DNA from: Pelagibius marinus
GTDB lineage: Bacteria; Pseudomonadota; Alphaproteobacteria; Kiloniellales; Kiloniellaceae
Assembly: GCF_014925385.1 (NCBI RefSeq)
Contig: NZ_JACSDK010000001.1
Coordinates: forward strand, 248,001 to 312,000
Reading direction: 5' to 3'
Length of the DNA: 64,000 nt
Made by a program: the position numbers and the translations under genes. The notes beneath the pieces are model-generated. The model worked only from the letters and a program-made list of their open reading frames with translations, was not told where the DNA came from and searched no databases. Shown here one piece after another: positions 1-64,000 of this stretch (its first letter is position 1; the number at the start of each line of letters is the position of its first letter).

Positions 1-1
1 G

Positions 2-1180
2 TGGTTTCCCGGGCCGCGCAGTTTCACGGGCGAGGACCTGGGCGAGTTGCAGCTGCACGGCGGGCGCGCCGTCATCGCCGCGGCGCTCGAGGCCCTGGCG
101 GCGCTGCCGGGGCTGCGCCCGGCCGAGGCCGGGGAGTTCACCCGCCGCGCCTTCGACAACGGCAAGCTGGACTTGAGCGCTGTCGAGGGACTGGCTGACC
201 TCATCGACGCGGAAACCGAGGCCCAGCGCCGCCAGGCCCTGCGCCAGATGGAAGGCGGCCTGGCGCGGCGCACCGGCGACTGGGCGGCGCGCCTGACCCG
301 GGTGCTGGCCCATTTTGAGGCGGCCATCGACTTCGTCGAGGAGGAACTGCCCGAGGACCTGGGGGAAGCGGCCCTGGCCGAGGCGGAGGCCGTGGCGGGC
401 GAGATCGCCGCGGCCCTGGACGACCGCCACCGCGGCGAGCGGCTGCGCGAGGGTCTCTCGGCGGTGATCCTCGGCGCGCCCAACGCAGGCAAGTCGTCGC
501 TGCTGAACGCCCTGGCGCGGCGCGACGTGGCCATCGTTTCGGAGACCGCGGGCACCACCCGCGACATCGTCGAGGTGCACCTGGACCTGGGCGGCTACCC
601 AGTGACGCTGGCCGATACCGCGGGACTGCGCGCCCTGGAGAAGGCCGACGACCCGCAAGCCGCCATCGAGCGGGCGGGCATGGCGCGGGCCCGCGAGCGC
701 GCCGAGCGCGCGGATATCAAGCTGCTGCTGGTCGATCTGGAAGCGGCGCTCTCCGACGAAACGGCGCTGGACGGGGTCGCCGCCCTGCACGACACGCGCT
801 CCCTGGTATTGCTGAACAAGGCTGATCTCTGCGAGGCGGCGGCGGTGCAAGACCTGGCCCGCCAGATCGGCGATTGGGATCCCATTGCCGTGTCGGCCAG
901 GACCGGCGCTGGCCTCGATCAGGTGCTGGACCGCCTGGTGGAGTTGGCGGGCGAGAGCTTCGGCGGTGCCGAGGCGGCGGCGGGGATCACCCGTCACCGC
1001 CACCGTCGCGCGCTGGAGGACTGCCGCGACGCCGTGGCGCGGGCGCGGTCGGCGGAGCTGCCGGAGTTGGTGGCCGAGGAATTGCGCCTGTCGCTGCGCG
1101 CCCTGGGCCGGGTGTCCGGGCGGGTCGACGTGGAAGACCTACTAGATATTGTGTTCGCGGACTTCTGTATCGGCAAGTAG
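2..1180 (+). CDS. mnmE: tRNA modification GTPase MnmE (5' end outside window)
   Basis: MnmE works with MnmG to install the (carboxymethyl)aminomethyl group on wobble U34 of certain tRNAs. The frame is open from the first bases, reading WFPGPRSFTGED before the first internal start-like codon at 47, so the N-terminal part lies upstream of the window. 392 residues are present. The G-domain is complete: G1 GAPNAGKSS (from about 473), G3 DTAG, G4 NKAD and G5 SA. The protein ends in FCIGK, the C-terminal CxGK signature of the family that supplies the Cys. It is followed by a hairpin and a parS site, then mnmG, the usual alphaproteobacterial order. Assignment is certain; only the true start is unknown. 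Confidence 0.97.
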   Translation, partial: WFPGPRSFTGEDLGELQLHGGRAVIAAALEALAALPGLRPAEAGEFTRRAFDNGKLDLSAVEGLADLIDAETEAQRRQALRQMEGGLARRTGDWAARLTRVLAHFEAAIDFVEEELPEDLGEAALAEAEAVAGEIAAALDDRHRGERLREGLSAVILGAPNAGKSSLLNALARRDVAIVSETAGTTRDIVEVHLDLGGYPVTLADTAGLRALEKADDPQAAIERAGMARARERAERADIKLLLVDLEAALSDETALDGVAALHDTRSLVLLNKADLCEAAAVQDLARQIGDWDPIAVSARTGAGLDQVLDRLVELAGESFGGAEAAAGITRHRHRRALEDCRDAVARARSAELPELVAEELRLSLRALGRVSGRVDVEDLLDIVFADFCIGK

Positions 1181-1195
1181 TAGGGGGTCCTACTA
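1178..1195. other. Perfect 7-bp inverted repeat over the mnmE stop
   Basis: TAGTAGG (1178-1184) and CCTACTA (1189-1195) pair around a 4-nt loop. The left arm contains the mnmE stop codon. No T-tract follows, so a classical terminator is unlikely. It sits 3 bp from the first parS. Confidence 0.45.
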
Positions 1196-1197
1196 GA

Positions 1198-1213
1198 TGT
1201 TTCACGTGAAACA
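1198..1213. other. parS centromere-like site 1
   Basis: TGTTTCACGTGAAACA is a perfect 16-bp palindrome identical to the canonical bacterial parS consensus. ParB nucleates on such sites, and ParA and SMC then act on the origin region. It lies in the mnmE-mnmG gap, about 3.7 kb upstream of parB. Confidence 0.95.
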
Positions 1214-1262
1214 TTGAGGGCACCGACTGGCTGTATGGCGCGCCTGGCCGGCTATTCCGTCC

Positions 1263-1290
1263 TTGATCGGGCCCGGCGGCTTGCTATAAC
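1263..1290 (+). promoter_or_regulatory. Candidate sigma-70 promoter of mnmG
   Basis: TTGATC (1263-1268) and TATAAC (1285-1290) are separated by 16 bp, a plausible -35/-10 pair about 27 bp before the mnmG start codon. Assigned by pattern only. Confidence 0.4.
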
Positions 1291-1316
1291 CCGCGGCAAC
1301 GTGAGGATGGCCGGAT

Positions 1317-3233
1317 ATGGCTCAGACCAAGACTTTTGAGGTGATCGTCGTGGGTGGCGGGCACGCCGGCTGTGAGGCCGCGGCGGCCGCGGCGCGCCTG
1401 GGCGCGCGCACGGCCCTGGTCACCCACCGCCGCGACAGCATCGGCGTCATGTCCTGCAATCCCGCCATCGGTGGTCTCGGCAAGGGCCACCTGGTGCGGG
1501 AGGTCGACGCCCTGGACGGCGTCATGGGCCGGGTGGCCGACGCCGCCGGCATCCAGTTCCGCCTGCTCAACGCCAGCAAAGGCCCGGCGGTGCGCGGACC
1601 GCGCGCCCAGGCCGACCGGGCGCTGTACCGCGCGGCCATGCAGGATCTGCTCGCCGAGCAGCCGGGCCTGACCATCGTCGAGGCGGCGGTGGAGGACCTG
1701 GTGATCGACGCGGGCGGGACCTGCTGCGGCGTGGTGACGGCGGCGGGCGAGACCCTGGCCGCCGGCGCCGTGGTTTTGACCACCGGCACTTTCCTGCGTG
1801 GACTCATTCATATCGGCGAGGAGCGGATCCCCGCCGGGCGGGTCGGGGAGGCGCCGGCGGTCGGGCTGGCCGCGACTCTGGCGCGGGCCGGCTTCGCCCT
1901 CGGCCGCTTGAAGACCGGAACCCCGCCGCGCCTGGACGGCCGCAGCATCGACTACGCGGGCTTGACCGAGCAGCCGGGCGATCCGGAGCCCGAGCCCTTT
2001 TCCAGCCTGACCACGTCGATCACCCAGCCACAGGTGAGCTGCCACATCACCTATACGACCGAAGCCGGGCATGCGCTGATTCGCGACAACCTGGACCGGG
2101 CGCCGCTCTATTCTGGCCAGATCGAGAGTGTCGGGCCGCGCTACTGCCCCTCCATCGAGGACAAGGTGGTACGCTTCGCCGAGCGCGGCCAGCACCAGAT
2201 CTTCCTGGAGCCGGAAGGGCTGGACGATCCGACGGTCTATCCCAACGGTATTTCGACCTCGCTGCCCAAGGATGTGCAGCTGGCGTTGCTGAAAACCATT
2301 CCGGGCCTTGAGACCGCGGTGATGCTGCAGCCGGGCTACGCCATCGAATACGATTATGTCGATCCGCGCGAACTGAAGGTCTCCCTGGAGACCCGGCGTC
2401 TGCCGGGGCTGTTCCTGGCCGGCCAGATCAACGGCACCACCGGCTACGAGGAGGCGGCGGCGCAGGGCCTGATCGCCGGGCTGAACGCGGCGCTGCGGGC
2501 GGGCGGCGCGGCAGCGCCTTTCGTGGTCGACCGCTCGGAAGCCTATATCGGCGTGCTCATCGACGACCTCGTGACCCGCGGCGTCAGCGAGCCCTACCGC
2601 ATGTTCACCAGCCGCGCCGAATACCGCCTGCGCCTGCGCGCCGACAATGCCGACCAGCGCCTGACCGGCCGGGGCCTTGCCCTGGGCTGCGTCGGCCCGG
2701 CCCGGCGCAGGGCCTTCGAGACCCGGATGGCGGCGCTGGAGGCCGGGCGGGCCCTGGCGGAAACCCTCACGGCGACGCCCAACAGCCTGGCGGCCGCCGG
2801 GATCGCCATCAACCAGGACGGCGTGCGGCGCAGCGCCTTCGAGCTGCTGCGCTATCCGGCGCTGGATCTGGCGCGCCTGGCGGAGATCTGGCCGGAGCTG
2901 CGGGGCCTGGAACCGGCGGTGGCCCGCCAGATCGAGATCGAGGGCCGCTACCAGGGCTACATGGCCCGCCAGGAGGCCGACATCCGCGCCTTCCGGAAGG
3001 ACGAGGCGCTGGAACTGCCGGCCGGATTGGACTACGCGGCCGTGGGCGGCCTCTCCAACGAGGTTAGGCAGCTGTTAACCAAAAGCCGCCCGGCAACCCT
3101 GGGGGCCGCGGCGCGGATCCCCGGCGTGACCCCCGCCGCGGTCATGGCGCTGCTGCGCCATGTCAAGAAGCGCGGCTCCAGGGCCGGAGAGGCGGCAGGC
3201 GGCGGCGCGCCGTCACACCCCTCGGCGGCCTGA
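1317..3233 (+). CDS. mnmG: tRNA uridine-5-carboxymethylaminomethyl(34) synthesis enzyme MnmG
   Basis: This is the FAD-dependent partner of MnmE in wobble-uridine modification. The 638-residue length is normal for the family. The N-terminus has the Rossmann dinucleotide motif [12 protein letters not shown] (about residues 11-22). The conserved [16 protein letters not shown] segment and the later [11 protein letters not shown] segment are both MnmG signatures. The ATG at 1317 is preceded by a GAGGA-like ribosome site. The C-terminus has a short low-complexity tail rich in Gly, Ala and Ser, as often seen in high-G+C relatives. It is followed 9 nt later by rsmG, suggesting one transcript through parB. 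Confidence 0.97.
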
Positions 3234-3242
3234 GGGCAGGGG

Positions 3243-3932
3243 ATGTCCGCAGCCAAGGCCGGCGCGGCTGCGCCGATGACGCCAGAAGAGTTTCAGGCCC
3301 GGCTCGCTGTTTCACGTGAAACACTGGACAAGTTTCTCGAGTATGCGGCCCTTCTCACCAAGTGGAATGCCGCCATCAACCTGGTGAGCCCCAAGTCGCT
3401 GGAGGATCTCTGGCGCCGCCACTTCCTGGACTCCGCCCAACTGCGTGCCTATCTGCCGGACGCGCCGAAATCCGCCGAGCGGGTGATCCTGGACGTCGGC
3501 GCGGGGGCCGGATTTCCCGGCATGGTTCTGGCACTGCTGGGCTGCGGCCGGGTCCATCTGGTGGAAGCCGACCAGCGCAAGGCCCAGTTCCTGCGGGAAG
3601 TGGCGCGCGTCACCGGCGCGCCGGTGGAGATTCATCCGCTGCGGGTCGAAAGCCCGGCCCTGGCGGCGGCGCTGCCCGCCGCCGATGTGGTGACCTGCCG
3701 TGCCTTCGCCCCCTTGCCGCGGCTCCTGGCCCTGACGGAGCGGTTTTTGGTGGCGAAAGATGGGGATAAAGCGGCTGTCGGGCTGTTTATGAAGGGCCGC
3801 CGGGTCGATGAAGAATTGACCGAGGCAGGCAAAAAGTGGAGACTGCAGCTAGACCGCTTTGAGAGCGAGACGGATCCTGAAGGCTCAATCTTGCGTCTCA
3901 GACTTCTATCTCTTGGGGATGGAGCGTCTTGA
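3243..3932 (+). CDS. rsmG: 16S rRNA (guanine(527)-N(7))-methyltransferase RsmG
   Basis: RsmG methylates G527 of 16S rRNA using S-adenosylmethionine. The 229-residue protein has the SAM-binding loop DVGAGAGFPG (residues 84-93) and the family N-terminal segment VSRETLDKF followed by KWNAAINLVSP. The codons for VSRET (residues 23-27) are themselves a perfect parS palindrome, so this stretch is under both protein and DNA-site selection. The stop overlaps the parA start by four bases (TTGA). Assignment is secure from the motifs and from its place between mnmG and parA. Confidence 0.96.
   Translation: MSAAKAGAAAPMTPEEFQARLAVSRETLDKFLEYAALLTKWNAAINLVSPKSLEDLWRRHFLDSAQLRAYLPDAPKSAERVILDVGAGAGFPGMVLALLGCGRVHLVEADQRKAQFLREVARVTGAPVEIHPLRVESPALAAALPAADVVTCRAFAPLPRLLALTERFLVAKDGDKAAVGLFMKGRRVDEELTEAGKKWRLQLDRFESETDPEGSILRLRLLSLGDGAS
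3308..3323. other. parS centromere-like site 2 (inside rsmG)
   Basis: This is a second exact copy of TGTTTCACGTGAAACA, lying in frame within rsmG. It is about 2.1 kb from the first copy and 0.6 kb before parA. Two perfect sites so close to parAB support a functional ParABS system and an origin-proximal position. Confidence 0.95.
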
Positions 3933-4783
3933 ACCTACAACATATTGAAGCAACACCGGAGCGCGGGACGATCCCGCCGGCTCCGGCCGTGACCCGTGTC
4001 CTCGCCGTGGCCAACCAGAAGGGCGGCGTCGGCAAGACCACGACGACGGTCAACCTGGCGACGGCCCTGGCCGCCTGCGGCAAGCAGGTCCTGATCATCG
4101 ACCTGGATCCGCAGGGCAACGCCAGCACCGGCCTGGGGGTGACGAGCGAGAAGCGCGGCCACAGCGTCTACCAGGTGCTGCTCGACGAGATGCCGATCAG
4201 CCAGGCGGTCACCAGGACCCTGGTGCCGGGCATGGACATCGTGCCTTCCGGCGTCGACCTGTCGGGGGCCGAGCTGGAGCTGATCGACGTGCCGCAGCGC
4301 GAGTACCGTCTGCGCAACGCGATCCAGGCGATCCGCGGCAAGTACGACTTCGTGCTCATCGACTGCCCGCCGGCCCTGGGGCTGCTGACCCTCAACGCCC
4401 TGGTGGGGGCGGACTCGGTGCTGGTGCCGCTGCAGGCGGAGTTCTACGCCCTGGAAGGCCTCAGCCATCTGATGCGGACCATCGACCGGGTGCGCCGCGG
4501 CCTCAACCAGGCTCTGACGCTGCAGGGCGTGGTGCTGACCATGTTTGACCGCCGCAACAACCTTTGCGAAATGGTCGCCGCCGACGTGCGCGACTACCTG
4601 GGCGACCGGGTCTACCAGACCATGATCCCCCGCAACGTGCGGGTTTCCGAGGCGCCTTCCCACGGCAAGCCGGTGCTGCTGTACGATATGCGCTGCGCCG
4701 GCGCCCAGGCGTACATCCGCCTGGCGCGGGAGATTCTGCAGCGGGAGAACGATCTGGCCGGCGAACCGGCCCTGGCGTCCTAG
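3929..4783 (+). CDS. parA: Chromosome-partitioning ATPase ParA
   Basis: ParA is a nucleoid-binding ATPase that moves the ParB-parS complex. The protein is 284 residues. It has the deviant Walker A NQKGGVGKTTTTVN after a 20-residue N-terminal extension, a Walker A' DLDPQGNAST segment and a Walker B FVLIDCPPALG. The start is most likely TTG at 3929, overlapping the rsmG stop by four bases with GGGGATGGAG just upstream. GTG at 3989 is an in-frame alternative that would remove the extension. ParB follows after 166 bp containing a perfect palindrome. Confidence 0.95.
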   Translation: MNLQHIEATPERGTIPPAPAVTRVLAVANQKGGVGKTTTTVNLATALAACGKQVLIIDLDPQGNASTGLGVTSEKRGHSVYQVLLDEMPISQAVTRTLVPGMDIVPSGVDLSGAELELIDVPQREYRLRNAIQAIRGKYDFVLIDCPPALGLLTLNALVGADSVLVPLQAEFYALEGLSHLMRTIDRVRRGLNQALTLQGVVLTMFDRRNNLCEMVAADVRDYLGDRVYQTMIPRNVRVSEAPSHGKPVLLYDMRCAGAQAYIRLAREILQRENDLAGEPALAS

Positions 4784-4815
4784 GCTGGGAAAACCTAGGC
4801 CGAACAAAGGGTTAT

Positions 4816-4835
4816 TTGTTCCGCTATCGGAACAA
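4816..4835. promoter_or_regulatory. Perfect palindrome between parA and parB (putative operator)
   Basis: TTGTTCCG (4816-4823), spacer CTAT, CGGAACAA (4828-4835): a perfect 8-bp inverted repeat in the parA-parB gap. The core TTCCG-N4-CGGAA recurs upstream of xthA at 40307. The shape suits a dimeric repressor operator or a short RNA hairpin. No T-tract follows. A second small hairpin (CGGCAT/ATGCCG) lies at 4903-4918. Confidence 0.5.
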
Positions 4836-4949
4836 CTACAAAGGTGTCGTGACGGGCTGAAGGGGCCCTTCCGCAGGCACCGTAAGGCTGCAAGATCCCG
4901 GACGGCATCCTGATGCCGGGAAGAGAGCCGGGATAGGGAAGAACGTGAC

Positions 4950-5867
4950 ATGACTGACGGGCCATCATCGGATCACGCCAAGCGTACCAACCTGGGCCGC
5001 GGCCTGGCCGCCCTCTTCGGTGAAGAAGAAGAGGACTACGCCTCGCTCGACAAGGTGCGGTCCACCAAGTCCGTGCCCGTCGAGCACCTGCGCCCGGGCC
5101 GCTTTCAGCCGCGCCACCATTTCGACGAAGCGGCGGTCAACGCCCTGGCCGAATCCATCAAGGCCCAGGGCATCCTCCAGCCCATCCTGGTGCGCCGCCT
5201 GGCGGACCGGCCGAACGAATTCGAGATCGTCGCCGGCGAGCGGCGCTGGCGCGCGGCCCAGATCGCCAAGCTGCACGAGGTTCCGGTGCTCATCCGCGAC
5301 CTTTCGGACGCGGAATCCCTTGAGCTGGCGATCGTCGAGAATGTCCAGCGGCAAGACCTGACCCCATTGGAAGAGGCCGAGGGCTACAAGCGCCTGATCG
5401 ACGAGTTTCAGCACACCCAGGAAGACCTAGCCCGCACCCTGGGCAAGAGCCGCAGCCACATCGCCAATACCCTGCGTCTGCTGGGCCTGCCGGAAGGGGT
5501 GAAGCTGCTCCTCGACGAAGGCAAGCTGACGGCCGGCCATGCCCGCACCCTCATCGGCTGCGAGGGGGCCGAGGAGCTGGCGCAGAAGATCATCAGCCGC
5601 GGGCTCAACGTGCGTCAGGCGGAAAAGCTGGTGCAGAACACCAAGGCGGCGCCGGCCGGGGCCAAGCCGGCGAAGCTGGCCGATGCCGACAAAGCCAAGG
5701 ACACCGACACCCTGGCGCTGGAGCGCGATCTCACCGCGTTGCTCGGCCTCAAGGTCAGCATCAATTTCCAGGGCAACGGCGGCTCGCTCACCATCCACTA
5801 CCGCACCCTCGAACAGCTGGACGACGTACTGCATCGGCTGAACCAGATGCCGCCGCCCGGAGCCTGA
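4950..5867 (+). CDS. parB: Chromosome-partitioning protein ParB
   Basis: ParB is a CTP-dependent clamp that loads at parS and spreads. The 305-residue protein starts with the usual basic segment (KRTNLGRGLAALFGEE). It has the ParB/Srx nuclease-like fold motifs GILQPILVRR and GERRWRAAQIA, and the motif ENVQRQDLTPLEEAEGY. The central helix-turn-helix reads TQEDLARTLGKSRSHIANTLRLLGLP, and a C-terminal dimerisation domain follows. ATG at 4950 follows GGGAAG. It is the last gene of the rightward cluster and converges on holA. Confidence 0.97.
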   Translation: MTDGPSSDHAKRTNLGRGLAALFGEEEEDYASLDKVRSTKSVPVEHLRPGRFQPRHHFDEAAVNALAESIKAQGILQPILVRRLADRPNEFEIVAGERRWRAAQIAKLHEVPVLIRDLSDAESLELAIVENVQRQDLTPLEEAEGYKRLIDEFQHTQEDLARTLGKSRSHIANTLRLLGLPEGVKLLLDEGKLTAGHARTLIGCEGAEELAQKIISRGLNVRQAEKLVQNTKAAPAGAKPAKLADADKAKDTDTLALERDLTALLGLKVSINFQGNGGSLTIHYRTLEQLDDVLHRLNQMPPPGA

Positions 5868-5898
5868 TCAGCGTAAACAGCCGTTTGTCGAATCCGAC

Positions 5899-6930
5899 TT
5901 AGCCGGCGCGCCGCCGCCGGCCGGGCGCGTTGGCCGCAATCTCCAGGAGCGCGCGCGACACCAGGGTTTCGGCCGGCGCCCCCGTGCGTTTGCAGGCGGC
6001 CTCCGCTTCGAGCAGCTTGTCCATGGCGCGCACCAGGTGCGCCGGCCGCCAGGCCTCGGCCTGGGCCTTGAAGGCGCCGGCCGTCTTCCAGAACACCGGC
6101 GGGCGCAGCCGTTTCATGGCGTCTTCCACCGAGCCGACGGCGCCGGCCACCGCGTGGACCCGCTGGAAATGCCGGGCCACGCCGCGCAGCAGGCTGATCG
6201 GGGAATTCCCTTCCGTAAAGCTGCGCGTCAGCGCCCGTTCCAAGGCCGGCAGGTTCCCGCCAGCGGTCGCCAGCGCAACGTCTTCCAGGCTCAACAGCGC
6301 AGAATCGCCAACACAGGTCTCGGCATCCTCCAGTGTCACCTCGCCGGCCTCGGGGCCTTTGAACAGCAGGACCTTTTCCAGCTCGCGGCGGGTCAGCGCC
6401 CGGTCGCCGCCCAGCTGCGTCGCCAAGAAGCCGACAGCCTCGCGGCTGATCCCGACCCCCGCCTCGGCAAAGAACTCCCGCACCACCGCCTCCAGGCCGC
6501 GGCCGTCGTCGTGGTAGCAGGCCAAAGCGGCGGCCTTCTTGTCGCCCTCGAACAGCTTGCGCAGGCTGGAGCGCGCCGGCAGGTCATCGGCCTCGATGAC
6601 CACGAAGGCTTCGCCCGGAGAGTCCGCCAGGAAATCCTTCACCACCGAAGTGATCCTGTCGCCGGCCTCGCGTACGCGTACGAAGCGGCGTCCGCCACCG
6701 AACACCAAGGCGGCGGCCTCGTCAGCCAGCCGCGCGGGATCATCGGCCAACTGCCCGCCGGTCAGCTCGCTGACGGCAAAAGGATCGGAAGGGTCTTCGA
6801 CGGTCTTGGCCAGCAACGCGGCGCTGCGTTCGCGGCGCAGGCCCGCATCGGGCCCGTACAGCAGGACAGCGCGTACTGCCGGGTCGGGCGACCGGACAAA
6901 GCTTTCGGCCTGCTTGGCGTTGAGCTTCAC
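5899..6930 (-). CDS. holA: DNA polymerase III subunit delta (HolA)
   Basis: HolA is the clamp-loader subunit that opens the beta clamp. At 343 residues it matches the family length. The N-terminus MKLNAKQAESFVRSPDPAVRAVLLYGPDAGLRRERSA is the typical AAA+-like start of alphaproteobacterial HolA without a functional Walker A. The C-terminal helical domain ends in a basic tail (GRRRRAG). It is the last gene of the leftward operon DUF3576-leuS-lptE-holA and starts 18 bp after the lptE stop. Confidence 0.93.
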   Translation of the reverse strand: MKLNAKQAESFVRSPDPAVRAVLLYGPDAGLRRERSAALLAKTVEDPSDPFAVSELTGGQLADDPARLADEAAALVFGGGRRFVRVREAGDRITSVVKDFLADSPGEAFVVIEADDLPARSSLRKLFEGDKKAAALACYHDDGRGLEAVVREFFAEAGVGISREAVGFLATQLGGDRALTRRELEKVLLFKGPEAGEVTLEDAETCVGDSALLSLEDVALATAGGNLPALERALTRSFTEGNSPISLLRGVARHFQRVHAVAGAVGSVEDAMKRLRPPVFWKTAGAFKAQAEAWRPAHLVRAMDKLLEAEAACKRTGAPAETLVSRALLEIAANAPGRRRRAG

Positions 6931-6948
6931 CGTCGCCGCTCCCCGCGT

Positions 6949-7473
6949 TCAGGTCCTGGTGAAGTAAATCGACAGGCGGGTCTGGATGTCGTCGGCGACT
7001 TCCCGCAGAGCACGCTCCCGCGCGTCGTCTTCCGACACCGTGGTGGCATAAGGATTTTCCAGGATGTCGTAGCTGGTCGTCGAGGTGGAGCGTCCGGAAA
7101 AGAGCGGCGCGCCGCTGCTGAAGTCGACCAGCGAAAACTGGGCGTTGATCCGCAGGTTGGCGCGGGTCGCCGTCTCGTCGCGACGCACGCCCAACTCGCT
7201 CAGCTTTTCGGTGATCTGCACTCGCAGGCGATAACTCGGCGCCGCCGGCTGACCCTGGGGATTGAGCCGGTCGCGCAGGAAGTTGTGCATCTGCTGACCG
7301 ACCCGGTCGCGCAGCGGCTCGACGCGCACCGCCGAGAGATCGGCGGCAACCGAAGACCCGCTGTCCTGCCGTTGGTGCAGCGGCTGGAATCCACAGGCGC
7401 CGAGCCCGCCAAGCGCTAGCGTCGCAAGGCCTCCCAAGCCCAAACGGCAAACAGTTCTTCTAGACCACGACAT
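6949..7473 (-). CDS. lptE: LPS-assembly lipoprotein LptE
   Basis: LptE is the outer-membrane lipoprotein that plugs the LptD barrel for lipopolysaccharide export. The 174-residue protein has an N-terminal signal with a lipobox LGAC (Cys27) followed by GFQPL, the family hallmark after the lipid-modified Cys. A short SRR stretch precedes the hydrophobic core. The start lies inside the last codons of leuS (14-nt overlap), indicating translational coupling. The leuS-lptE-holA order is conserved in many proteobacteria and supports the call. Confidence 0.92.
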
Positions 7474-10036
7474 TGACGATCCGGTTCTTCACCACAATGA
7501 TCTTGCGCGCCGACTTGCCGTCCATGGCCCGCTGCACCGCAGGCTCGGCCAGGGCTGCGGACTTGGCCTCGTCCTCCGCCGCGTCGACCGACAGGCTGAT
7601 GGTAGCACGTTTCTTGCCGTTCACCTGAACCGCCAATGTGGCTTTTTCGTCGCTGACCAGGGACGCATCGGCGCTGGGCCAGGCGACATCGACCAGGTAG
7701 CCCTCGTGCCCGAGCTGCTCCCAAAGCTCTTCGGCCAGGTGCGGCATCATCGGGCCGATCAGGCGCACCACCAACTCCAGGCCTTCGCGCAAAGCCCAGA
7801 GGCTTCCGGCGTCGCTCGCCTTAAAGGCGCCCAGGCTGTTGGCCAGTTCGTAGATCCGCGCCACCGCACGGTTGAAGCGGAACTGCTCCAGGTCGTCGCC
7901 GCAGGCATCGACCGTCTTGTGCACCCTGCGGCGCAGCTCGACCGCGGAGTCGGAGAGGTCGCCCGGCTGGGGCGCGCCGGCCGGCGGCAGGCTCTCCAGG
8001 TTTTCGTCGACCAGGCGCCACAGTCGCTGGGTGAAGCGCCAGGCGCCCTCGACGCCGGCGTCGGTCCACTCCATGTCGCGCTCGGGCGGCGAGTCCGAAA
8101 TCATGAACCAGCGCGCGGTATCGGCGCCGTAGGTGCTGATGATGGCTTCCGGGTCGACCACATTGCGCATCGACTTGCTCATCTTCACCGCACGGCCGAC
8201 GCTGACCGGATTCTTTGTCTCCACGTGAACGGCCTTGCCTTCGCCGGTCTTCTCGACCTCCTCGGGGAAAAGCCACTTGCCGTCGCCGTCCTTGTAGGTC
8301 TCGTGGCAGACCATGCCCTGGGTGAACAGTCCGGCGAAGGGCTCGGCCACGCCGACGTAGCCGACTTCGGCCAGGGCGCGGGTGAAGAAGCGGGCATAGA
8401 GCAGGTGCAGGATGGCATGCTCGATGCCGCCGATGTACTGGTCGACCGGCAGCCAGTAGTCCACGGCGCCCCGGTCCATGGGTCCCTCGGCACGCGGGCT
8501 GCAGAAGCGCGCGAAGTACCAGGAGGAATCCACGAAGGTGTCCATGGTGTCGGTGTCGCGCTCGGCCTTGCCGCCGCAGGATGGGCAGGTCGTATGTTTC
8601 CAAGTCGGGTGATGCACCAGCGGATTGCCCGGCCGGTCGAAGGTCACGTCATCGGGCAGGCTGACCGGCAGGTCCTCGGCCGGCACGGCCTGCGGGCCGC
8701 AGCCGGCGCAGTGGATCACCGGGATCGGGCAGCCCCAATAGCGCTGGCGCGAGATGCCCCAGTCACGCAGGCGGTACTGGATGGTGCCTTCGCCGTCGCC
8801 CTGCGCCGCCAGCTTGTCGATGGCCGCGCGCTTGGCCTCGGTCACGCCGAGGCCGTCCAGGAAGCCGGAGTTGAAGGCCTTGCCGTCGCCGGTGAAGGCT
8901 TCGTCGCCCACGTCGAAAGTGGCCGGATCGGCCTCGGGCGGCAACACCACCGGGATCACCGGCAGCTTGTACTTGCGCGCGAAGTCCAGGTCGCGCTGGT
9001 CGTGCGCCGGGCAGCCGAAGATGGCCCCGGTGCCGTACTCCATCAGCACGAAGTTGGCGATGTAGACCGGCAGCTGCAAATCGGCCACGAAGGGATGCTG
9101 CACCGTCAGGCCGGTGTCGAAGCCCTGCTTCTCGGCGGTCTCGATGGCTTCCTCGCTGGTGCCCAGGCGGTTGCACTCGGCGATGAAGGCGGCGGCCTCC
9201 GCAGAGGTCTCGGCGATCTCCGTGGCCAGCGGATGGTTTGCCGCGATGGCGCAGAAGGAGGCGCCGAACAGCGTGTCCGGGCGGGTGGTGAAGACCGTCA
9301 GGCGGTCGTCACGGCCCCCGGACTGATTGGTGATCTCGAAATGGATGGTCGCGCCCTCGGAGCGGCCGATCCAGTTGCGCTGCATCAAGCGCACCTTCTC
9401 CGGCCAGCGGTCCAGCTCGTCCAGCGCGGCCAGCAGCTCGTCGGAAAAGGCGGTGATCTTGAAGAACCACTGCGACAGTTTGCGCCGCTCGATGGGCGCG
9501 CCCGAACGCCAGCCCTTGCCGTCGATGACCTGCTCGTTGGCCAGAACGGTCTGGTCGACGGGATCCCAGTTGACCGAGGACTCCTTGCGATAGACCAGGT
9601 CCTTCTTCATCATCTCGACGAAGAGGCGCTGCTGCTGGGCGTAGTAGCCGGGATGGCAGGTCGCGATCTCGCGGTCCCAGTCCAGGGAGAGGCCCATCAG
9701 CTTCAGCTGGTCGCGCATGGTCGCGATGTTGTCGTAGGTCCAGCTCGCCGGGTGCACGCCGCGTTCCATGGCCGCGTTTTCCGCCGGCAGACCGAAGGCG
9801 TCCCACCCCATGGGATGAAGGACGTTGAAGCCCTTGGCCTTCTTGTAGCGGGCCACCACGTCGCCGATGGTGTAGTTGCGTACGTGGCCCATGTGGATCT
9901 TGCCGGAGGGGTAGGGGAACATCTCCAGGACGTAGTATTTTTCCCGGGAGGGATCCTCCTCGACGGCGAAGCAGCGCGCCTCTTCCCAGCGCTTCTGCCA
10001 CTTCTCCTCGGTTTCCTTGGCGTTGTAACGGCTCAT
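7460..10036 (-). CDS. leuS: Leucyl-tRNA synthetase
   Basis: This enzyme charges tRNA-Leu. The 858-residue protein has the class I HIGH motif as HMGH (residues 48-51, in [19 protein letters not shown]), a long editing domain (CP1) in the middle and the KMSKS loop as [10 protein letters not shown] zinc-ribbon-like pair CAGC and CPSCGG is visible. The C-terminal anticodon-binding and appended domains are complete. It lies between the DUF3576 lipoprotein gene and lptE in one leftward operon. Confidence 0.98.
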
Positions 10037-10173
10037 TTCAGGTCATGAACTTGGGGGGCGGCGATCGCCCCCTGGAAGCTGACACGCGCAAAACGCCTCG
10101 GCGCGGACGTCAGCGAAGGGTGGGATGAGGGGCCCCGGCGCGGGCCGTCACGGGCGCGCGCCGGGCGGTGGTC

Positions 10174-10728
10174 CTACTGAAGCGAGGCGATGCGCAGCTG
10201 GCGCGCCCGCGTCAGGATGGCGTTCTCGATGTCGGTCGGGGTCTGCTGTTCGACCGAGGCGTCGATCCAGCTGCCGTTCTGCGGATCACGCAGCTGGCGG
10301 AAGACCGCCGCCCGCACCCCGTCGGCGCGCAGATCGCGGCCCAGGATGTAGACGTTGATCTTGAAGCGCTCGTTGGTGGACTCCGGCGGTGAAAACCAGT
10401 CGGTGATGATCACCCCGCCGAAGGGATCCGCCGAGGCGAGCGGCATGAAGGAGACCGTATCCAGGGAAGCGCGCCACAGATAGGAGTTAACACCTATCCC
10501 GGAATCGCCACCGCTGGCGTCCGGCCGGTCGGCATCGTTGTTGATGCCGATCCGGTCGTTGCCGAGGAGCGACCCGTTGGTCTCCTCGTACTTTTCCGCC
10601 GTTTCGTCGCGATATTTGGCCTCGCCGCCAAGGCCGCAGCCGGCGACGGTCAGCGCCAGGCCCAGCGTCAGCCAGCGCCAGGCGGCGGTTTTCTTGCCAA
10701 GGGTCGTGCCAAAGGCCGTCGGTTTCAT
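10174..10728 (-). CDS. DUF3576-type lipoprotein
   Basis: This is a 184-residue predicted lipoprotein found upstream of leuS in many alphaproteobacteria; its function is unknown to me. A hydrophobic N-terminal segment ends in a lipobox VAGC, giving a mature protein starting CGLGGEAKYRD. The conserved core (YLWRASLDTVSFMPLASADPFGGVIITDW, then FKINVYILGRDLRADG) matches what I recall of DUF3576. The frame is open to 10899, but ATG at 10728 puts the signal peptide at the N-terminus, with AGGGA ten bases upstream. ATG at 10737 is an alternative. It is probably exported to the outer membrane and co-transcribed with leuS-lptE-holA. Confidence 0.8.
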   Translation of the reverse strand: MKPTAFGTTLGKKTAAWRWLTLGLALTVAGCGLGGEAKYRDETAEKYEETNGSLLGNDRIGINNDADRPDASGGDSGIGVNSYLWRASLDTVSFMPLASADPFGGVIITDWFSPPESTNERFKINVYILGRDLRADGVRAAVFRQLRDPQNGSWIDASVEQQTPTDIENAILTRARQLRIASLQ

Positions 10729-10929
10729 CGCTTCCATGTCCCTGCGTGCTGCAAAGAGCGGCCCGCCCGCGCTGGTGAACGCCGGCAGCCGCAAAGTCTC
10801 CTTCGAGTAGATATCATAGGGCCCAGAGGCGGGCAAAAAAGAAATAGCGCTAGGCTCTTGGCCGCCTGGGCGGCCCGGCAGGGCGGAAGCGGACTTCATG
10901 GGCGCCCGCCCGGCGGCTGCGCAAAAGAA

Positions 10930-10957
10930 TGGGGCGGCACCCGAAGGCGCCGCCCCA
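10930..10957 (-). terminator. Rho-independent terminator after the porin gene
   Basis: TGGGGCGGC (10930-10938) pairs with GCCGCCCCA (10949-10957) across a 10-nt loop. On the minus strand it is followed by TTCTTTTG. It lies 30 bp past the porin stop. Confidence 0.8.
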
Positions 10958-10986
10958 TCAAACGACGGTATGTCGCTACAGCAGTC

Positions 10987-12033
10987 TTAGAAGGAGAGCT
11001 TCAGACCGCTGGTAACCGCAACGATGTCGTTGTCGTCGCCGTTGACGTCTTCCTCACCGATATAACCGGTCAGGAAGACGCTCACGCCCGGCGCCAGGTT
11101 GTAGCCGACGTTGGCAGAACCACCCAGCAGGTCGGTGTCGGAATCGTCATCCTCGGAGTAGATGCCGTTGATGGAGAAGTTCCACGGGCCGGTCGCATAA
11201 CCGATACCGAGGTCAACCGCCCAGCCTTCGCCGCCGTTGCCGTCAGCGTCGTCCCAGATCACACCACTGGCGATGGTGAAGCCGGAGAAGCTGATGGCAG
11301 CGCCACCGCCGATGCCATAGACATCGTCTTCCGGCTCCGCATCAGCCGAGCCGAAACCGGCAACCAGGCCGAGTTCGACGCCGATGCCGTTGAACTCGCC
11401 GTCGTAGCCGGCGCCGACACCGATGTGATCATGGATGCCGCTGTCATCCGCGGCATGGAAGGAATTGCCGTCGTTGCCGTCAGCGGTGTCCGGCGTGTAG
11501 CTGATGCCGGCGCTGAAGCCGTTGAAGTTCGGCGTGGTGTAGGTGATCTTCGTGGCGTCCGAGCTGTCGACGCCATTGGCGAAGTCGACAGAGGTGCGGG
11601 TGTTGCCGCTGAACGCCCGCTGCAGGAAGTTCGAAGTCGGGTTGCCGACGCCGCCGTAATCAACGCCGGAGTTCGAGCCGTTGACCATGAAGGTGTCTTC
11701 GGCGCCGTCGTTGTTGCCGAACTCGAGCTTGCCGAAGCCGCCCGACGCCCAGATGCTGTTTTCGTCGACGTTGTTGCTCTCACCGGAGTCAGCTTCGAAC
11801 TCGACCCGGAAACCGAAGGTGATGCCGTTGTCGGCCATGATCGAGCCGTTGACGTGCACCTCAGTGTTGGTCGAGAAAGCGAAGCCCCGATCCGACGAGT
11901 CGAGGTCAGAGTCACCACCCGAAGCCATGAACTGCTGGAATGCAGACAGTTCAAGCTCCTGAGCGGCAGCAGGGCTGGCCACCAGGACCGCGGCCCCGAC
12001 AATGGCGCTGCTAGCCATCAAAACGTTTTTCAT
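10987..12033 (-). CDS. Outer-membrane porin (general Gram-negative porin family)
   Basis: The 348-residue protein has a clear Sec signal peptide (MKNVLMASS...ASPAAA, cleavage before Gln25). The remainder alternates hydrophobic and polar residues as expected for beta-strands, with Asp/Asn/Gly-rich loops. It ends in GLKLSF; a terminal Phe is the BAM recognition signal. Motifs such as GFGKLEFGNNDGAEDTF resemble alphaproteobacterial trimeric porins in which this turn precedes the constriction loop. The acidic loops suggest cation preference, an inference only. GGAG lies 8 bases before the ATG. It is a single-gene unit with its own terminator. Confidence 0.9.
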   Translation of the reverse strand: MKNVLMASSAIVGAAVLVASPAAAQELELSAFQQFMASGGDSDLDSSDRGFAFSTNTEVHVNGSIMADNGITFGFRVEFEADSGESNNVDENSIWASGGFGKLEFGNNDGAEDTFMVNGSNSGVDYGGVGNPTSNFLQRAFSGNTRTSVDFANGVDSSDATKITYTTPNFNGFSAGISYTPDTADGNDGNSFHAADDSGIHDHIGVGAGYDGEFNGIGVELGLVAGFGSADAEPEDDVYGIGGGAAISFSGFTIASGVIWDDADGNGGEGWAVDLGIGYATGPWNFSINGIYSEDDDSDTDLLGGSANVGYNLAPGVSVFLTGYIGEEDVNGDDNDIVAVTSGLKLSF

Positions 12034-12469
12034 CCGAAAAGCTCCAAATACGGTGTCTATTGTGGGTACCCCAAGCCACGGGATGCCTTGTTGGTACTAG
12101 TCTGGGCGGCGGATCGCAAGGCTTGGCAACGGTGTTAAGTTGTTTTTCCGACACACTGTGTTTTTCCAGCAACAGTGAGCGTTTTGGCCGCTAAGCCAAA
12201 GACTTCGCCGCAACGGCTACGGTCCTGATGTAGAGAGGTTCTACGCCTTAAGCGTTCTTTTTGACCTAGAGAACACGCTTAATGCGCGAATTCTAAACAC
12301 CTCGTTAACCTTCGATGCCGAGTCCCTTGCATCGTTGGGCACATTTGCCTAGAGGGAGAGCGGCGGGCCGGTCACGTGTCGGGGGCGGTCGGCGACTCTC
12401 AGGCCTCCGTCAAGGGGCCGGCACCGGCAGCCCGTTGCTCGCATTACTGATCAAGGCTCGAGACACATC
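12034..12469. other. Intergenic region upstream of porin and sulfotransferases
   Basis: About 436 bp with no credible gene between two divergent units, so both promoters should lie here. It is clearly more A+T-rich than its surroundings, especially 12120-12310. TTAAGCG (12248-12254) and CGCTTAA (12276-12282) form an inverted repeat whose arms extend imperfectly inward, a possible operator or leader hairpin. ACACACTGTGT near 12150 is a second short palindrome. No clear sigma-70 boxes could be chosen with confidence. Confidence 0.4.
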
Positions 12470-13327
12470 ATGTCAGGTATCCTCTGGCTCGCCTCTTATC
12501 CGAAGTCCGGAAACACCTGGATGCGGGTCTTCCTGGCGAATCTGATCCTCAACGAGCCCGAGCCTCTGGCGCTGAAGCGTATCAACGAGGTCTGTTCCAG
12601 CGAACCCAACGAGGTCTGGTTCAAGTCGCTGACCTCGAAGCCGGTCAGCGAGCTGAGCGAAAAGAAGGTCGCGGCCCTGCGCACCAAGGCCCAGGAGCAC
12701 GCGGTGCGCCTGAATAAGAACATCATCCCAATGAAGACTCACAGCTTCTGCGGCAAGGACTACGGCTATCCGACGATCTCGGTGAAGGCCACCATCGGGG
12801 TGATCTACATAATCCGCGATCCGCGCGACGTGGTGATCTCGGCCGCCGACCACTATGGCCTCACCATCGATCAAGCGATCGAGATGATGAACGACAAGAA
12901 GACGCGCGGAAAAGGCATGCCCGGAAACACGGTCCACGAGCGCATGAGCAGCTGGTCGGAGCATGTGAAGTCATGGACCGCCTGGAAGCACACGCCGCTG
13001 CAGGTGTTGCGCTACGAGGACCTGCTGGCCGAGCCGCTGGCGCACTTCGGCGGCGTCGCCCGAAAGCTGGGCATCACCGACGACGAGGCACGCATCAAGC
13101 GCGCCGTGGAATTCTCCTCCTTCAAGACCCTGCAGGCCCAGGAGGCCGAAACCGGTTTCATCGAGAAGTCGGTGAACAGCGAACGTTTCTTCCGCTCCGG
13201 ACGGGCCGGGGGCTGGCGCGACAAGCTGAGCGCCCGCCAGATGGCTGCCATCGAACGGGACCATGCGGTGCAGATGCGCCGCTTCGGCTACCTGCCGCCG
13301 GAAGCGGCGCGGAAGAAGGCGTCCTGA
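12470..13327 (+). CDS. Sulfotransferase family protein, copy 1
   Basis: A cytosolic PAPS-dependent sulfotransferase of 285 residues, most similar in pattern to sulfotransferase domain 1. The 5'-phosphosulfate loop YPKSGNTW is at residues 10-17 and the 3'-phosphate-binding motif YIIRDPRDVVIS is near residues 108-119. A conserved RYEDLL follows, and the C-terminal FFRSGRAGGWRDKLS resembles the RKGxxGDWK-type loop. The acceptor cannot be told from sequence; carbohydrate or lipid is likely given the glycan genes elsewhere in the window. A nearly identical-looking paralogue starts one base after its stop. Confidence 0.9.
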   Translation: MSGILWLASYPKSGNTWMRVFLANLILNEPEPLALKRINEVCSSEPNEVWFKSLTSKPVSELSEKKVAALRTKAQEHAVRLNKNIIPMKTHSFCGKDYGYPTISVKATIGVIYIIRDPRDVVISAADHYGLTIDQAIEMMNDKKTRGKGMPGNTVHERMSSWSEHVKSWTAWKHTPLQVLRYEDLLAEPLAHFGGVARKLGITDDEARIKRAVEFSSFKTLQAQEAETGFIEKSVNSERFFRSGRAGGWRDKLSARQMAAIERDHAVQMRRFGYLPPEAARKKAS

Positions 13328-13328
13328 C

Positions 13329-14156
13329 GTGCCCGGCATTCTCTGGCTGGCTTCCTACCCGAAATCGGGCAACACCTGGATGCGGGCCTTTCTCGCCAAT
13401 CTGATCCTCGATGCGCCGGAGCCTTTGCCGCTCAAGCATATCGGGGAGGCCTGCCCCAGCGAACCCTCGGAGATCTGGTTCGAACCCTTCGCCGACAAAC
13501 CCGTGGCCGAGCTGACGGCCAAGGAGATCGCCCCCCTGCGCACCCGCGCCCAGGAACGCGTCGTCAGTCTCAACAAGAACGTCGTGCCGATGAAGACCCA
13601 CAGCTATCTGGGCGAGGACTTCGGCTACCCGATCTTCTCCATGAAGGCGACCTATGGGGCGGTCTACATCATCCGCGATCCCCGCGACGTCGCGGTCTCG
13701 GCCGCCGATCACTTCGGCAAGACCCTGGATGAGATGATCGCCTACATGGACGACGCGCTGGCCACCTGCGCGCCCATGGCCGGGCAAATCGTCCACGAGC
13801 TGCAAAGCAGCTGGTCCAACCATGTCGAATCCTGGACCAAGTGGAACCACCCCCGGATATTTGTCGTGCGTTACGAGGATCTGCTGGTGGATCCTCTGGA
13901 CCAGTTCGGCCGCATCGCAGAACGCTTCGGCATCAGCAAGGACCGCGCCAGGATCGAGAAGGCCGTGGAGTTCTCTTCGTTCAAGCAACTGCAGCAGCTC
14001 GAGGAAGACCAGGGCTTCGTCGAGCGCTCGATCCATAGCGAGAGGTTCTTTCGCAGCGGCCGCTCGGGCGGCTGGCAGGAAAAGCTGACGCCGGCACAGG
14101 CACGTAAGATCGAAAGCGACCATGCAGTCCAAATGAAGCGTTTCGGCTATCTTTAA
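13329..14156 (+). CDS. Sulfotransferase family protein, copy 2
   Basis: This is a tandem paralogue of the preceding gene, 275 residues. It keeps the same YPKSGNTW loop, YIIRDPRDV motif, RYEDLL and FFRSGRSGGW segments. The chosen start is GTG at 13329 (VPGILWLASYPKSG), which aligns with the first gene's MSGILWLASYPKSG and begins one base after its stop. An upstream ATG-free extension in this frame overlaps gene 1 and is basic low-complexity sequence, so it was excluded. The copies diverge mainly in the middle (after ISAADH/VSAADH), where acceptor-binding residues usually lie, suggesting different acceptors. Confidence 0.9.
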   Translation: MPGILWLASYPKSGNTWMRAFLANLILDAPEPLPLKHIGEACPSEPSEIWFEPFADKPVAELTAKEIAPLRTRAQERVVSLNKNVVPMKTHSYLGEDFGYPIFSMKATYGAVYIIRDPRDVAVSAADHFGKTLDEMIAYMDDALATCAPMAGQIVHELQSSWSNHVESWTKWNHPRIFVVRYEDLLVDPLDQFGRIAERFGISKDRARIEKAVEFSSFKQLQQLEEDQGFVERSIHSERFFRSGRSGGWQEKLTPAQARKIESDHAVQMKRFGYL

Positions 14157-14211
14157 GCCCCACCATCGTTTAGCCCCCGCCTTTGGGGCCGGGACAACGG
14201 AACAGCGATCT

Positions 14212-14898
14212 ATGGCAGAGTCCCTGCACAGCGATATTGCCGGCAATCTGGCCGAGGTGCGCGCGCGCATCGCCGCGGCGGCGCAGGAGGCCGGGCGCGA
14301 CCCCCGGGCGGTGACGCTGGTGGCCGTCAGCAAGGTGCATCCCGCGGCGGCGGTCGAGGCGGCCCTGGCCGCCGGTCAGACGGTCTTCGGCGAGAACCGG
14401 GTGCAGGAGGCGCAGGGCAAGTTTCCGGCCCTCAAGGCCGCCCATCCGGACTTGCGGCTGCATCTCATCGGCCCCCTGCAGACCAACAAGGTGAAAGACG
14501 CCCTGGCGCTGTTCGACGTCATCGAGACGGTGGACCGCCCGAAGCTGGCCCGCGCGCTTGCCAAGGAGGCGGCCAAGCGGGGCGCCGCGCCGGCCTGCTA
14601 CATCCAGGTCAACACCGGCGAGGAGCCGCAGAAGGCCGGCATTCCTCCGGGCGAGGCCGACGCTTTCATCGCCGAGTGCCGCGACCTCGGCCTCGACCTG
14701 CGCGGGCTGATGTGCATCCCGCCGGTCGAGGAAGAACCGTCGCTGCACTTTGCCTTCCTGCGCGAGATCGCCCAGCGCAACGGCCTGGAGGGCCTCTCCA
14801 TGGGCATGAGCGGCGACTACGAAACGGCGGTGCGCTTCGGCGCCACCCTGGTGCGGGTCGGCACCGGCATCTTCGGCGCCCGTCCCGTACAGGCCTGA
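14212..14898 (+). CDS. YggS/PLPBP-family pyridoxal-phosphate homeostasis protein
   Basis: The family binds pyridoxal 5'-phosphate without known enzyme activity and affects vitamin B6 and amino-acid pools. The 228-residue length is typical. The PLP lysine is in VTLVAVSKVHP. FGENRVQEAQGK, LHLIGPLQTNKVK and LSMGMSGDYETAVRFGATLVRVGTGIFG are the standard conserved blocks. It stands as a short rightward unit after the sulfotransferases. Confidence 0.95.
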   Translation: MAESLHSDIAGNLAEVRARIAAAAQEAGRDPRAVTLVAVSKVHPAAAVEAALAAGQTVFGENRVQEAQGKFPALKAAHPDLRLHLIGPLQTNKVKDALALFDVIETVDRPKLARALAKEAAKRGAAPACYIQVNTGEEPQKAGIPPGEADAFIAECRDLGLDLRGLMCIPPVEEEPSLHFAFLREIAQRNGLEGLSMGMSGDYETAVRFGATLVRVGTGIFGARPVQA

Positions 14899-14917
14899 GC
14901 TCTCTGCTTCGCCTGTC

Positions 14918-15556
14918 CTAGTCGCAGAAGCGGAAGATGCAGTCGTCCTGGGTGACCGGATTGCGGCGCGGCATCAGCTTGCGCCCCAAGAGGCCGACGA
15001 ACTTCGAAAAGCCTTCCCCGCTGATGTCCGGGCTTACGCCGGGCGAGCCTTCGGCATAGGCGACGGCCTTGGTGCCGCGGCATACCCCCGCGAGGGTCCG
15101 CGTCGCGTCCTTGTCGCCCGCGCCGCGCGCCGCTTCCACGGCGGCGCTGCTCATCTCCGCCTTGCAGAGGCCCTGGCCGTTGAAGGCCTTGGGAACGCCG
15201 TAGGCGATGCGCAGGACATAGGCGGGCCGCTCCACGTCTGCGGGATTGCCGCTGTAGTGGCGCGGCATCCACGAAGGGCCGTGGTTGCGCAGCCCCTGAA
15301 CACTGGCGGCGGTCACGGCTTCCTGCGCCAGGTTCGGCGCCGGGGCGCCATAGGTCTCCACCAGCAGCGGGCCGCTGGCGGCGAGGCTGGACGGCACGTA
15401 GCCCGCGGTGAAGTTGGTGAAGTAGACGGTGCCGCCGCCCGATCCCGTCGCGGCGCAGGCCGCCAGGCCGAACAGGCCTGCCGCGGCCAGGCTGCGCGGC
15501 ATCGTCAAACGGCGGGGTTTTCCGGCGGCGCTGTGTTCTGCCTGCTGTTGCTGCAT
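14918..15556 (-). CDS. Putative lipoprotein, function unknown
   Basis: I do not recognise this 212-residue protein. A basic N-region (KPRRLTMPR) is followed by a hydrophobic stretch and a lipobox LAAC, so it is probably a lipoprotein. Met19 (15502) is an alternative start. The mature part has several Cys (SGQ.LCKAEMSS, GVCRGTKA, DDCIFRFCD), suggesting periplasmic disulfides. VPSSLAASGPLLVETYGAPAP resembles small secreted alphaproteobacterial proteins of unknown role. It lies downstream of the L,D-transpeptidase gene on the same strand, so a cell-wall connection is possible but unproven. Confidence 0.7.
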   Translation of the reverse strand: MQQQQAEHSAAGKPRRLTMPRSLAAAGLFGLAACAATGSGGGTVYFTNFTAGYVPSSLAASGPLLVETYGAPAPNLAQEAVTAASVQGLRNHGPSWMPRHYSGNPADVERPAYVLRIAYGVPKAFNGQGLCKAEMSSAAVEAARGAGDKDATRTLAGVCRGTKAVAYAEGSPGVSPDISGEGFSKFVGLLGRKLMPRRNPVTQDDCIFRFCD

Positions 15557-15680
15557 GGCTCGGCCTCCTGGTTGCCTAGGCCTGATATCTGGTACTTACG
15601 CAGCCCGCAGGCAATTGGTGCCATTATTCTGCCGCAAAATGGGCTGCGGCAAAGCCGCGCGCTGCCCCGGACGATGGCCC

Positions 15681-16217
15681 TCAGGGCGCCAGCACATGCA
15701 CGGCGCTGCCGGGTCCGGCGGCTTGCAGCACCTCCCGCAGATCGGGCAGCGCCAGGGCCACGCAGCCCTCGGTGGGGCCGTAGTCGTCGCGCGCCACGTG
15801 CAGGAAGATGGCGCTGCCGGCCCCGGGCACCACGGGGGCGTCGTTGTGACCCAGCACCACGACCACGTCGTAGAGCCCGTCCTCCCGGGTCATGCGTTCG
15901 TGACTGGCGGCATAGGGCAGGCGCACCGGCCGGTTATAGGCCGGGTCCGCCGGGTCGTCGCACCAGCCGTCGTCGGGGCCGATGGCCGTGCAGTCGAAGC
16001 AGGTCTCCGGCTTCGCCAGCCGGTCGGCGCGGTAGAGCACGCGGCGGATCGGCCAGCGTCCGACCGGCGTGACCCCATCGCCCTCGCGCTTGTCCAGGGC
16101 GATGGCGCCGCGCCCGATGGCGCAGCGCAGGCGCCGTTCGCCCCACTGCGCAAGCGCTTCGCCGTCTTTCAGGCAAACCACCAAGTCGAGGGGAGGGGAT
16201 GAAGACGAAACCGGCAT
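15681..16217 (-). CDS. L,D-transpeptidase (YkuD) family protein
   Basis: YkuD enzymes cross-link peptidoglycan or attach proteins to it through a catalytic Cys. In this 178-residue protein the catalytic block is FLHVARDDYGPTEGCVAL, with the nucleophile Cys in TEGC and a His in FLHVA. VVVLGHND upstream supplies the second conserved His. REGDGVTPVGRWPI is the usual substrate-side motif (DGxTPxG). No signal peptide is evident from the chosen ATG, as in several cytoplasm-annotated members of this short subfamily. Confidence 0.85.
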   Translation of the reverse strand: MPVSSSSPPLDLVVCLKDGEALAQWGERRLRCAIGRGAIALDKREGDGVTPVGRWPIRRVLYRADRLAKPETCFDCTAIGPDDGWCDDPADPAYNRPVRLPYAASHERMTREDGLYDVVVVLGHNDAPVVPGAGSAIFLHVARDDYGPTEGCVALALPDLREVLQAAGPGSAVHVLAP

Positions 16218-16302
16218 GGCGACCAGACTAGCGCTCCCCGGCGCGCAGCGGCCAGCGCTTATCGCTCAGCGGCGGTCCCGGGGACGGGCGCGGGAAATAG
16301 GC

Positions 16303-17331
16303 TCAGGAGCCGGCGGCGGGCACCGCGGGGTCGAAGCGCCAGGGGTCGTCGGGATTGGGGTCGGCGTGCCACTGGGCCTTGTCGGCGCGGTCATCGGTTT
16401 CGCTGGCGCCGGCCTGCCGGCTCATCCTGCGGTACTTGTCCAGGCCGTTCATCATGCGCTGGGCGATGTCCGCGTCCGACGCGTCCTGCGCCAGGATCAG
16501 CGGATGCGCGGCTGCGCCCTCGCCGCTGGCGCCCTTGCCGCTGGCGTCGGCAGCCGCCCTGTCAGCCGCTGGAGCGGGCGGCTGGGATCGTGGCGGCAAC
16601 GGATAGGACTTCATGGCGGCGCCGCGCCGGGGCAAGGGCAGGGCCTCGGCCTGGCTGCCGTCCGGCGGCAGGGCCGGGCCCGCCGCCGGGGTGCGTCTCA
16701 GATCGTTGAACAGCGCGTTCAAGGCGTCCTGCCCGGTCAGCATGCCGGTCATGGCGGGATCCTCCGCCGGTGGCAGTCCGGCGGGACCTGCCGCTTGGCC
16801 CGGGGCGTGGCTTGGGGTCCCGGCCATCGCGGCGGCGGCGACGGGCGTGGAGCCCGCTGCGGTGGTGAGAGGCGCCCCGGCGGGGATCACCAGGTCGGGT
16901 TCGGGGCCGGCGGCAGGACCGGCCTGGCCGTTGGAGCCGGCGGCCAGGGGATCCAGGTTGCCGGGCGCCTCGCCGCCCGCGAACTGCGGCTCGGCGGTGT
17001 CCTCCTCGCCGGTGAAGAAAGCGATCACGCTTTCCCCGAGGTCTTCGCCGGCGACCTCTTCGTAAAAGGCGTTGGCGGCGGCGGCGATGAAGCCGGAGGG
17101 GCCGCCGAACAGGGTGTCGCCCAGGATGCGGGCGTGCGCGCTGATCTCGTCGCCGGTGATCTCGCGGTAGAGCGTGGAGACGAGGGGGATATGCTGCAGC
17201 GGATTGATGATGTCGAGGAAGTCGTCGAAGGTGAACTCGCCGTCGCTCTGCCCGTCAAAGCCGAGCTCGCGCTGGCGCGCGGTCAGCGGCTGCGGGTTGC
17301 GATAATCGCCAACGAATTCCAAGTCGACCAT
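16303..17331 (-). CDS. Conserved hypothetical protein with helical N-terminus and Pro/Ala/Gly-rich tail
   Basis: Not recognised. The 342-residue ORF has an ordered N-terminal part (about residues 1-110, acidic and aromatic: FTFDDFLDIINPLQHIPLVSTLYREITGDEIS...IAAAANAFYEEVAGEDLGE). A long low-complexity linker rich in Ala, Pro and Gly follows (about 120-290), then a short C-terminal helix-like piece (DASDADIAQRMMNGLDKYRRMSRQAG). No signal peptide and no membrane helix are obvious. The ordered ends and non-random codon positions argue that it is real. It lies just downstream of the L,D-transpeptidase in map order but upstream of it in transcription. Confidence 0.7.
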   Translation of the reverse strand: MVDLEFVGDYRNPQPLTARQRELGFDGQSDGEFTFDDFLDIINPLQHIPLVSTLYREITGDEISAHARILGDTLFGGPSGFIAAAANAFYEEVAGEDLGESVIAFFTGEEDTAEPQFAGGEAPGNLDPLAAGSNGQAGPAAGPEPDLVIPAGAPLTTAAGSTPVAAAAMAGTPSHAPGQAAGPAGLPPAEDPAMTGMLTGQDALNALFNDLRRTPAAGPALPPDGSQAEALPLPRRGAAMKSYPLPPRSQPPAPAADRAAADASGKGASGEGAAAHPLILAQDASDADIAQRMMNGLDKYRRMSRQAGASETDDRADKAQWHADPNPDDPWRFDPAVPAAGS

Positions 17332-17411
17332 AGATCCTCCAGCCGTTTCAGCAGCAAGAAGCGGGCCAGAGGTCGGAACGTATGTTTATCAAGGGGTTAG
17401 ATGAAACGCTC

Positions 17412-17442
17412 TCGCGCCGGGGGCAGCTTCTGCCCGGCGCGA
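17412..17442 (-). terminator. Candidate terminator of ribA
   Basis: TCGCGCCGG (17412-17420) pairs with CCGGCGCGA (17434-17442), with an inner GCAG/CTGC stem, a very stable hairpin. It lies about 50 bp after the ribA stop on the minus strand. The following T-tract is weak (GCGTTTCATC). Confidence 0.5.
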
Positions 17443-17490
17443 ACGGCCCGGCGGCGGGCGAGAATTGCCGCCCTTGCTGCCCTGTTCCAC

Positions 17491-18636
17491 CTAGAACAGG
17501 TGGCCGAAACGCGCCGCCTTGGTGGCCAGGTAGAAGTCGTTGTGGGCGTTGGAGGGGAAGCTGTGCTCGACGCGCTCCTCGACCGCGATGCCGAAGCGCG
17601 CCAGCGCGGCGACCTTCTGCGGGTTGTTGGTCATGAGGCGCACCTTGCGGAAGCCCAGATGGTGCAGCATCTGGGCGGCCGGCAGGTAGACCCGCTCGTC
17701 CGCGTCGAAGCCGAGCTGCTCGTTGGCGTCCAGGGTGTCGGCGCCGCCGTCCTGCAGGGTGTAGGCGCGCAGCTTGTTGACCAGGCCGATGCCGCGGCCT
17801 TCCTGCATCAGGTACAGCACGATGCCGGCGCCGGCCTCGGCCATGGCCTGGATGGCGCCGCGCAGCTGGTCGCCGCAGTCGCAGCGCAGCGAACCCAGCA
17901 GATCGCCGGTGAAGCACTCCGAATGCAGGCGCAGCAGCACCGGCTCGTCGGCCTTGGGCTCGCCGACGATGATCGCCAGGTGCTCCATACCGCCGTCGTC
18001 GGGGCGGAAGGCGACGATGCGGGCCTGCTCGGCGCCGGCCAGGGGCACCGCGGCATTGGCGACCTGGGTCAGCCCGCGCGCGGCGGCGTAGCGGTATTCG
18101 GCGACATTGGCGGCGGAGACCGCCATGAGGTCACGGGCGTCGGCCCAGGCGACGGGGCTCTGCACCGGTTGTTTCGGCAAGGGGGCCAGCAGCGCGGCGG
18201 GCAGCAGGCGGGCCAGCTTGGTCAGCTCCACCGCGGCGACGTCGAGGCCCGCCGGCGCGGCGACGACCTGGCGCGGCTGCAGGGCGCTGTCCTGCGGGCT
18301 GGTCGGGTCGGCCAGCGCGCGGATGCTCTCGGCCTGCTGCTCCTCCAGGGCCAGCGCCATCACGCCACCGCTGGCGATCAGGCCCTCGGCTTCCGGCAGG
18401 CCCAAGGCCTGGGCGCGGCGCGCAGTCAGCAGCAGCATCGGCTCGGTGCCGGTCAGCTTGGCGAGCGCCGCCAGACCCTCCGGGGTCGCTTCTTCGGCCG
18501 CCTGCACCAGGGCGCCCCCGCCGGACCAGTCGTGCAGCACCACGCTGGCGCCGCGGCGCAGCTCGGCGAGCGCGCGCTCGACCGTCTGAAGGACGGCGGC
18601 ATCAGGGGATTTCGGGTGCTTGGCGGGTTGCTGCAT
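17491..18636 (-). CDS. ribA: GTP cyclohydrolase II (RibA) with degenerate N-terminal RibB-like domain
   Basis: RibA converts GTP to 2,5-diamino-6-ribosylamino-pyrimidinone phosphate, the first step of riboflavin synthesis. The C-terminal half carries the zinc ligands in SECFTGDLLGSLRCDCGDQL and the catalytic region LMQEGRGIGLVNKLRAY, followed by the RLMTNNPQKV block. The 381-residue length is that of a RibBA-like fusion. The first ~170 residues keep only a faint DHBP-synthase outline (GGVMALALEEQQAESIRALAD) and lack the acidic DDxxRE-type metal site, so that domain is probably not catalytic. Transcribed leftward as a single gene. Confidence 0.92.
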   Translation of the reverse strand: MQQPAKHPKSPDAAVLQTVERALAELRRGASVVLHDWSGGGALVQAAEEATPEGLAALAKLTGTEPMLLLTARRAQALGLPEAEGLIASGGVMALALEEQQAESIRALADPTSPQDSALQPRQVVAAPAGLDVAAVELTKLARLLPAALLAPLPKQPVQSPVAWADARDLMAVSAANVAEYRYAAARGLTQVANAAVPLAGAEQARIVAFRPDDGGMEHLAIIVGEPKADEPVLLRLHSECFTGDLLGSLRCDCGDQLRGAIQAMAEAGAGIVLYLMQEGRGIGLVNKLRAYTLQDGGADTLDANEQLGFDADERVYLPAAQMLHHLGFRKVRLMTNNPQKVAALARFGIAVEERVEHSFPSNAHNDFYLATKAARFGHLF

Positions 18637-18859
18637 CGCTCGGCCAGGGTCTCAATAGTCACTTTACGGGCCGGGCGGCGCTGTGTCACGGTGGCGCCCG
18701 CCCGGACGTCCCCGAACCCTGAAAAGGGGGGGCGGGACGCCGTTCCACGCAACACATAAGTGCCGCCGCCGGAAAACGCCAGCGTTTCGGTGGCGGAACG
18801 ATCGGGAGCGGCCCGCCACGGCTGACTGTCCGGCGAAAGTCAGGGAGAGGGCCCGGTGG

Positions 18860-19768
18860 ATGGCAAGTGAGCAGAGCGGCGGCCCGGTGTTCCGTGACTA
18901 CGACCAGGCGGCGTTGGACCGGGAGCTGAACCTGCGCGCCCGCTGGCCGGACCACCCGCAGTTCTTCGAACGCTGGGCGCGCGACAGCGGCGCCGTGCGC
19001 GACCGTCTCACCGCCCATCTCGACCTGGCTTACGGTGAGGATCCGGCCGAACGCCTGGATCTCTTTCCGGCGGAAGGCGGCAGGAACGCGCCGCTGCTGG
19101 CCTTCATTCACGGCGGCTACTGGCAGGCCCTGGACAAGGGCGACTACAGCTACATGGCGCCGGCCTTCGTCGAGACCGGCGTCGCCTTCGCCAGCCTGAA
19201 CTACGGCCTGGCGCCGGACTGCAAGATCGGCGAGATGATCGACCAGACGCGCCGCGCCCTGGCCTGGCTCCACCGCCACGCGGGCGACTACGGCGTCGAT
19301 CCGGCGCGCATCGTCGTGGCCGGCCACTCCGCCGGCGGTCACTTGGCCGCCATGGCGCTCTCCACCGACTGGCCGTCCTTCCAGGCCGGCCTGCCCGCCG
19401 GCCTGCTGGCCGGCGGCTGTTCGATCTCCGGCGTCTACGACCTGGAGCCCGTCCGGCTCAGCTATCACAACAAAGTCCTGCATATCGAGGCGCAAGAGAC
19501 TCTATCCTGGAGCCCGCTGCACTGCCTGCCAGCCGCCGACCGGCCGGGTGGGGCGCCGCCGCTGCTGCTCGCCGTGGGTTCGGAGGAAACGAACGAGTTC
19601 CTGCGCCAGCACGCCGAATACGCCGCCGCCTGGCAGGCGCGCGGTCTACCCCTGGGCGAAGTGGATATGACCGGGCTGCATCACTTCACCGCTGTCGACG
19701 CCTTGGCGGACCGCCGGCACGCGCTTTATATTGCGGCGCAACAACTGCTCCACCGGGGGTTGCCTTGA
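18860..19768 (+). CDS. Alpha/beta hydrolase, kynurenine-formamidase-like
   Basis: A serine hydrolase of 302 residues. HGGYWQALDKGDYS is the oxyanion-hole motif, GHSAGGHLAAM holds the nucleophile Ser, and LHHFTAVDAL carries the catalytic His near the C-terminus. The layout matches the arylformamidase/kynurenine-formamidase type of esterase, but the substrate is not certain. The frame is open from 18683; ATG at 18860 was chosen because GGGAGAGG sits 9 bases upstream and the family N-terminus begins here. The response-regulator gene follows after about 70 bp. Confidence 0.85.
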   Translation: MASEQSGGPVFRDYDQAALDRELNLRARWPDHPQFFERWARDSGAVRDRLTAHLDLAYGEDPAERLDLFPAEGGRNAPLLAFIHGGYWQALDKGDYSYMAPAFVETGVAFASLNYGLAPDCKIGEMIDQTRRALAWLHRHAGDYGVDPARIVVAGHSAGGHLAAMALSTDWPSFQAGLPAGLLAGGCSISGVYDLEPVRLSYHNKVLHIEAQETLSWSPLHCLPAADRPGGAPPLLLAVGSEETNEFLRQHAEYAAAWQARGLPLGEVDMTGLHHFTAVDALADRRHALYIAAQQLLHRGLP

Positions 19769-19838
19769 ACCCCGGGGGGAGCGGTGCTATCTGAGGAAAT
19801 CACGGGTTTTGGGTGGGTTAGGGAATCGGACGTCGCAG

Positions 19839-20534
19839 ATGACCGGCGCAAGCGGCAAGAAAATCCTTTTGATCGATGATGACGAGGCGCTTCGCCAATC
19901 ATTGAGCGAGCAGCTGCGGCTGCACGAAGAGTTCGACACGGCCGAGGCGGCGACCGCCGCCGACGGCATGGAAAAGGCCAAGGCCGACTACTACGACCTG
20001 ATCCTGCTGGACGTGGGCCTGCCCGATATGGACGGGCGCGAGGTCTGCCGCCTGATGCGGCGCGGCGGGGTGAAGTCGCCGATCATCATGCTGACCGCGG
20101 CGGAGTCCGACGCCGACACCATCCTGGCGCTGGACGCCGGCGCCAACGACTACGTGACCAAGCCCTTTCGGCTGGGCGTCCTGCTGGCGCGCATGCGCGC
20201 GCAGCTGCGCCAGCACGAGCAGAGCGAGGACGCGGTCTTCACCATCGGCCCCTACACGTTTCGCCCCAGCGCCAAGCTGCTGACCCACGGCGAGTCGAAG
20301 AAGAAAGTGCGGCTGACGGAGAAGGAAACCTCGATCCTGAAGTACCTCTACCGCAGCGGCGACGCGGTCGTCGGCCGCGACAAGCTGCTGGGCGAGGTCT
20401 GGGGCTACAACGCCGGGGTCACCACCCACACCCTGGAGACCCACGTCTACCGGCTGCGCCAGAAGATCGAAGAGGATCCCTCGGCGGCCGAAATCCTGGT
20501 CACCGAGCCCGGCGGATACCGACTGGTTCCCTGA
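19839..20534 (+). CDS. OmpR/PhoB-family response regulator
   Basis: A two-component DNA-binding regulator of 231 residues. The receiver domain is intact: acidic pocket DDDE (13-16), phospho-acceptor Asp58 in LILLDVGLPDMDG, Thr86 and Lys108 (YVTKPF). The C-terminal winged helix contains RLTEKETSILKYLYR and the recognition-helix region TTHTLETHVYRLRQKIEEDP. The start ATG at 19839 places the receiver at its usual position; the frame is open further upstream. No histidine kinase is adjacent, so the cognate sensor must be elsewhere. Confidence 0.93.
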   Translation: MTGASGKKILLIDDDEALRQSLSEQLRLHEEFDTAEAATAADGMEKAKADYYDLILLDVGLPDMDGREVCRLMRRGGVKSPIIMLTAAESDADTILALDAGANDYVTKPFRLGVLLARMRAQLRQHEQSEDAVFTIGPYTFRPSAKLLTHGESKKKVRLTEKETSILKYLYRSGDAVVGRDKLLGEVWGYNAGVTTHTLETHVYRLRQKIEEDPSAAEILVTEPGGYRLVP

Positions 20535-20558
20535 GGCCTTTCGCGCCCGCCTGCTGGG

Positions 20559-21794
20559 CTAGCCGGCGGCGCTGAGCGCCGGGCGCAGCATGTGCGCCTC
20601 GACGCGGGGCACGATGAAAAGCAGCAGGGCACTGACCACCACCGCCAGGGTGGTGACGCCGGCGAAGAGCAGGCTGCCGGCCAGCCAGCCGCCACTCAGC
20701 TCCACCGCCAGGGCCAGCAGCAGCGGCCCGCCGAGCACTCCCAGGTTTCGTCCGGTCATGGCGACGCCGAAGGCGCGCGCGGTTTCGTTCGGGTTGGCCA
20801 CCAGATGCGCCGACAGCGCGAAGAGGCAGGTCGGTGCGATGCCCGAGGTCACGCCGTAGACGACCAGCGAGGCCAGCCCGCTCCAGCCGCTCCCGGTCAC
20901 CGGCAGCAGCCACCAGATCCCCGCCTGGATAACCACGGCGCCGAACAGGAGGTGCTGCGGCTTGCGGCCGCGCTGCATCAGGATGCCGGTGGTGACGTTG
21001 AAGACGCCGACCAGCACCACCGGAACGAGATAGCCGTAGAGCGCGCTGTCGACGGCCAGTCCCTGCACCTCCACCAGGTAGGCCGGCAGCCAGGTCATGT
21101 AGGCGAGATACTGCCCGGTCCACAGCATGAAGGTGCAGCCCACCAGCAGCAGGGAGAGCCATTGCGCGCGGGTCCAGGCCGGCGCCGGCGCGGCACCGGT
21201 GTCGGCGCGTCGGGTGGTGCCGCGCGGTCCGCTGCGCAGCATGATGAAGGTCCAGCCGACCAGCGCTGCGGCCAGCAGCAGGCAGACCCACCAGAGGCCC
21301 TGCCAGCCCGTGGTGTTCAGCGCCAGCGGGCCGATCAGGGTGGCGAGCAGCTGCCCGCTGGGCACCCAGGCGGCGATGAGCCCGATCACCAGAGCCCGAT
21401 GTTGCGGCGCAGCATTGGCGGTTGCCAGCGCCGGGCCCGCCACCGCCAGGGTGGCGAAGGCGGCGCCTTCCAGGCCGCGGCCAATCAGCATCACGGTCCC
21501 GGATTCCGGCGCCAGCAGGCAGACGGCGGTGCCCAGCCCCATGACGGGCAGGGCCGCCATGACCAGCCGCAGCGCGCCGCGCCGCGCCACCAGGCGGCCG
21601 ATGGGCACCGACAGCAGGATGCCGAAGACGGCGAAGATCGACATAAAGCCGCCGGCCAGCACCCGCCCGTAACTGTAGGTGTCCAGCAGAACGGGTAGGA
21701 CAACCGGAAGCTTGAACTGGCTGAAGGCGGCGTAGACGACCAGGGCGAGCCCCAACACCACCAGGGCCGGCTGCGTGCGCTGCGGCTCGCTCAC
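20559..21794 (-). CDS. Major facilitator superfamily transporter
   Basis: An inner-membrane transporter of 411 residues with about 12 hydrophobic segments. The MFS loop 2-3 signature is visible as GRLVARRGALRLV after the second helix. A second such region is in GILMQRGRKPQHLL between the two six-helix halves. Substrate is unknown; the pattern is that of drug- or metabolite-efflux MFS. It is divergent from the metallo-hydrolase gene, with about 190 bp between them. Confidence 0.88.
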   Translation of the reverse strand: MSEPQRTQPALVVLGLALVVYAAFSQFKLPVVLPVLLDTYSYGRVLAGGFMSIFAVFGILLSVPIGRLVARRGALRLVMAALPVMGLGTAVCLLAPESGTVMLIGRGLEGAAFATLAVAGPALATANAAPQHRALVIGLIAAWVPSGQLLATLIGPLALNTTGWQGLWWVCLLLAAALVGWTFIMLRSGPRGTTRRADTGAAPAPAWTRAQWLSLLLVGCTFMLWTGQYLAYMTWLPAYLVEVQGLAVDSALYGYLVPVVLVGVFNVTTGILMQRGRKPQHLLFGAVVIQAGIWWLLPVTGSGWSGLASLVVYGVTSGIAPTCLFALSAHLVANPNETARAFGVAMTGRNLGVLGGPLLLALAVELSGGWLAGSLLFAGVTTLAVVVSALLLFIVPRVEAHMLRPALSAAG

Positions 21795-21987
21795 GCCAGG
21801 GGTCCCAGCGGGCCCCGTCGCGGGCCTCCCAGCGGCCTGGGCGGCGGCCGAAATTTCGTTGGGGCGTTCTCGATCAAAAGGTTAGAGTACCGCAATTACC
21901 ACAAAGAATTTGACTGGCCGGCCGGGCATTCGGGCCTAGATTGTCAGGCTTTGATATAGAGTGTCGGGCCGAAGGGATACTGGCATT

Positions 21988-22821
21988 TTGCAGAACGGTT
22001 CTGATTTTTTCGTTCGCTTTTGGGGCACCCGCGGTTCGATCTCCTGTCCCGGCGACAGCTACTTGCGATACGGCGGGAATACCTCCTGCCTGGAAGTACG
22101 CTGCGGGGAAAAGCTGCTGATCTTCGACGCCGGCACGGGCCTGCGACCGCTGGGCAAGCAGCTCTGCGAAAACGGCGCGCTGGAAGCCGATATCTTCCTG
22201 ACCCATACCCATCACGACCACATCGTCGGCCTGCCCTTCTTCGCGCCGCTGTTCGACAAGCGCAACCGCATCCGTCTCTGGGCCGGGCACCTGGTGCCGG
22301 AGCTGACCCTGCACGACGTCCTGGTGCAGTTCATGAACGCGCCGCTGTTTCCCGTGCCGCCGAAGATCTTCGCGGCCAACGTTTCCTTCCATGACTTCAC
22401 AGCGGGCGACGTGCTGGAGCCGAAGCCCGGGGTGCGCCTCATCACCGCGCCGCTCAACCACCCCAACGGCGCCACCGGCTACCGCATCGACTTCGACGGC
22501 AAGTCGATCTGCTACGTCACCGACACCGAGCACGTCGAGGGCAAGCCGGACCGCAACATCCTGGAGCTGATCGACGGCGCCGACTTGGTGATCTACGACA
22601 GCACCTACACCGATGAAGAGTTCCCCAAGTACCGCAACTGGGGCCACTCCACCTGGCAGGAAGGAGTGCGCCTCTGCGACAAGGCGGGGGTCGAACGTCT
22701 GGTCATCTTCCATCATGACCCGGGCCACGACGATGCTTTCATGAACCAGGTCGCCAAGGAGGCGGCGGCCGCGCGGCCCGGCACGGTGGTGGCGCAGGAA
22801 GGCCTCGTTCTGCACCCGTGA
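21988..22821 (+). CDS. MBL-fold metallo-hydrolase of the FWGTRGS type
   Basis: A 277-residue metallo-beta-lactamase-fold hydrolase. The N-terminal FWGTRGSISCPG and GGNTSCLEV blocks and the metal motif LTHTHHDHIVG (HxHxDH, residues 73-78) are clear. Later ligands lie in NHPNGATGYR, YVTDTEH and the final IFHHDPGHDD. Relatives with this start are often annotated as phosphodiesterase-like. TTG at 21988 was chosen: GAAGGG is 11 bases upstream, and family members begin just before the FWG motif. GTG at 21961 would add nine residues. It lies 134 bp upstream of a nucleotide-cyclase gene on the same strand, compatible with a cyclic-nucleotide role but not proving it. Confidence 0.85.
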   Translation: MQNGSDFFVRFWGTRGSISCPGDSYLRYGGNTSCLEVRCGEKLLIFDAGTGLRPLGKQLCENGALEADIFLTHTHHDHIVGLPFFAPLFDKRNRIRLWAGHLVPELTLHDVLVQFMNAPLFPVPPKIFAANVSFHDFTAGDVLEPKPGVRLITAPLNHPNGATGYRIDFDGKSICYVTDTEHVEGKPDRNILELIDGADLVIYDSTYTDEEFPKYRNWGHSTWQEGVRLCDKAGVERLVIFHHDPGHDDAFMNQVAKEAAAARPGTVVAQEGLVLHP

Positions 22822-22955
22822 GGGCCTGCCGCCGCCCGCCGGTCACGCAGAAGTGACGTGCAGGTGAGCGGCCGCCGCCGCCATATCCGGTTCAGCGCGG
22901 CGCCCCGGCCTCGGCTCCGGGCGCGCCGGCGGCGAGGGGCAAAGAGGACAGCGGC

Positions 22956-24284
22956 ATGTTGAGCTGGTGGCGCAAGGATCCGGAGGCCGGCCTGCCGGAG
23001 CGGGTGCGCGCAGCGGTCCGTGCCCAGGAGGACGCGACGGAGCGTCTCATCTCCTGGGTGCAGCTCGCCGTCGTGCTGACCTTCGGCACGCTTTACTTCG
23101 TCTCACCGAAACCGGAAGAGCTGGACTTCGCGCCGGTGCCCTGGGCGCTCGGCATCTATCTGGTGCTGACCCTGCTGCGCGCCGCCTGGGCGCATCTCGG
23201 CCGCCTGCCGGACTGGGCGCTGGCCGCGTCGGTCTTCGTCGACATCACCTTGCTGATGGTGCTGATCTGGTCGTTCCACATCCAGTACATGCAGCCGCCC
23301 TCGTTCTATCTCAAGGCGCCGACGCTGCTCTACGTCTTCATCTTCATCGCGCTGCGGGCGCTGCGCTTCGACGCGCGCTTCGTCGTGCTCGCCGGGCTGC
23401 TCGCCGCGCTCGGCTGGGGCGCGCTTATCGCCTACGTGGTCTATGCCGATCCCGCCGACACCATGATCACCCGCGACTACGTCGCCTACCTCACCTCCAA
23501 CACGGTGCTGCTGGGCGCGGAGTTCGATAAGATCATCTCTATCCTCGTGGTCACCGCTCTCATCGCCGTGGCGCTCTATCGGGCGAAGGGGCTGCTGGTG
23601 CGTGCCACGGCGGAAGGCAGCGCGGCGCGCGAGCTGTCGCGCTTCTTCGCGCCGGAGATCGCAGAGCGCATAACCGGCGCCGAAGACCGGATACGCGCCG
23701 GCAGCGGCGAGATGCGCGACGCGGCGATTCTCAATCTCGACATGCGCGGCTTCACGCGCCTGGCTGCCGACGCGCCGCCGGAAGAGGTCATGCAGCTGCT
23801 GCACGAATACCAGCAACGCATGGTGCCGGTGATCCAGCGCCACGGCGGCAGCATCGACAAGTTCCTCGGCGACGGCATCCTGGCGACCTTCGGCGCCGCG
23901 CAACCTTCGGACAGCTATGCCGCCGATGCGCTGCGCGCGCTGGAGGAGATCGTCGCCGTCGCGGCAGATTGGCAGGCCGACTGCGAAGCGCAGGGGCGCT
24001 ACTGCCCGCAGGTCAACGGCGCCGTGGCCACCGGCCCGATCCTGTTCGGCGCCGTCGGCGACGACACCCGCCTGGAATACACCGTCATCGGCGAGGCGGT
24101 GAACCTCTCGGCCAAGCTGGAAAAGCACAACAAGGAACTGGGCGTGCGCGCGCTCTGCGACCGCGCCAGCTACGACAAGGCGATTGCCCAGGGCTATGCG
24201 CCGGCGGCCGACAAGCCGCGCGCCGCGGCGGTCGAGGTGGCCGGGGTCGACACGCCGCTCGATCTCGTGATCATCGCGCCCTAA
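22956..24284 (+). CDS. Membrane-bound class III adenylate/guanylate cyclase
   Basis: This would make a cyclic nucleotide from ATP or GTP at the inner membrane. About six hydrophobic segments (roughly residues 31-205) precede a cytoplasmic cyclase domain. Metal-binding aspartates are Asp262 (NLDMRGFT) and Asp306 (DKFLGDG). The transition-state Asn is Asn383 in IGEAVNLSAKLE. At the next position expected to be Arg (VNLxARLE) the protein has Lys387, a conservative but notable change. The protein is 442 residues. Its last codons and stop lie in the first unit of a 27-bp tandem repeat. Confidence 0.9.
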   Translation: MLSWWRKDPEAGLPERVRAAVRAQEDATERLISWVQLAVVLTFGTLYFVSPKPEELDFAPVPWALGIYLVLTLLRAAWAHLGRLPDWALAASVFVDITLLMVLIWSFHIQYMQPPSFYLKAPTLLYVFIFIALRALRFDARFVVLAGLLAALGWGALIAYVVYADPADTMITRDYVAYLTSNTVLLGAEFDKIISILVVTALIAVALYRAKGLLVRATAEGSAARELSRFFAPEIAERITGAEDRIRAGSGEMRDAAILNLDMRGFTRLAADAPPEEVMQLLHEYQQRMVPVIQRHGGSIDKFLGDGILATFGAAQPSDSYAADALRALEEIVAVAADWQADCEAQGRYCPQVNGAVATGPILFGAVGDDTRLEYTVIGEAVNLSAKLEKHNKELGVRALCDRASYDKAIAQGYAPAADKPRAAAVEVAGVDTPLDLVIIAP

Positions 24285-24362
24285 AGGCGCCGGGTGATCA
24301 TCGCGCCCTAAAGGCGCCGGGTGATCATCGCGCCGTAAAGGCGCCGGCGATCATCGCGCCCT
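24267..24362. repeat. 27-bp tandem repeat containing the cyclase stop codon
   Basis: Three units (24267-24293, 24294-24320, 24321-24347) and a partial fourth (to about 24362). Units 1 and 2 are identical; unit 3 has one C-to-G change. Each unit encodes VIIAP-stop in the cyclase frame and contains the hairpin GCGCC-CTAAA-GGCGC. It fills the gap between the cyclase and the convergent permease gene, so it may act as a multi-hairpin bidirectional terminator. Confidence 0.9.
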
Positions 24363-24370
24363 AGGGAGAG

Positions 24371-25546
24371 CTACTTGTAGGGGTCGGCGGCGTCGCGCAG
24401 ACCGTCACCCAGGAAGTTGAAGGCCAGCACCACCAGGAACAGCGGCACCACCGGCAACAGCAGCCAGGGAAAGACCGCGACCACGGTGATGTCCTGCGCC
24501 TCGTTCAGCACCACGCCCCAGGAGGTGACCGGCGCGCGCAGGCCGATGCCCAGGTACGACAGCGCCGTCTCGCCGAGGATCGCCGTGGGAATCGACAGGG
24601 TGACCGAGGCGATCAGGTGGCTGGTGAAGCTGGGCAGCAGGTGGCGTCCGATGATGCGCGCCGGCGAGGCGCCCATCAGCTGCGCGGCGGTGGTGAAGTC
24701 CTCCTCGCGCAGCGAGAGAATCTTGGCGCGCACGGCGCGGGCGAGGCCCGGCCATTCCAGGAAGCCGATGATGATGGAGATGCCGGCGAAGACGCCGATG
24801 GGACTCCAGGTCACCGGCAGCAGCGCCGAGAGGGTCATGAACAGCGGGATCTCCGGAAAGGAGCGGATGATCTCGATGGAGCGCAGGGTAAGGGCGTCGA
24901 TGAATCCGCCGAAGTAGCCCGCGGCCCCGCCGATGACGACGCCGAGCACGAAAGAGATGGCAACGGCGATGAGGCCGATGGTGAGTGAGATGCGCGCGCC
25001 GTAGATGATGCGGCTCATCATGTCGCGGCCCAGCCGGTCGGTGCCGAAGAGGAAGGCGGTGCCGCGCTCGGCGGGGCAAAAGAGGTGCAGGTCGGCGTCG
25101 ACCTGGCCCCAGAACTTGTAGGGGTCGCCGCGGCAGAAGAAGCGCAGGGGCTGCACCTTGTCGGGGTTCGGTTTGTAGACGCGCTGCAGGTTCTCCATGT
25201 CCATCTCGGTATCGAAGCCGTAGACGAAGGGGCCGATGAATTCCCCCTCATGGAAGAAGTGCAGCGTCTGGGGCGGCGCAAAGATGTGCTGAATGTCGCG
25301 GCTGTGAAGGTTGTAGGGCGCGACGAACTCGCAGATGACGACGCTGGCATAGACCAGCAGCAGAAACACGCCCGACCACAGGGCAACACGGTGGCGGCAG
25401 AAGCGCCACCACATGATGCGCCACTCGCTGGCCCGGTAGTAACGCTCCTGTTGCGGGGTAAGCTTCTCGACCTCGTAGGGATCGAAAGGCCCGTCGTTGA
25501 CGTAGTGATCCAGGCGCTCGCCGGGCAGCAGGTCGCGGTCGCTCAT
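24371..25546 (-). CDS. Peptide-type ABC transporter permease (OppC/DppC family)
   Basis: An inner-membrane permease of an oligopeptide/nickel-type importer, 391 residues. A family N-terminus (RYYRASEWRIMWWRFCRHRVALWSGVFLLL) precedes the first membrane helix. About 150 periplasmic residues follow, longer than in most DppC proteins. The EAA loop is in EDFTTAAQLMGASPARIIGRHLLP. The true start is ATG at 25546 (MSDRDLLPGE), which overlaps the stop of the upstream permease by four bases; the frame open upstream of this is a shadow of that gene. Long-insert OppC proteins of this kind usually belong to the YejABEF-like group. Confidence 0.88.
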   Translation of the reverse strand: MSDRDLLPGERLDHYVNDGPFDPYEVEKLTPQQERYYRASEWRIMWWRFCRHRVALWSGVFLLLVYASVVICEFVAPYNLHSRDIQHIFAPPQTLHFFHEGEFIGPFVYGFDTEMDMENLQRVYKPNPDKVQPLRFFCRGDPYKFWGQVDADLHLFCPAERGTAFLFGTDRLGRDMMSRIIYGARISLTIGLIAVAISFVLGVVIGGAAGYFGGFIDALTLRSIEIIRSFPEIPLFMTLSALLPVTWSPIGVFAGISIIIGFLEWPGLARAVRAKILSLREEDFTTAAQLMGASPARIIGRHLLPSFTSHLIASVTLSIPTAILGETALSYLGIGLRAPVTSWGVVLNEAQDITVVAVFPWLLLPVVPLFLVVLAFNFLGDGLRDAADPYK

Positions 25547-26541
25547 TTCGTCGCTCCCTCGCCCAGGCGGATGCGCGGATCGAGCATCGCCAGCAGGACG
25601 TCGGAAATGAAGACGCCGATCACCACCAGTACCGCCTCGAACATCAGGAAGGCGCCGGCCAGGAACATGTCCTGACTCTGCAGCGAACGCAGCAGCAGCG
25701 GCCCGTTGGTCGGCAGGTCCATGACGATGGAGACCAGCGCCGCGCCAGAAATGACGGCCGGCAGGATCTGGCCGATGTCGGAGATGAAGTGGTTCAGCGA
25801 CATGCGCAGCGGGTACTTCACGATCGCCTTCACCGGCGAGAGGCCCTTGGCGCGCGCCGTCACGACGTATTGCTTCTGCAGCTCGTCCAGCATGTTGGCG
25901 CGCAAACGCCGGATCATGGCCGCGGTGCCGGAGGTGCCGATGACGATCATCGGAATCCACAGGTGGCTGATCACCGAGCCCACCTTCTCCAGGGACCAGG
26001 GCGCATCGAGGTACTTGGGGTCCATCAGTCCGCCGATCGACAGGTCGAACCAGACGTTGGCGTAGTAGAGCAACACCAGGGCGAAGAGGAAGTTCGGCAT
26101 GGCCAGGCCGAAGTAGCCGATGAAGGTCGCCGCGTAGTCGCCGATAGAGTACTGCCGCACCGCCGAGTAGATGCCGATGGGAAAGGAGACAACGTAGGTG
26201 AACAGCGTGGTGGAGAGGGCCAGCAGGGCGGTGAACCAGAAGCGGTCGCCGATCACCTCCACCACCGGCAGCTCGAACTCGAAGGAGTAGCCGAGGTCGC
26301 CGTGCAGCAGCCCGAAGAGCCAGACCCAGTACTGTTCGATCATCGGTTTGTCGAGACCGTACTGCTGGCGCAGGAACGCGATGCGCGCCGGGTCGACGTT
26401 CTCGCCCTGGGCCTGCATCTCGCCGATCAGGGTCTCCAGGTAGTCGCCGGGGGGCAGCTGGATGATGACGAAGACCACCAGGCTGATCACCAGCAGGGTC
26501 GGGATCATCACCAGAAGGCGTCGGGCGAAATAGCTCAGCAT
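25543..26541 (-). CDS. Peptide-type ABC transporter permease (OppB/DppB family)
   Basis: The partner permease, 332 residues with six membrane helices. It begins MLSYFARRLLVMIPTLLVISLVVF, the standard OppB start, and the EAA loop is ADMLDELQKQYVVTARAKGLSPVKAIVKYPLR-like. GLDKPMIEQYWVWLFGLLHGDLGYSF matches the conserved first periplasmic segment. It overlaps the OppC gene by four bases and starts four bases after the ATPase stop. No periplasmic binding protein gene is in this operon. Confidence 0.9.
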   Translation of the reverse strand: MLSYFARRLLVMIPTLLVISLVVFVIIQLPPGDYLETLIGEMQAQGENVDPARIAFLRQQYGLDKPMIEQYWVWLFGLLHGDLGYSFEFELPVVEVIGDRFWFTALLALSTTLFTYVVSFPIGIYSAVRQYSIGDYAATFIGYFGLAMPNFLFALVLLYYANVWFDLSIGGLMDPKYLDAPWSLEKVGSVISHLWIPMIVIGTSGTAAMIRRLRANMLDELQKQYVVTARAKGLSPVKAIVKYPLRMSLNHFISDIGQILPAVISGAALVSIVMDLPTNGPLLLRSLQSQDMFLAGAFLMFEAVLVVIGVFISDVLLAMLDPRIRLGEGATK

Positions 26542-26545
26542 GGGA

Positions 26546-28498
26546 TCAGACTTCGGCCTTCTGGGTTGCTGCGGTTGAGGACGATATCTGCGCGTAGCAC
26601 CGGGTCAGTTCCTCGGCGGCGTTCTCGTGCGCCCGCACGAAGTGGCCCTCGCCCAGCTCGATCATGGTGAGGCGGCTTTCCCCGCTGATGCGGAAGGGCT
26701 CAGGCCAGGCCCCGGGTTCCGAGGCGCGGCCCTGCAGCAGCGCGGTGAGGTCGAGGCGCTGGTCCAGGCTCGGCTCGGGCACCGCCGCCAGCAGCGCCTT
26801 GGTATAGGGATGGATCGGCGCGCGAAACAGCTGCGCGCGCGGCGCCACTTCCACCAGGCGGCCGCAGCACATCACCGCGATGCGGTCGGCGATGTAGTCG
26901 ACCACGGCCAGGTTGTGGCTGATGAAGATATAGGTCAGGCCCAGGTCGCGCTGCAGGTCCTTCAGCAGGTTCAGCACCTGGGCCTGGATCGACACGTCCA
27001 GGGCGGAGACCGGCTCGTCGCAGATCACCAGCTGCGGGTGCAGGGCGAGCGCGCGGGCGATGCCGATGCGCTGGCGCTGGCCGCCGGAGAAGCTGTGCGG
27101 GTAGCGCCGGATGTGGTTGCGGTTGAGGCCGACGACCCCCATCAGCTCCTCGACGATCTGGCGGCGCTCGGCCGCCGTGCCGACGCCGTGGATCAGCAGC
27201 GGCTCGGCCAGGATGTCGCCGACCGTCATGCGTGGATTGAGGGAGGAGAAGGGGTCCTGGAAGACGAACTGGATCTTGCGGCGGAAGGCCATCAGGTCGT
27301 CGCCCTCCAGCTTCAGCACGTCGGTCTCGCCGCCGCTCTCCTTGTCCATGTAGGTAATGCTGCCGCTGTCGGGCTTCAGCGCGCGCATGATCATCTTGGA
27401 CAAGGTGGTCTTGCCGCAGCCGCTCTCGCCAACCAGGCCCAGGCACTCGCCGCGCCGGACCGTGAAGCTGACGTCGTCGACCGCCAGCAGGCTGCCAGCC
27501 TTGTCGTTGTTGAAAAGGCCGGCCTTGCGGATGGTGAAGTTCTTGCTGACGTGCTCGACCTTCAGCAGGGTGCCGCCGCCTTGGTTGTCGTGCGCCTTGG
27601 CCTTGCCCAGGAAGGCGCTGTCGTCGCGCTGCCTGATTTCGCGGATCGGCACCAGGCGCTCGCCGGGCTTCATGTGGAAGCGCGGCACCGCGCGCAGCAG
27701 CGCCTGGAGGTAGGGGTGCTTGGGTTCGTGGAAGATGTCTTCCAGAGCGCCGCTCTCCATGACCTCGCCGTGGTACATCACCACGACCTCGTCGGCGACG
27801 TTGGCCACCACGCCCAGGTCGTGGGTGATGATCAGCACCGCCATGCCCAGCTCGGCCTGCAGGTCCTTGATCAGTTTCAGGATCTGCGCCTGGATGGTGA
27901 CGTCCAGCGCGGTGGTCGGCTCGTCGGCGATCAGCAGCGCCGGGCGGCAGACCAGGGCCATGGCGATCATGGCGCGCTGGCGCAGGCCGCCGGACAGCTC
28001 GAAGGGGTAGGTCTTCAACGCCTTGTCGGGATCCGGGAAGCCGACCAGGCGCAGCATCTCCGTTGCCAGGGCGCGGCCCTCGGCGTCGCTGACCCGGCGG
28101 TGCAGCTGCAGGGCCTCGCAGATCTGGTTGCCGACGGTGTGCACCGGCGACAGCGAGGTCATGGGCTCCTGGAAGATGATGGAAATGCGTCCGCCGCGGA
28201 TCGCCCGCATTTCGGCGCTGTCGGGGTGCAGCGCGGCGATGTCGATCATGGTCTCGGCGCGGTCGGCGGCCAGAACCGGATCGTGGAACAGAATGCGTCC
28301 GGCGTCGATGCGCGCCGTGCGGGGCAGGATGCCCATAATCGCCTGGCTGACCACGGACTTGCCGGAGCCCGACTCGCCTACCAGGGCGACGGTCCGGCCG
28401 GCGGGCACCCGGAAGCTGACGCCGCGCACTGCCTCGAGCCGGCCTTCCGGCAGATCGAAGCTGATCCGCAGATCTCTTATACGCAGCAGATCCCGCAC
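26546..28498 (-). CDS. Fused double ATPase of a peptide ABC transporter (DppD-DppF type)
   Basis: The 650-residue protein contains two complete ABC ATPase domains. Domain 1 has Walker A GESGSGKS, signature [15 protein letters not shown] and Walker [13 protein letters not shown]. Domain 2 has [24 protein letters not shown] and [12 protein letters not shown]. Both end in the oligopeptide-transporter C-terminal extension ([12 protein letters not shown] and [14 protein letters not shown]). It is the first gene of the leftward ATPase-OppB-OppC operon. Fusion of the two ATPases is known in YejF-like systems, which take up peptides such as microcin C. Confidence 0.92.
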
Positions 28499-28565
28499 CC
28501 TCGTTCCCCGTTCCCCGTCAATCTCGCCTGTTCTACCTGTAGCTTCTTATATGTCTGCGCAGCGT

Positions 28566-29144
28566 TTATAGGACGTTTGGCGGGGAATCGCACCCGTCTG
28601 GTGATCCGCCGGTGCCGTCCCCCCTGCCGCCGGCCGCTCCGTCGCCTTCCCCGCCGGCCGGATCGATGCCCAGTTCGATGAGGTTGCTGCTGGTCGCCGG
28701 GTCCAGCGCGAGGCCCCGCGACCGCATGGCCATGGCGGCCTGCCCGGCCAGCCAGTCGAAGCCATCGATGGAGGATTCGAAGGTCATGGCGATGCCACCG
28801 CCCTTCAGCGTCAACTGCATGAAACCGCTGCCCGACGGCCGCCATTTGCTGCGCCGCGCGCCAAAATAGCGCAGTTTCATGGCCTCGATCCGGCTCCAGG
28901 GCATGACCTTGGTGGTGACCCCGCGGCAGGCGATCTCGTCGCCGGTGACCGCCACCCGCAGCTTGTGGCGCAGGGCCGTGCGCAGGCCGAAAACGGCGAA
29001 AAGCGCCGCGATGGAGCCGAAAATGGCAAGCACGGCCGGGGATGGCGGCACAGCCAGCAGCACCCCGAAGCCGACGAAGAGCCCGGCGGCGCTGCGCAGG
29101 TAGTCGCCGTAGAGGGCCCGCGGCGGATAGCGGAACAGCTTCAT
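28566..29144 (-). CDS. Small membrane protein, function unknown
   Basis: A 192-residue protein starting MKLFRYPPRALYGDYLRS with two close hydrophobic segments (about residues 19-55). A soluble C-terminal part follows, with alternating strands (KLRVAVTGDEIACRG...MPWSRIEAMKLRYFG...GGIAMTFESSIDGFDWL), resembling a bacterial PH-like fold. The start overlaps the stop of the deacetylase-like gene by four bases; the frame upstream of 29144 is a shadow. It is the last gene of the seven-gene glycan operon. I do not recognise the family. Confidence 0.75.
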   Translation of the reverse strand: MKLFRYPPRALYGDYLRSAAGLFVGFGVLLAVPPSPAVLAIFGSIAALFAVFGLRTALRHKLRVAVTGDEIACRGVTTKVMPWSRIEAMKLRYFGARRSKWRPSGSGFMQLTLKGGGIAMTFESSIDGFDWLAGQAAMAMRSRGLALDPATSSNLIELGIDPAGGEGDGAAGGRGDGTGGSPDGCDSPPNVL

Positions 29145-29959
29145 CTGGCCTCCTCCCGCGCGAAAACGGTCGCCGCCGGCAGCAGGCGCACGGCGCGGTG
29201 GCCGGCGAGGCGGGCCAGCAGCTCGCCCAGGAAATCCCAGGCCGCGCCGTCGTGGACCAGGTGGTGGCTGAGGATGCCGCTCGGCTCGCCCGGGTCGGCC
29301 CTGCCCTGCCGCTTGGCGGCCAGGTGCCCGTTCAGCAGGCCCAGCGCGGCCTCGGTGCCCAGAAAGCGGCGCTCGGGCCGCCACTGCATGATGTCCAGGT
29401 GGCAGTTTACCTGGGGCACGCCAGGGGCCGCCTCGGCGGCGGCGCGGGCCCGGTAGGTGGAAAGCCCGGTAAAGCCGAGGCCCGGCAGGCGCGGCAGCAG
29501 CGCCGCGGCGATGCGGTTCCACGGCGGCACCAGAACCGGCAGGAAGCGCCGCCCGAAGCGGGCCGCCAGGCCCTCTTGCCCGCGGCGCAGTTCGTCCAGC
29601 ACCGCCGGCCGCCGCTGCGGGTCGATCAACTCGCACTTCTTGGCGCCCGGTTCGCCAAGGCTGCCGGCGTTGTTGGCGTGGGCGAAGCCGTGCTGCAGGA
29701 CGGCCGTCTGCGCGTCCTGGCCGTCCAGCAGATCGGCCAGGGCGTCTTCCGCCGTGGCCGGGATCACCGCCAGGGCCAGGGGCGCGGCCCGGGCGGCGGC
29801 CAGGTCGAGCAGCCGCTCCAGCGCCGGCGAGGGGGCGGCCGCATCGTCGTCGCGCCACCAGATCCGCGCCTCGCGCCCGGCCGCCGCCCAGGCGTCCAGC
29901 TCCGCCTCCAGGGCCGCCCAGGCTCCGGCCGTTCCCTTCCCTGGCGCCGGCGTCCTCAT
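29141..29959 (-). CDS. Polysaccharide-deacetylase-like protein
   Basis: A 272-residue NodB-fold candidate. RIWWRDDDA gives the acidic metal site, VLQHGFAHANN resembles the HxxxH/N-type second motif, and VPPWNRIAA is the third conserved block. ILSHHLVHD supplies the late His. Such proteins remove acetyl groups from surface or cell-wall sugars; the substrate is unknown. The start at 29959 shares one base with the upstream stop (TGATG). It lies in the overlapping glycosyltransferase operon, which supports a role in glycan synthesis. Confidence 0.78.
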   Translation of the reverse strand: MRTPAPGKGTAGAWAALEAELDAWAAAGREARIWWRDDDAAAPSPALERLLDLAAARAAPLALAVIPATAEDALADLLDGQDAQTAVLQHGFAHANNAGSLGEPGAKKCELIDPQRRPAVLDELRRGQEGLAARFGRRFLPVLVPPWNRIAAALLPRLPGLGFTGLSTYRARAAAEAAPGVPQVNCHLDIMQWRPERRFLGTEAALGLLNGHLAAKRQGRADPGEPSGILSHHLVHDGAAWDFLGELLARLAGHRAVRLLPAATVFAREEAR

Positions 29960-31146
29960 CAGGCGGCCTCCTTCATCCGCGAGACAAGGTGGCGGGCGGT
30001 TTCCTCGGCGCCGTCCAGGCGGAAGGGGGTCTTTCCGTGCGCGCCGCCCTGGGGCAGCGCCTTGGCGATGCCGGCGGCCAGGCTTTCCGGGGACAGGCCG
30101 TCCTCGGCAACGACGGTGATCAGGTCGTTCTCCGCCAGCATCCGGGCGCGCTGAAGCTGCTCGGTCTCGGTGCCGCCGGCGAAGGGCACGATCACCGCGG
30201 GCACGCCGCTGGCCAGGACCTCCATCAGGGTATTGTAGCCGCCCTGGCTGATCGACAGCCGGGCCCGGCTCAACAGGGCGACGAAGTCGGGCCGCGCCCG
30301 CTCCACGGTGACGCCTTCCGGGGCCGTCTCGGCGATGGCCCGGAATTCCGCTTCGGGCAGGTTGGGACCGATCAGCAGGCGCCAGGGCGCCGCGGCCAGG
30401 GGCGACAGCGCGCGCGCCGCCAGGGCGGTGCGCAGCAGCGCCGCGCCGACGGCGCCGCCGCCGGTCGACACGACGACCTCGCCGCGCCCCGTGGTGTCGT
30501 CCGCGCGGCGCGCGGCGGCGACGGCCCGGCCGGCTTCGGTCACATAGCCGGTGTAGTGCAGGCGCCGGGCAAGCGCGTCGCATTCCGGGAAGCTGTCCTC
30601 CAAGCGGAAGAAGCGCGGGTCGCCGTGCATGTAGACGATGTCGAACTGCCGGGTGAAGCGGTCGATCATCCAGGCGGCCTTCTCCGCGCTTTCCGGCCGG
30701 ACGACGACGTCGCGCAGGGAGCAGGCGATGAGCGCCGGCGGGCTGTCGGCGCGTGCCGCCTCGATCAGGGGGTCGAGTTCGAAGCGCATCTTGCGGCGGC
30801 CGAAGGGATAGAGCTCCGTCATCACGACCCTTGGGCGGCAACGCCGGTAGACCTCCAGCAGCAGCGCGCGCCGCCGCGCCTTCCAGGCCTCGTCGATGGG
30901 CCGGCCGTGCTCGTCCAGGATGACGGCGAAGCTTTCATCCTGGGCGCGCGCCGGGGGCAGCTGCACCACCTCGACGTCCTCCAGGCCCAGACCGCCGACC
31001 GGCAGGCCGCCGGTGACGAAGACCACCTTCAGCCCGGCGCGCCGGAAGGCGCGGGCCAGCACCGCGGCGCGGCGGACATGCCCGATGCCGAGCAGATGCT
31101 GCACGTAGAGCAGGACGTCGACTCGTTCGGGGGCGCGTTCGGTCAT
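29959..31146 (-). CDS. Glycosyltransferase, MurG/GT28-like
   Basis: A 395-residue cytosolic or membrane-edge glycosyltransferase. The N-terminal LLYVQHLLGIGHVRRAAVLARAF is the glycine-rich motif of GT-B enzymes. The C-terminal SISQGGYNTLMEVLASGVPAVIVPFAGGTETEQ is the nucleotide-sugar site typical of MurG/GT28. MTERAPERVD at 31146 is the start, overlapping the phosphatase stop by four bases. It is paralogous in layout to the gene at 34235-35464 in the same operon. Confidence 0.87.
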   Translation of the reverse strand: MTERAPERVDVLLYVQHLLGIGHVRRAAVLARAFRRAGLKVVFVTGGLPVGGLGLEDVEVVQLPPARAQDESFAVILDEHGRPIDEAWKARRRALLLEVYRRCRPRVVMTELYPFGRRKMRFELDPLIEAARADSPPALIACSLRDVVVRPESAEKAAWMIDRFTRQFDIVYMHGDPRFFRLEDSFPECDALARRLHYTGYVTEAGRAVAAARRADDTTGRGEVVVSTGGGAVGAALLRTALAARALSPLAAAPWRLLIGPNLPEAEFRAIAETAPEGVTVERARPDFVALLSRARLSISQGGYNTLMEVLASGVPAVIVPFAGGTETEQLQRARMLAENDLITVVAEDGLSPESLAAGIAKALPQGGAHGKTPFRLDGAEETARHLVSRMKEAA

Positions 31147-31745
31147 GAGGCCTGTAGGGGCATGTTGAGGGTGTCGATTGCGGGCTGGCCGCCGGCGGCC
31201 AGGGTAAAGGCCTGGGCGCAACCGTCGCGCAGTTTCACCGGCGGCTTGGCGCGCATGTCCCAGCCTGAGGCCAGGGCGTAGACCGCGCGGATCACGCCCT
31301 TGTGGGTCACCGCGACGACGGTGCCTGCGCTCCCGGTGGTCTCTTGGGCCAGCTTCGTCAGCAAGGGCCGCAGCCGCTGCTGCACGTCGCGCGGGCTCTC
31401 GCCGCCGGGCGGGCGGAAGTCCAGGCCGCGGGCCTCGTTGTCGGCCATGTCGGGCCCCAGCTCATCGCGCAGCTCGGCCAGACTGCGCCCTTCCCAGGCG
31501 CCCCAGTCGGTCTCGATCAGCAGCGGTTCGCTGTCCACCGGCGCGCCGCGCAGGATCTCGGCGGTGTCGCGCGCGCGGGTCAGCGGGCTGCAGATCCAGC
31601 GGGCGCCCGCGGCCTCGGGCGGCAGCCGCCAGCTTTCCACCGCGGCGCGGCCGGCCGGCGACAGCGGCGGGTCGCTGCGCCCCTGGATGCGCCCGGCCTC
31701 GTTCCAGGCGGTCGCCCCGTGGCGGATCAGCAGCAGGCGGCTCAA
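31143..31745 (-). CDS. Histidine phosphatase family protein
   Basis: A 200-residue phosphoglycerate-mutase-fold phosphatase. RLLLIRHGATAWNEAGRIQG contains the catalytic RHG, SPLTRARDTAEIL the second Arg, ETDWGAWEGRSLAEL the general acid Glu and VAVTHKGVIRAV the final His. The start is TTG at 31745, whose TTGA overlaps the stop of the upstream glycosyltransferase; no in-frame ATG lies near. In a glycan operon it might dephosphorylate a sugar or lipid-linked intermediate. Confidence 0.87.
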   Translation of the reverse strand: MSRLLLIRHGATAWNEAGRIQGRSDPPLSPAGRAAVESWRLPPEAAGARWICSPLTRARDTAEILRGAPVDSEPLLIETDWGAWEGRSLAELRDELGPDMADNEARGLDFRPPGGESPRDVQQRLRPLLTKLAQETTGSAGTVVAVTHKGVIRAVYALASGWDMRAKPPVKLRDGCAQAFTLAAGGQPAIDTLNMPLQAS

Positions 31746-32872
31746 GGGTTGCTCGCTTCGTCCAGGATGGCGCTGAGGCGCTTGGCGGCGGCGGTCAGGC
31801 TGTGCTGCTCGGCGATCACCCTGGGGGCGGCCCCGCCCATGGCGATGCGGCTCGCTTTCTGGGACAGCATTTCGCGCACGCTGGCGGCGAAGGTGGCCAG
31901 GCCCGGATCGGCCAGGTAGCCGGTGACGCCTTCGGCCACCACGTTCTCGACGCCCGGGCTGCGCCCGGCGACCACGGGGATGCCCGCGGCCTGCGCCTCC
32001 AGCAGGGCCATGCCAAAGGCCTCGTTCACGGCCGGCCAGACCAGCAGGTCGCAGGCGGCATAGAGCGGCGGCATGACCTCCGGCTGGACAAGGCCCAGGA
32101 AGCGCACCCGCCCCGGCATCGCCCAGGTGAAGGCCTGGACCACGGCGTCGTAGGCCTGGCCCTCCCCGGCCACCACAAGCTGCCAGGGAATATCGGGAAT
32201 GGCGCGCAGCGCCTGGGCCAGGATCTGGTAGGACTTCAGCTTGTCGCCCGGGCGCATCATGGCCGCGGCCAGCAGCCAGGGAAGTTCCGGGTCCAGGTGC
32301 TGCTCGCTGGCCAGCACCGCCCGGTAGTCGTCGCGCAGCGGCCGCACCGCGTCGAAGGGGGCGGTATCGATGAAGGGCTTCAGCGGGCGCACCTTGGCCT
32401 GATCGGGGATCAGCTTGGCGTCCAGGGGGTTGAGGGTGATCACCGCCGCGGCCTGCTCCAGGGCCGCCAGCACCGCCTTGTGGCCCACCGCCCAGGGGCC
32501 TTCGGCCCGCTTGTAGGCGACCGAGGCCTCGGCCACCACGTAGGGGATCTTCAGGGCCTTGGCCACCTTGGGGCCGATCCAGTCCGGCGCCTTGTAGTAG
32601 AGGTGATAGGTGAACCACAGCTGCGGGCGGCGGCGCGCCGGCAGCTTCTTGTAGCGGCGGATCAGGCGGTCGGCGAGCTTCGTGCCCAGCGCCTGCAGAC
32701 GCGCCTGGCGGCTGCTGTCCCCCTCGCCCTCGCGGCTGCGCAGGCGGCTGGCCAGCTCCACGTCGTGGCCGGCCTGCTCCAGCGCCTGGAGGAACATGCG
32801 CGCCATCTTCCGGTCACCCGACGGGTTGGGGTGGGTCGGCGGCTTCAAGGGGGCGTAAAACGCGATGCGCAT
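31742..32872 (-). CDS. Glycosyltransferase family 4 protein (first)
   Basis: A 376-residue GT-B enzyme starting MRIAFYAPLKPPTHPNPSGDRKMARMFLQALEQAGHDVELAS. The C-terminal donor site reads PPLYAACDLLVWPAVNEAFGMALLEAQAAGIPVVAGRSPGVENVV, with the EX7E-type glutamates (E..FGMALLE). Donor and acceptor are unknown. It overlaps the phosphatase gene by four bases and lies 37 bp after the next GT4 gene of the operon. Confidence 0.9.
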   Translation of the reverse strand: MRIAFYAPLKPPTHPNPSGDRKMARMFLQALEQAGHDVELASRLRSREGEGDSSRQARLQALGTKLADRLIRRYKKLPARRRPQLWFTYHLYYKAPDWIGPKVAKALKIPYVVAEASVAYKRAEGPWAVGHKAVLAALEQAAAVITLNPLDAKLIPDQAKVRPLKPFIDTAPFDAVRPLRDDYRAVLASEQHLDPELPWLLAAAMMRPGDKLKSYQILAQALRAIPDIPWQLVVAGEGQAYDAVVQAFTWAMPGRVRFLGLVQPEVMPPLYAACDLLVWPAVNEAFGMALLEAQAAGIPVVAGRSPGVENVVAEGVTGYLADPGLATFAASVREMLSQKASRIAMGGAAPRVIAEQHSLTAAAKRLSAILDEASNP

Positions 32873-32909
32873 GGTGGTCCGGGGTAAAATTTCGTCGCTA
32901 CGCTGCGGG

Positions 32910-34238
32910 TTACTCGGCGGCCTCGCGCCCGAGGGGCGGCGGCAGAAGTTCCGCCAGGCAGTCGATGCCGCTCTTCATATCAAAGTCCGCCCGGATGCGC
33001 TGCTGTCCCGCATCTCCCAACCGGCGCCGCTCGGCCGGCGCGGCGATCAGGCGGGCCAGCGCGGCGGCCAGCGCCGCCGGGTCCTCGGGCGGCACCAGGG
33101 CGCCGCTGGCCCCGTCCTCGATCAGCTCGGGGATGGCCGCGACCCGGGTGGCCAGGCAGGCCAGGGCCTGACTCTGGGCCTCCATCAGCACGTTGGGCAG
33201 GCCGTCGCGGTCGCCGTCGCGGGCGATGCGGCTGGCCAGGACGAAGAGGTCGGCCGCGCGGTACTGCGCCAGGATTTCCGTCTGCGCCTGGCTGCCCATC
33301 CAGGTGATGCGGCCGGCTAGGCCCAAGGCGGCCGCCTGGCGTTCCAGCGCCCCGCGCAGCGGACCGCCGCCGATGTGGGTCAGCCGCCAGTTCAGGGCCT
33401 CCGGCAGTTCGGCCAGGGCCTGCAGCAGCACATCGTAGCCTTTCTTTTCCACCGCCCGGCCCACCGAGAGCAGGCGCACCGGCTGTGCCGGGTCGCTCCC
33501 GTCCCGCAGATCCCCGGCGCGTGGCGCGGCGGCGAAGCGGGCGAGGTCCAGGCCGTGGTAGAGCAGGCGGACGCGCCCCGGCCCGGGGTCCGCTTGGGGC
33601 GCCAGGGCGCGCAGGTGATCGGCCCCGAAACGGGTGCAGGTTACCAGCCATTCGGCCTCGGCCAGCTTCTCGCGCTTTTCCCACGCCGGGATGGTCCAGA
33701 TGTCCTTGGCGTGGGCGGAGACGCTCCAGGGCAGGCCGGTCATCAGGGCGGTATAGCGCGCCACCGAGGCGGGGGTGTGCAGGAAATGGGCGTAGAGCCA
33801 GGTGACCTCCGCCGGCAGTTCGGCGGCCAGCACGCAGGCCTGGCCGAAACGGCGCGGGCGGTTCGGCGTCCGGTCGCGCCACAGGTCGCGCAGGAAGGCG
33901 CGCCGCGCCGCCGCGTAGCCGGGCAGGCGCCGGGCCCGCCACCAGCCGCGCAGCACGCGCAGCGGTTCCTGGTAGAGATATTCCGGCAGATAGCTGACCG
34001 GGGCGCGGATCTCGTCGTGCACCGGGTGGCGCTTGCGGTCGGTGGGATGGCGCATGGAAACGAGGCGCAGCGTGAAGCCACGGCGCTCCAGGGCCAGGAT
34101 CTCCTGGGCGATGAAAGTCTCCGACAGGCGCGGGTAGCCCTTGAGGACCACGGCCACGGCGCCCGGGTCTTGCTGGGCCCGGCCAACCGGCCTGTTGCGT
34201 TCCTCGGTCATTTCGGCGGGCACGAAGGCTGCAGTCAC
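32910..34238 (-). CDS. Glycosyltransferase family 4 protein (second)
   Basis: A 442-residue GT4 enzyme of the colanic-acid-type pattern: AVVLKGYPRLSETFIAQEILALERRGFTLRLVSMRHP at the N-terminus. The donor site is LFVLASRIARDGDRDGLPNVLMEAQSQALACLATRVAAIPELIEDG. The extended N-terminal segment with HFLHTPASVARYTALMTGLPWSVSAHAKDIW is typical of exopolysaccharide GT4 enzymes. It overlaps the first gene of the operon by four bases. Confidence 0.9.
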   Translation of the reverse strand: MTAAFVPAEMTEERNRPVGRAQQDPGAVAVVLKGYPRLSETFIAQEILALERRGFTLRLVSMRHPTDRKRHPVHDEIRAPVSYLPEYLYQEPLRVLRGWWRARRLPGYAAARRAFLRDLWRDRTPNRPRRFGQACVLAAELPAEVTWLYAHFLHTPASVARYTALMTGLPWSVSAHAKDIWTIPAWEKREKLAEAEWLVTCTRFGADHLRALAPQADPGPGRVRLLYHGLDLARFAAAPRAGDLRDGSDPAQPVRLLSVGRAVEKKGYDVLLQALAELPEALNWRLTHIGGGPLRGALERQAAALGLAGRITWMGSQAQTEILAQYRAADLFVLASRIARDGDRDGLPNVLMEAQSQALACLATRVAAIPELIEDGASGALVPPEDPAALAAALARLIAAPAERRRLGDAGQQRIRADFDMKSGIDCLAELLPPPLGREAAE

Positions 34239-35464
34239 AGCCGTCCCTTGCTCGGGGCTTCGGCGACGCTCAGCTTGCTGGCGCCGTGTTCCAGCCAGTA
34301 TTCGGCCAGGCGCACGACGTTCTCCGGACCGTCCAGCAGCCCCGGCACCACCACTTCCGACGGCTGGCGCTGCTGCGGCAGGTTGCGCAGCGCCGTGGCC
34401 ATAAGGTGGGGGTTGCGGGCGCCGTCGTCGCGCAGCATGCGCACCAGGCCCAGGTCCTGCGCGCGCGATGCGCGGATGTGCTGTTCCATGCGCGGCTTGG
34501 TGCGCGGAATCACCAGGGCGCGCTTGTCGAAGGACAAAACCTCGCAGAAGGTGTTGTAGCCGCCCATGCAGACCACGCCGATGGCACGGTCCATCAGGCT
34601 TTCCAGATGGGTCTCGAAGGTCACGGTCTCGACGTTGTTCAGCTGCGCTGCGCGCGCCTGGAAGCTGCTCTGGGCTTCGCCGTTCATGAAGGGTCCGAGC
34701 ACCAGCAGCGCCGGGTGGGGCAACTGGGGGTCGCTTTCATAGGCGCTCAGCACCCAGTCGATGATGGCCTCGCCGTCGCCGCCGCCGCCGACGGTGACCA
34801 GCAGGAAGGGATCCTCGATCTTCTCCAGCACCAGATGGGAATGGACCTTCGGCAGCCGGCGCCGGAGGTAGCCGGTGTAGGTCATCTTCTTGCGAACGGA
34901 ATCCGGCAGGTCGATGCCTTCCAGGGGATCGCAGATCTGCGGCAGCCCATAGACCCAGATGTCGTCGAAGTAGCGCTGCAGGGCCGGGACCACCTGCTTG
35001 CGCTCCCACTCCGGCGCCAGCAGGCCGGGCTCGTCCATCACGTCACGCAGGCCCAGCACGCAGGGCGTGCCGCGCTCGCGCAGCATGGCCAGCGTGCCCT
35101 CCACCTCGCCGCGCAGGCCCAGCGGCTCCTTGTCGACGATGAACAGGTCGGGGTCGAAGGCCTCTGCGGTGTGCTCGATGATCGAGGCCCGCATGGCCAT
35201 GGTCTGCTCGACGTCGATGTGCAGCGCCAGCGAGGTATAGTCGCCGTTGCGCAGCTTGATCACCCCCGGCACCCGCACGAAGTCGACGCGGGAGCGGAAA
35301 TCGAAGGATCCGATGATCGGCGAGCCGGAGAGGATGAGCACCGAAAGCGAGCGCTGCGCCTCCGCCAGGGTATGGGCGATTTCGCGGCAGCGCCGCAGGT
35401 GGCCCAGACCGAAGCTGTCGTGGCTGTAAATAAGGACACGCTTGCCTTTTCGGCTGTCCTGCAT
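34235..35464 (-). CDS. Glycosyltransferase, MurG-like
   Basis: A 409-residue protein and the first gene of the leftward glycan operon. RVLIYSHDSFGLGHLRRCREIAHTL is the N-terminal GT-B loop, and VVCMGGYNTFCEVLSFDKRALVIPRTKPRMEQHIRA is the C-terminal donor-binding motif. It shares this architecture with the gene at 29959-31146, though the two are well diverged. The 228 bp upstream separate it from the divergent pseudo-ABC operon, so both promoters lie in that gap. Confidence 0.87.
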   Translation of the reverse strand: MQDSRKGKRVLIYSHDSFGLGHLRRCREIAHTLAEAQRSLSVLILSGSPIIGSFDFRSRVDFVRVPGVIKLRNGDYTSLALHIDVEQTMAMRASIIEHTAEAFDPDLFIVDKEPLGLRGEVEGTLAMLRERGTPCVLGLRDVMDEPGLLAPEWERKQVVPALQRYFDDIWVYGLPQICDPLEGIDLPDSVRKKMTYTGYLRRRLPKVHSHLVLEKIEDPFLLVTVGGGGDGEAIIDWVLSAYESDPQLPHPALLVLGPFMNGEAQSSFQARAAQLNNVETVTFETHLESLMDRAIGVVCMGGYNTFCEVLSFDKRALVIPRTKPRMEQHIRASRAQDLGLVRMLRDDGARNPHLMATALRNLPQQRQPSEVVVPGLLDGPENVVRLAEYWLEHGASKLSVAEAPSKGRL

Positions 35465-35692
35465 GCCGCAGTCTCCCTTTTCGCGGTCTGCCGGCGCGAC
35501 TATGGCACAGGGGCGCGCGGGCCGGAAGAGCGCTCTGGCGCGCCCGATTCAGGGGGTCGGAAGCGGCCTCCGGCCTCCCATGCGGGTTTCAGAATGTTTC
35601 ATTTCCGGCGGATCATGCACTAAGTTGCGAAGATCGCAGGTCTGGCGGAGTCCGCAAGGGCGGGCCGCGCCGCCGCCCGGCAACGAGGGCCC

Positions 35693-38401
35693 ATGGAACC
35701 GAACATTTTCAAGTACGTATGGCGCCACAGCCGGGCCGAGCAGTTGGTGATCCTGCTGCTGGTGGTGGTTTCGCTGCCCTTCTACTACTTCTCCCTCAAT
35801 CTGCCTAAGCAGATCGTCAATGAGGGCATCCAGGGCCAGGGCTTCGAATCCCCGGGGTCGACCCAACCGATCTTCCGCTTCGACCTGCCCTACGGCGAAG
35901 AACTCTTCGGCGCTCCGGTCACCCTCTTCGACGGCATCGACCTGGTGCAGCGGGACATGCTGCTGGCGCTCAGCTTCTCCTTCCTGGCGCTGGTCTGCGT
36001 CAACGGCATGTTCAAGCTGGTGATCAACACCCGCAAGGGGCGCATGGGCGAACGCCTGCTGCGCCGTCTGCGCTTCGAGCTTGCCGACCGCATCCTGCGC
36101 TTTCCGCTGCTGCACCTGAAGCGCGTGAAACCGTCTGAAATGGCCACCATGATCAAGGACGAGGTGGAGCCGCTGGGCGGCTTCATCGGCGACGCCTTCG
36201 CGACGCCCCTGTTCCTCGGCGGCCAGGCGGCCACGGCCATGCTGTTCATCATGGTGCAGTCGTTCTGGCTGGGTCTGGTGGCGGCGGGCGTGGTGATGTT
36301 CCAGTCTTTCCTCATCCCGCGGCTGCGCCGGCGCATCCTGGTGCTCGGCCGCGAGCGTCAGCTCACCGCGCGCCAGCTTGCCGGGCGCATCGGCGAGATC
36401 ATTGACGGCGGCGTCGAGGTCCAGGCCAACGACGCCAGCAACTTCGAGCGCGCCGACCTGGTCTCGCGCCTCGGGCACATCTACAAGATCCGCTACGAGA
36501 TCTATCAGAGGAAGTTCTTCGTCAAATTCCTCAACAACCTGCTGGCCCAGATGACGCCCTTTGTGTTCTACGCCGGCGGCGGCCTGCTCGCGATCTCCGG
36601 CCACCTGGACATCGGCGCCCTGGTGGCGGTGATCGCCGCCTACAAGGACCTGCCCTCGCCGATCAAGGAACTCATCGACTGGGACCAGCAGCGCCTCGAC
36701 GTACAGATCAAGTACGAGCAGGTGATCGGCCAGTTCCAGCCGCCGCAGCTCATTGACGCGGCCCTGCAGTCACCGGACAACGAGCCCGGCCCGCCGCTGG
36801 CGGGGGAAATCACCGCCTCCGCCCTGACGCTTCTCGACGAGACCGACCAGCCGCTGCTGCGCGCCGTCAACTTCACCGTCGGCGTCACCCAGCACGTAGC
36901 CGTCGTCGGCCCCAGCGGCAGCGGCACCGAGCAGCTCAGCTACATGCTCTCCGGCCTGGTCTGGCCCAGCTCCGGCAGCCTGCGCATCGACGGCCGTGAC
37001 ATCGAGCGGCTGCCCGCGGCGGTGACCGGCCGGCGCATGGCCTATGTGGGCCCCAGCGCCTATCACTTCCCGGGCTCGCTGCGCGACAATCTGCTCTACG
37101 GCCTGAAGCACCGGCCGGTGCGCCCGGCCGAGTCCGATCAGGCGGCCGGCCACGACTTCCTCGCCGAGGCCAAGCGCGCCGGCAATCCGGACCTCGACAT
37201 CAACGCCGACTGGATCGACTACGCCGCGGCGGGCGCCGAGGGTCCGCAGGACATCAACGCGCGCCTGCTGGACGTGCTCGACGTCGTCGACCTGAAAAGC
37301 GACGCCTACCGCTTCGGGCTGACCGGCACCATTGATCCCGAACGCAGCCCCGAAGTGGTCGAGGGCGTCCTCATGGCCCGCGCCGCGTTGATCGAACGCC
37401 TGACGTCCGGCGGCAACGACGACCTCGTCGTGCGCTTCGAGGCCGACAGCTACAACGGCAACGCCAGCGTCGCCGAGAACCTGCTGTTCGGCACGCCGCG
37501 GGTGCCGGAGTTCGCCTCCAAGGCGCTGGCCCAGAACGGCACCGTCGCCGCCGTGCTGCGCGAGGCCGAACTGACGGAGGCCTTCGTCGGCATGGGCGTC
37601 ACCATTGCCAAGACCATGGTCGAGATTTTCGCGGACCTGCCGCCGGGCCACCCCTTCTTCGAACAGTTCAGCTTCATCAGCGACGACGACCTGCCGGAGT
37701 TTCGCACCATCATCACGCGGGTCGAAAGCGCCGGTGTCGAGGCCCTCGACGAGGCAGCGCGCAAGCTGCTGCTCGGCTTGCCCTTCAACTACGTCGAGGC
37801 GCGCCACCGCCTGGGTCTGGTCGACGAGGCCATGGCCGAACGTCTGGTCGCCGCGCGCCACCGCCTGGCCGAGCGCCTGGAGCGGGACCTGCCCGATGCC
37901 GTTGAGTTTTACCGCGCCGACGCCTACAACGCGGCCGCCTCGCTGCAGGACAACATCCTCTTCGGGCGTCTCGCCTTCGGCCAGGCCGGCGCCGAGCAGA
38001 TCATCGGCGACACCCTGGCCGAGGTGCTGGACGACCTGGGCCTGCGCGAAACGGTGATCGAGGCCGGGCTGGACTACAACGTCGGCCTGGGCGGCGGCCG
38101 TCTCAGCGCCATCCAGCGCCAGAAGCTGGCCCTGGCCCGGGCGCTGCTGAAGCGCCCCGATCTGCTGATCATCAACGGGGCGACCGCGGCCATGGACGGC
38201 GCCGGACAGCAGCGCCTGGTCGAGCGCATTCTCGACCTGCGCGAGGGACAGGGCGTCATCTGGGTGCTGCAACGCCCTGAGCTGGCGTCGCTTTTTGACA
38301 CCATCCTCGTCATGCGCGACGGTCGCCTGGTCGAGCAGGGCAGCTACGGTGAGCTGACCAAGAGTGAATCGGCCTTCAAGGACCTGGTCGCAGCGGAATA
38401 G
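35693..38401 (+). CDS. ABC-exporter-like protein with degenerate ATPase and large insertion
   Basis: The 902-residue protein has the layout of an ABC half-exporter: hydrophobic segments from residue 17 to about 310, then a nucleotide-binding-domain fold. Every key ATPase position is altered. Walker A is GPSGSGTE (Lys to Thr412), the Q-loop Gln is Pro454, the signature is LSAIQ (804-808), and Walker B is LLIINGAT (Asp to Asn828, catalytic Glu to Gly829). The H-loop His is Gln860. About 280 extra residues separate the Q-loop region from the signature. In this stretch an xxNxLxxG element recurs: at about 464-470, 594-600 and 752-758. The frame is unbroken, so it is not a decayed gene. ATP hydrolysis is unlikely. 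GAGG precedes the ATG by six bases. A cNMP-binding gene and a methyltransferase follow. Confidence 0.85.
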   Translation: MEPNIFKYVWRHSRAEQLVILLLVVVSLPFYYFSLNLPKQIVNEGIQGQGFESPGSTQPIFRFDLPYGEELFGAPVTLFDGIDLVQRDMLLALSFSFLALVCVNGMFKLVINTRKGRMGERLLRRLRFELADRILRFPLLHLKRVKPSEMATMIKDEVEPLGGFIGDAFATPLFLGGQAATAMLFIMVQSFWLGLVAAGVVMFQSFLIPRLRRRILVLGRERQLTARQLAGRIGEIIDGGVEVQANDASNFERADLVSRLGHIYKIRYEIYQRKFFVKFLNNLLAQMTPFVFYAGGGLLAISGHLDIGALVAVIAAYKDLPSPIKELIDWDQQRLDVQIKYEQVIGQFQPPQLIDAALQSPDNEPGPPLAGEITASALTLLDETDQPLLRAVNFTVGVTQHVAVVGPSGSGTEQLSYMLSGLVWPSSGSLRIDGRDIERLPAAVTGRRMAYVGPSAYHFPGSLRDNLLYGLKHRPVRPAESDQAAGHDFLAEAKRAGNPDLDINADWIDYAAAGAEGPQDINARLLDVLDVVDLKSDAYRFGLTGTIDPERSPEVVEGVLMARAALIERLTSGGNDDLVVRFEADSYNGNASVAENLLFGTPRVPEFASKALAQNGTVAAVLREAELTEAFVGMGVTIAKTMVEIFADLPPGHPFFEQFSFISDDDLPEFRTIITRVESAGVEALDEAARKLLLGLPFNYVEARHRLGLVDEAMAERLVAARHRLAERLERDLPDAVEFYRADAYNAAASLQDNILFGRLAFGQAGAEQIIGDTLAEVLDDLGLRETVIEAGLDYNVGLGGGRLSAIQRQKLALARALLKRPDLLIINGATAAMDGAGQQRLVERILDLREGQGVIWVLQRPELASLFDTILVMRDGRLVEQGSYGELTKSESAFKDLVAAE

Positions 38402-38510
38402 GCGAGGACACAGCAACAAGGCCGCCTCTTGCCTGCGGTGGCCGCAATAGCAGGGCCCCAGGGTTCGAACAAAAGGGTCCGCAAACAGGGAAGGCACGAG
38501 GGAGCAGGAA

Positions 38511-38960
38511 ATGAGCATCGACCAAGAAGTGGAGATCCTGCGGCGCATACCGATTTTCGCGAAGATCGACCCGCCGAAGCTGAAGCTGATGGCCTTCGCC
38601 AGTGAGCGGGTGACCTACAAGCCGGGGCAGACGCTGTTCAAGCAGGGCGAAAGGGGGGACGCGGCCTTCATTGTCCTGCACGGCACGGCCGATGTACTGA
38701 TCAACGCGGCCAACGGCCCGCTGCGCGTCGCCTCCCTCTCGGAAAACGAGATCATCGGCGAGATCGCCATTCTCTGCGATATCCCGCGCACTGCCACGGT
38801 TCAGGCGGCGACCGAGCTGACGACCTTGAGGATCACGGCCGAGCTTTTCTTCCGCATGATCATGGATTTCCCCGAAATGGGGGTCGAGGTGATGCGCGTG
38901 CTGGCGCACCGCCTGGAGCAGACCACCGCCCAACTGCGCGAAGTGCAGGCGGCGCGGTGA
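38511..38960 (+). CDS. Single-domain cyclic-nucleotide-binding protein
   Basis: A 149-residue protein consisting of one CAP_ED domain with no DNA-binding or enzymatic partner domain. The phosphate-binding cassette is intact: GEIAILCDIPRTATV (residues 83-97), including Glu84 and Arg93 that contact cyclic phosphate and ribose in known members. It is therefore likely to bind cAMP or cGMP. GGAG lies upstream of ATG 38511. Its stop overlaps the methyltransferase start by four bases. Its place directly after the pseudo-ABC gene suggests it controls that protein in trans. Confidence 0.88.
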   Translation: MSIDQEVEILRRIPIFAKIDPPKLKLMAFASERVTYKPGQTLFKQGERGDAAFIVLHGTADVLINAANGPLRVASLSENEIIGEIAILCDIPRTATVQAATELTTLRITAELFFRMIMDFPEMGVEVMRVLAHRLEQTTAQLREVQAAR

Positions 38961-39457
38961 GCCGCCTGGACAGTTTTCTGCGCCGTCTCCAGGCGCAGCG
39001 GGACTGCCTCAACGTCGCCGTCGCCATGATCGCCAAGGTGCCGGGCCCGATCTTCGAGCTCGGCCTGGGCAACGGGCGGACCTACGATCACCTGCGCGAG
39101 GCCTGCCCGCGGCGGGAAATCTTCGTCTTCGAGCGCCAGGTCTCCGCTCACCCGGACTGCATTCCCGATGCGGCGCACTTGCTGAAGGGCGATGTCGGCA
39201 AGAGCCTGGCGGCGGCGCAGCAGCGCTTTGCCGGAACAGTGGCCCTGGCGCATGCCGATCTGGGCAGCGGCAATCCGCCGCGCGATGCCGAGACCGCGGC
39301 GATGATCTCCGCCCGCCTGCCGGCCGTGATGGCGCCCGGGGGCGTGATCATTTCGGATCAGGAACTAACTTTGCCCCAGGCCGAGATCCTGCCGCTGCCG
39401 CCGGGCGTACAGGCAGGGCGCTACTTCATGTACCTCTGGCCGAAAACGGCGGATTAG
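38957..39457 (+). CDS. Small class I SAM-dependent methyltransferase
   Basis: A 166-residue protein starting with GTG at 38957 inside the previous stop. The SAM-binding loop is FELGLGNGRTYDHLRE, followed by the acidic strand-2 end FVFERQVSAHP. VALAHADLGSGNP and LPAVMAPGGVIISDQEL complete a Rossmann-like methyltransferase outline. It is short for the superfamily and the substrate is unknown. It is the third gene of the pseudo-ABC operon. A 12-bp palindrome CCGTACGTACGG follows the stop at 39458-39469. Confidence 0.8.
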   Translation: MSRLDSFLRRLQAQRDCLNVAVAMIAKVPGPIFELGLGNGRTYDHLREACPRREIFVFERQVSAHPDCIPDAAHLLKGDVGKSLAAAQQRFAGTVALAHADLGSGNPPRDAETAAMISARLPAVMAPGGVIISDQELTLPQAEILPLPPGVQAGRYFMYLWPKTAD

Positions 39458-39484
39458 CCGTACGTACGGTCCCCGGTCGCGAGA

Positions 39485-40276
39485 TCATTTCAGGTCCAAA
39501 ACGACCGGGACATGGTCGGAGGGCTTCTCCCAGCTCCGCGTTTCCCGCACGATCTCCAGCGATTTCAAGCGCTTCTTCAGGGGCGGCGTCACCAGGACGT
39601 GGTCCAGCCGCCAGCCGTAGTTCTTGGCGACCGACTGGGCGAAGCGGTAGCCCCACCAGGTGTAGAGCGGTTCCGGTTCCGGAACGAAATACCGGGCGAC
39701 GTCGATCAGCTCCCCGGAGGCCCACAGCCGGGCCATGTGCTCTACCTCGACCGGCGTATGCCCGACGTTCCGGCGCAGACGCTTGTGGTTCCAGACGTCA
39801 TGCTCCAGGGGCGCGACGTTCAGGTCGCCGACGATGACCGCCTTGCGCTCGGCCAGCTTGTCCTTCTTGGCCCAGGCCGCCATCTCGCTGAGGAACTGGA
39901 GCTTGTGGGCGAACTTGTCATTCTGATCCGGGTCCGGAACGTCCCCGCCGGCGGGGACATAGAAATTGTGCAGCTCGATGCCGCCGACGGAGACGGCGGC
40001 GTGGCGGCAGTCGTCGCGGTCGCACCAGACCTCCTTGCGCGGCGTGGTAATGCGCCGGCGCGACAGGATCGCCACCCCGTTGTAGCCCTTCTGGCCGTGG
40101 ATCACGGCGTGGGGAAAGCCGATGTCCTGCACCTTTTCCAGCGGGAAATCCTCGGTCTGCACCTTGATCTCCTGCAGGCAGAGCACATCGGGCTCGTGGC
40201 GCTCGCAGAAGCGCGCCAGGTGGTCCAGGCGCTGGCGGACCGAGTTGACATTCCAGGTGGCGATGCGAAGGGGCAT
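39485..40276 (-). CDS. xthA: Exodeoxyribonuclease III
   Basis: This is an AP endonuclease/3'-5' exonuclease of base-excision repair. The 263-residue length fits. Catalytic blocks are MPLRIATWNVNSVRQR (Asn7-type metal region), DVLCLQEIKVQ (metal Glu), YNGVAILSRR, VGDLNVAP (Asp-Asn), WRLDHVLV and the final SDHVPVVLDL (catalytic His). The frame is open to 40543, but ATG at 40276 gives the standard N-terminus. A palindrome TTCCG-TATA-CGGAA lies 30 bp upstream of the start. Confidence 0.95.
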   Translation of the reverse strand: MPLRIATWNVNSVRQRLDHLARFCERHEPDVLCLQEIKVQTEDFPLEKVQDIGFPHAVIHGQKGYNGVAILSRRRITTPRKEVWCDRDDCRHAAVSVGGIELHNFYVPAGGDVPDPDQNDKFAHKLQFLSEMAAWAKKDKLAERKAVIVGDLNVAPLEHDVWNHKRLRRNVGHTPVEVEHMARLWASGELIDVARYFVPEPEPLYTWWGYRFAQSVAKNYGWRLDHVLVTPPLKKRLKSLEIVRETRSWEKPSDHVPVVLDLK

Positions 40277-40758
40277 GAGGGACTCCAAGGCGGGCAGGCG
40301 ATAACGTTCCGTATACGGAATAAGTGAGGCAATTCGTTCCGCAACAGGAATGACGGCGCTTTTCCGGGCGCCAGGGCGGCCGGCCAAGGTAGTGCTTTTG
40401 CGCCGGGGTTTGAAGTCGGCGGCGGCTGCTTGGGCGGGGAAAACGGGGAAAAAGGGGCCCGGAGACGGTGGAACGCCCGGTCGGGGGGGATCCGGGCGCT
40501 CCATTTCTCCGCGGAGAAGCGAAAGGAAGGCAGGGGAATGCATCCTTCCGCAGTGGCCGGCGCCTTTGCGGCGCCAGCTGTTAGCTCTAATTTAGGTGTG
40601 TTTGCCGGCTTTACAATCTTACTTCTGCATGGCGGCGGCCGAATTTCTGCATGGCAGCCGGGAAAACCGCAAAACCCGCAAATCCCCATGAAACTTGCGG
40701 CTCCGGCCGGGCAAACGGGCGGCCGGGCATGGGTTTTCGCGGCTTTTGCCGCAAGCGA
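40277..40758. other. 482-bp non-coding region between xthA and the C26 hydrolase
   Basis: No credible gene on either strand. It contains the operator-like pair near xthA, then a purine-rich stretch (40430-40540). CTGCATGGC occurs twice (about 40626 and 40648). It is unusually long for this otherwise compact region, so an unrecognised small RNA or regulatory element is possible. Confidence 0.4.
40307..40350. promoter_or_regulatory. Palindromic operator pair upstream of xthA
   Basis: TTCCGTATACGGAA (40307-40320) is a perfect 14-bp palindrome. Thirty bp further, GTTCCGCAACAGGAA (40336-40350) is an imperfect copy of the same layout. The spacing equals about three helical turns. The core matches the palindrome between parA and parB. 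The regulator is unknown. Confidence 0.5.
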
Positions 40759-41577
40759 TCAGGCCTGCCCCAGGGCCGCCAGCGGAAAAACGTCGTCGGA
40801 AGGCCGGCCCGCGGCCCGGGCCCGCGCCGCGGCGCCGAAGGCCTCGAAAAGCTGGCGCGAGAAGGGGTTCTCCCAGGCCTTGTATTCAGGATGCCACTGC
40901 ACGCCCAGCGCAAAGGCCTTGGCGTCCTTCACGCTGACCGCCTCGGGCGTGCCGTCCTCGGCCTCGGCCTCGATGACCAGCCGCTCGGCGATGCGGTCCA
41001 GCGCCTGCCAGTGCAGGGAGTTGACCATCAGCTCGCCCTCGACGCCGGCCGCCTTGGCCAGGGCCGCGAAGGGGCCGCCTTCGCGCAGCTTCACCGGATG
41101 GCGCGGCCCGTACTGCACGTCCAGCTCGGGGTGCTGCGGGCGGCGGTGATCCATGCGCCCCTCCAACTCGTGGACCCGCGCGTGCAGGGTGCCGCCCAGG
41201 GCCACGTTCAGTTCCTGAAAGCCGCGGCAGATCACCAGCAGGGGCACGCCTTCCTCGATGGCCAGACGGATCAACGCCAGGCTGGTGGAGTCGCGCGCCG
41301 GATCGAAGGGCTCGGCCTCCGGGGTCTCCACCTTGCCGTAGTGGCTGGGGTGCACGTTCGAGGGGCTGCCGGTCATCATCACGCCGTCCAGGCTCTGCAC
41401 CAGGCGGCGCAGCTCCAGCAGCTCTCCACCCAGCGAGGGGATCATCAGCGGGGCGACGCCGGCGGAGATGGCCAGGGCGCGGACGTATTTGTCACCGACG
41501 GTGTGGAACGGCTGGCCGTCGACGTCGCGCACGCAGGCCGGAACGCCGACCAGCGGCAGGGGAGAGGCTTTTGTCAT
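40759..41577 (-). CDS. Gamma-glutamyl-gamma-aminobutyrate hydrolase-like protein (peptidase C26)
   Basis: A class I glutamine-amidotransferase-fold hydrolase of 272 residues, as in PuuD, which releases GABA from gamma-glutamyl-GABA in putrescine breakdown. The nucleophile elbow is PLLVICRGFQELNVALGGTL, with the active Cys. The His-Glu pair is in ALGVQWHPEYK. MMTGSPSNVHPSHYG is the oxyanion-side block seen in the family. No other putrescine genes are adjacent, so the exact substrate is uncertain. Confidence 0.88.
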   Translation of the reverse strand: MTKASPLPLVGVPACVRDVDGQPFHTVGDKYVRALAISAGVAPLMIPSLGGELLELRRLVQSLDGVMMTGSPSNVHPSHYGKVETPEAEPFDPARDSTSLALIRLAIEEGVPLLVICRGFQELNVALGGTLHARVHELEGRMDHRRPQHPELDVQYGPRHPVKLREGGPFAALAKAAGVEGELMVNSLHWQALDRIAERLVIEAEAEDGTPEAVSVKDAKAFALGVQWHPEYKAWENPFSRQLFEAFGAAARARAAGRPSDDVFPLAALGQA

Positions 41578-41797
41578 GCCGGTCTAGGTAGCGCCGCGCG
41601 CGGGACCTGACAAGCGTGGAGGCCGGGGGGCAGGGTTGCGTCCCGGCCGCCAAGCCGCCCGCGCGGGCCCGGAAGGCCGGTGCGGCGCCCGGGCGTTTCC
41701 GCCTCCTCCAAACATTTTTGAACCTTCGGCCCCGGGGCGGCGACAACCTTCCATAACAGGCAATTTCGCCGCGCAAAATCAACCAGAGGAAAATTCA

Positions 41798-42259
41798 ATG
41801 CGTATCGTGACCCTGCTGATGATGGGGGCCATCGCCCTGTCTTCCGCCGTCGACGCTTCGGCCCAGACCCGCATGAAACCCAGCCAGCCGACCCCGCCGG
41901 CGCGCGCCCTGCCGAAACAGGCTCCGGCCCCAACCCCTCTGCCGCAGGACGTGGCGCCGCTCAAGTCGGACCTGGTGGTTGTCGACCACATGAAGTCCGG
42001 ACCCACCAAGGTTCTGCTCCGCATCGAGAATCACGGCGCGGGACCGGCTCCGGCGAGCACCCTGTGGATCCGCAACGAGCAGAACCTCGGCGCTCACTCC
42101 TACCAGGTCGGCATGATTCCGGCGGGCCACGGCAAGTGGGTCGAGGCGGAAGTCTGGCCCCAGGTGAAGGCGGGCGACCTGTTCTTGGTCGTCGCCGACT
42201 TCACCAAGAAGGTCGTTGAGACCAACGAAAACAACAACAGGTACCGTTTCACCTGGTAG
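41798..42259 (+). CDS. Secreted CARDB-like protein, copy 1
   Basis: A 153-residue exported protein. It has a signal peptide (MRIVTLLMMGAIALSSAVDASAQ), a Pro-rich linker (about 28-50) and one beta-rich domain. That domain reads DLVVVDHMKSGPTKVLLRIENHGAGPA...VETNENNNRYRFTW, with the NxG and E-x-NExNN features of CARDB cell-adhesion-type domains. AGAGGA lies 7 bases before ATG 41798; the frame open upstream is excluded for lack of a signal. A terminator and then a close paralogue follow. Confidence 0.82.
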   Translation: MRIVTLLMMGAIALSSAVDASAQTRMKPSQPTPPARALPKQAPAPTPLPQDVAPLKSDLVVVDHMKSGPTKVLLRIENHGAGPAPASTLWIRNEQNLGAHSYQVGMIPAGHGKWVEAEVWPQVKAGDLFLVVADFTKKVVETNENNNRYRFTW

Positions 42260-42294
42260 GCCGCTTCCTCAAGCCATCCATGCCGAAAAGCAGC

Positions 42295-42323
42295 GCGGCA
42301 CCCCGTCCCCGGGGTGCCGCTTT
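42295..42323 (+). terminator. Terminator after the first CARDB-like gene
   Basis: GCGGCACCCC (42295-42304) pairs with GGGGTGCCGC (42311-42320) over a 6-nt loop and is followed by TTT. Confidence 0.75.
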
Positions 42324-42481
42324 CCGGCCGGCGGCCTGGGCCATTCCCCGCCGCTCCAAACCCGCAGAAAACTGCGATTTCCACAGTTGAAAAGGATTTT
42401 GAACCCCTTACCGGCTTCCTGCGACTAACCTCCTGAAACCCGCAATTCTCGCCGCTTCACGCCAATCCGGAGGAAAACCCC

Positions 42482-42937
42482 ATGCGATCCGCGACCCTGG
42501 CCCTGATGGCCGCCCTTGCCGTGAGTTCCGCCGCCCTGGCGACCGCTGAGGATGCTTCGGCCCAGACCCGACTCAAGCCCGGCCAGCAGGTGCAGCCGAT
42601 CCCGACGCCGACCCTGAAGAAAAAAGCGCCGCCGGAGGCCAAGCCGGACATCGTCATCACCCAGGCCGAGAAGACCGGGCCGGACAGCTTCCGCTTCTTC
42701 ATCGAGAACCACGGCACCAAGGACTTCATGACCTGCGGCGTGCAGATCGAGAACAAGACCAGCGGCGGCGCCGGCATCATGACGGTGCGCGGCCTGCAGG
42801 CGGGCGGCAGCGGCTGGCGCGAGGCGAAGATCTGGCCCAACGTGAAGGCTGGCGACAAGTTCGATCTCTACGCCGACTACGGCAACAAGATCGCCGAGAC
42901 CAACGAGACCAATAACGCCTTCAGCTTCAACTGGTAG
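42482..42937 (+). CDS. Secreted CARDB-like protein, copy 2
   Basis: A 151-residue paralogue of the preceding gene: signal peptide (MRSATLALMAALAVSS...ASAQ), a shorter linker with KKKAPP, then DIVITQAEKTGPDSFRFFIENHGTKDF...AETNETNNAFSFNW. Both copies end in aromatic Trp after an NN motif. GGAGGAAAA precedes the ATG. One unpaired Cys (MTCGV) is unlike copy 1. Function is unknown; a periplasmic or surface binding role is an inference from the fold. Confidence 0.82.
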   Translation: MRSATLALMAALAVSSAALATAEDASAQTRLKPGQQVQPIPTPTLKKKAPPEAKPDIVITQAEKTGPDSFRFFIENHGTKDFMTCGVQIENKTSGGAGIMTVRGLQAGGSGWREAKIWPNVKAGDKFDLYADYGNKIAETNETNNAFSFNW

Positions 42938-42983
42938 CCTCGCCGGAGGTTCCTTCCCAAGCCACTTTGATCCGAAAAGCAAA

Positions 42984-43015
42984 AAACGGCCCCTCCGCAA
43001 AAGGAGGGGCCGTTT
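42984..43015. terminator. Bidirectional terminator between CARDB copy 2 and lolA
   Basis: A perfect 13-bp stem, AAACGGCCCCTCC (42984-42996) with GGAGGGGCCGTTT (43003-43015), and a 6-nt loop. A/T tracts on both sides let it serve both convergent genes. Confidence 0.88.
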
Positions 43016-43043
43016 CGCTGTCCTTGGCGCGCCGGAAGGCGGC

Positions 43044-43717
43044 CTACTGGTCCTGGTTCCTACCGCCCTGCCAGACCTCCAGGTCGCCGGTCTTGAACAG
43101 GTCGGGATCGACTTCCACGCCGAAGACGGGGTTGACCAGCGACACCTGGGTCTCGATGCCCTGGGGGTCGGTGATCTCCCACTTCCTGAGGCTCAAGGGG
43201 TCGTCACTGAAGATCAGCGTCACCGCGCCGCTGTCGGGCGTCTCGGCGTCGCGCAGCGTGAGGCGCAGGGTGCCGAGCGCTTCCTCGATGGCGACGACCT
43301 CGACGTTTTCGTCGAGGCGAACCTTTTCGCGGATCAGGAACCACAGCGGCGTTTCCCACAGCGGCAGGAAGGTCGCCTCCTTCAGCTCCTTATCGTAATA
43401 GAGCAGCGACAGGCCGTTGGCGATCATCAGCACCGGCGTGGGCGGGTCGTAATCGAAGCGCAGGTGTCCGGGCCGGTCCAGGTAGACCTCCCCTTCGGCG
43501 TAGGCGCCGTTGGAGGAGACCTGCACGAAGCGCGCCTGCATGGTCTGGATCTCGTTGAGGTAGCGCTCGACCCGGGTCACCGCGGCGACATCGTCGGGCG
43601 ACAGCGAGGCGGTCTGCGCGCGACTGTCGGCAAGACCGGCCGGGGCGGCGCCCAGCAGCAGGACCGTGGCGCCCAGCGCGCCCAGCAGGCGCCGGCGCAG
43701 GCTCGTCCGGGTTCGGG

Positions 43718-43721
<4 letters not shown>
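43044..43721 (-). CDS. lolA: Outer-membrane lipoprotein carrier LolA
   Basis: LolA ferries lipoproteins across the periplasm. The 225-residue protein has a basic start (MTRTRTSLRRRLLGALGATVLLL) and a signal ending near LADSRA. VERYLNEIQTMQARFVQVSSNGAYAEGEVYLDRPGHLRFDYDPP is the characteristic LolA N-terminal sheet, and LFKTGDLEVW is in the C-terminus. It overlaps the ftsK stop by four bases (ATGA), the usual ftsK-lolA pairing. Confidence 0.93.
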
Positions 43722-46126
<2,405 letters not shown>

Positions 46127-46129
46127 GAC

Positions 46130-47395
46130 CTAGCCCTCCGCCGCCGCGACCTGCGGCGCGGCGCTCACCGCCGCGTCGTCGTCGCCCACGTCATCGCCAA
46201 GCACCTGCACGATGCGGTTGAGGCCTTCCTCGGTGGTCGCGGCGTCATAGACCAGGGCGACGCGGATGTAGCGCGCCCCGGGATTGACGCCGTCGGGTCC
46301 CGGCTCGCTCATGTAGCCGCCGGGCACCACGCGCACGCCGGCTTCGCGCCACAGCTTCAAGGCCGCGGCTTCGCCGTCGCCGACGTCGAGCCACAGGAAG
46401 AAGCCGCCGTCGGGTTTGCGGAAGCCGAAGCGGTTGCCGAGGATGCGCGCGGCCAGTTCGAAGTTGCGGCGGTAGTAGTCGCGGTTGGCCTCGACGTGCG
46501 CCTCCTCGCGCCACAGCCGGGTGCCGGCGGCGAGGATCGGCAGCGACACCCCGGCACCGCCGACGCGCAGGGCGGCGTCCAGTTTGTCGATCAGGGCAGC
46601 GTCGCCGGCGGCGAAGCCGCAGCGCAGGCCCGGCGCGGAGGACCGCTTGGAGAGGGAATGGAAGGCCAGGACATGGTCCAGGGCGCCGCCGCTCTCGGCG
46701 ATGACCTCCAGAACCCCCGCCGGCGGCGTCGTGTCGTAGATCTCCGCGTAGCACTCGTCGAAGCCGACGATGAAGTCGTGGCGGCGGGCCAGCGCGACGA
46801 GGCGGGCCAGGTAGGCGCGGTCGGCGGCCGCGCCCTGCGGGTTGGCCGGGGAGTTCAGGAAGCAGAAGACCGCGCGGTCCAGCACCGCGGGATCGAGCGC
46901 GCCGTAGTTCGGCATGAAGCCGGTCGCGGCGGTCGCCGGCACGAAGACCGGCTCGGCGCCCATGGCCACGGCCGCGCCGGCGTAGACGTGGTAGAAGGGG
47001 TTGGGCATGAGGATGACCGGCGGTGCGCCGTCCCCCTTGCCCTCGACCGCGTGTTCCTGCACCGCCGAGACCACCGCGAAGAACAGGCCCTCACGGCTGC
47101 CCGGCAGCGGCAGGACGTGGCGCTGCGGATCGATCATGCCCTGGGGCAGGCCGTAGCGGCGGGTCAGCCAGTCGGCGCAGGCGCCGTTGTATGCCGCGGT
47201 GCCGCGCGGCGGCGGATAGCTCGACCACTTCGCCGCGGCGCCGACGATCTCCTCGGTCACGAAGGCCGGGGGCTGGTTCTTCGGCTCGCCGATCGACAGC
47301 AGGATCGGCGTGTCGTGGCCGGCCGGATGGGCATCCAGCAGGCGGCTCAGCCTGGCGAAGGGGTGGAAGGCTTGAAAGCTGCGGCGTTCGGGCAA
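46130..47395 (-). CDS. dapC: Class I/II aminotransferase, DapC-like
   Basis: A 421-residue PLP enzyme of fold type I. The PLP lysine is in FHSLSKRSSAPGLRCGF, the exact block seen in N-succinyldiaminopimelate aminotransferases, and FLNSPANPQGA supplies the Asn. GFDECYAEIYD has the Asp and Tyr that contact PLP. DapC acts in lysine and peptidoglycan precursor synthesis. The only start near the family N-terminus is TTG at 47395; the upstream ribosome site is weak. It is transcribed toward ftsK-lolA with 3 bp before ftsK. Confidence 0.85.
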   Translation of the reverse strand: MPERRSFQAFHPFARLSRLLDAHPAGHDTPILLSIGEPKNQPPAFVTEEIVGAAAKWSSYPPPRGTAAYNGACADWLTRRYGLPQGMIDPQRHVLPLPGSREGLFFAVVSAVQEHAVEGKGDGAPPVILMPNPFYHVYAGAAVAMGAEPVFVPATAATGFMPNYGALDPAVLDRAVFCFLNSPANPQGAAADRAYLARLVALARRHDFIVGFDECYAEIYDTTPPAGVLEVIAESGGALDHVLAFHSLSKRSSAPGLRCGFAAGDAALIDKLDAALRVGGAGVSLPILAAGTRLWREEAHVEANRDYYRRNFELAARILGNRFGFRKPDGGFFLWLDVGDGEAAALKLWREAGVRVVPGGYMSEPGPDGVNPGARYIRVALVYDAATTEEGLNRIVQVLGDDVGDDDAAVSAAPQVAAAEG

Positions 47396-47663
47396 GACGG
47401 CTCGGTTCCGAATGGTTTCCTGGAATTGCTCCCGGGAGTTCTCCCCCGGGGGTTCCTCCCGGCGGGCCCATCGTCGGCGTCGGTCACCCCCCGCCGAAAC
47501 CGGCGGTGATGACCATGGCGGTGCGGCGCTGCTTCGCGCGGCGGTACAAAACGCAAACGACTCCGGCGGATTCTATCTGCGCCGCCGGGGCGCGACAAGC
47601 CTTGGCCCAAGGCGTCCCGGGCGGCGGCAGGGGCAAGGCTAGGGGCGAAATGTGGCAGAAAAA

Positions 47664-47711
47664 GAGGCCCCAAAAATAAGACCCCAAAAAAGAGGCCCCA
47701 AAAAAGAGGCC
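47664..47711. repeat. 14-bp tandem repeat with A6 tracts
   Basis: Units begin at 47664, 47678, 47692 and 47706 (partial) with exact 14-bp spacing. Unit 3 is GAGGCCCCAAAAAA; unit 2 has two substitutions in its first eight bases and unit 1 ends in T. On the minus strand they form three successive CT6-type tracts directly after the amtB hairpin. Confidence 0.8.
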
Positions 47712-47732
47712 TGGGAGCGATGGCTCCCAGGC
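47709..47732 (-). terminator. Terminator of glnK-amtB
   Basis: GCCTGGGAGC (47709-47718) pairs with GCTCCCAGGC (47723-47732) across GATG. On the minus strand it is followed by CTCTTTTTTGGGG and further T-tracts. It lies about 90 bp past the amtB stop. Confidence 0.85.
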
Positions 47733-47818
47733 CCAGTCTTGGCAGAGGATAATCGTGTTCCTGGAGGAGCTCGATTATCAGGTGGGTTTCGGAGAAACCC
47801 GGTCAGAGGGAAATCCCT

Positions 47819-49186
47819 CTAGAGCGATTGCGACCCGTGGCCGAACTCGGGATAGGCTTCCATCCCCAGTTCCGCCTTGTCGAGACCCATCTCTTCGGCT
47901 TCCTCGTCGACGCGCAGGCCGACGGTGTACTTCAGGACGAGCCAGACGATGGCGCTGGTCACGATCATGAAGATGCCGACCGCGACGATGCCGATGACCT
48001 GCGTCACCAGGCTGCCGCCGCCGAAGATGCCGACCGCCAGGGTGCCCCAGATGCCGGCCACCAGGTGGGCGGAGATGGCGCCGACCACGTCGTCGATCTT
48101 CAGCTTGTCGATCAGCGGCACGGCGAAGACCACCAGCGCGCCACCGATGCCGCCGACGATGATCGACAGGAAGTGGTTCTGCAGGTCCGGACCGGCGGTG
48201 ATCGCGACCAGGCCGCCGATGGCACCGTTGAGGGCCATGGTCAGGTCGATCTTCTTGTAGATCAGCTGGGTCAGGATCATCGCGGCCACCACGCCGGCGC
48301 AGGCCGCCATGTTGGTGTTCACGTAGACGATGGCCATGGCCGAGGCGTCGAGGGCCGAGCCCAGGGCGAGCTGTGAGCCGCCGTTGAAGCCGAACCAGCC
48401 GAGCCACAGGATGAAGGTGCCCAGGGTGGCCAGCGGCAGGTTGGCGCCCGGCATGGGGTGCACGGAGCCGTCGGCGCCGAACTTGCCCTTACGCGGGCCC
48501 AGGATGATGGCGCCCACCAGGGCCGCCCAGCCGCCCACGGAGTGGACGATGGTCGAGCCGGCGAAGTCGGAGAAGCCCATCTCGCTGAGCCAGCCGCCAC
48601 CCCAGGTCCAGGCGCCCTGGATCGGGTAGAGGAAGGCGGTCAGGATGACCACGAAGATCATGAAGGGCCAGTACTTGATGCGCTCGGCCAGGGTGCCCGA
48701 GACGATCGAGGCGGCCGTGGCGACGAAGACCATCTGGAAGAACCAGTCGGACATCACCGAGTAGCCGTTGTCGGTCACCGCGGCGATCAGCTCCGGCGTC
48801 GCCTCGTCGGCGCCCAGCAGCGCCAGTTCAGCCGAGCTCGTGTTGTAGAGCAGGCTGAAGGAGCCGATGTAGCCCGAAACGTCGACGTACATCAGGTTGT
48901 AGCCGATGACGTAGTAGCAGATGCCGGCGACCGAATAGAGCGCGATGTTCTTCAGGCAGATGGTCGCGGTGTTCTTGGTGCGCACCAGGCCGGATTCCAG
49001 CATGGCGAAGCCGGCGGCCATCCACATGACCAGGAAGCCGGATACCAGGAACGCAAAGGTGTTGAAGACGAAAGCCGTCTCTGCGGAGACCTCCGCGCGG
49101 GCCGGCGCGCTGGCGACCAGCACAGCTGCGGCGGCGAGGCCCGCGAGGCCAAGCTTGCGGCCGAAAGAAGTGCCCATAACTCTCAT
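47819..49186 (-). CDS. amtB: Ammonium transporter AmtB
   Basis: AmtB forms a trimeric ammonium channel of the inner membrane. The 455-residue protein has a signal-like N-terminus (LAAAAVLVASAPARA) and about 11 membrane helices. The twin pore histidines are in FAGSTIVHSVGGWAALVGA and ISAHLVAGIWGTL. The family block FVFNTFAFLVSGFLVMWMAAGFAMLESGLVRTKNT contains the ammonium-recruitment region. It lies 15 bp downstream of glnK and is regulated with it, as usual. Confidence 0.97.
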   Translation of the reverse strand: MRVMGTSFGRKLGLAGLAAAAVLVASAPARAEVSAETAFVFNTFAFLVSGFLVMWMAAGFAMLESGLVRTKNTATICLKNIALYSVAGICYYVIGYNLMYVDVSGYIGSFSLLYNTSSAELALLGADEATPELIAAVTDNGYSVMSDWFFQMVFVATAASIVSGTLAERIKYWPFMIFVVILTAFLYPIQGAWTWGGGWLSEMGFSDFAGSTIVHSVGGWAALVGAIILGPRKGKFGADGSVHPMPGANLPLATLGTFILWLGWFGFNGGSQLALGSALDASAMAIVYVNTNMAACAGVVAAMILTQLIYKKIDLTMALNGAIGGLVAITAGPDLQNHFLSIIVGGIGGALVVFAVPLIDKLKIDDVVGAISAHLVAGIWGTLAVGIFGGGSLVTQVIGIVAVGIFMIVTSAIVWLVLKYTVGLRVDEEAEEMGLDKAELGMEAYPEFGHGSQSL

Positions 49187-49201
49187 TTCCCTAAATCCCT
49201 T

Positions 49202-49942
<741 letters not shown>

Positions 49943-51283
49943 ATGGCACAGGACGAGGCAGCCCCGAAAACAGGGTCGCGGGACGCGGAAGTGCTGGTCG
50001 CAGGGGGCGGCATGGTGGGCCTGGCCTTCGCCGTGGCCCTGGCCGAGGCCGGGCTGGAGGTCGTGGTGGTCGACCACATGGATCCGGCGCAGTTCCGTGA
50101 GGAGGCCTTCGACGGCCGCTCCTCGGCCATCGCCCGGGGCTCGCAGCAGGCCCTGGAGGTGTTGGGGCTGTGGCAGGACATGCTGCCGGCGGCCGCGCCG
50201 ATCCTCGACATCCGCATCTCCGACGGGCGTTTAGGCACCTTGCGGCGCGGCGGCGCCTCGGCGCTGCACCTGCACTTCGCCAGCGAGGACGTGGCGCAGG
50301 ATACGCCGGAGGCGGGGGCTGCCCCCCGGCCGCTGGGCTACATCGTCGAGAACACGGCGATCCGGCGCGCCGGCCTGGACAGGGTGCGTGACTTGAAGAC
50401 CCTCGATTTCCGCGCGCCCGCGCAGCTCGCCGGGGTGACGCGCGGTTCGGGCGGCGTCGAGGCGCGCCTGGCCGACGGTTCGGTGATCAAGGCGCGCCTG
50501 CTGGTCGCCGCCGACGGGCGCCGCTCGGCCCAGCGCGAGGCGGCGGGCATCAAGGTGATGGAGATCGACTACGGCCAGACCGCCATCGTCGCCACCGTCG
50601 CCCACAGCCGGCCGCACCACGGCGTGGCGCACGAGCATTTCCTGCCTTCGGGTCCCTTCGCCCTGCTGCCGATGACCGATGCCCCCGGCGAAAGGAAAGA
50701 GGGCGAGAAGGGCGAGACGGTACACCGCTCCTCCCTGGTGTGGACGGAGAAACGCCACCTGGTGGCGGCCATGATGGCGGTCGACGACGCGGCCTTCGCC
50801 GCGGAGCTGCAGCGCCGCTTCGGCGACTCCCTGGGCCGGCTTTCGCTGTGGGGCGGGCGGCGCTGGTCCTATCCGTTGTCGCTGCTGCACGCCGAACGCT
50901 ACATCGACACGCGCCTGGCGCTGATCGGCGACGCGGCGCACGGTATCCACCCCATCGCCGGGCAGGGCCTGAACCTGGGTCTGCGCGACGTGGCGGCGCT
51001 GGCGGAGTGCATCGTCGATGCCCGCCGCCTGGGCCTCGACATCGGCAGCGCCACGGTGCTGGAGCGCTATCAGCGCTGGCGGCGCTTCGACAACATGGCG
51101 CTCATCGCCGCGACCGATTCCCTCAACCGGCTGTTCTCCAACGACCTGCCGCCGGTGCGTCTGCTGCGCGACCTGGGCCTCGCCGCGGTGAACCGCGTGC
51201 CGCCGCTGAAGCGCTTCTTCATGCGCCACGCCATGGGCCTGGTCGGCGATCTGCCGCGTCTGGTAAAGGGCGAAGCGCTTTAG
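49943..51283 (+). CDS. UbiH/UbiF/COQ6-family FAD-dependent hydroxylase
   Basis: These monooxygenases hydroxylate the ring of ubiquinone precursors. The 446-residue protein has the FAD motif VLVAGGGMVGLAFAVALAEAG, the DG-type motif LLVAADGRRSAQR and the C-terminal GDAAHGIHPIAGQGLNLGLRDVAALAE that defines the Ubi hydroxylases. Which ring position it acts on cannot be told. ATG at 49943 follows AGGAAGGA; the frame open from 49805 is excluded because it lacks family similarity. Confidence 0.92.
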   Translation: MAQDEAAPKTGSRDAEVLVAGGGMVGLAFAVALAEAGLEVVVVDHMDPAQFREEAFDGRSSAIARGSQQALEVLGLWQDMLPAAAPILDIRISDGRLGTLRRGGASALHLHFASEDVAQDTPEAGAAPRPLGYIVENTAIRRAGLDRVRDLKTLDFRAPAQLAGVTRGSGGVEARLADGSVIKARLLVAADGRRSAQREAAGIKVMEIDYGQTAIVATVAHSRPHHGVAHEHFLPSGPFALLPMTDAPGERKEGEKGETVHRSSLVWTEKRHLVAAMMAVDDAAFAAELQRRFGDSLGRLSLWGGRRWSYPLSLLHAERYIDTRLALIGDAAHGIHPIAGQGLNLGLRDVAALAECIVDARRLGLDIGSATVLERYQRWRRFDNMALIAATDSLNRLFSNDLPPVRLLRDLGLAAVNRVPPLKRFFMRHAMGLVGDLPRLVKGEAL

Positions 51284-51325
51284 TCAAAGAAAGTCAAGGG
51301 CGGGGAAGGTCAAGGGCGGGACGTT

Positions 51326-52555
51326 CTAGATCTCCCGGCCCAGCAGCGCCTCTTCCAGGGGGAAGGTCGACAGCAGTTCCGCGCCGTTCCCGGTGATCAG
51401 CACCTGCTGCTCCAGTTTGACACCCTCGTGGCCGCCTTCCTCGCCGATGTAACTCTCGACGCAGACCGCCATGCCGGCCTCGAAGACACCGTCATAGCCG
51501 GCGGCGTCGTAGTCCTGCAGGTAGACCACGGCGGGATACTCGTCGCAGAGGCCGACGCCGTGCACCACGACGGAATAGCGGTTGGCAGCGCAGCTTGCCG
51601 GCAGCTTCCAGGCGCGCTCGGCCAGCTCGCGGTAGCCGAGGCCGGGTTTCAGGAGTTCCATGTTGAACTGGATCTGCTCGGCGGCCAGGCGGTAGAGGCG
51701 GCGCTGCTCGTGGCTCGCCTTGCCGTCGCCGCAGAGGAAGGCGCGCGAGACGTCGGCGCAGTAGCCGTAGGGGCCGATCATGTCACTGTCGAAGCTGACC
51801 ATGTCGCCGGCTTCGATGATCCCCTCGCCGCATTCGTGGAACCAGGGATTGCTGCGCCCACCGGCGGCCAGCAGCCGGGTCTCGATCCACTCGCCGCCCT
51901 CAGCGGCGTTCACCTGGTTCAGGATCGACCACAGCGCGTTCTCGCTCATGCCGGGGACGAGGGCTTCGCGCATCGCGCCCATGGCCCGGGCGCAGACGGC
52001 GACCGAGGCGCGCAGGCAGGCGATTTCTTCCGGCCCTTTCAGGCGGCGCGCGCGCTCCAGCACTTCCTGGCCGTCGAAGACCTCGATGCCCTCGGCCCGC
52101 AGCGCGGCTATGCCGCGGAAGTCGCACTTGTCGACGGCGAGGCGCCGGTTGCCGGCGCCGTGGCGGGCGACCAGGTCGGCGATCTCCGCCGCCCAGCGCC
52201 CGGCGAGTTCCGCGCCCCGCTCGCCGGCGGCGAAGTAGTGCCAGGCCACGGCGGGGCGCACCTCGGCAATCACCTCGTTGCCGGCGGAGAGGTGGCTGCA
52301 GTTGTGAAAGTCGAAGAGCACCAGCGGCCCTTCGGCGGGCACGAAGACATAGCGCACCGCGTTGTGCAGGCACCACACCGCCATGTTGCGGGAGTCGCAG
52401 GCGTAGCGGACGTTGATGGGGTCGTAGAGCAGGGCGCCGGCGTAGTCGCGTGCCGTCAGCTCATCGCGCAGCCGCGCCAGGCGCCAGGCGCGCAGCGCCG
52501 GCAGGTCGATCTCACGGTCTGCGAGACGTTCGGAATTGAGGCTGTCGGGCGCCAT
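51326..52555 (-). CDS. M24-family protein similar to DMSP lyase DddP
   Basis: A 409-residue creatinase-fold (M24) protein. The five metal ligands are present: Asp in SFDSDMIG, Asp in CADVSRAF, His in VVHGVGLCDEYP, and Glu in VESYIGEEGG and VKLEQQV. Whole blocks resemble my recollection of DddP, the DMSP lyase of marine roseobacters: DPINVRYACDSRNM, GGEWIETRLLAAGGRSNPWFHECG and HGVGLCDEYP. The proposed catalytic Asp of DddP (HGVGLCD) and the Tyr five residues before the His are conserved. It is a little shorter than DddP. Otherwise it would be an aminopeptidase-P-like protein. Confidence 0.8.
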   Translation of the reverse strand: MAPDSLNSERLADREIDLPALRAWRLARLRDELTARDYAGALLYDPINVRYACDSRNMAVWCLHNAVRYVFVPAEGPLVLFDFHNCSHLSAGNEVIAEVRPAVAWHYFAAGERGAELAGRWAAEIADLVARHGAGNRRLAVDKCDFRGIAALRAEGIEVFDGQEVLERARRLKGPEEIACLRASVAVCARAMGAMREALVPGMSENALWSILNQVNAAEGGEWIETRLLAAGGRSNPWFHECGEGIIEAGDMVSFDSDMIGPYGYCADVSRAFLCGDGKASHEQRRLYRLAAEQIQFNMELLKPGLGYRELAERAWKLPASCAANRYSVVVHGVGLCDEYPAVVYLQDYDAAGYDGVFEAGMAVCVESYIGEEGGHEGVKLEQQVLITGNGAELLSTFPLEEALLGREI

Positions 52556-52678
52556 GGCACGGCCTCCCCTTGACTGATGCGGCGCTTCAGCTTCGCATGT
52601 CTTGGGGGCAAGCCGTCTTGCCGCCCCGCGACACGGGGCAGGGCGGAATTACGCTAGCGATCGGGTTTGCGTCGGGCG

Positions 52679-53098
52679 TTAGGGATCGCGGCTGAGGCCC
52701 TTGGCGGCCAGGTTCTCGAGATAGGCCTGCCAGAGGGCGTCCTGGTCGCGGCCCAGGCGGTAGAGGTACTGCCAGGAGAAGATGCCGCTGTCGTGCAGGT
52801 CGTCGAACTTGATGCGCACCGCGTAGTTGCCCACCGGCACGATCTCCATGATGCCGACGTGGCGGCGTCCGGCGACGGTCTGCTTCTGGCCGGGCCCGTG
52901 GCCCTGCACCTCGGCCGAGGGGCTCTCGACGCGCAGCAGTTCGGCCGGATAGGTGAAGCTCTCGCCGCTGTCGAAGGCGACGTGCAGCGTCTTGTCCCCG
53001 GCGCTGTAGCGGATCTCCGTCGGCCAGTGCTCGGTGTCGAAGCCCTGGGCGGACTCTTCCTGCAGGACCTTGCCTCCAGACGCCGAATTGTCAGTCAT
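52679..53098 (-). CDS. DUF971-domain protein
   Basis: A 139-residue protein matching the gamma-butyrobetaine-hydroxylase-like N-terminal domain (DUF971): [44 protein letters not shown], then [28 protein letters not shown]. The family is linked to iron-sulfur metabolism in some reports. It starts inside the last codons of the Trm112-like gene (8-nt overlap). Confidence 0.88.
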
Positions 53099-53270
53099 CG
53101 ATCTGGCGGGCCTCGTCGACCAGCATGATCGGGATGCCGTCGCGGATCGGGTAGGCGAGATGCGCCTGGCGGCTGATCAGTTCCTGCGCCTCGGCATCGT
53201 AGTCCAGCGGCCCCTTGGTCAGCGGGCAGACCAGAATTTCCAGCAGCTTGGGATCGACGGTGTGGGTCAT
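53091..53270 (-). CDS. Trm112-family small protein
   Basis: A 59-residue protein starting [22 protein letters not shown] and ending [21 protein letters not shown], the full Trm112p-like pattern with the single CPxxxG block kept. Bacterial members are small stabilising partners of other proteins. GCCCCCTTCGGGGGC (53285-53299) forms a hairpin just upstream, between it and the Lon-domain gene, and could reduce transcription through the operon. Confidence 0.9.
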
Positions 53271-53306
53271 GGGCTTGTCCTGACGCCCCCTTCGGGGGCC
53301 TTGGGG

Positions 53307-53966
53307 TCAGTGGTGCTTGCTCTCGGTCGCGCCGTCGTGGTCGTGGGTGGCCATTTCCATGATGGCGGTCAGCGCCTCGGCGCGCTCGGTGAGCGTCATG
53401 GATTCCAAGAGCGCCTGCTTCTCCGGCGCGCCCAGCGGGCAGATCATCGCCAGCGAGGTCACCAGGCGCTCGTCGCTGGTCTGCTCGATGGCTTCCCAGT
53501 CGCCTTCGATGGAGTTGGCCTCGAAGTAGGCGTTCAGCACCTTCACCAGGCGCTCTCGGTCGATCTCGCCCTTGTCCTCGCTCATGTCCTCGGCGAAGCG
53601 CGTGTAGTCCGGCTCCACCAGGCGATAGCTGCCGGACGGCAGCTCGCGCGTCACGTCGAAGCGGATGAGGCCCGACAGCGTCACCAGGTAGCGACCGTCG
53701 TCGGTTTCGTTGAAGGAGGTCACGCGCCCGACGCAGCCGGTCTCGTAGACCTTCGGCGTCTCCTCGTCGCGGCACTCCTCGCAAGGCTGGATCATGCCGA
53801 TCAGCCGGTTGCTCGCCATGGCGTCGTCGAACATCGCCAGGTAGCGCGGCTCGAAGATATTGAGCGGCAGGCGCCCGCCGGGCAGCAGCAGCACGCCTTC
53901 CAGCGGGAAGATCGGTAGGACCTTCGGCAGGTCTTCGAAAGCAGGATCGAAGGCGGTGCGGCTCAT
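53307..53966 (-). CDS. Lon-substrate-binding-domain protein
   Basis: A 219-residue protein made of the Lon N-terminal domain without ATPase or protease: PKVLPIFPLEGVLLLPGGRLPLNIFEPRYLAMFDDAMA, with GCVGRVTSFNETDDGRYLVTLSGLIRFDV after it. A CEEC pair lies near residue 65. The tail is His/Asp-rich (ATHDHDGATESKHH). Stand-alone domains of this kind are common beside thioredoxin-like genes in alphaproteobacteria; the role is unclear. Confidence 0.9.
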   Translation of the reverse strand: MSRTAFDPAFEDLPKVLPIFPLEGVLLLPGGRLPLNIFEPRYLAMFDDAMASNRLIGMIQPCEECRDEETPKVYETGCVGRVTSFNETDDGRYLVTLSGLIRFDVTRELPSGSYRLVEPDYTRFAEDMSEDKGEIDRERLVKVLNAYFEANSIEGDWEAIEQTSDERLVTSLAMICPLGAPEKQALLESMTLTERAEALTAIMEMATHDHDGATESKHH

Positions 53967-53993
53967 GAGAACATCTGGCTATGCCAACCGGGG

Positions 53994-54938
53994 TCAGGCG
54001 AACAGCAGGGAGGACAGTTGCCGCCGGGTCTCGATGGTCAGCGGATCGGTCGGCCCCCAGGCCTCGAAGAAGGTGACCAGCTGCTTGCGCGCGCCTTCCT
54101 CGTTCCAGTTGCGGTCGCGGCGGATGATCTCCAGCAGCTCGTCGGCGGCGGCCTGGCGCTGGTTGGCACCGTGCAGGGCCATGGCCAGGTCGAAGCGTGC
54201 CTGGTGATCGTTGTGGTCGGCGGCGACCTTTTCCATCAGCTGCGGGATCTCGCCGGCATCGGCGGCCTGTTCCTGCAGGTTGATCTGCGCGGCGACCGAG
54301 GCGAAGGCGGGATCGGCGCGCATCTTGTCGTCCAGGCCCTCGTAGACCTCCCGCGCGGTGTCGAGATCGTCCTTGGCCAGGTAGCAGGCGATCAGCCCGG
54401 CCAGGGCCGCGGCATTCTCCGCGTCGTGCTGCAGCACCTGGCTGTAGATGGCTGCGGCGGTGTCGGCATCGCCGGCTTCCAGCGCCCCCTGGGCCTGCTC
54501 GAGGGCCTGCTCGATGGGGCTCGGCCCCTGGCCCGCGGCACCGGCCTGGCGCAGCCGCTCGACGAAGGCCTTGATCTCGCTTTCCGGCTGCGCGCCCTGG
54601 AAGCCGTCGACCGGCTGGCCCTGGAAGAAGGCGTAGACCGTGGGGATCGACTGGATGCGCAGCTGGGCGGCGAGCTGCTGGTTCTCGTCGACGTTGATCT
54701 TGACCATGCGCACGGCGCCGCCGGCTGCCTTCACCGCGTTTTCCAGCATCGGGCCAAGCTGCTTGCAGGGGCCGCACCAGGGCGCCCAGAAGTCGACGAT
54801 CACCGGCACCGTCATGGAGGCGTCGATGACGTCGTGAGCGAAAGCCTGCTGGTCGCTGTCCTTGATGGCGTCGGCGCCGGCCTGTCCTGCGCCCCCGGGG
54901 CCGCCAGGGCCGTTGGGTCCGCCGATGATCGGTTCCAT
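53994..54938 (-). CDS. Thioredoxin-TPR protein (CnoX/YbbN-like)
   Basis: A 314-residue protein with an N-terminal thioredoxin domain and a C-terminal TPR-like region. The active site is WCGPC (Cys55, Cys58), and the cis-Pro is in RIQSIPTVYAF. The second half (about 145-314) repeats helix pairs such as AAIYSQVLQHDAENAAALAGLIACYLAKDDLDTAREVYEGL. YbbN/CnoX guards substrates of GroEL and DnaK under chlorine stress, though E. coli CnoX lacks the CxxC pair. A Gly/Pro-rich leader begins the protein. Confidence 0.9.
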   Translation of the reverse strand: MEPIIGGPNGPGGPGGAGQAGADAIKDSDQQAFAHDVIDASMTVPVIVDFWAPWCGPCKQLGPMLENAVKAAGGAVRMVKINVDENQQLAAQLRIQSIPTVYAFFQGQPVDGFQGAQPESEIKAFVERLRQAGAAGQGPSPIEQALEQAQGALEAGDADTAAAIYSQVLQHDAENAAALAGLIACYLAKDDLDTAREVYEGLDDKMRADPAFASVAAQINLQEQAADAGEIPQLMEKVAADHNDHQARFDLAMALHGANQRQAAADELLEIIRRDRNWNEEGARKQLVTFFEAWGPTDPLTIETRRQLSSLLFA

Positions 54939-55086
54939 ACCTATGTTCCGTTCTGACTGCTGAATTTACGTCCCGCCGCCGGGGTTTCCGGCCGCCGTGG
55001 ACAGTTCCACACCATAAATGGCGGCTTTCGGGTCCGAGGGCAAGCCCACCCGCCCCAAAGGGGCCGTTTCCCGGGGCCTTTCGGGC

Positions 55087-55617
55087 CTAGCCGGCGGCGC
55101 CCATGTCCAGCATCTGGGGGGCGTGGCCCTCGGCTTCCAGGAAGCGGACCAGGTTCTCGGGCGAGACCGCGGTGGTCATGGTGTTGACCAGGGGGTGGCA
55201 GTTCACCGGCCCGCCGTCCATGACGCCCGTGTCCAGCACCATGGTGACCTCGTGGTTCTTGTCGTTGATCACCGCGAAGGGGGTTACCGAGCCCGGCAGC
55301 ACGCCCAGGTAGGTCATCAGGCGCTCGGCGCTGCCGAAGGAGAAGCGTCCGGCCTCCAGGCGCTGGCCCAGGGCCTTCAGGTCGACCTCGCGGTCCTCCA
55401 GGCAGGTGACCAGCCACATCCTGCCCTTCTTGTTGCGCAGGAAGAGGTTCTTGATGTGGGAGCCGGGCAGCTCGCCGCGCAGGGCCTTGGCCTCCTCCAC
55501 CGTGAAGACCGGCGGGTGGGTCACGGTCTGGGCGGTGATGCCCAGCTCTTCCAGGCGCGCCAGCAGCGCCTCGGGCGAGGTCGGCAGGGTGGCCTCAGCG
55601 CTCTCAGTCTCGGACAT
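55087..55617 (-). CDS. Prolyl-tRNA deacylase-like protein (ProXp-ala/YbaK family)
   Basis: Enzymes of this family clear mischarged alanyl-tRNA-Pro. The 176-residue protein has the family blocks HPPVFTVEEAKALRGELPGSHIKNLFLRNKKG, VDLKALGQRLEAGRFSFGSAERLMTYLGVLPGSVTPFAVIND and the final GPVNCHPLVNTMTTAVSP. The ATG at 55617 gives the standard N-terminus. It stands as a single leftward gene. Confidence 0.92.
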   Translation of the reverse strand: MSETESAEATLPTSPEALLARLEELGITAQTVTHPPVFTVEEAKALRGELPGSHIKNLFLRNKKGRMWLVTCLEDREVDLKALGQRLEAGRFSFGSAERLMTYLGVLPGSVTPFAVINDKNHEVTMVLDTGVMDGGPVNCHPLVNTMTTAVSPENLVRFLEAEGHAPQMLDMGAAG

Positions 55618-55876
55618 GATCGTCTACCTTTTCCGGTGCTTTTTCCAGAACCCCTTCGCAGCCTGGGGCCGTAGCAGACTGGCGGCGGTTTGTCACCCTG
55701 CCGGGCGCGATTCGGGCCGCTCTGGAGCCGGTTTTCCCTCTATTTTCCGGGCTTTTAAGTCTTGAGTAGCACTCAGCGCCTAGTCTGGTCCCCGGCCCTT
55801 CCCGGGGTGGCTTCCGGCCGCCTCAATGAGGGGCTTGCAAAGTCCTCAGAAAGCGGGTATCCACCCGCTCTCCGGT

Positions 55877-55951
55877 GCGGGCGTAGCTCAGGGGTAGAGC
55901 ACAACCTTGCCAAGGTTGGGGTCGTGAGTTCGAATCTCATCGCCCGCTCCA
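55877..55951 (+). tRNA. tRNA-Gly(GCC)
   Basis: The acceptor arms GCGGGCG (55877-55883) and CGCCCGC (55941-55947) pair fully. D-arm GCTCAGGGGTAGAGC, anticodon stem CAACC/GGTTG with loop TTGCCAA (anticodon GCC), and T-arm GTGAG-TTCGAAT-CTCAT are all present. CCA is encoded (55949-55951). A terminator follows after 30 bp. Confidence 0.97.
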
Positions 55952-55981
55952 ATTTCCCGCCTTTGGGCGGGGTAAGTGCAG

Positions 55982-56007
55982 AAAAGGCGGCCTTCGGGCC
56001 GCCTTTT
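55982..56007 (+). terminator. Terminator of tRNA-Gly, left flank of the island
   Basis: AAAAGGCGGCC-TTCG-GGCCGCCTTTT: a perfect 11-bp stem with a UUCG loop. A near-identical copy, including neighbouring bases, is at 61425. Confidence 0.9.
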
Positions 56008-56362
56008 GCGTTTCTGATTTCCGTGCTTGAGAAGCCGCCGCCGACCGATTCGCCCCGTCCTTCCACAAGCCTTGAGCCCCTGCTGGATACATAGGAAGAC
56101 GTTCTCTTGCCCGCAGGGGCGAGCAGCAAGCCCGGGGGTTTCTGGAGTGCATGCCGGATCAACCGGCCGAGAGTGAATCAAGGCGGGGCCGATGCTAAGC
56201 TGCCGTAAGAATGGGGTCGGTACCGCCGATTGGGTGCGCCGACGGCGATCTGGCCTGACTTGATGGCAAAATGAGCAACGCGTTCCAGATTTGGCGGATC
56301 TCGCGCGAGTCGCAAAACCCATCGCTGACCATTTGTCCGGTGAAAGAGCTTTCGAACCAGCG
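56008..56362. other. Non-coding stretch at the island's left edge
   Basis: About 355 bp without a credible gene. Composition shifts here from the strongly G+C-biased left side. No integrase, no tRNA fragment and no insertion-sequence end were seen. Confidence 0.4.
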
Positions 56363-57127
56363 ATGAAAAATGAAAACTTGCCGGCGCTGCGATACGTGCT
56401 TTCCGCAGGCAGAACGGGCACCGTTTTTCTCGAGCGGCTGATGAACCGCCAGTTTGCCGGGACGGTTACCGCGGCCCATGAGCCCGCCGAGACCCGCTAT
56501 CAGATGATGCTGGGTAATCTTCGCAACGACTGGGGCCTCGGCGGAGGCCTTCTCAAGTGGCTGTTCGAGCGCGCGCGGACCGCGCGTGTTGATGAAGCCG
56601 GCGGCGTCTACGTCGAGATCAATCCCTTTCTCTGCGCGATTACCGACCTCTTGCCGCAGCAGGGCCGGCCGCTGAGGGTCGTGCATGTGGTCCGCGACCC
56701 CGCGAGCTGGGCACGCTCGATAGCCACATTCAAGGCCTCAGACCGCTATCGCGCGGTCATCGACTGGCTCCCCTTTGCACGGCCTTACCCTTCACCGCGG
56801 CCCGCCGGCTGGAGAGCATGCAGCGACTACGAACGCGCTCTGTGGCGCTGGAACTGGTGCAATCAGCGGATCCACAACCTGCGCGCCCAGACGACCAGCT
56901 TCGCACTCGTGCGCTATGAAGACCTTTTCTCCCAAGATGAAGCGGTCCGCGCCGTCGCGTTTCAAGCCATTTCAGATTGCCTCGACTTGCCCGGTCTGCT
57001 GGAAGCGGGACCCGCCGACTTGAACAACAAGGAAAACCCCTACGCATGGGTCGGTCAGCCCGGTGACCGGCAAGCGGCTGGGCGGATTTGCGGCGTTCTG
57101 GCGCGTCAGTGCGGCTATGATTATTAA
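56363..57127 (+). CDS. Sulfotransferase-like protein of the island
   Basis: A 254-residue protein with the phosphosulfate-loop form YVLSAGRTGTVFLERLM near the N-terminus and a 3'-phosphate motif VVHVVRDPASWARSI. ALVRYEDLFSQD is the conserved late block. It differs from the tandem pair at 12.5 kb in its loop (SAGRTGT instead of YPKSGNT). ATG at 56363 was preferred since family members begin just before the loop; TTG at 56291 is a longer alternative. The next gene starts inside its last codons. Third-codon G+C is visibly lower than in genes to the left. Confidence 0.8.
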   Translation: MKNENLPALRYVLSAGRTGTVFLERLMNRQFAGTVTAAHEPAETRYQMMLGNLRNDWGLGGGLLKWLFERARTARVDEAGGVYVEINPFLCAITDLLPQQGRPLRVVHVVRDPASWARSIATFKASDRYRAVIDWLPFARPYPSPRPAGWRACSDYERALWRWNWCNQRIHNLRAQTTSFALVRYEDLFSQDEAVRAVAFQAISDCLDLPGLLEAGPADLNNKENPYAWVGQPGDRQAAGRICGVLARQCGYDY

Positions 57128-58055
57128 CAGGCGCAAGCTGCTCCTGGCGGGGCTGATCAGTGCGGGCGCCCTCGCCTTGTTGCTGCATCTGGCGGACTTC
57201 ACCTTTCTCGATCTCGAGCGGCGAAATCTCCCTTGGCTCGCGGGGCTTCTTTGCGCACACCTGGTGATGATCACCGGCAGGGGAATTCTGCTGCGCACCC
57301 TGGCACCGAGGGTCGATCGCGCCGGGCAGCTGTGCTGGGTTCAACTTGCCGCACGTCACCAAGCTGTTTTCACCCTGGCTCCAAGCGGGTTCGGCGATCT
57401 CGGCTTTCCGCTCCTGGCCAAGCACATCACGGGGCTGGCCGGTAGCACCGCATTGCGGATCATCGCGCAGTGCCGGCTGCGCGATACGATAGCCCTGGCG
57501 GCGATCGGACTCCTGGGCGTTGTCCTCATCGGTATCCCCGTTGGTTTCGGGTGGCCGGTCATCCTATTCACCCTTCCGCTGATCTGGTTCGCCGACGAGC
57601 TGGCGGTGATTTTCCTGCGTGTCGTCACCTTGGCTGTCCCGAAGAGCCGGATCGCAACCTTTCTCCGCGAGGCGGCGCGCCAGGAAGACGTATCCCTTCG
57701 GGATCGCATGGTGCGGACCCTTCTGGTCGCGCTGGTGTGGAGCGCCGCGCTCGCCGGGGTCATGGCGGCTTTTCGTGTCCTCGGACTGCCGATCGGGCTG
57801 GGAGAGGCGATGCTCTTTATCGCCGCGGTAAACTTGGCCGGTGCCTTGGCGATCTCTATCGCGGGCCTCGGTGTTACCGAGGCAGGCGCCACCGCCGCGC
57901 TGGTCGCTGTCGGCATCAAGCTTGATGAGGCGGCATCCATCGCCTTGCTTGTCCGTCCGCTGCTGCTTGTTTCGGTCGTTCTGTCAAGCCTTGCTCTGGA
58001 CTTGTCGATCGCAGCGATCAGGGTGCGGCGGAACGCCGGCGCTTCCACGCCGTGA
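57117..58055 (+). CDS. Flippase-like membrane protein (UPF0104/LPG synthase TM type)
   Basis: A 312-residue integral membrane protein with about 8 helices. The pattern of repeated short loops and the block FTLAPSGFGDLGFPLLAKHITG with a late GLGVTEAGATAALVAVG resembles the lysylphosphatidylglycerol-synthase transmembrane family, whose PSGxGxxE-type motifs are partly kept. ATG at 57117 overlaps the sulfotransferase end by 11 bases. It may move a lipid-linked substrate. It converges on the methyltransferase gene with a 38-bp tail overlap. Confidence 0.75.
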   Translation: MIINRRKLLLAGLISAGALALLLHLADFTFLDLERRNLPWLAGLLCAHLVMITGRGILLRTLAPRVDRAGQLCWVQLAARHQAVFTLAPSGFGDLGFPLLAKHITGLAGSTALRIIAQCRLRDTIALAAIGLLGVVLIGIPVGFGWPVILFTLPLIWFADELAVIFLRVVTLAVPKSRIATFLREAARQEDVSLRDRMVRTLLVALVWSAALAGVMAAFRVLGLPIGLGEAMLFIAAVNLAGALAISIAGLGVTEAGATAALVAVGIKLDEAASIALLVRPLLLVSVVLSSLALDLSIAAIRVRRNAGASTP

Positions 58056-58683
58056 TTCGAAACAGCGGAATACCAAAGGGCACAGTTCGCTGCCGAACCC
58101 TCTGAAGATGACGGGCGGCATCGCGCTCTATGTCAAAGATCGTCGTAAGATGGTAGTCGCCTTGAAAGCCGGCAACGCGGCGACCTAAACGGTAAAACGC
58201 GTTTTCGGTGGGACCTGAGAGTATGAGAGTGCCGTCTGGAGCCAGGCGCTCGGCCAGCGCAGCTAAGAGATCGGCATAGTCTTCATTGTGTTCCAGAGAA
58301 TCGATGGCGAATACGGCATCGTACCCGCCCTTGGGCGCCTCCTCCAGAGTCACGCGGTGGGCGCGCTCGTTGTTCGCGAGCAGGTAGTTGGCCGCGGCGG
58401 CGTCCTGTTCCACGAAATCATAGTCGCCGGCGAACTTCAGGAGATGTGATAGCTCGCCGACAGACGACCCGAAGTCCAGGACGCGGCGGCAGTCGGGTAC
58501 GAATTGTGCCGCCAGCTCGGCTGCAACGAACAGCCTCTGCCAGCTCACGAAGGCGGCAAGGAAGTTTGAGTGCAGATAGGAGGGAACGCAGGACTCTTCC
58601 CATTCAGCGAAATTCTTCTCTACGTCGATGGCATGGCGCAGGACGCGCCGGCGTTCGCGGATGTGGGAAAGCATGGACGTCAT
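58018..58683 (-). CDS. Class I SAM-dependent methyltransferase of the island
   Basis: A 221-residue protein with VLDFGSSVGELSHLLKFAG as SAM loop, DFVEQDAAAANYL as strand-2 acid and YDAVFAIDSLEHNEDYADLLAALAERLAPDGTLILSGPTENAFYRLGR after it. The last block is typical of methyltransferases in sugar or lipid modification. It starts four bases inside the GT2 stop. Confidence 0.82.
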   Translation of the reverse strand: MTSMLSHIRERRRVLRHAIDVEKNFAEWEESCVPSYLHSNFLAAFVSWQRLFVAAELAAQFVPDCRRVLDFGSSVGELSHLLKFAGDYDFVEQDAAAANYLLANNERAHRVTLEEAPKGGYDAVFAIDSLEHNEDYADLLAALAERLAPDGTLILSGPTENAFYRLGRRVAGFQGDYHLTTIFDIERDAARHLQRVRQRTVPFGIPLFRITAWKRRRSAAP

Positions 58684-59711
58684 GATCTCTCCGACCCGTC
58701 ATGATCATCTGTTGCCAAGGTCTTGAAGCGGTTGATGCGGGGGTGGATCGGAGTTCGCGGCGTACGGGCGACATCGTGATGGGAAAAAGCCAGCAAGAGC
58801 TGAAAGCCAAGCAACAGGGGCGTGACGCTCAGCATCACCGTCCCCGTGGTCGCAGGCTCTCCAGAGCGTGCACTTTCCATCCAGGTGAGCGCCCCGAACA
58901 TCGCTCCCGAAAAGCACAGCGCCGCTCCGCCCAGTAGGTAGAGCGAGGCGATGTCGAAGCCTCTCAGGAAGTAGTTGTAAAAGAGACGCTTCGTAAAATT
59001 GCGCAGATGCAGGAAGGGAAAGGTAATCAGCGAATGCCCGATATTCAGGTGGCTGTCTTCGTTGCCGTAACGGGTCTCGATCGGCTGCTCGATGACTCTG
59101 GCGCCAAAGGAATTGAGCCTGAAGAGCATGTCGGACTCGAAGAAGTATCTTTCATGCAGTTTTTGCAGCGGCAGGATGGCCGCCACATCGGCGTGTATGG
59201 CGGTGAATCCGTTCGTCGGATCGGAAACGTTCCAATAGCCCGAAGAAACCCGCGACATCAGAGTCAGCCCTGCATTGCCGAACAACCGGAGACCGGGCAT
59301 GGCGCGGACCCGTTCTATGTCGAAGAAGCGATTGCCCTTAACGTAGTCGGCCTCGCCGCTCAGGATCGGGGCGGCCATGGCGGGAATGAATGCGGGGTTC
59401 ATCTGATTGTCGCTGTCCAGCTTAACGATCACCCGTGCACCTTTCTCGATCGCACGGAGGTAGCCGGAAATCGTCGCCGCACCAACACCTCTGTTTTTCT
59501 CATGGCGAAGGACCTCGACACGCTTCTCCTGCGAGGCCAGTTTGCGCAGGACGTCGATCTGGTTGTCTCCGCTGGCGTCATCGACACAGATGATTGCGCC
59601 GACCTCTCCAGGCACAGCCCTGACGACCTCTTCGATCGTTCCCGCGCTGTAATAGCAGGGGATGACGACGGCGATGTCGGCGCCCTTGTTTCCCTGATCC
59701 GCTTCGCTCAT
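58680..59711 (-). CDS. Glycosyltransferase family 2 protein
   Basis: A 343-residue GT-A enzyme: IAVVIPCYYSAGTIEEVVRAVP, IICVDDASGDNQIDVL, LRHEKNRGVGAATISGYLRAIEKGA and the metal motif VKLDSDNQMNP. Two C-terminal membrane helices (about 265-310) place it at the membrane, as in dolichol- or undecaprenyl-phosphate sugar transferases. It lies between the methyltransferase and the GT-C-like gene on one transcript. Confidence 0.9.
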   Translation of the reverse strand: MSEADQGNKGADIAVVIPCYYSAGTIEEVVRAVPGEVGAIICVDDASGDNQIDVLRKLASQEKRVEVLRHEKNRGVGAATISGYLRAIEKGARVIVKLDSDNQMNPAFIPAMAAPILSGEADYVKGNRFFDIERVRAMPGLRLFGNAGLTLMSRVSSGYWNVSDPTNGFTAIHADVAAILPLQKLHERYFFESDMLFRLNSFGARVIEQPIETRYGNEDSHLNIGHSLITFPFLHLRNFTKRLFYNYFLRGFDIASLYLLGGAALCFSGAMFGALTWMESARSGEPATTGTVMLSVTPLLLGFQLLLAFSHHDVARTPRTPIHPRINRFKTLATDDHDGSERS

Positions 59712-59714
59712 CGC

Positions 59715-61250
59715 CTATTCCTTCTTGCGCCTGAATGCAGCGAACCCCTTCGGCGCGGAGGGTAGCTGCTCATAGTTGCGCCAGGTCGCTTCGAATGCCG
59801 CCTGCTCCAGATAGAAATCCAGGAAGTCGAATCTGCTGCTGCCGATCGCGTGACGGAAGTCCTGCTCGTCGACCAGCACGAGGTCCGGTGCCAAGGCCAG
59901 GTCGCGCTGCAGGGCTTCACGCGCTTTCTTCTCCGCAAAAGCCAGGGTTGCGGGATCGGTATCTCCTCCTGACTCTCTCAGACGAACCACGGCGGGCAGG
60001 AATATCGCACTGTTGCTTGCCGAAGCCCAGGTCCGCTCGGCGTAGAGCGCTGTGGGAAAGCCCGGGTAGGGATGAGTCGAAATGGCGAGAAATGAACCGT
60101 CTTCCGGTACGTTCGCCTTCACGAAAGAGATTACCGAATGAATTTGCTGACCGAATTTTCCGTCCTCGGAGCGGGCCTTGAGTCTGAAGATCGATTCCGC
60201 CATGTCCTGTGTCAGGAAGATGGTCACCAGGCCGATGGCCAGGAACTTCCAAGGCTTGCCCAGGCCGGGAATTCCGATGACGGCGGCAATCGCCAGCAGA
60301 GCATAGGCCGGGTAGACATGGTAAGTGTAGTACTTCGCCTGCAATGCGGCAGCGCCGAAGAACCCGATTGCTGCCAAGACCAGCACAACGCCGCGCGGCG
60401 AGGGGTTGAAGCGCAGCACGATCAAGGCAGCTAAAGCCGGCAGAGCGAACTTCTCGGCAATCGGCATCGCAAGGCCGCCGAGCGACCGCGCAAAAGCCCA
60501 GTACACGCGCGAGATGTCCGGTGCTACCTCGAACAACCAGGGCCCTGCCAGCACAAACAGAGCGATCGCATAGGCGACGATGGCGAGGATGGCGCCCAGC
60601 GCTTCCGGGCGAAACAGGTTCGACAGCGACCGCGTGCGCCACCACAAGGCTGCTTCCAGCAGGAGAGGCACGAGGACGAAATAGGGCTTGAAAGCGACGC
60701 CGACAGCGGCGGCCGCGCCCAGGACGAGGGCCCCGATGGGAGTGATCGGCCGTCCCTCCATGCGGTGGGCGACGGCAAAGAGGTAGGGAAGTAAAAGCAG
60801 GACCGCCAGGTGCTCGCGTTGGCCGAAATCCCTGTCGACTGCGACGGCCAGAAGGTAGACACCGAGCACCACGAAAAGCGCCTGCTCAGCTAGGGACGCA
60901 CCCTGGCGGGCGAGGAAGCGGTTCGACACGATGAGCGCAGCGCCGATGCCCAGCGTGACCAGCAGGCGGAAGCAGGGAATAACCGGAAGCCCTGAAAAGT
61001 CGGAGAGCAGGTTGGGGATCATGGAGATCCACCAGATCAGTGGTGGATTGGCGGTGATGATGTCCTGCCCGAACTCCGCGCCGCCCAGCATCAGATCCGA
61101 TGAATAGAGGATCCAGCCGACGTCGTGGTTCAGATAGACTGACGCCTGCCCCAGCAGGCCGGCGGCGAGAACAGCCGTCGGCAGCGCGATGAAAACGATG
61201 AGCCGCACTGGTTTCTGCAGGTTTTGTGAGTCCTCCGTAGTCCCTTGCAA
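59715..61250 (-). CDS. GT-C-like multi-pass membrane protein
   Basis: A 511-residue protein with about 10-12 membrane helices in the first 370 residues and a soluble C-terminal part. The early periplasmic loop VYLNHDVGWILYSSDLMLGG...DIITANPPLIWWISMIP has the acidic residue pattern of GT39/GT-C transferases that use polyprenyl-phosphate sugars. TTG at 61250 is the likely start, with AGGAG seven bases upstream. With GT2 three bases downstream, a lipid-linked sugar pathway is a fair inference. Confidence 0.75.
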   Translation of the reverse strand: MQGTTEDSQNLQKPVRLIVFIALPTAVLAAGLLGQASVYLNHDVGWILYSSDLMLGGAEFGQDIITANPPLIWWISMIPNLLSDFSGLPVIPCFRLLVTLGIGAALIVSNRFLARQGASLAEQALFVVLGVYLLAVAVDRDFGQREHLAVLLLLPYLFAVAHRMEGRPITPIGALVLGAAAAVGVAFKPYFVLVPLLLEAALWWRTRSLSNLFRPEALGAILAIVAYAIALFVLAGPWLFEVAPDISRVYWAFARSLGGLAMPIAEKFALPALAALIVLRFNPSPRGVVLVLAAIGFFGAAALQAKYYTYHVYPAYALLAIAAVIGIPGLGKPWKFLAIGLVTIFLTQDMAESIFRLKARSEDGKFGQQIHSVISFVKANVPEDGSFLAISTHPYPGFPTALYAERTWASASNSAIFLPAVVRLRESGGDTDPATLAFAEKKAREALQRDLALAPDLVLVDEQDFRHAIGSSRFDFLDFYLEQAAFEATWRNYEQLPSAPKGFAAFRRKKE

Positions 61251-61424
61251 GAAACGCTCCTGCCCTGATCGTGGTCCAAGCGGCCGGCGGCGTGGCTTCC
61301 GCAGCGCACAGACAAAGCATCATACATTACCGACTCCGGCGTTTACGAAATATGAGTTGATTGCGCCGCCTGGCGGTAGCGGTCCAGCCTGTCGGTTGCT
61401 CAGCAATCATTGCGGTGAATGCAA

Positions 61425-61450
61425 AAAAGGCGGCCTTCGGGCCGCCTTTT
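61425..61450 (-). terminator. Terminator of the LysR gene, right flank of the island
   Basis: The same 26-bp hairpin as at 55982. On the minus strand it ends in TTTTTTGC, so it suits the LysR gene that ends at 61480. Confidence 0.88.
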
Positions 61451-61479
61451 GCGTTTCCGGGTGATCTCCGGGCCGGGGC

Positions 61480-62382
61480 TCAGGGCGCTTCATCGGCTTC
61501 GGCGAAGGCGGCGAATTCCTCGCGCAGCCAGGCCTCGAACTTCTGCACCTTGGCGGTCTTGGGGCGCTGCGCCGAGGTCACCAGCCAGTAGGCGTAGCCG
61601 GTCTTGTGGCGGCCGGGAAAGGGCGCCACCAGCTGGCCCTCGGCGAGGGCGTAGGCGGCCAGGGTCGGCCAGGCCAGGAAAACGCCCTGTCCGGCGATGG
61701 CCGCCTGCAGGCAGAGGCCGGCGTCCGAGTAGAGCGATCCCTCGGTCAGCTCCAGGCCGCTCAGCCCTTCCGGCGCCAGCCAGGCCTCCCAGGTGAACAT
61801 GGCGCCGCGGTCGCGCAGCACCGGGATGCTGGCCAGGTCCTCGGGCCGCGTCAGGGTCTCGGCAAGCGCCGGGCTGCACAGGGGAAACACCACCTGGTCC
61901 AGCAGGTGCGCCGCCGTGACGCCGGGCCAGCCGCCGCTGCCGATCCGCACCGCCAGGTCGATGTCGGCATGGTCCAGGTCGACCAGCCCGGTGGAGGCGT
62001 CGATCCGCAGCCTCAGTTCGGGCGCCCGTTCGGTGAAGCGGCTGAGGCGCGGGACCAGCCACTTGGCGGCCAGGATCGGCGGCACCGAGACGGTCAGGGT
62101 GTTGGCCGTTTCGTCGCGGCCGAGGGCCGCCGCCGCGGCCAGATGGCGAAAGCCCTCCTGCAGGTGCGCCAGCACCTGGCGGCCGAAGGCGGTCGGCTCT
62201 AGGCCCTTGGGGCCGCGGACGAAGACGGCCTGGCCCAGCTGGGCCTCGGCCTTCAGCACCTGATGGCTGACCGCGCCCAGGGATACGCCCAGCTCCTCGG
62301 CGGCCGCGGTCAGGCTGCCCAGGCGGCCGGCGGCCTCCACCGCCCGAAGCGCGTTGAGATACAGGCGCGACAGCTCACTCAT
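61480..62382 (-). CDS. LysR-family transcriptional regulator (GcvA-like)
   Basis: A 300-residue regulator. The N-terminal helix-turn-helix is AVEAAGRLGSLTAAAEELGVSLGAVSHQVLKAEAQLG, of the GcvA subgroup. The effector domain has LRIDASTGLVDLDHADIDLAVRIG and GLCLQAAIAGQGVFLAWPTLA. Two palindromes lie at its start codon and just upstream, and they are likely its own binding sites. The target gene is not certain: the small ORF on the other strand is doubtful. Confidence 0.93.
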   Translation of the reverse strand: MSELSRLYLNALRAVEAAGRLGSLTAAAEELGVSLGAVSHQVLKAEAQLGQAVFVRGPKGLEPTAFGRQVLAHLQEGFRHLAAAAALGRDETANTLTVSVPPILAAKWLVPRLSRFTERAPELRLRIDASTGLVDLDHADIDLAVRIGSGGWPGVTAAHLLDQVVFPLCSPALAETLTRPEDLASIPVLRDRGAMFTWEAWLAPEGLSGLELTEGSLYSDAGLCLQAAIAGQGVFLAWPTLAAYALAEGQLVAPFPGRHKTGYAYWLVTSAQRPKTAKVQKFEAWLREEFAAFAEADEAP

Positions 62383-62400
62383 ATAGAAAATTTATATGAG
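62378..62400. promoter_or_regulatory. Palindrome at the LysR start
   Basis: CTCATATA (62378-62385) and TATATGAG (62393-62400), a perfect 8-bp inverted repeat with a 7-bp spacer. It covers the LysR start codon, as expected for autoregulation. Confidence 0.6.
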
Positions 62401-62418
62401 TTCAGGCAAAAACGGCAG

Positions 62419-62442
62419 TGAAATAGGTATGAGCCTATTTCA
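62419..62442. promoter_or_regulatory. Second palindrome upstream of LysR
   Basis: TGAAATAGG (62419-62427) and CCTATTTCA (62434-62442), a 9-bp perfect inverted repeat with a 6-bp spacer. It contains the ATG (62428) of the divergent doubtful ORF. Confidence 0.6.
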
Positions 62443-62651
62443 AAATTATAGGCATGGTTTGGAGCATTCAGATCCCCTGGCTGCCTTGGCCCGGCCTCCC
62501 CCGGCGGCCGCGGCACGCCCGGCGGCCGGCCGGCGGGGCGGGGGGCGCCGCCCGGCGGGGGGGGCCGCTCTCGGCCCCCGGCCCCCCTGGGGGCGTGCCG
62601 GGGGAGCTGGACGACCTGCCCATCGACCCCCGTGCGCTGGCCGACGAGTAG
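62428..62651 (+). other. Doubtful small divergent gene, possibly frameshifted
   Basis: From ATG 62428 one frame reads MSLFQNYRHGLEHSDPLAALA, a plausible start, then becomes Pro/Ala/Gly-rich and runs on to 62806. Another frame ends at 62651 with GELDDLPIDPRALADE-stop, a plausible ending. Between them (62500-62600) lie long G and C runs. The two halves may be one small protein divided by a sequence error or real frameshift; small DUF1127-like proteins often sit opposite such LysR genes, but the similarity is too weak to claim. Confidence 0.25.
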
Positions 62652-62666
62652 GTATATTGTCTCTAC

Positions 62667-64000
62667 CTAGACGGTGTGGCGCAGGTGGAAGGACTTGGGC
62701 CGGGTCAGCATCTCGTAGCCGACCTGCGACAGGGTGGCGCCGCGCCCGGTGTCCTTCACGCCGGTCCAGGCCAGCATGGGGTCCAGGTAGTCGGCGCGGT
62801 TCATGAAGACGGTGCCGGTCTCGACCTCGCCGCCGATGGCCTCGGCCGCGGCCAGGTCCCGGGTCCAGATCGAGGCGGTGAGGCCATAGGCGGAGTCGTT
62901 CATCAGGCGCACCGCCTCCTCGTCGCCCGAGACCTTCATGATGCCGACCACCGGGCCGAAGCTCTCCTCGGTCATGACCGACATGTCGTGGGTGACGCCG
63001 GTCAGCACCTGCGGGGCCAGGTAGGGCGTGTCCGGCTTGTCGGCGGGGAAGTCCTTGGGGTCCAGGTGGGCGGTGGCGCCGGCCTGCACGGCGGCGGCGA
63101 TCTGGCCGCGCACGAAGTCGGCGGCGGAGGTCTTCACCATCGGCCCCAGGGTGGTCTCCGGGTCCAGCGGGTCGCCCAGCACGTAGCCGCGGGTCAGCTC
63201 GACGAACTTCTCGACGAAGGGGTCGAAGAGGCTGTCGTGCACGTAGACGCGCTCGATGCCGCAGCAGGATTGGCCGGAATTGAAGAAGGCGCCGTCCATG
63301 ATGTTCTCGGCGGCGAAGTCGATGTCGGCGTCGGCGCGCACATAGGCCGGGTCCTTGCCGCCCAGCTCCAGCCCGACGCCGATGAACTGCCCGGCGGCGG
63401 CCTGCTCGATCACCTTGCCGGCCTCGACCGAGCCGGTGAAGTTCACCTGGTCGGCCAGCCGCGCGGCGATGATCTTGCCCACCTGGCCGTGGCTGAGGCA
63501 GAGGTTGGTGAAGAGGCCCTCGGGCAGGCCCGCCTTGTCGGCCGCCTGCTGGAAGCGCTCGCCCACCAGCAGGGTCTGGGCGGCGTGCTTCAGCACCACG
63601 GCGTTGCCGGCCATCAGCGCCGGGACGATGGAGTTCACCGCCGTCAGGTAGGGGAAGTTCCAGGGCGCGATGGTCAGCACCACGCCCAGGGGCTCGCGCT
63701 TGATGTAGCGCTTGAAGCCGTCCTTGGGGTCGGGGACCACCGGGGCGAGGGACTGCTCGGCGATGCCGATCATGCCGCGGGCGCGCTCCTCGAAGCCGCC
63801 CAGCTCGCCGGCGCCGAACTTCACCGGACGGCCCATCTGCCAGGCCAGCTCCGGGATGATGTCGTCCTTCAACGCCAGCATGGCGTCGGTCAGCGCGCTG
63901 CAGTAGCGCGCGCGCTCGGCGATGGGCAGGCGCGCCCAGTCGCGCTGGACCAGGCGGGCGCGCGCGAAGACCGCCTCCACCTGGTCGTCGCCGGCCACCG
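62667..64000 (-). CDS. Aldehyde dehydrogenase (5' end outside window)
   Basis: An NAD(P)-dependent aldehyde dehydrogenase; 443 residues are visible and the frame runs past the window end. Motifs are IAPWNFPYLTAVNSIVPALMAGNAVVLKHA (NAD fold), VGLELGGKDP (catalytic Glu), FFNSGQSCCGIERVYVH (active-site Cys) and ESFGPVVGIM. The first visible start-like codon, GTG at 63998, is probably internal, since family members extend about 15-20 residues further. Substrate is not evident. Confidence 0.93.
   Translation of the reverse strand, partial: VAGDDQVEAVFARARLVQRDWARLPIAERARYCSALTDAMLALKDDIIPELAWQMGRPVKFGAGELGGFEERARGMIGIAEQSLAPVVPDPKDGFKRYIKREPLGVVLTIAPWNFPYLTAVNSIVPALMAGNAVVLKHAAQTLLVGERFQQAADKAGLPEGLFTNLCLSHGQVGKIIAARLADQVNFTGSVEAGKVIEQAAAGQFIGVGLELGGKDPAYVRADADIDFAAENIMDGAFFNSGQSCCGIERVYVHDSLFDPFVEKFVELTRGYVLGDPLDPETTLGPMVKTSAADFVRGQIAAAVQAGATAHLDPKDFPADKPDTPYLAPQVLTGVTHDMSVMTEESFGPVVGIMKVSGDEEAVRLMNDSAYGLTASIWTRDLAAAEAIGGEVETGTVFMNRADYLDPMLAWTGVKDTGRGATLSQVGYEMLTRPKSFHLRHTV

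Follow-up and report, generated by a model that had tools for sequence, protein, structure and literature searches.

ABC proteins are defined by their ATP cassette. In ABC exporters, ATP closes the dimer of nucleotide-binding domains (NBDs) and moves the transmembrane (TM) domain via coupling helices, and the segment that follows the Q-loop lies near that contact. SUR binds nucleotides, and neither CFTR nor SUR is known to have a cyclic-nucleotide-binding subunit. In the available portion of PMC7756269, CFTR (ABCC7) and SUR (ABCC8/9) are described as ABC folds that serve gating or regulation and not pumping, a likeness to the role proposed below. The same portion describes CFTR as hydrolysing ATP at one site and holding it at the other, and heterodimeric exporters of the TM287/288 type as having one degenerate nucleotide-binding site. 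HetC from Nostoc PCC 7120 is a peptidase-containing ABC exporter whose N-terminal cNMP-binding domain binds ppGpp, according to the accessible text of PMC10986499. Like HetC, the family described here joins an ABC exporter fold to a cyclic-nucleotide-binding domain (CNBD); unlike the family, HetC, in that same text, requires its ATPase catalytic residue, has a peptidase domain, and carries its CNBD at the N-terminus. MsbA2 of Sinorhizobium meliloti, in the accessible part of PMC3687685, is an ABC exporter linked to adjoining glycosyltransferases, as are most near relatives of the gene described here. The solved structures closest to the partner CNBD include SthK, the Mesorhizobium loti cyclic-nucleotide-gated channel, and the PKA and PKG regulatory domains. 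In those proteins the CNBD governs a K+ channel or a kinase, whereas in this family it is partnered with an ABC fold.

The locus lies in a 64,000-nucleotide stretch of the Pelagibius marinus genome (hereafter the window), and its features are collected in Table 1. Like the type IV ABC exporters MsbA, Sav1866, TM287/288, and PCAT1, the family has a TM domain and a complete NBD fold; unlike them, it lacks a full ATP site in all 162 proteins compared and carries an insertion of about 280 residues. In the window, the gene reads as 902 codons followed by a stop, and the original prediction had its residues right: the frame is intact and encodes Thr412, Pro454, Leu804-Ser-Ala-Ile-Gln808, Asn828-Gly829, and Gln860. 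Pfam ABC_membrane scores 25 bits against the window protein, under its cut-off of 28; of the five relatives scanned, four score 65.8-88.4 (L178, L136, L150, L120) and one 27.2 (L141). The predicted model of the window protein aligns to exporters across the TM region, and the ComA NBD is matched in full, with 239 of 239 residues superposed at 1.7 A, so the NBD fold is kept. Whole-chain structural comparisons, which have large rmsd values, do not place the insertion. The best NCBIfam model is MsbA, at 156 bits and far below its cut-off of 602, and no Pfam, NCBIfam, or PADLOC model was found that names the family.

Table 1. Features of the locus, in window coordinates; residue numbers refer to the protein concerned.
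Feature	Coordinates	Strand	Remarks
GT28-type glycosyltransferase	29959..31221	-	
GT4-type glycosyltransferase	31742..32872	-	
GT4-type glycosyltransferase	32910..34238	-	homologue in 43/56 near loci
GT28-type glycosyltransferase, divergent	34235..35464	-	homologue in 46/56 near loci
ABC-exporter-like protein, 902 aa	35693..38401	+	TM domain and catalytically degenerate NBD with large insertion
Transmembrane domain, residues 1-345	35693..36727	+	well conserved; low-confidence stretches 157-172 and 322-334
Walker A position 406-413, GPSGSGTE	36908..36931	+	
Repeat unit 1 with long tail, residues 449-562	37037..37378	+	hhalign; secondary structure of model
Q-loop position 454, Pro	37052..37054	+	
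Element 1, RDNLLYG, 464-470	37082..37102	+	N466 kept in 158/162
Repeat unit 2, residues 563-721	37379..37855	+	hhalign against unit 3
Element 2, AENLLFG, 594-600	37472..37492	+	N596 kept in 162/162
Repeat unit 3, residues 722-802	37856..38098	+	runs continuously into signature region
Element 3, QDNILFG, 752-758	37946..37966	+	N754 and G758 kept in 162/162
ABC signature position 804-808, LSAIQ	38102..38116	+	
Walker B position 824-829, LLIING	38162..38179	+	
H-loop position, Gln860	38270..38272	+	
Stand-alone CNBD protein, 149 aa	38511..38960	+	Pfam cNMP_binding 1.2e-18; no other Pfam domain
Cassette region of CNBD protein, residues 83-96	38757..38798	+	G83, R93, A95 in 81/81
SAM methyltransferase (Methyltransf_17)	38957..39457	+	overlaps end of CNBD gene

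The original prediction held that every catalytic motif was lost, which is true of the window protein; its relatives form a gradient, with the window protein at the extreme, and the family-wide extent of the loss had gone unrecognised. We aligned 162 family proteins including that of the window (176 were collected, and 14 dropped for an identical 300-residue stretch). Neither a full Walker A motif, GxxGxGK[ST], by alignment or whole-sequence search, nor an LSGGQ signature at the aligned position occurs in any of them. Of the 162, 93 retain the Walker A Lys and 15 have Ser/Thr at the next position, with both in four. Gln persists at the Q-loop in 49, and at Walker B the Asp is kept in 34 and the Glu in 77, with the pair together in five and absent from the window protein. 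His remains at the H-loop in 22, the window protein again lacking it, while the D-loop Asp is kept in 143. Counting K, S/T, Q, D, E, and H together, 32 proteins keep none of these six residues of the catalytic site, and the maximum is four, in nine proteins. A looser whole-sequence search for [AG]x4GK[ST] found six proteins, in four of which the match falls on the aligned Walker A position; LSGG[QEM] occurs once, inside a TM region, and a P-loop and LSGGQ never occur together in one protein. The catalytic columns sit at conservation percentiles 3-50 among 902 columns (106 proteins below 80% identity). By contrast, GxxGxGK[ST], LSGG[QE], and the Walker B Asp-Glu are present in four exporters (L003, L004, L005, L012) encoded by the genome of the window. 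As was predicted, the NBD should not hydrolyse ATP, judging from its residues. A search for homologues with intact motifs turned up none in the set of 162; with every compared protein degenerate, the gene is not a lone degenerate paralogue. Since the loss is universal among these proteins, parsimony would place it before the last common ancestor of the family.

A scan of bacterial genomes returned at least 562 stretches that encode a similar protein at E up to 1e-3, a set that may include ordinary ABC transporters. In each of the best 80 of these, an open frame can be matched to the window protein from residue 1 as far as residue 880 or beyond, with 48-80% identity and with the insertion present. 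Some of these records carry the label of Betaproteobacteria bins. Compared with five close relatives, the window gene has a dN/dS ratio of 0.21-0.31 overall, 0.20-0.34 in the insertion, and 0.23-0.59 in the NBD before the insertion, which points to purifying selection. Because 80 near-full-length relatives share the insertion and dN/dS is low, the gene is not the product of sequencing error, nor is it a fresh or decaying pseudogene. A profile built from the insertion alone (A2, 34 rows) matches 132 of 385 sampled genomes of the class, with some candidates per genome scored. In a phylum-wide draw scored in the same way, it matches 31 of 398 genomes, all 31 within that class. One match, weak at E 5e-4 and in a genome of 1.4 Mb (G322), is probably due to chance. 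The genome of the window has one full-length copy of the gene among the 150 of 242 candidates scored. A literature search, beyond whose reach lay most subscription papers and preprints, found neither an account of the family nor one of any ATP-dead ABC exporter with a CNBD.

The insertion contains a repeated element at residues 464-470, 594-600, and 752-758. The three copies had been noticed in the original prediction, but its pattern, xxNxLxxG, was one letter too long and should read xxNxLxG. Shuffling the protein yields this loose pattern 0.29 times on average, and three copies were reached in 14 of 5,000 shuffles. The stricter [DE]N[LI]L[YF]G, also present three times in the protein, appeared at least once in 12 of 20,000 shuffles. 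The element Asn residues rank at conservation percentiles 97-99; N466, N596, N754, G600, and G758 together span 92-99, and G470 lies at 77 (again over 106 proteins below 80% identity and 902 columns). The repeat extends past the element to about 75 residues: hhalign matches unit 2 to unit 3 at 98.8% (E 8e-16), with residues 563-640 corresponding to 722-797. Unit 1 at its best cut matches unit 2 at 92.5% and unit 3 at 92.7%, falling to 84.3% and 74.8% at another cut and to 6.0% and 11.1% at a short cut. The tails of the units compared alone match weakly (2.7-73%), and global alignments score lower still. Going by these profile matches and by how helices and strands follow one another in the full model, each unit appears to resemble the Q-loop/helical-subdomain segment. 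The predicted internal duplication is thus borne out at the level of sequence, as the three elements reflect duplication of a stretch that spans and follows the Q-loop, on a scale longer than the element itself.

The gene immediately downstream, which starts 109 bases after the ABC-like gene and had gone unremarked, encodes a small CNBD protein. A CNBD homologue lies downstream on the same strand in all 80 of the closest loci (the best 80 of at least 562), at approximate gaps of -4 to 315 bases. We take residues 83-96 to be the cNMP phosphate-binding cassette. Its pattern G-E...R-[ST]-A is well kept: G83, R93, and A95 are present in 81 of 81 proteins, and position 84 is Glu in 77 and Asp in four. 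The closest solved relatives are kinase regulatory domains, followed by SthK and Crp-type proteins. S. meliloti strains, among them the laboratory strain 2011, carry the pair, and in one annotated S. meliloti record the two proteins are named ABC transporter ATP-binding protein and Crp/Fnr family transcriptional regulator. The partner does not fit a Crp/Fnr transcription factor: PF00027 is the sole domain found, and no C-terminal DNA-binding helix-turn-helix was found in either the 149-residue window protein or the 154-residue S. meliloti protein. Nor is the ABC-like protein the MsbA2 of S. meliloti, whose operon lies near 938 kb of pSymB according to the accessible part of PMC3687685, while the family member lies at 841.7-845.0 kb. 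Among the anti-phage defence models of PADLOC, the ABC protein matches one of ATPase type and its partner matches CNBD models of the Pycsar type, hits that we take as general domain similarity.

At 96 further loci, which include duplicates from the same genomes and the window itself (L098), the CNBD is adjacent in 66, fused to the C-terminus of the ABC protein in 18, not found in 11, and unclear in one. L178 and L136 are examples of natural fusions. In a tree of 82 family rows with four canonical exporters as outgroup, built by a quick method with SH-aLRT support only and with long outgroup branches flagged, the 12 fused rows form one clade (SH-aLRT 95), and the rows without a CNBD need two changes. 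Three f88 genomes have a strong CNBD homologue (225-230 bits, the next best being about 60) located away from the ABC gene; it keeps its usual neighbours (glycosyltransferases, methyltransferase, and exonuclease III), and the ABC gene is not among them. Across the 385 genomes, a CNBD profile (A4, threshold E up to 1e-30) is found in 130, the ABC profile in 132, and both in 125; the CNBD profile thus occurs in 125 of 132 ABC genomes versus five of 253 others. Seven genomes have the ABC profile only: G022, G154, and G331 are divergent fusions with CNBD scores below threshold, G255 is 63% complete, in G367 the contig stops within the gene, G322 is the weak match mentioned above, and G108 is the seventh. 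Five have the CNBD only (G025, G175, G271, G323, G376), and short ABC-profile matches directly upstream of the CNBD in G376 and G271 may be remnants. Altered cassettes are found in a few loci: the Arg is missing in L142 (and in L188, which is one and the same locus), the Glu is missing in L148/L163, L166, and L170, and L176 and the f24 fusions diverge after the Arg. By gene order, fusion, and co-occurrence in genomes, we identify the CNBD protein as the partner of the ABC-like protein, whether adjacent, fused, or elsewhere in the same genome.

A class III cyclase is present in 131 of the 132 ABC genomes versus 118 of 253 others, raw counts that genome size and kinship confound; the few listed genomes with neither the ABC-like gene nor a class III cyclase are mostly small. 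The sole exception among the ABC genomes, G108, also has no CNBD-profile match. In G108, a glycerophosphodiester phosphodiesterase gene directly adjoins the ABC gene. The genome of the window (5.4 Mb) has 32 class III cyclase hits, so the presence of a cyclase open reading frame about 12 kb upstream in the window is unremarkable, and we did not count it as evidence.

These data suggest that the ABC-like protein is under the control of a signalling molecule and not of ATP, and the CNBD lends support to the sensor role raised in the original prediction. We consider it rather probable that the family is ATP-independent within the ABC exporter fold and is controlled by its cyclic-nucleotide-binding subunit. 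By analogy with ABC half-exporters, the ABC-like protein would work as a dimer. The CNBD would dock on the NBD, and the three elements would give the dead NBD extra contacts with the TM domain. The ligand would most likely be cAMP or cGMP, with cCMP, cUMP, or ppGpp possible; the choice is wide because the CNBD of HetC, also on an ABC exporter, can bind ppGpp, according to the accessible text of PMC10986499. Ligand binding to the CNBD would then switch the dimer between states, replacing the job done elsewhere by ATP. This is the simplest reading of a family in which the fold is kept, the segment has been multiplied, the ATP site is lost, and a ligand-binding partner is present. The TM domain may serve, as a gated path or as a regulator, some product or precursor of the glycosyltransferases found beside most near relatives. 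We favour a path or gate because the TM domain is conserved, including its low-confidence stretches 157-172 and 322-334. A fuller version, in which a cyclic-nucleotide-gated ABC protein has given up ATP at both sites, passed the control role to the CNBD subunit, and made the repeated Q-loop/helical-subdomain segment a new coupling device, is put forward tentatively, as we judge it somewhat improbable in all its parts. Several observations count against the proposal: the pair is separable, in the three f88 genomes and the five CNBD-only genomes; some distant members have altered cassettes, most members having an intact one; the cyclase counts are confounded as noted above; and 10 of 56 near loci have no glycosyltransferases nearby, nor were any found in the stretches fetched around 13 fused loci.

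The glycosyltransferases bear on a second reading, namely that the protein is a membrane scaffold or regulator of these enzymes that carries out no transport, the dead ABC dimer anchoring them and the CNBD signalling when to work. In the window, four glycosyltransferases lie upstream of the ABC-like gene in divergent orientation. Among the 56 of the 80 near loci with more than 4 kb upstream in the fetched stretch, 46 have a GT28-type enzyme, 43 a GT4-type, and 10 neither. In other lineages the enzymes lie on other sides and strands of the locus, and the recurrence of the linkage in several gene arrangements favours a scaffold, as do the three f88 genomes, which keep CNBD, methyltransferase, and glycosyltransferases together though the ABC gene is elsewhere. 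Of 40 distant loci, however, just 12 have a GT28-type and 12 a GT4-type enzyme, and the 13 fused loci among them have neither type in the fetched stretches, which argues against a universal glycan role; the predicted glycan context thus holds for the window and most near relatives and fails in the fusions. Also against a scaffold, the mean majority fraction of the TM domain is 0.61, equal to that of unit 1 at 449-475 and set against 0.40-0.56 in other parts, conservation that would exceed the need of a mere anchor. We regard a scaffold as unlikely. The methyltransferase occurs in 53 of 72 near loci with more than 1.5 kb downstream versus one of 40 distant loci. Within 6.5 kb of 71 chosen loci, the recurring clusters are the CNBD (47, fused copies uncounted), GT28-type (37), and GT4-type (35) genes, followed by Opp-type importer parts (ATPase, SBP_bac_5, and two permeases) and a histidine phosphatase at 18-20 loci each; for these last, one member per cluster was identified by Pfam, and similarity clusters may mix families.

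In a third reading, the protein is the degenerate member of a heterodimeric ABC exporter and pairs with an active half that comes from elsewhere in the genome. In heterodimeric exporters, however, the known degenerate sites retain Walker A along with further parts of the site, and just two of the 120 loci L016-L095 and L152-L191 have a canonical TMD-NBD exporter in their flanks. The precedent of one degenerate site in exporters of the TM287/288 type (PMC7756269, in the portion cited above) favours this reading, which we nevertheless think very unlikely. Least probable of all is a machine that still binds ATP or hydrolyses it slowly with unusual residues: the frequent Walker A Lys (93/162) and D-loop Asp (143/162) would fit, but Ser/Thr after the Lys position (15/162), Lys with Ser/Thr (4/162), Walker B Asp-Glu (5/162), and the H-loop His (22/162) are scarce, the columns drift, and the window protein lacks the Walker A Lys, the following Ser/Thr, the Walker B Asp-Glu, and the H-loop His.

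The family is best regarded as a variant within the ABC superfamily. Because S. meliloti strains carry both genes, the pair is open to immediate testing. If control by a cyclic nucleotide holds, the family would represent a new way to run the ABC fold and a membrane target for bacterial cyclic-nucleotide signalling. It would also be a natural case of the fold running without ATP, present in roughly one in three of the genomes sampled from the class (132/385), and would pose the question of what the ABC fold does once its motor has been removed.

A fast-evolving group within a single taxonomic family (f71; loci L141, L143-L146, L161 and L189) has no cyclic-nucleotide-binding-domain (CNBD) protein beside the ABC gene at any of these seven loci. 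Its members show further change in the signature and Walker B regions, and the three repeated elements of the insertion are retained. In one sampled genome (G283), a CNBD is located elsewhere and has no adjoining ABC gene. Fused ABC-CNBD copies can also be multiple within a genome: G154 carries three divergent fused copies (L152-L154) and G331 carries two (L155-L156). A further family member, L168, is without a CNBD; the gene immediately downstream of it encodes a glycerophosphodiester phosphodiesterase, and no class III cyclase match was found in the genome that carries L168. The genome of the window contains 32 class III cyclase (PF00211) matches.

In the pSymB record of Sinorhizobium meliloti 1021, the match to the ABC gene is split over two frames (L194, 14944-17710), whereas the RCAM1750 record (L192) shows the gene as a single frame.

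An Opp-type importer is encoded in the window, and one of similar kind again adjoins some ABC-like relatives from other lineages.

Importer and cyclase-domain features in the window
Feature	Position	Strand	Remarks
Opp-type importer genes (OppC, OppB, two-domain ATPase)	24371-28498	-	Near glycosyltransferases
ORF with class III cyclase domain	22956-24284	+	PF00211, weak match (30.9 bits)

Within the transmembrane domain of the 902-residue window protein, residues 157-172 and 322-334 are modelled with low confidence yet are conserved. These stretches contain Pro/Gly and charged residues, and they may possibly form a gate or a substrate site.
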